Positions 1 to 10,529 of a DNA stretch of 10,529 bases are shown here, one piece after another. Under the pieces are notes generated by a model, which was not told where the DNA came from, did no database searches, and saw nothing but the letters and a program-made list of their open reading frames with translations. Position 1 is the stretch's first letter, and every line of letters begins with the position of its first letter. This DNA is from an uncultured Oscillospiraceae bacterium (GTDB lineage Bacteria > Bacillota > Clostridia > Oscillospirales > Acutalibacteraceae), in the NCBI GenBank assembly GCA_900552925.1, contig USBH01000032.1, forward strand, positions 1 through 10,529. The letters are read 5' to 3'. The position numbers and the translations under genes were made by a program.

Positions 1-45
1 ACACCGTCTAATTCGTCGGCAGCGTCAGATGTGTATAAGAGACAG
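1..45 (+). other. Illumina Nextera i5 adapter (artefact)
   Basis: Bases 27-45 are the 19-bp Tn5 mosaic end used in Nextera tagmentation (AGATGTGTATAAGAGACAG). They are preceded by the read-1 adapter part (TCGTCGGCAGCGTC at 13-26), an eight-base i5 index (CGTCTAAT at 5-12) and the last bases of the P5 side (ACAC). This is library DNA left untrimmed, not genome. It creates a false open frame starting MYKRQ on the plus strand and a false SLIHI tail on the minus-strand gene entering from the right. Confidence 0.99.
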
Positions 46-336
46 GTCCAGCGCTGCGCTGATCCAGTGCTCCTTGTTCATGTGGTAGGCGGGGAAAAAG
101 CCCGGGCGGCTGTGCAGCATGCCGATCAGGAGCGGGTCGCCCTTGAGGTTGACGACGGTGAGCGCGTCCGTGCCGGAAAGGCCCAGCTTATCCCGCGGCA
201 CGTCCATGACGACCGCGAACCATTTGCGGTTATCGGGGTGGCGCAGCACGGCGTACCTCGGCTCGTCCGGCCACGGATACTCCGGCTCCACACCGAAAAG
301 CGCCCTTGCGCAATCGTAAAATTCTGTTCGGTTCAT
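46..336 (-). CDS. MmcQ/YjbR family protein, 3' end cut by contig edge
   Basis: The visible reading frame gives about 97 genuine residues of an MmcQ/YjbR-fold protein (DUF419, a small fold related to DNA-binding domains; cellular role mostly unknown). Typical features are YAVLRHPDNRKWFAVVMDV near the N-terminus, a central VVNLKGDP strand, then PGFFPAYHMNKEHWISAALD. The last resembles the P-x-x-H-x-N-K-x-H-W signature near the end of family members. I place the start at the ATG at 336, because AAAAGAGG (343-350) lies 6 nt upstream. An in-frame ATG at 342 abuts that RBS and is less likely. Residues after the ALD are adapter-encoded (LSLIHI) and must be dropped; the true C-terminus, probably some 15-25 residues, lies off the contig. 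It begins about 46 bases after the APH-type gene with no terminator between, so it is probably the last visible gene of the rlmD operon. Confidence 0.85.
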
Positions 337-382
337 ATGCATCCTCTTTTTATCAGAAATCCAGCTTGCAGGTTCGGTAACC

Positions 383-1291
383 TCAATTCACGGTTTGGGG
401 ACAAGGCAAAGGGCGTTTGTGCTTTTGGTACCAGATGGGCATTGGATTTCGCATCCCGTCATACCAGTTGAGCACGGTCTTTGCCTGATTTTGAAAGAGT
501 TCGATTTGATCGGAGCCGAAGGGGACTGCCCACAGGATTGCAGAGAGCATGCCGACGCTGATATACAGTGCGAGCAGCTTCCAGAATTCGGGCGGAATCG
601 AATCGGCGAAATAGCCGTCGATCCTTCCGGATGCAAAGGTCGGGCACAGGATGGCGTCCCAAGTGATGGCTTTCATGTCTTCCCATGGGTCTCCGTAGTC
701 GTCGCGGTCGAAATCGAGAATGTACAGCTTGCCGTCTCGGCCGATCCTCATATTTCCGCGGTGATAGTCGCCGTGCTGGTAAACCTGCGGTCGGTCGTTC
801 AACAGCGAACGGTTCTCGTTGATATAGTCGATGAATACCTGTCCGTCTTCAAATTGAAAGGGACAGGCCCTGTATTTCTCTATTTTCAAGTCGATCTTCC
901 GATTAAAGCGGACGGCCCATTCTTCCAAATTTTCAGGAACCGGTACCGAGTGGATTTTGCGGAGAATACGTCCGGCTTCCCGTCCGCAGGCGTATTGCGC
1001 TTCGCGCGTCAGAGCGGGGATTGCTTCTTCTGCGTCCGTACCGTCGATCCAGCTTTGGACAGAATAGACGCCTGCGTCGCAGACGCCGAATTCGATGGGC
1101 TTGCACATCGGGATGCCGAGGGCCGCAATCGTTCGCATCCGCTCGAATTCATTTTTCTTCCGGTCGTATTGCTCTGCTGGCGAAATCCGGAGAAGATAGT
1201 GGACGCCTTGCGCATCGGTAACGCGATATTTTTTATCCTGCGACCAGCCTTTGCAGATCGGTTCCTGTGCGATGAAATGTAATCCGGCCAT
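383..1291 (-). CDS. APH-fold phosphotransferase family protein
   Basis: This 302-residue protein has the aminoglycoside phosphotransferase/choline kinase-like fold. A nucleotide-binding N-lobe is seen around residues 14-40 (KGWSQDKKYRV, then YLLRIS). The catalytic loop is the Brenner-type motif H173-G-D175-Y-H177-R-G-N180, followed by the Mg-binding DFD at 193-195. The expected active-site residues are therefore present. The family phosphorylates hydroxyl groups of small molecules with ATP or GTP; members include antibiotic-resistance kinases, but most clostridial homologues have no known substrate, so resistance is not shown. The frame stays open far upstream (to 2158), but that extension is a shadow of rlmD. 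I chose ATG 1291, with AGGGAG about 10 nt upstream and GAGGAA directly abutting. It starts 35 bases after the rlmD stop, so the two are probably cotranscribed. Its codons look less GC-biased than rlmD, which could mean later acquisition. Confidence 0.88.
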   Translation of the reverse strand: MAGLHFIAQEPICKGWSQDKKYRVTDAQGVHYLLRISPAEQYDRKKNEFERMRTIAALGIPMCKPIEFGVCDAGVYSVQSWIDGTDAEEAIPALTREAQYACGREAGRILRKIHSVPVPENLEEWAVRFNRKIDLKIEKYRACPFQFEDGQVFIDYINENRSLLNDRPQVYQHGDYHRGNMRIGRDGKLYILDFDRDDYGDPWEDMKAITWDAILCPTFASGRIDGYFADSIPPEFWKLLALYISVGMLSAILWAVPFGSDQIELFQNQAKTVLNWYDGMRNPMPIWYQKHKRPLPCPQTVN

Positions 1292-1326
1292 TTCCTCTTC
1301 ACTCCCTTTTGCAGAATAAAAACAGG

Positions 1327-2685
1327 TTATTGTCGAATCAGCCGCACGACGGTCTCCACATGCGCGGTGCCGGGGAAGAGGTCGACGGGGGTGACGGCTT
1401 CGGTTTTGTAGCCGCTTTCGCCGAACAGCTTCAGGTCGCGCGCAAGCGTGGCCGGATCGCACGAGACGTAGACGACGCGCTTCGGGCGCATTGCCGCGAT
1501 CGTCGCGATCAGCGCGCTGTCGCAGCCCTTGCGCGGCGGGTCGATCACGATGACGTCCGGCTTTTCGCCGCGCTCGAACAGGATCCTTGCGGCTTCGGCC
1601 GCGTCGGCGCAGAGGAATTCCGCGTTTTGGATGGCGTTGCGTTCGGCGTTGCGCCGCGCGTTTTCGACGGCGGCCGGCACGATCTCCGCGCCGATGAGCT
1701 TTTTCGCATTTTTCGCCATCGAAAGCCCGATCGTGCCCGTGCCGCAGTAGAGGTCGAGCAGCGTCTCCGCGCCGGTCAGCCCCGCGTATTCGGCGGCCTT
1801 GCCGTAAAGGCGCTCGGCCTGCGTGCGGTTCACCTGGTAAAACGCGTGCGGCGCGATCTCGAAGGCGAGGCCGCAGAGCGTGTCGGTGATCGTGTCCTTG
1901 CCCCAGAGCGTGCGGCACGTTTTGCCGAGCACGACGTTCGTCCTTTCGCGGTTGATGTTGAGCAGGATGCCGGTGATTTCCGGCACGGCCTCGCGCAGCA
2001 TCTCGACGAGCAGCGCTTCCTCGTGCAGCGCGGCGCCGTTTGCGACGACGCAGACCATCATCTCGCCGCTCATTTCCCCGCGGCGCATGTACAGGTGGCG
2101 GAGCACGCCGCTGTGCGACGCTTCGTCGTAGACGCTTTCGCCCGAAACGGCGTACCACCGGCGGAACGCGGCGGCGGCGCGATCAAACGCTTCGGGCTGC
2201 AGCAGGCAGCTTTCCGTGTTCACGATGCGGTGGGAGTTGACGGCGTAAAAGCCGAGCTGCAGCGCGCCGTCCTTCGAAAGGCCGATGGGGAGCTGGCACT
2301 TGTTGCGGTAGCGGCAGCGGTCCGGCGCGGCGAGGATCGGCTCCATCTGAAAATCCTGCAGGCCGCCGATGCGCTCGAGCGCGTCGCGCACGCGCTGCGT
2401 CTTGATCTGAAGCTCCGCTTCGTAGCGGATGTGCCGGTACACGCAGCCGCCGCACTGCGCGGCGACGGGGCAGTCCGGCGCGATGCGGTCGGGCGAGGGC
2501 GCGAGCAGCTTTTCGAGCCGGCCGAAGGCGTACTTCCGCAGGACCTTGACGATGCGCACGGCGCACCGGTCGCCGACGGCGGTGCCCGGCACGAAGACAG
2601 CCATGCCCTCGATACGGCAGATGCCGCTGCCCTCGGCCGTCATGGCGGTGATATCGGCTTCAAAAATATCGTTTTTCCTGATCAT
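1327..2685 (-). CDS. rlmD: 23S rRNA (uracil-C5)-methyltransferase RlmD/RlmCD (RumA family)
   Basis: This 452-residue enzyme uses S-adenosylmethionine to make 5-methyluridine in 23S rRNA. E. coli RlmD modifies U1939; the Gram-positive relative RlmCD modifies both U747 and U1939, so dual specificity is possible here. The N-terminal TRAM domain spans about residues 1-57. An iron-sulfur cluster site follows: C72, C78, C81 and, further on, C160. The SAM pocket is LLDLYCGTGTIGLSMA (309-324) and the substrate motif is IDPPRKGCD (381-389). The nucleophile is C409 in YVSCDP, and the likely general base is E444 in AHVETVV. Length and all key residues match intact family members. The start is supported by GGAGG at 2693-2697, 7 nt upstream of the ATG. 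Upstream lies an unusual leader with alternative inverted repeats (see 2694-2780). It leads the APH and MmcQ genes as the first gene of a probable operon. No convincing promoter was found; a weak candidate lies near 2805-2835. Confidence 0.95.
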   Translation of the reverse strand: MIRKNDIFEADITAMTAEGSGICRIEGMAVFVPGTAVGDRCAVRIVKVLRKYAFGRLEKLLAPSPDRIAPDCPVAAQCGGCVYRHIRYEAELQIKTQRVRDALERIGGLQDFQMEPILAAPDRCRYRNKCQLPIGLSKDGALQLGFYAVNSHRIVNTESCLLQPEAFDRAAAAFRRWYAVSGESVYDEASHSGVLRHLYMRRGEMSGEMMVCVVANGAALHEEALLVEMLREAVPEITGILLNINRERTNVVLGKTCRTLWGKDTITDTLCGLAFEIAPHAFYQVNRTQAERLYGKAAEYAGLTGAETLLDLYCGTGTIGLSMAKNAKKLIGAEIVPAAVENARRNAERNAIQNAEFLCADAAEAARILFERGEKPDVIVIDPPRKGCDSALIATIAAMRPKRVVYVSCDPATLARDLKLFGESGYKTEAVTPVDLFPGTAHVETVVRLIRQ

Positions 2686-2693
2686 GCAAAAAC

Positions 2694-2780
2694 CTCCGGT
2701 GAAACATTCGGCCCAAAGGGGCGGAAAACGCAGGAATCATGCGGAACATTTCGCGGCGCGCATCCGGAGAAATGTTTCAC
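2694..2780 (-). promoter_or_regulatory. rlmD leader with mutually exclusive inverted repeats around the RBS
   Basis: Reading the minus strand, segment 1 (2780-2764) is GTGAAACATTTCTCCGG, segment 2 (2752-2745) is GAAATGTT and segment 3 (2708-2694) is AATGTTTCACCGGAG. Segment 1 can pair with segment 2 (AACATTTC with GAAATGTT, 8 bp, loop 16) or with segment 3 (GTGAAACATT with AATGTTTCAC, 10 bp). In addition, CTCCGG at 2769-2764 is exactly complementary to CCGGAG at 2699-2694, which overlaps the GGAGG RBS of rlmD. These pairings compete, which is the layout of a translational switch. The alternative is a DNA operator built from GTGAAACATT half-sites. The repeats are seen directly; the switch is inference. 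Confidence 0.45.
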
Positions 2781-2875
2781 AAATTCGAAATGTGCAAAAC
2801 CTGTAGTGAATATGACTATTTTTTCTGGTTAAACTTTGTGTGAGACAGGCAAAAGGGAGATTGTCTAAAAAAGCA

Positions 2876-2904
2876 TTGACAATCGATATTCCGGTCGCTA
2901 TAAT
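2876..2904 (+). promoter_or_regulatory. Perfect consensus sigma-A promoter of candidate sRNA
   Basis: TTGACA (2876-2881), a 17-base spacer and TATAAT (2899-2904) form an exact consensus housekeeping promoter on the plus strand. The predicted start is near 2911. No plausible protein gene lies downstream before the terminator ending at 3019, so it most likely drives a short non-coding transcript. It points away from rlmD. Confidence 0.88.
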
Positions 2905-2910
2905 AAAGGC

Positions 2911-3019
2911 GTAGTCAATGATTACGAGCTCTGCGGTAAGGATTTACCGCGACTTTTCAATACAACTCCTCCCCAAAAGAGAGCAAAAGGCGAGAATTTT
3001 TCTCGCCTTTTGCTCTTTT
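2911..3019 (+). ncRNA. Candidate small RNA with C-rich single-stranded segment
   Basis: About 109 nt separate the predicted start of a perfect promoter from the end of a strong terminator, and the segment has the build of a bacterial small RNA. A 5' hairpin is GTAGTC-AAT-GATTAC (2911-2925). A second is GCGGTAA-GGAT-TTACCGC (2933-2950, 7 perfect pairs). An apparently unpaired linker follows (2951-2979) containing ACTCCTCCCC (2965-2974), and then a 17-bp terminator hairpin with a U run. C-rich loops of this kind let several Gram-positive sRNAs pair with GGAGG ribosome binding sites of target mRNAs; that role here is inference. I recognise no known RNA family. An ATG at 2918 opens a 53-codon frame, but it has no RBS and reads through the terminator. 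A short mRNA leader or a decayed gene remnant is the main alternative. Confidence 0.6.
2975..3019. terminator. Bidirectional intrinsic terminator
   Basis: A 17-bp perfect stem, AGAGCAAAAGGCGAGAA (2980-2996) with its complement (3000-3016), encloses a three-base loop. It is followed by TTT on the plus strand, and on the minus strand by TCTTTT formed by the A-rich left flank. It lies between the candidate sRNA (plus) and the stop of the D-2-hydroxyacid dehydrogenase (minus, 3063), and would end transcription from both sides. Confidence 0.9.
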
Positions 3020-3062
3020 CTGCGGAAAAAATCAAAAGGCGGGAAACCGCATGGCCGGCCCG

Positions 3063-4013
3063 TCAGGAAACGACGTTGACCGGCTGCCCGGCAAGAAACG
3101 CGCGCAGATTGCCGGCGACGGCGTCGATCAGCCGCAGGCGGGCTTCGCGGGAAGCCCACGCGATGTGCGGCGTGATCAGGCAGTTTTTGGCGGTGAGCAG
3201 CGGGTGGTCCGGGCGCGGCGGCTCCTCGGCCATCACGTCGAGCCCGGCGCCGGCCAGACGGCCGCTGTTGAGCGCGTCCGCAAGGGCGTTTTCGTCCACG
3301 AGCGCCCCGCGCGCCGTGTTGATGAGCAGCGCGGTGGGCTTCATGCGCGCGAGCACCGATGCGCCGACGATGCCGCGCGTTTCGTCGGTCAGGGGGCAGT
3401 GGAGTGAGACGACGTCGGCGGTTTCAAACAGCGTTTCGAAGCTGCACCAGGTGCAGCCTGTAGGCAGCGCGCGCTGCGTGCGGCTGTGCACGAGGACGCG
3501 CATGCCGAGCGCCAGACCGAGCTGCGCGACGGCGCGGCCGATGTTGCCGAAGCCGAGGATGCCGAGCGTTTTGCCGGAAAGCTCGAGGATCGGCGCGGTG
3601 GTGTGCGTCGCCTCGACCGCGTCGTTCCAGCCGCCGCTGCGCGTCACGGCGCTGAGGTGTTCGACGCGGCAGCACAGCGCGAGCAGCAGCGCAAAGGTGA
3701 GCTGCGCAACGGTTTCGACGCAGTACAGCGGCACGTTGCAGACGGTGACGCCCTTCTCGCGCGCGGCGCGGACGTCGATCGTGTTGTAGCCGGTCGCGAG
3801 CGTGCCGATGTAGCGCAGCTTCGGCAGGGCGTCGAGCACGGCGCGGTTCAGCACGATGCGGTTGACGATGAGCGCTTCCGCGTCCCGCGCGCGCTTTACA
3901 ACGCAGTCCGCCGGCGTGGAATCGTAGACCGTGACGCGGCCGAGCGCCTCGAGCGGCGCCCACGAAAGGTCGCCGGGGTTCGTCGTCCCGCCGTCCAGAA
4001 CCACAATATCCAT
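3063..4013 (-). CDS. D-2-hydroxyacid dehydrogenase, glycerate dehydrogenase/hydroxypyruvate reductase-like
   Basis: This 316-residue cytosolic NAD(P)-dependent oxidoreductase interconverts a 2-oxoacid and its D-2-hydroxyacid. The Rossmann motif G154-F-G156-N-I-G159 follows LSGKTLGIL. The catalytic triad of the family is present: R235 in NTARGALVDE, E264 in MAEEPP and H283 in TPHIAWAS. The N-terminal MDIVVLDGGTTNPGDLSW and the YIGTLATGYNTID block resemble the glycerate dehydrogenase (HprA) branch more than SerA. There is no ACT domain, so serine-pathway PGDH is unlikely. Exact substrate is not settled; hydroxypyruvate/glycerate is the best guess. The start is supported by AGGAGGG (4022-4028), 8 nt upstream. 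It has its own promoter (4057-4085) and a terminator just downstream, so it is monocistronic. Confidence 0.92.
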   Translation of the reverse strand: MDIVVLDGGTTNPGDLSWAPLEALGRVTVYDSTPADCVVKRARDAEALIVNRIVLNRAVLDALPKLRYIGTLATGYNTIDVRAAREKGVTVCNVPLYCVETVAQLTFALLLALCCRVEHLSAVTRSGGWNDAVEATHTTAPILELSGKTLGILGFGNIGRAVAQLGLALGMRVLVHSRTQRALPTGCTWCSFETLFETADVVSLHCPLTDETRGIVGASVLARMKPTALLINTARGALVDENALADALNSGRLAGAGLDVMAEEPPRPDHPLLTAKNCLITPHIAWASREARLRLIDAVAGNLRAFLAGQPVNVVS

Positions 4014-4056
4014 AGCCGCAGCCCTCCTGCCTGTTTCGCATAAAATCCTATCCTAC

Positions 4057-4085
4057 AGTATACCGTATCCGGCGCCGGGTTTCAA
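4057..4085 (-). promoter_or_regulatory. Sigma-A promoter of the hydroxyacid dehydrogenase gene
   Basis: On the minus strand TTGAAA (4085-4080), a 17-base spacer and TATACT (4062-4057) match the housekeeping consensus at 10 of 12 positions. The predicted start near 4050 gives a leader of about 36 nt carrying the AGGAGGG ribosome binding site. Confidence 0.82.
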
Positions 4086-4122
4086 TGCCAAATTTCTGTA
4101 TTTGGGTAGACTCTCCGGTGAT

Positions 4123-4164
4123 AAAAAAGCGTAGATCTCTATGTAAAATCGAGATCTACGCTTT
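4123..4164 (-). terminator. Intrinsic terminator of the lipoprotein gene
   Basis: A perfect 14-bp stem pairs AAAGCGTAGATCTC (4126-4139) with GAGATCTACGCTTT (4151-4164) around an 11-base loop. Read on the minus strand it is followed by a run of six T (4128-4123). It sits 15 bases beyond the stop of the gene at 4179-4658 and separates that gene from the dehydrogenase promoter. Confidence 0.92.
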
Positions 4165-4178
4165 AAAGAAGTTGTGTA

Positions 4179-4658
4179 TTAAGTTCCAAAACAGCTAATC
4201 GTGAAATCGACTGATACGTCTTCGGCAGAATCAATCCGTTTTACAGAGAGTGTAAAATAGCCTCCGGGGCAAATCTTGCAAATGACATTATCTTGTTCTG
4301 CGTCTGTACTGACGCAGAGGACGTCTTTGAAAAGGTGTTGACGATTACCATTGCTGTCATACGAAGCCAGCGTATAAAGCATTTGTACGTTAGCGGGGGA
4401 ATTCAAATCTAATTGAGCAAAACTATATGGGCCAGATTCGAATTGTTCACTTTTCTCAAACAGAACATCTTGGTATGTATCTTGAAGAGTTAGATTTACC
4501 GTTTTAGCGGATTGATTTTCGATAGATGTCGAGGATTGGCATCCAACAAGAACACTAAAGGTCAAAGATAAAAGAAGGATGCAAAAAATTCTTTTAGCCA
4601 TAACCGTACTACTCATTTTTCGGTGTAAGCCGATTGCGAGGATTTTTTTGGCTTTCAT
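4179..4658 (-). CDS. Hypothetical lipoprotein
   Basis: I do not recognise the family. From the ATG at 4658 the protein has 159 residues. A basic N-region precedes a hydrophobic stretch (about 22-38, RIFCILLLSLTFSVLV) ending in the lipobox L37-V-G-C40, so it is probably exported, cleaved before C40 and anchored to the outer face of the membrane by a lipid. The mature part is polar, rich in S, Q, D and beta-type segments, with three cysteines near the end (C127, C130 and C156; C115 is a fourth), including an IC-K-IC-P stretch at 126-131. The start at 4658 has GGAGG (4667-4671) 8 nt upstream. That leaves an unusually long signal region, and internal ATGs (for example 4601) would give a standard-length signal but lack a good RBS. 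It stands alone with its own promoter and terminator. Its codons are clearly more AT-rich than all other genes here, which suggests acquisition by transfer. Confidence 0.75.
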   Translation of the reverse strand: MKAKKILAIGLHRKMSSTVMAKRIFCILLLSLTFSVLVGCQSSTSIENQSAKTVNLTLQDTYQDVLFEKSEQFESGPYSFAQLDLNSPANVQMLYTLASYDSNGNRQHLFKDVLCVSTDAEQDNVICKICPGGYFTLSVKRIDSAEDVSVDFTISCFGT

Positions 4659-4940
4659 TACTAAGACCTCCAATAAAAATATTTTTGTATCAAGCGGAAA
4701 TATCCGATAATACCAAAGAAAAGTCTATCAAAAGTGCAATAAATAAATAATTTTCGCGTTAAAAATAAGATTTTTATATATTTTATGCTTACAATATATA
4801 TCAAAATTAGAGTGATGTCAACAACTTACTTTTACGGGAGAATATATATTCAATTTGTTTTCGGGCTAAAAATGCGAGGTATCCAATTGGGCAGTCAAGA
4901 TTCAATGATTTGTATAGATTCCCCTTTTGAATTATAGATG
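4659..4940. other. AT-rich intergenic region
   Basis: This spacer contains the lipoprotein promoter (4793-4821) and its leader of roughly 128 nt. The rest is low in GC with A/T runs. A 21-codon plus-strand frame at 4872-4937 has no RBS and is not called. I see no repeats, tRNA or transposon ends that would explain the change in composition. Confidence 0.6.
4793..4821 (-). promoter_or_regulatory. Sigma-A promoter of the lipoprotein gene
   Basis: On the minus strand TTGACA (4821-4816), a 17-base spacer and TATATT (4798-4793) match the consensus at 11 of 12 positions. The predicted start near 4786 leaves an AT-rich leader of about 128 nt before the ATG at 4658. Confidence 0.82.
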
Positions 4941-4969
4941 TTTACAAGTTCTGTCAATGAGCGTATAAT
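4941..4969 (+). promoter_or_regulatory. Sigma-A promoter of the CmpB-type/PPTase operon
   Basis: TTTACA (4941-4946), a 17-base spacer and TATAAT (4964-4969) match the consensus at 11 of 12 positions. The predicted start near 4976 gives a leader of about 27 nt before the TTG start at 5003. Confidence 0.87.
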
Positions 4970-5002
4970 CAGGAAAAAACCGACTTGCGGGAGGCGTGTG
5001 TT

Positions 5003-5920
5003 TTGACATTTTACGAGCTGCTCTGGTACTTTTCCATCTATTCCTTTCTGGGCTGGTGCATGGAGGTCGTGTTCTGCACGGTCCGCACGGGCAAGCTCGT
5101 CAACCGCGGGTTTCTGAACGGCCCCGTGTGCCCGATCTACGGCTTCGGCATGGTGATCGTGCTCGCGGTGCTCGGCCGGTTTTCCGACAACATCGCGCTG
5201 CTTTTCTTCGGCGGCATGGTGCTCACCAGCGCGCTGGAGCTGGTCGGCGGCTGGGCGCTCAAGAAGTTTTTCCACACGACATGGTGGGATTATTCGGAAA
5301 AGCCGCTGAACATCGGCGGCTACATCTGCCTGCAGTTCAGCCTGGCGTGGGGCGTGTGCGTCGTTCTGGCGGTGCGCTTTTTGCACCGGGCGGTCGAAGC
5401 GTTCGTGCACTGGATCCCGTTCCCGCTCGGCGTGGTGCTGCTGTGCATCCTGATGGCGTATTTCCTGGCGGATACGGTGGTCACGGTGCTGGCGGTCTGC
5501 CGCATCAACCGCAACCTGACGCTGTTGAGCGCGACGGCGGCGCAGCTGCGCCGCAACAGCGACGCGCTTTCCGGCGGGCTTGGCCGGCTGGCGCTGCGCG
5601 CGGACGAACGCCTTGCGGAGCAGCGCGAAGAGCTGCTCGAGCGCGCGGAGGACACGCGGGCGGAGCTTGAGGACAAGATGCGGGCGCAGCGCGAGCGGAT
5701 GCAGGAAAAGCAGGCGGCCCACCGCGCGGCGCTCGAGGAAAAGCGCGCGCAGATGCAGCAGACCGCCGAGCAGCTCCGCGCCGAGTGGATCGCCCGCAGC
5801 TCGAAGCTGCAGCGGCGGATCCAGCGCCGCCTGCTCCGCGCGTTCCCGCGCATGCGCAACGAGCGCGACGGCGAGGCGCTGCGCCGCGTGCGCGCCTGGC
5901 TGGAGGAGAAGCGGAAATGA
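5003..5920 (+). CDS. CmpB-type putative ABC transporter permease (PF06541-like) with coiled-coil tail
   Basis: This 305-residue membrane protein begins with an N-terminal part typical of the putative ABC-transporter type IV (CmpB, PF06541) family. Signatures are SFLGWCMEVVF (14-24), NRGFLNGPVCPIYGFG (34-49), and WWDYSEKPLNIGGYICL (94-110). Hydrophobic segments are near 5-25, 44-60, 63-86, 108-126 and 138-165. From about 175 to 285 the protein turns into a strongly charged R/E/Q/A-rich helix, likely a cytoplasmic coiled coil; many family members are shorter and lack such a tail. The transport role is only a family label, since no ATPase is next to it. I chose TTG 5003 because GGGAGG (4989-4994) lies 8 nt upstream; the TTG at 4985 would precede that RBS. 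The stop overlaps the start of the next gene (ATGA at 5917-5920), indicating translational coupling with the phosphopantetheinyl transferase. Confidence 0.86.
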   Translation: MTFYELLWYFSIYSFLGWCMEVVFCTVRTGKLVNRGFLNGPVCPIYGFGMVIVLAVLGRFSDNIALLFFGGMVLTSALELVGGWALKKFFHTTWWDYSEKPLNIGGYICLQFSLAWGVCVVLAVRFLHRAVEAFVHWIPFPLGVVLLCILMAYFLADTVVTVLAVCRINRNLTLLSATAAQLRRNSDALSGGLGRLALRADERLAEQREELLERAEDTRAELEDKMRAQRERMQEKQAAHRAALEEKRAQMQQTAEQLRAEWIARSSKLQRRIQRRLLRAFPRMRNERDGEALRRVRAWLEEKRK

Positions 5921-6423
5921 AGCTGTATGCAAAAACCGTGGAGCCGGACCTGCCCGCCGCCGCGCTGCACGAGGCGGCATATGCGCTGCTCTTTGACGCG
6001 CTGCGGGCGGACTGGCAGATCCGGGCTTCGCGCGTCGAAAAGACGGCGCTCGGCAGGCCGTACCTGCCCGGCGCGGACATGCCGTTTATCAGCCTGAGCC
6101 ACACGCGGGGCTTTGTCTGCTGCGCGGTTTCGCAGGCGCCGGTCGGCGTCGACTGCGAGCGCTACCGCCGCGTGACCGAGGGCGCGATGCGGCGCGTCTG
6201 CACGCCGGAAGAGCTTGCGGATATCGCGGCGGCGGCAGATCCGACGGCGCGCTTTTTACAGTACTGGACGCTCAAGGAGAGCATCTCGAAGAAGCGCGGC
6301 GTCGGGCTTTCGGAATCCTTTCAGGCTTATGCGGTCCGCTTCGAGGGGGAGAGGCCCGTCTGCCCCGGCCACAAGCTGCATTTTGAAATGCGCGACGGCT
6401 TCTTTCTGGCTGCCGCGGAATAA
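5917..6423 (+). CDS. 4'-phosphopantetheinyl transferase superfamily protein (Sfp-type, short)
   Basis: This 168-residue enzyme would transfer the phosphopantetheine arm of CoA to a serine of a carrier protein. Sfp-type motifs are in order: FISLSHTRG (57-65), the magnesium-binding V-G-V-D79-C-E81 and the YWTLKESISKKRG block (116-128) with W117, K120, E121 and K125. It is shorter than Sfp itself (roughly 220-230 residues), missing much of the first pseudo-half, but the active-site residues are present. GGAGG at 5902-5906 inside the preceding gene and the ATGA overlap set the start. No acyl carrier, peptide synthetase or polyketide gene is visible, so the carrier partner is unknown. It could serve primary fatty-acid synthesis or a distant biosynthetic cluster. 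Confidence 0.9.
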   Translation: MKLYAKTVEPDLPAAALHEAAYALLFDALRADWQIRASRVEKTALGRPYLPGADMPFISLSHTRGFVCCAVSQAPVGVDCERYRRVTEGAMRRVCTPEELADIAAAADPTARFLQYWTLKESISKKRGVGLSESFQAYAVRFEGERPVCPGHKLHFEMRDGFFLAAAE

Positions 6424-6455
6424 ACCGTTTTCCTTTCGCATACGTATGAAGCAAA

Positions 6456-6516
6456 CGGGAAGGCACTTCGGAGCAGGCTCCGGCCTGCGGCGCGGCCGGC
6501 AGGCCCGTGCTTCCCG
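6456..6516 (+). other. Three-way-junction RNA-like structure in spacer before DUF4830 gene
   Basis: The 158-base spacer 6424-6581 has no gene. Within it, CGGGAAGGCAC (6456-6466) pairs with GTGCTTCCCG (6507-6516) in a 10-bp outer stem with one bulged G. Inside are two hairpins back to back: CGGAG-CAGG-CTCCG (6469-6482) and GGCCTGC/GCAGGCC (6482-6488 with 6499-6505). This folds as a compact three-way junction. No U run follows, so it is not an intrinsic terminator. A perfect 10-bp palindrome CATACGTATG sits just upstream (6439-6448). The pairings are seen directly; a function as RNA element or interspersed repeat is inference. Confidence 0.4.
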
Positions 6517-6581
6517 GCCACAAATAAGGGCCGGCGTTCCGCTGCGGCGGGACCAGAGCTTCGCGGCCTGCAGAAAGGAAG

Positions 6582-7070
6582 ATGGTTGTACGTATGGTGT
6601 TGTCTGTCGGCGCCAACAAAAAGCGGATTCTTGCGGTGCTGCTTCTGGTCGCGATCGCGGTGGGGGCGTTTTTCCTGATCCCGCGTGAGCCGGAGCGCGT
6701 CACCTACCCCGGCATGACAAACGAGGAGCGCGTCGCGTTCCTTTCGACATTCAACTGGACGGTGGAGGAGGAGCCAGCCGATTTCCGCGAGGTCGTGATC
6801 CCCGCGGAGTTCAACGACGTGTACACGGCGTACAATGCGATGCAGAACGCGCAGGGCTTCGACCTGAAGCCGTATGCGGGCGAAAAGTGCATGCAGTACC
6901 GGTACATCGTGACGAATTACCCGGACTGCCCCGATACGGTTTTCGCGACGCTCCTCGTGTTTGAGGACCGGATCATCGGCGGCGACGTATCCTCGGAAGC
7001 GGCGGACGGCTTCATGCACGGCTTTGCCGCGGACAGCGCGCGGTTCAATATGCCGCAGAGCGAAAATTAA
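6582..7070 (+). CDS. DUF4830 domain-containing protein, single-pass membrane-anchored
   Basis: This protein has about 162 residues. A basic start is followed by one hydrophobic helix (about 16-33, ILAVLLLVAIAVGAFFLI), then an extracytoplasmic domain. Its conserved pieces, FLSTFNWTVEEEP (53-65), EVVIPAEFNDVYTAYN (70-85), QGFDLKPYAG (91-100) and the closing IIGGDVSS (131-138), match what I know of DUF4830, found mainly in Clostridia and of unknown function. AAAGGA at 6574-6579 is only 2 nt from the ATG at 6582 and 14 nt from the in-frame ATG at 6594, so neither start has ideal spacing; I report the longer one. It lies 18 bases before the rsuA-like gene and probably shares its transcript. The preceding spacer holds a strong secondary structure. 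Confidence 0.8.
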   Translation: MVVRMVLSVGANKKRILAVLLLVAIAVGAFFLIPREPERVTYPGMTNEERVAFLSTFNWTVEEEPADFREVVIPAEFNDVYTAYNAMQNAQGFDLKPYAGEKCMQYRYIVTNYPDCPDTVFATLLVFEDRIIGGDVSSEAADGFMHGFAADSARFNMPQSEN

Positions 7071-7088
7071 AGGAAAGCGGATTGATCC

Positions 7089-7820
7089 ATGAGACTCGAC
7101 AAATTTCTTGCAAATGAAAATATCGGAAGCCGCAAGGCGGTCGGCGTGCTCGTGCGGAGCGGCGCCGTTACCGTGAACGGACAAGCCGTAAAAAAGGCGG
7201 ATATGCAGGTGGACCCGGCGTGCGACACGGTCTGCGTGAACGGCGCGCCGGTGCGCTACAACGCGCATATCTATATCATGATGAACAAGCCTGCGGGCGT
7301 TCTGACGGCGACGCGGGACAGCCGCACCGAAACCGTGCTCGACCTGCTGCCGCCCGCGCTGAAAAGGCGGGGGCTGTTTCCGGCGGGCCGGCTCGACAAG
7401 GACACGACCGGCCTTCTGATCCTCACCGACGACGGCGATTACGCGCACCGCATGCTCGCGCCGAAAAGCCACGTGATGAAGCGCTATGAGGCCGTGCTCG
7501 ACCTGCCCGCCGAGGCGGCGGACAAGACCCGCTTCGCCGCGGGCATCCGGAGCGGGGAGGACTGCTTTGCGCCGGCGCTTCTCGAGATTTCGCCGGCGGA
7601 CCCGCACACGGTCTGGGTCGAGATCCGCGAGGGAAAATTCCACCAGGTCAAGCGGATGTTCCGCGCGTGCGGAAAGACCGTCACGGCGCTCAGGCGGCTT
7701 TCCATCGGCGCGCTGCGTCTTGACCCCGCGCTGGGTCCCGGAGAGGCGCGCGTTTTGTCGGAAAAAGAGGCTATGCTTGTCTTTGAAAAGAAACCAGAGC
7801 AATTTGACCGAAAAGTGTAG
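7089..7820 (+). CDS. rsuA: RsuA/RluB/E/F-family rRNA pseudouridine synthase
   Basis: This 243-residue enzyme converts a specific uridine of rRNA to pseudouridine. An S4 RNA-binding domain occupies about 1-55 (MRLDKFLANENIGSRK, then SGAVTVNGQAVKKAD). The synthase domain begins with MMNKPAGVLTATRD (64-77). The catalytic aspartate is D103 in PAGRLDKDTTGLLILTDDG, and the second motif is GKFHQVKRMFRACGKTV (182-198). Length and motifs fit RsuA, which acts on U516 of 16S rRNA in E. coli. Paralogues RluB, RluE and RluF share the architecture, so the exact site is not proven. The RBS is weak (AAAGGAAAGCGG upstream). It follows the DUF4830 gene by 18 bases. No clear intrinsic terminator follows. Confidence 0.9.
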   Translation: MRLDKFLANENIGSRKAVGVLVRSGAVTVNGQAVKKADMQVDPACDTVCVNGAPVRYNAHIYIMMNKPAGVLTATRDSRTETVLDLLPPALKRRGLFPAGRLDKDTTGLLILTDDGDYAHRMLAPKSHVMKRYEAVLDLPAEAADKTRFAAGIRSGEDCFAPALLEISPADPHTVWVEIREGKFHQVKRMFRACGKTVTALRRLSIGALRLDPALGPGEARVLSEKEAMLVFEKKPEQFDRKV

Positions 7821-7832
7821 CCTGGTTTTGGC

Positions 7833-7857
7833 TTTTGTTTATTTTGACTAAACAAAA
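7833..7857. repeat. AT-rich inverted repeat after rsuA
   Basis: TTTTGTTTA (7833-7841) and TAAACAAAA (7849-7857) form a 9-bp inverted repeat around a 7-base loop, 13 bases past the rsuA stop. It lacks a U run on either side, so it is at best a weak terminator; it could also be a protein-binding site. Confidence 0.4.
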
Positions 7858-7883
7858 ATCCGAATTTCCGTGCAATAAAGGCC

Positions 7884-7912
7884 TGTTCAATTCATGAGAA
7901 TTCTGTTATAAT
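7884..7912 (+). promoter_or_regulatory. Extended -10 promoter of msmK
   Basis: A perfect TATAAT (7907-7912) is preceded by TG at the extended -10 position (7904-7905). The -35 is poor (TGTTCA at 7884-7889 with a 17-base spacer). The palindrome AGAATTCT (7897-7904) lies in the spacer, and AATTC-ATGA-GAATT (7890-7902) forms a second small inverted repeat. The weak -35 and the palindromes suggest a regulated promoter. The leader is about 76 nt. Confidence 0.72.
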
Positions 7913-7994
7913 GAGGACATCGAAATCGAGATGTGGTCGTCCGGCTGATTGTCAAGCGACGGCTCCAAATCACCATTATCAGGAGGAAAAACTT

Positions 7995-9104
7995 ATGGCA
8001 AGCGTAACACTGAAGAATGTCTATAAGATTTACGCTGGCGGCGTCACGGCCGTTACGGATTTCTGCTTGGACATTGAAGACAAGGAGTTTATCATTCTCG
8101 TCGGACCTTCCGGCTGCGGCAAGTCCACGACGCTGAGAATGATCGCGGGTCTTGAGGAAATCAGCAAGGGCGAGCTTTACATTGGCGATCAGCTTTCCAA
8201 CGACGTTGCGCCGAAGGACAGAGACATCGCGATGGTGTTCCAGAACTACGCTCTGTACCCGCATATGACGGTTTATGACAACATGGCGTTCGGCCTGAAG
8301 CTCAGAAAGACGCCGAAGGACGAAATCAAGCGCCGCGTTGAAGAGGCTGCCCGCATCCTCGATATTTCCCACCTGCTCGACAGAAAGCCGAAGGCGCTCT
8401 CCGGCGGTCAGAGACAGCGTGTTGCGCTGGGCCGTGCTATCGTCCGTGACCCGAAGGTCTTCCTGCTTGACGAGCCGCTCTCCAACCTGGACGCGAAGCT
8501 CCGTGCGCAGATGAGAACCGAGATCGCGAAGCTCCACAAGAGACTCGGCACCACGTTCATTTACGTTACCCACGACCAGACCGAGGCTATGACCATGGGC
8601 GACAGAATCGTCGTTATGAAGGACGGCTTCATCCAGCAGGTCGACACCCCGCAGAACCTGTATGACCTCCCGGTCAACGAGTTCGTCGCAGGCTTCATGG
8701 GCTCCCCGCAGATGAACTTTGTCGACGCTACGCTCGTGAAGGACGGCGCCGGCTACGCGCTCACCTTCGGCAGCACGAAGATCAAGATCCCGGCGAAGAA
8801 GGCAAATGCCGAAATCGCGAACTATGTTGGCAAGGAAGTTGTCTTCGGTATCCGTCCGGAGGACGTACATGACGAGCCTGACTTCCTCGCGAAGGCTACG
8901 GACACCAAGGCGACGGCTGACGTTGAAGTTACCGAGCTTATGGGTGCCGAAACATACCTCTATCTCAACTGCGAAGGCAACGCGCTCACCGCGCGTGTTG
9001 AGCCGACGTCCGTTGCGAAGTCCGGTGACAAGATCACGATCGCTTTCGATATGAACAAGATGCACCTGTTCGACAAGGAAACGGAGAAGACGATCCTCAA
9101 CTAA
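7995..9104 (+). CDS. msmK: Carbohydrate ABC transporter ATP-binding protein, MsmK/UgpC type
   Basis: This 369-residue ATPase belongs to the MalK/MsmK/UgpC group that powers CUT1 sugar importers at the inner face of the membrane. It has Walker A GPSGCGKST (37-45), Q-loop Q83, signature LSGGQRQR (135-142), Walker B VFLLDE160, D-loop SNLD (163-166) and H-loop H193. A C-terminal regulatory/TOBE region runs from about 235 to 365 (GIRPEDVHDEP at 285-295). All ATPase residues are intact. The start at 7995 has AGGAGG (7981-7986) 8 nt upstream. No permease or binding protein gene is adjacent, so it is probably an orphan ATPase shared by several sugar transporters, as known for MsmK in streptococci. 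Its arginine codons are often AGA and many codons end in T (GTT, GCT), unlike the CGC-rich neighbours, which fits high expression. It has its own promoter and terminator. Confidence 0.95.
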   Translation: MASVTLKNVYKIYAGGVTAVTDFCLDIEDKEFIILVGPSGCGKSTTLRMIAGLEEISKGELYIGDQLSNDVAPKDRDIAMVFQNYALYPHMTVYDNMAFGLKLRKTPKDEIKRRVEEAARILDISHLLDRKPKALSGGQRQRVALGRAIVRDPKVFLLDEPLSNLDAKLRAQMRTEIAKLHKRLGTTFIYVTHDQTEAMTMGDRIVVMKDGFIQQVDTPQNLYDLPVNEFVAGFMGSPQMNFVDATLVKDGAGYALTFGSTKIKIPAKKANAEIANYVGKEVVFGIRPEDVHDEPDFLAKATDTKATADVEVTELMGAETYLYLNCEGNALTARVEPTSVAKSGDKITIAFDMNKMHLFDKETEKTILN

Positions 9105-9127
9105 GAGATCACTCTGCAATAATCCAC

Positions 9128-9160
9128 AAGGCGGCGTTCCTGCAAAGGGACGCCGCTTTT
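9128..9160 (+). terminator. Intrinsic terminator of msmK
   Basis: GCGGCGTTCC (9131-9140) pairs with GGGACGCCGC (9147-9156), with one G-U pair, around the loop TGCAAA. The stem can extend outward through AAG/TTT, and TTTT follows at 9157-9160. It lies 23 bases after the msmK stop. Confidence 0.9.
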
Positions 9161-9545
9161 GATATTTCCGGCAAAACGCAGGGCAATGCGCAGCCCCGGG
9201 TACAGGGAAGGAAAACGCGCTCGTCCTGCGGTGCGGCAGGCCGGGTTCGAAGCGCGCGCCGGCGCGGGATTTCCGGGTCCGGGCCGGGAGGCGCCGCAGC
9301 ATCGTGCGCCGCACGGCCTGCTGCAGCGTGGGAAGATGGGGGCGGCTTTACAATTTGAACGGCATTTGGCCGGGCTTGAAGCGGATAAGGCGATCGTTTC
9401 CTATAAATAGCACTGTATGAATGACTTTGTACCGTGGAGAGGGCCTTAAAACGAAGATACATTTATAAAAAAGCAAATAGAAACATAGCAAAATCAAGGG
9501 ATTTGTGCAGGATTACGAACTGCAAAAAAAAATATTCAAAAAGAC
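9161..9545. other. Long intergenic region, GC-rich then AT-rich
   Basis: No convincing gene lies here. The left half (to about 9345) is very GC-rich and full of short inverted repeats; the right half (from about 9395) is abruptly A/T-rich with A runs up to the cdaR-like promoter. An 83-codon plus-strand frame at 9159-9410 begins inside the terminator with no RBS and has a low-complexity R/A/G/P composition, so it is not called. Confidence 0.55.
9205..9339. repeat. Possible divergent copy of the GC-rich element at 6457-6586
   Basis: Short blocks occur in the same order here and at 6457-6586. They are GGGAAGG (9205 / 6457), CCTGCGG followed after one base by GCGG and CAGGCC (9225 / 6484), CGGCCTGC (9314 / 6564) and GGAAGATGG (9331 / 6578). 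Total lengths are nearly equal (about 130-135 bases), but the middles align poorly. It may be a decayed interspersed intergenic repeat or chance similarity in GC-rich DNA. Confidence 0.28.
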
Positions 9546-9574
9546 TTGAAAAATCGAAAAGAATTCTGTAATAT
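9546..9574 (+). promoter_or_regulatory. Promoter of the cdaR-like gene
   Basis: TTGAAA (9546-9551), a 17-base spacer and TAATAT (9569-9574) are a fair housekeeping promoter in an A-rich context. AGAATTCTGT (9560-9569), also present at the msmK promoter, sits directly against the -10. The predicted start near 9581 gives a leader of about 80 nt with a small hairpin CTGATT-ATA-AATCGG (9627-9641). Confidence 0.6.
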
Positions 9575-9659
9575 AGTAGTAGATAGAATGGATACCTGTG
9601 CGGGGACCGTCGATTGCCGTGCAGGACTGATTATAAATCGGCGGAGAAAAGAGGAAACC

Positions 9660-10480
9660 ATGTCAAACAGATTGTTCCAGGGCGTCATCCATCAGATGCG
9701 CGATTCCATTGACCGCACAATCGGCGTAATCGACGAATCCTCTGTTATCATTGCCTGCAGCGAGCTGGGCAAGATCGGTGAAGTGGCGGATTCCGTTACG
9801 GCGGAAGACATTGCGTCGCAGGCGGCGTTTGTCTCCGGCAACTATACGTATAAATCCTTCGGCAGCCGTCCGCGTCCGGAATACGCGGTGTTCGTCTCCG
9901 GCAACGATCCAGAGGCGGCGAAATACGTCGGCCTGCTTGCGGTCTCGCTGAACAGCATCAAGCAGTATTACGATGAGAAGTACGACCGCAGCAACTTTAT
10001 CAAGAATGTCATCCTCGACAACATCCTGCCGGGCGACATCTACCTGAAGAGCCGCGAGCTCCGCTTCAATTCGGACGTCAGCCGCGTCTGCATGCTGATC
10101 AAGGTCACGAGCAAGACGGACGTCTCGGCGTACGACGTCGTGCAGAACCTGTTCCCGGACAAGAACAAGGACTTCGTCATCAACATCAATGAAACCGACA
10201 TCGCGCTCGTCAAGGAGATCCGCAACAACATCGACCCGCGCGACATTGACAAGCTGGCCGGCTCGATCGTCGACACGCTCTCGAGCGAGTTCTACACGCA
10301 CTGCGTCGTCGGCATCGGCACGGTTGTCGACAGCATCAAGGACCTCGCGCGTTCGTTCAAGGAGGCGCAGGTGGCGCTGGAGGTCGGCAAGGTGTTCGAC
10401 ACCGAAAAGACCATCGTCAGCTACAACAACCTCGGCATCGCGCGCCTGATCTATCAGCTGCCGACCACGCTGTGCGAGAT
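9660..10480 (+). CDS. CdaR/PucR-type transcriptional regulator, 3' end cut by contig edge
   Basis: The first 273 residues are visible; the frame is open to the contig end. Residues about 1-110 form an N-terminal sensor-like domain starting MSNRLFQGVIHQMRDSIDRT. From about 135 to 255 comes a GGDEF-like domain of the CdaR/PucR family, with VVGIGTVVDSIKDLARSF (216-233) and KEAQVALEVGKVF (234-246), followed by YNNLGIARLIYQLP (255-268). In this family the DNA-binding helix-turn-helix lies at the C-terminus, which is missing here. The GGDEF-like domain lacks a cyclase motif and is not expected to make c-di-GMP. GAGG (9651-9654) with 5-nt spacing supports ATG 9660. Frame residues after E273 come from adapter (I-CLLYTSDAADE) and must be discarded. 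Family members sense small organic acids or sugars' derivatives; the ligand here is unknown. Its place beside msmK suggests carbohydrate control. Confidence 0.8.
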
Positions 10481-10529
10481 CTGTCTCTTATACACATCTG
10501 ACGCTGCCGACGAATTAGACGGTGTAGAT
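10481..10529 (-). other. Illumina Nextera i5 adapter (artefact)
   Basis: The segment starts with CTGTCTCTTATACACATCT, the reverse complement of the Tn5 mosaic end, followed by the read-1 adapter, the index ATTAGACG (reverse complement of the index at the left end) and GTGTAGAT from P5. It is not genomic. Confidence 0.99.

Follow-up and report, generated by a model that had tools for sequence, protein, structure and literature searches.

A predicted small RNA gene with a conserved seed antisense to translation initiation regions in one family of Clostridia

Comparative analysis of a 10,529-nucleotide stretch of DNA from an uncultured Oscillospiraceae bacterium (the window) suggests that it contains a stand-alone small RNA gene, the product of which is predicted to act independently of Hfq and to block 30S subunits on several mRNAs by means of a seed antisense to translation initiation regions (TIRs), a reading that we consider likely. 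The candidate RNA would, in other words, most likely switch genes off by covering the places on mRNAs where ribosomes start. Features established in the sequences, namely the gene unit, its conservation, hairpin covariation, the register of the seed on translation starts and the failure to find Hfq, lead us to infer that the RNA would be transcribed, would pair with mRNA in the cell and would repress multiple targets. In the proposed mechanism, transcription would start at a strong promoter belonging to the gene and stop at an intrinsic terminator, and a covarying 5' hairpin together with this terminator would hold a stretch of 21-26 nt single-stranded. Within that stretch, CUCCUCCCC would pair with the Shine-Dalgarno (SD) sequence, CAA (CAU in three diverged relatives) would pair with the start codon after a 6-7 nt spacer, and UUUU or CUU would pair with the AAA/AAG codon that follows the start, so that the bound RNA would deny 30S subunits access to several mRNAs, with no need for Hfq.

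Table 1. Features of the candidate small RNA gene, in window coordinates
Feature	Position	Strand	Basis or remark
Sigma-70-type promoter TTGACA-17-TATAAT	2876..2904	+	exact match, 12/12
Predicted transcript, ~109 nt	2911..3019	+	start inferred from promoter, end from terminator; fold
Semi-conserved box GATTACGAG	2920..2928	+	GATTAYAAG-like in most of 26 aligned sequences; role unexplained
Conserved hairpin GCGGTAA-GGAT-TTACCGC	2933..2950	+	covariation, fold
Seed block CTTTTCAATACAACTCCTCCCCAAAAG	2953..2979	+	27/27 identical to L001
21-mer TTTTCAATACAACTCCTCCCC	2954..2974	+	anti-SD 2966-2974, anti-UUG 2958-2960, anti-AAAA 2954-2957
Unpaired C-rich ACTCCTCCCC	2965-2974	+	fold
Intrinsic terminator, U-rich end	2977..3019	+	20-bp stem 2977-2996/3000-3019 in fold

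The nearest locus of the genome scan, in Ruminococcaceae bacterium HV4-5-B5C (L001), has the complete seed block (27/27) in the same place, versus just 59% identity for the adjacent RlmD; it also has its own TTGACA-17-TATAAT, and its terminator sequence differs from that of the window. Among 50 named genomes (of 80 loci), L001 alone gave a match. In the fold of L001 (4617-4672), the terminator stem runs on through the CTCCCCAAAA of the seed, and GGGGAG follows a short T-run, so a read-through RNA would mask part of the anti-SD.

When 300 sampled genomes of one bacterial family were scanned for the 21-mer with three mismatches allowed, it was found exactly in 40 and with one mismatch in 4 (together 44 carriers), all remaining matches carrying three mismatches. 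The RNA is single copy in 43 of the 44; the exception, G217, has two exact 21-mers, and its second copy (L315) keeps the seed 21-mer with a different hairpin and terminator. A covariance search of relatives, as an earlier note on this DNA had proposed, recovered the same 44 genomes plus 6 weaker ones (50/300), using a model built from 26 copies that had themselves been chosen via the 15-mer CAATACAACTCCTCC. For 38 carriers the sequence itself was read, one of them being truncated by a contig end; the remaining 6 of the 44 rest on the model. The 38 loci compared below comprise the window and 37 of the 44 carriers picked by the same 15-mer, so conservation inside it is by construction there; the family-wide 21-mer scan is less biased.

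Beyond the family, a 17-mer with at most one mismatch matched 17 of 295 genomes of an order sample, 13 of which carry the RNA and all belong to the family draw, the other 4 being judged not the RNA. In a class sample, the model matched 6 of 291 genomes under strict filters (5 known family genomes and 1 spurious). No full RNA was therefore found outside the family in the order and class samples, to which extent it is confined to genomes of that family, and viral contigs gave no match to the 21-mer. Several candidates were discarded: the match in G029, which is a coding repeat although G029 is a family genome; those in G740, G867, G868 and G547 and at a second site of G059, as not the RNA; and the covariance-model matches in G265, G192 and a second one in G100, which are without the core seed. 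The matches in G265 and G192 (L351/L352) show a promoter-like region, CCTTTTCATTTTATTTTCTCTTCCCC and a terminator-like hairpin, and may represent a different C-rich small RNA; that in G100 (L353), with a TATAAT box, CTCTACCCTCCTCAATAATACCCCTC and a terminator-like hairpin, is possibly a further one.

The RNA had been called undescribed, and this agrees with the search of Rfam 15, in which no family reached its gathering cut-off in the window or in the loci of 20 relatives; matches at a permissive threshold were rejected, as all lay far below the cut-offs and were centred on the terminator. Likewise, literature searched by sequence string and by topic did not describe the RNA, in a scope that stops short of supplementary candidate lists such as that of PMC8040213.

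The gene lies between rlmD (1327-2685, minus strand; named from a Pfam match and the source names of similar proteins) and a D-2-hydroxyacid dehydrogenase gene (3063-4013, minus strand). The RlmD of the window shares 98% identity with a protein whose source label begins Candidatus Ruminococcus gallister, which points to a gut bacterium near Oscillospiraceae as the probable host. The exact consensus promoter reported earlier stands at the place given in Table 1; it is the single occurrence of TTGACA-17-TATAAT in the window, and none of 200 dinucleotide shuffles contains one. The best upstream promoter per locus (spacing 16-18) scores 12/12 in 26 of the 38 loci, 11 in 6, 10 in 5 and 9 in 1; 12/12 was reached in 12 of 1000 control windows, which come from the same loci and so possibly include real promoters. 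The gene would thus be transcribed from a strong promoter of its own. The 5' leader is longer in many relatives (for example L086, L092 and L104), with CAGAAA/CAGACA near the expected start, an element absent from the window. That promoter and hairpins came together by chance in an ordinary intergenic gap has next to no probability, being refuted by conservation: the 21-mer is exact in 40 of 300 genomes, and the promoter and terminator layout is common to all 38 loci.

Other features of the window were recorded as well. Promoter matches of 11/12 at 4793-4821 (minus strand) and 4941-4969 (plus strand) point apart, the former preceding a lipoprotein-like ORF (4179-4673, minus strand) that has no Pfam match and the latter a CmpB-type gene at 4985 (plus strand). 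The contig start (1-44) includes AGATGTGTATAAGAGACAG, which we take to be the Nextera transposase end; this segment is probably sequencing adapter left in the assembly, which makes ORFs there chimeric.

The span 2911-3021 folds at -46.4 kcal/mol (z -8.2), a stability equalled by none of 200 shuffles. A hairpin at the very first base, proposed previously, is present in the window (GTAGTC/GATTAC, 6 bp, 2911-2925) but is not conserved: allowing G-U pairs, it is complete in 1 of 38 loci, the window itself, with 5 of 6 pairs in 6 other loci and only 2 in the closest relative found (L127/G140). The second perfect hairpin, by contrast in conservation, covaries in relatives, with both-side changes in 5 of 6 consensus pairs (16 cells), which none of 500 shuffles equals, and with a covariation score of 0.384 that is likewise reached by none of 500 and compares with at most 0.166 for slid controls; for one of the five covariation measures, that of further pair types, 47 of 500 shuffles reach the hairpin value. 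The C-rich stretch described as single-stranded is indeed unpaired in the fold. A strong terminator stands where one had been placed, with a stem of 20 bp in the fold instead of the 17 bp claimed, and a stable hairpin plus a T-rich stretch follows the seed in 38/38 loci, with a stem sequence that differs between loci.

The surroundings of the RNA vary. Among 37 loci, the left neighbour is a divergent rlmD in 17 (16 by BLAST, plus the window) and a member of a single other gene family in 10 (the two that were scanned are TrpB-like), with others elsewhere; the right neighbour lies on the opposite strand in 17 (window included), on the same strand in 18, and was not found in 2. These assignments use simple longest-ORF calls with two coding-repeat rows dropped, and Pfam and NCBIfam were applied to 10 neighbours. 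A leader or attenuator acting in cis on the downstream gene could account for the 18 loci with a same-strand ORF, 9 of which encode a related protein (with a dockerin match in the two scanned, one just below the cut-off); the opposite-strand ORFs of the other 17, the differing neighbours and the terminator found after the seed in every locus make this very improbable. The earlier note had also named conservation only inside a longer mRNA or coding sequence as an observation that would speak against a small RNA, and the region proved instead to be an independent unit with varying neighbours and no ORF kept.

The same comparison bears on coding potential, for which no credible ORF had been claimed. 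No conserved ORF was found on either strand: an ATG ORF over the motif, like the 53-aa ORF of the window (2918-3079, plus strand), is missing in 13 of 38 loci, and each of the three frames is open in just 17 to 22 of them. A small protein gene, whether this plus-strand ORF or a minus-strand peptide starting from GGAGGAGTTGTA-TTG, is hardly credible; the reverse strand does read like an SD plus UUG start, yet minus-strand peptides are 4 to 77 aa long with only the first residue or two in common, and the covariation of the hairpin speaks for an RNA. A stand-alone small RNA gene is thus supported by a promoter-hairpin-seed-terminator unit kept amid changing neighbours, and the small RNA reading follows from this independence, the hairpin covariation and the lack of an Rfam match at the cut-off.

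The layout of the seed is that of an anti-SD, a spacer, an anti-start codon and the complement of AAA or AAG, such that its reverse complement, GGGGAGGAG-UUGUA-UUG-AAAA, reads as SD, spacer, start codon and Lys codon. Diverged seeds in the family are CTTCATAATACTCCTCCC (G040 and G162), CTTCATAATAACTCCTCCC (G033) and TTTTTCAATATATATCTCCCC (G202), and three of these copies (G033, G040 and G162) have anti-AUG instead of anti-UUG. When a variant seed was searched across the family, it was exact only in G040 and G162, the remaining matches having 1-2 mismatches.

The fit of the motif to translation starts was scored on 1604 genes of the G108 chromosome, of which 1.94 Mb was read, and on 336 genes in 400 kb of G140, both with our own simple gene caller; because of the bias of this caller towards SD and ATG starts, the SD part was left unchanged in the shuffles. 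The modal GGAGG-to-start spacing in G108 is 7 nt, matching that of the motif. When the motif is slid along all G108 starts, its best fit falls precisely on the start codon (register 0), with a mean of 8.87 matches and the next best, 8.46, at +1, and register 0 was the best of the registers tried for four motif versions in both genomes. At least 14 of 21 matches occur at 33 of 1604 G108 starts versus 0 of 1492 internal ATGs. For the main motif, in which AUG is mismatched at one base, the register effect is modest: in G108, the real mean is reached by 48 of 1000 shuffles and the real count by 16 of 1000, and in G140 the mean is reached by 62 of 1000. When scored on G108 and G140, the three variant seeds show a stronger preference for register 0 than the main form does, with the mean reached by 1, 2 and 15 of 1000 shuffles in G108 and by 2, 3 and 13 in G140. 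As all variants are best at register 0, the SD and start-codon complements are kept, and it is the spacer and start-codon type that vary.

A register-free scan of duplex energy gave no gain from the part of the seed outside the SD complement: 177 starts reach -16 kcal/mol or lower versus 195 (sd 46) for shuffles, 35 of 60 shuffles equal or surpass the real seed, and a query altered by one base to anti-AUG pairs with more starts (269). In addition, 27 of the 100 best-pairing windows in G108 lie at gene starts, against a background of 1.9%, and seeds with a shuffled 5' half place 24 and 30 there, so this enrichment is due to the SD part. Support for the earlier proposal, a trans-acting small RNA pairing with ribosome binding sites, comes as regards the pairing from the start-codon-registered complementarity to TIRs, though the energy scan adds nothing to it.

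A search for targets among translation starts had likewise been suggested, and it yielded the fit in start-codon register without a conserved target. Outside the RNA, the 44 carriers contain 19 sites that match the ATG form with at most three mismatches, versus 3 that match the reversed pattern; these 19 candidate starts are of mixed function, and an ORF of 128 aa or more begins at 17 of them. Sites with at least 18 of 21 matches included one target common to G083 and G266 only; over 198 orthologue pairs, no conserved target exceeded shuffles; the 12-mer GGAGTTGTATTG showed no excess outside the RNA (8 sites versus 10 for reversed-pattern controls); and the target searches found no single exact target that accounts for the invariant seed.

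These results have to be weighed against an alternative in which the partner of the small RNA is a protein or a different RNA; the near-invariant 21-mer would then be a site for a protein, complementary to the SD only by coincidence. Such a role would be consistent with a seed conserved beyond the needs of the SD part alone, with a 5' half that brings no energetic gain at gene starts, with the lack of a common target and with the unexplained GATTAYAAG box. We regard it as improbable, if worth keeping in mind, because diverged copies alter the spacer or start-codon complement yet keep the TIR register, and because the best sites cluster at gene starts; in the case of another RNA, pairing with rRNA (one G108 operon, 16S plus most of 23S) was rejected, as 52 of 60 shuffles pair equally well or better.

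For the preferred reading, repression of several mRNAs by TIR pairing, the question of a chaperone arises. Hfq was found in none of 80 family genomes (the 44 carriers and 36 of the 256 genomes in which the 21-mer has no match with one mismatch or fewer), a set that does not include the window's own genome and in which some may be incomplete; among 14 control genomes, the same search detected the protein in 5, including those of E. coli and B. subtilis. Pairing with mRNA, if it takes place, probably needs either no helper or a chaperone other than Hfq.

Known RNAs offer points of comparison. The csRNAs, CiaRH-dependent RNAs of Streptococcus, are described in passages of PMC3091779 as two stem-loops around an unpaired region that complements both the SD and the start codon, 53 of 61 having CAU and the rest anti-GUG or anti-UUG, with a size of 51-202 nt. 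Similarly, the window RNA is of comparable size, and its fold leaves an anti-SD unpaired between two stem-loops; in register with this stands an anti-start codon, which is anti-UUG in the main form and anti-AUG in the three diverged copies. Unlike csRNAs as portrayed there, it mostly occurs in a single copy per genome, has a consensus sigma-70 promoter and a main form that is anti-UUG, and belongs to a different bacterial group. CiaR-dependent promoters carry a TTTAAG repeat, and none was seen by eye at 2820-2904 of the window, the one sequence inspected. The working principle may be the same as that of csRNAs, as an analogy and not a shown homology.

RoxS, alongside RsaE, is a C-rich SD-binding RNA. 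In the relevant passages of PMC4132741, RsaE, RNAIII, SprD and FsrA are named as such RNAs, and LhrC of Listeria monocytogenes is presented as multicopy, with three redundant UCCC sites and no requirement for Hfq. Like RsaE/RoxS, RNAIII, SprD and FsrA, the window RNA is predicted to aim a C-rich unpaired motif at the SD; unlike them, its seed continues through the spacer to the start codon, and it has no Rfam match at gathering score. Its UCCC motif, as in LhrC (PMC4132741), lies in an unpaired stretch between stem-loops and is predicted to cover the SD, but it has one site, mostly one copy and an additional anti-start part. Given an accessible motif predicted to pair with the SD, as in the C-rich SD-binding trans small RNAs of Firmicutes, the candidate is classed as a new RNA family whose functional kind is already known.

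A wider role can be entertained tentatively, although we rate it as rather doubtful: a family-wide, Hfq-independent and probably constitutive small RNA, the near-invariant antisense of a whole TIR, that would serve as a general initiation competitor for Met-Lys starts. Its targets would then be genes starting with Met-Lys, such as those for secreted and transport proteins, and not one regulated target; this role is suggested by lineages that switch between anti-UUG and anti-AUG versions.

No small RNA of this type was found described in the literature for this gut Clostridia group. The analysis thus offers a candidate regulator that is conserved, easy to recognise and already linked to a pairing hypothesis, for bacteria in which Hfq was not found. 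In addition, a 21-nt seed with 40 exact copies provides a sharp test of what seed invariance may reflect, whether many targets, a protein, or one essential target.
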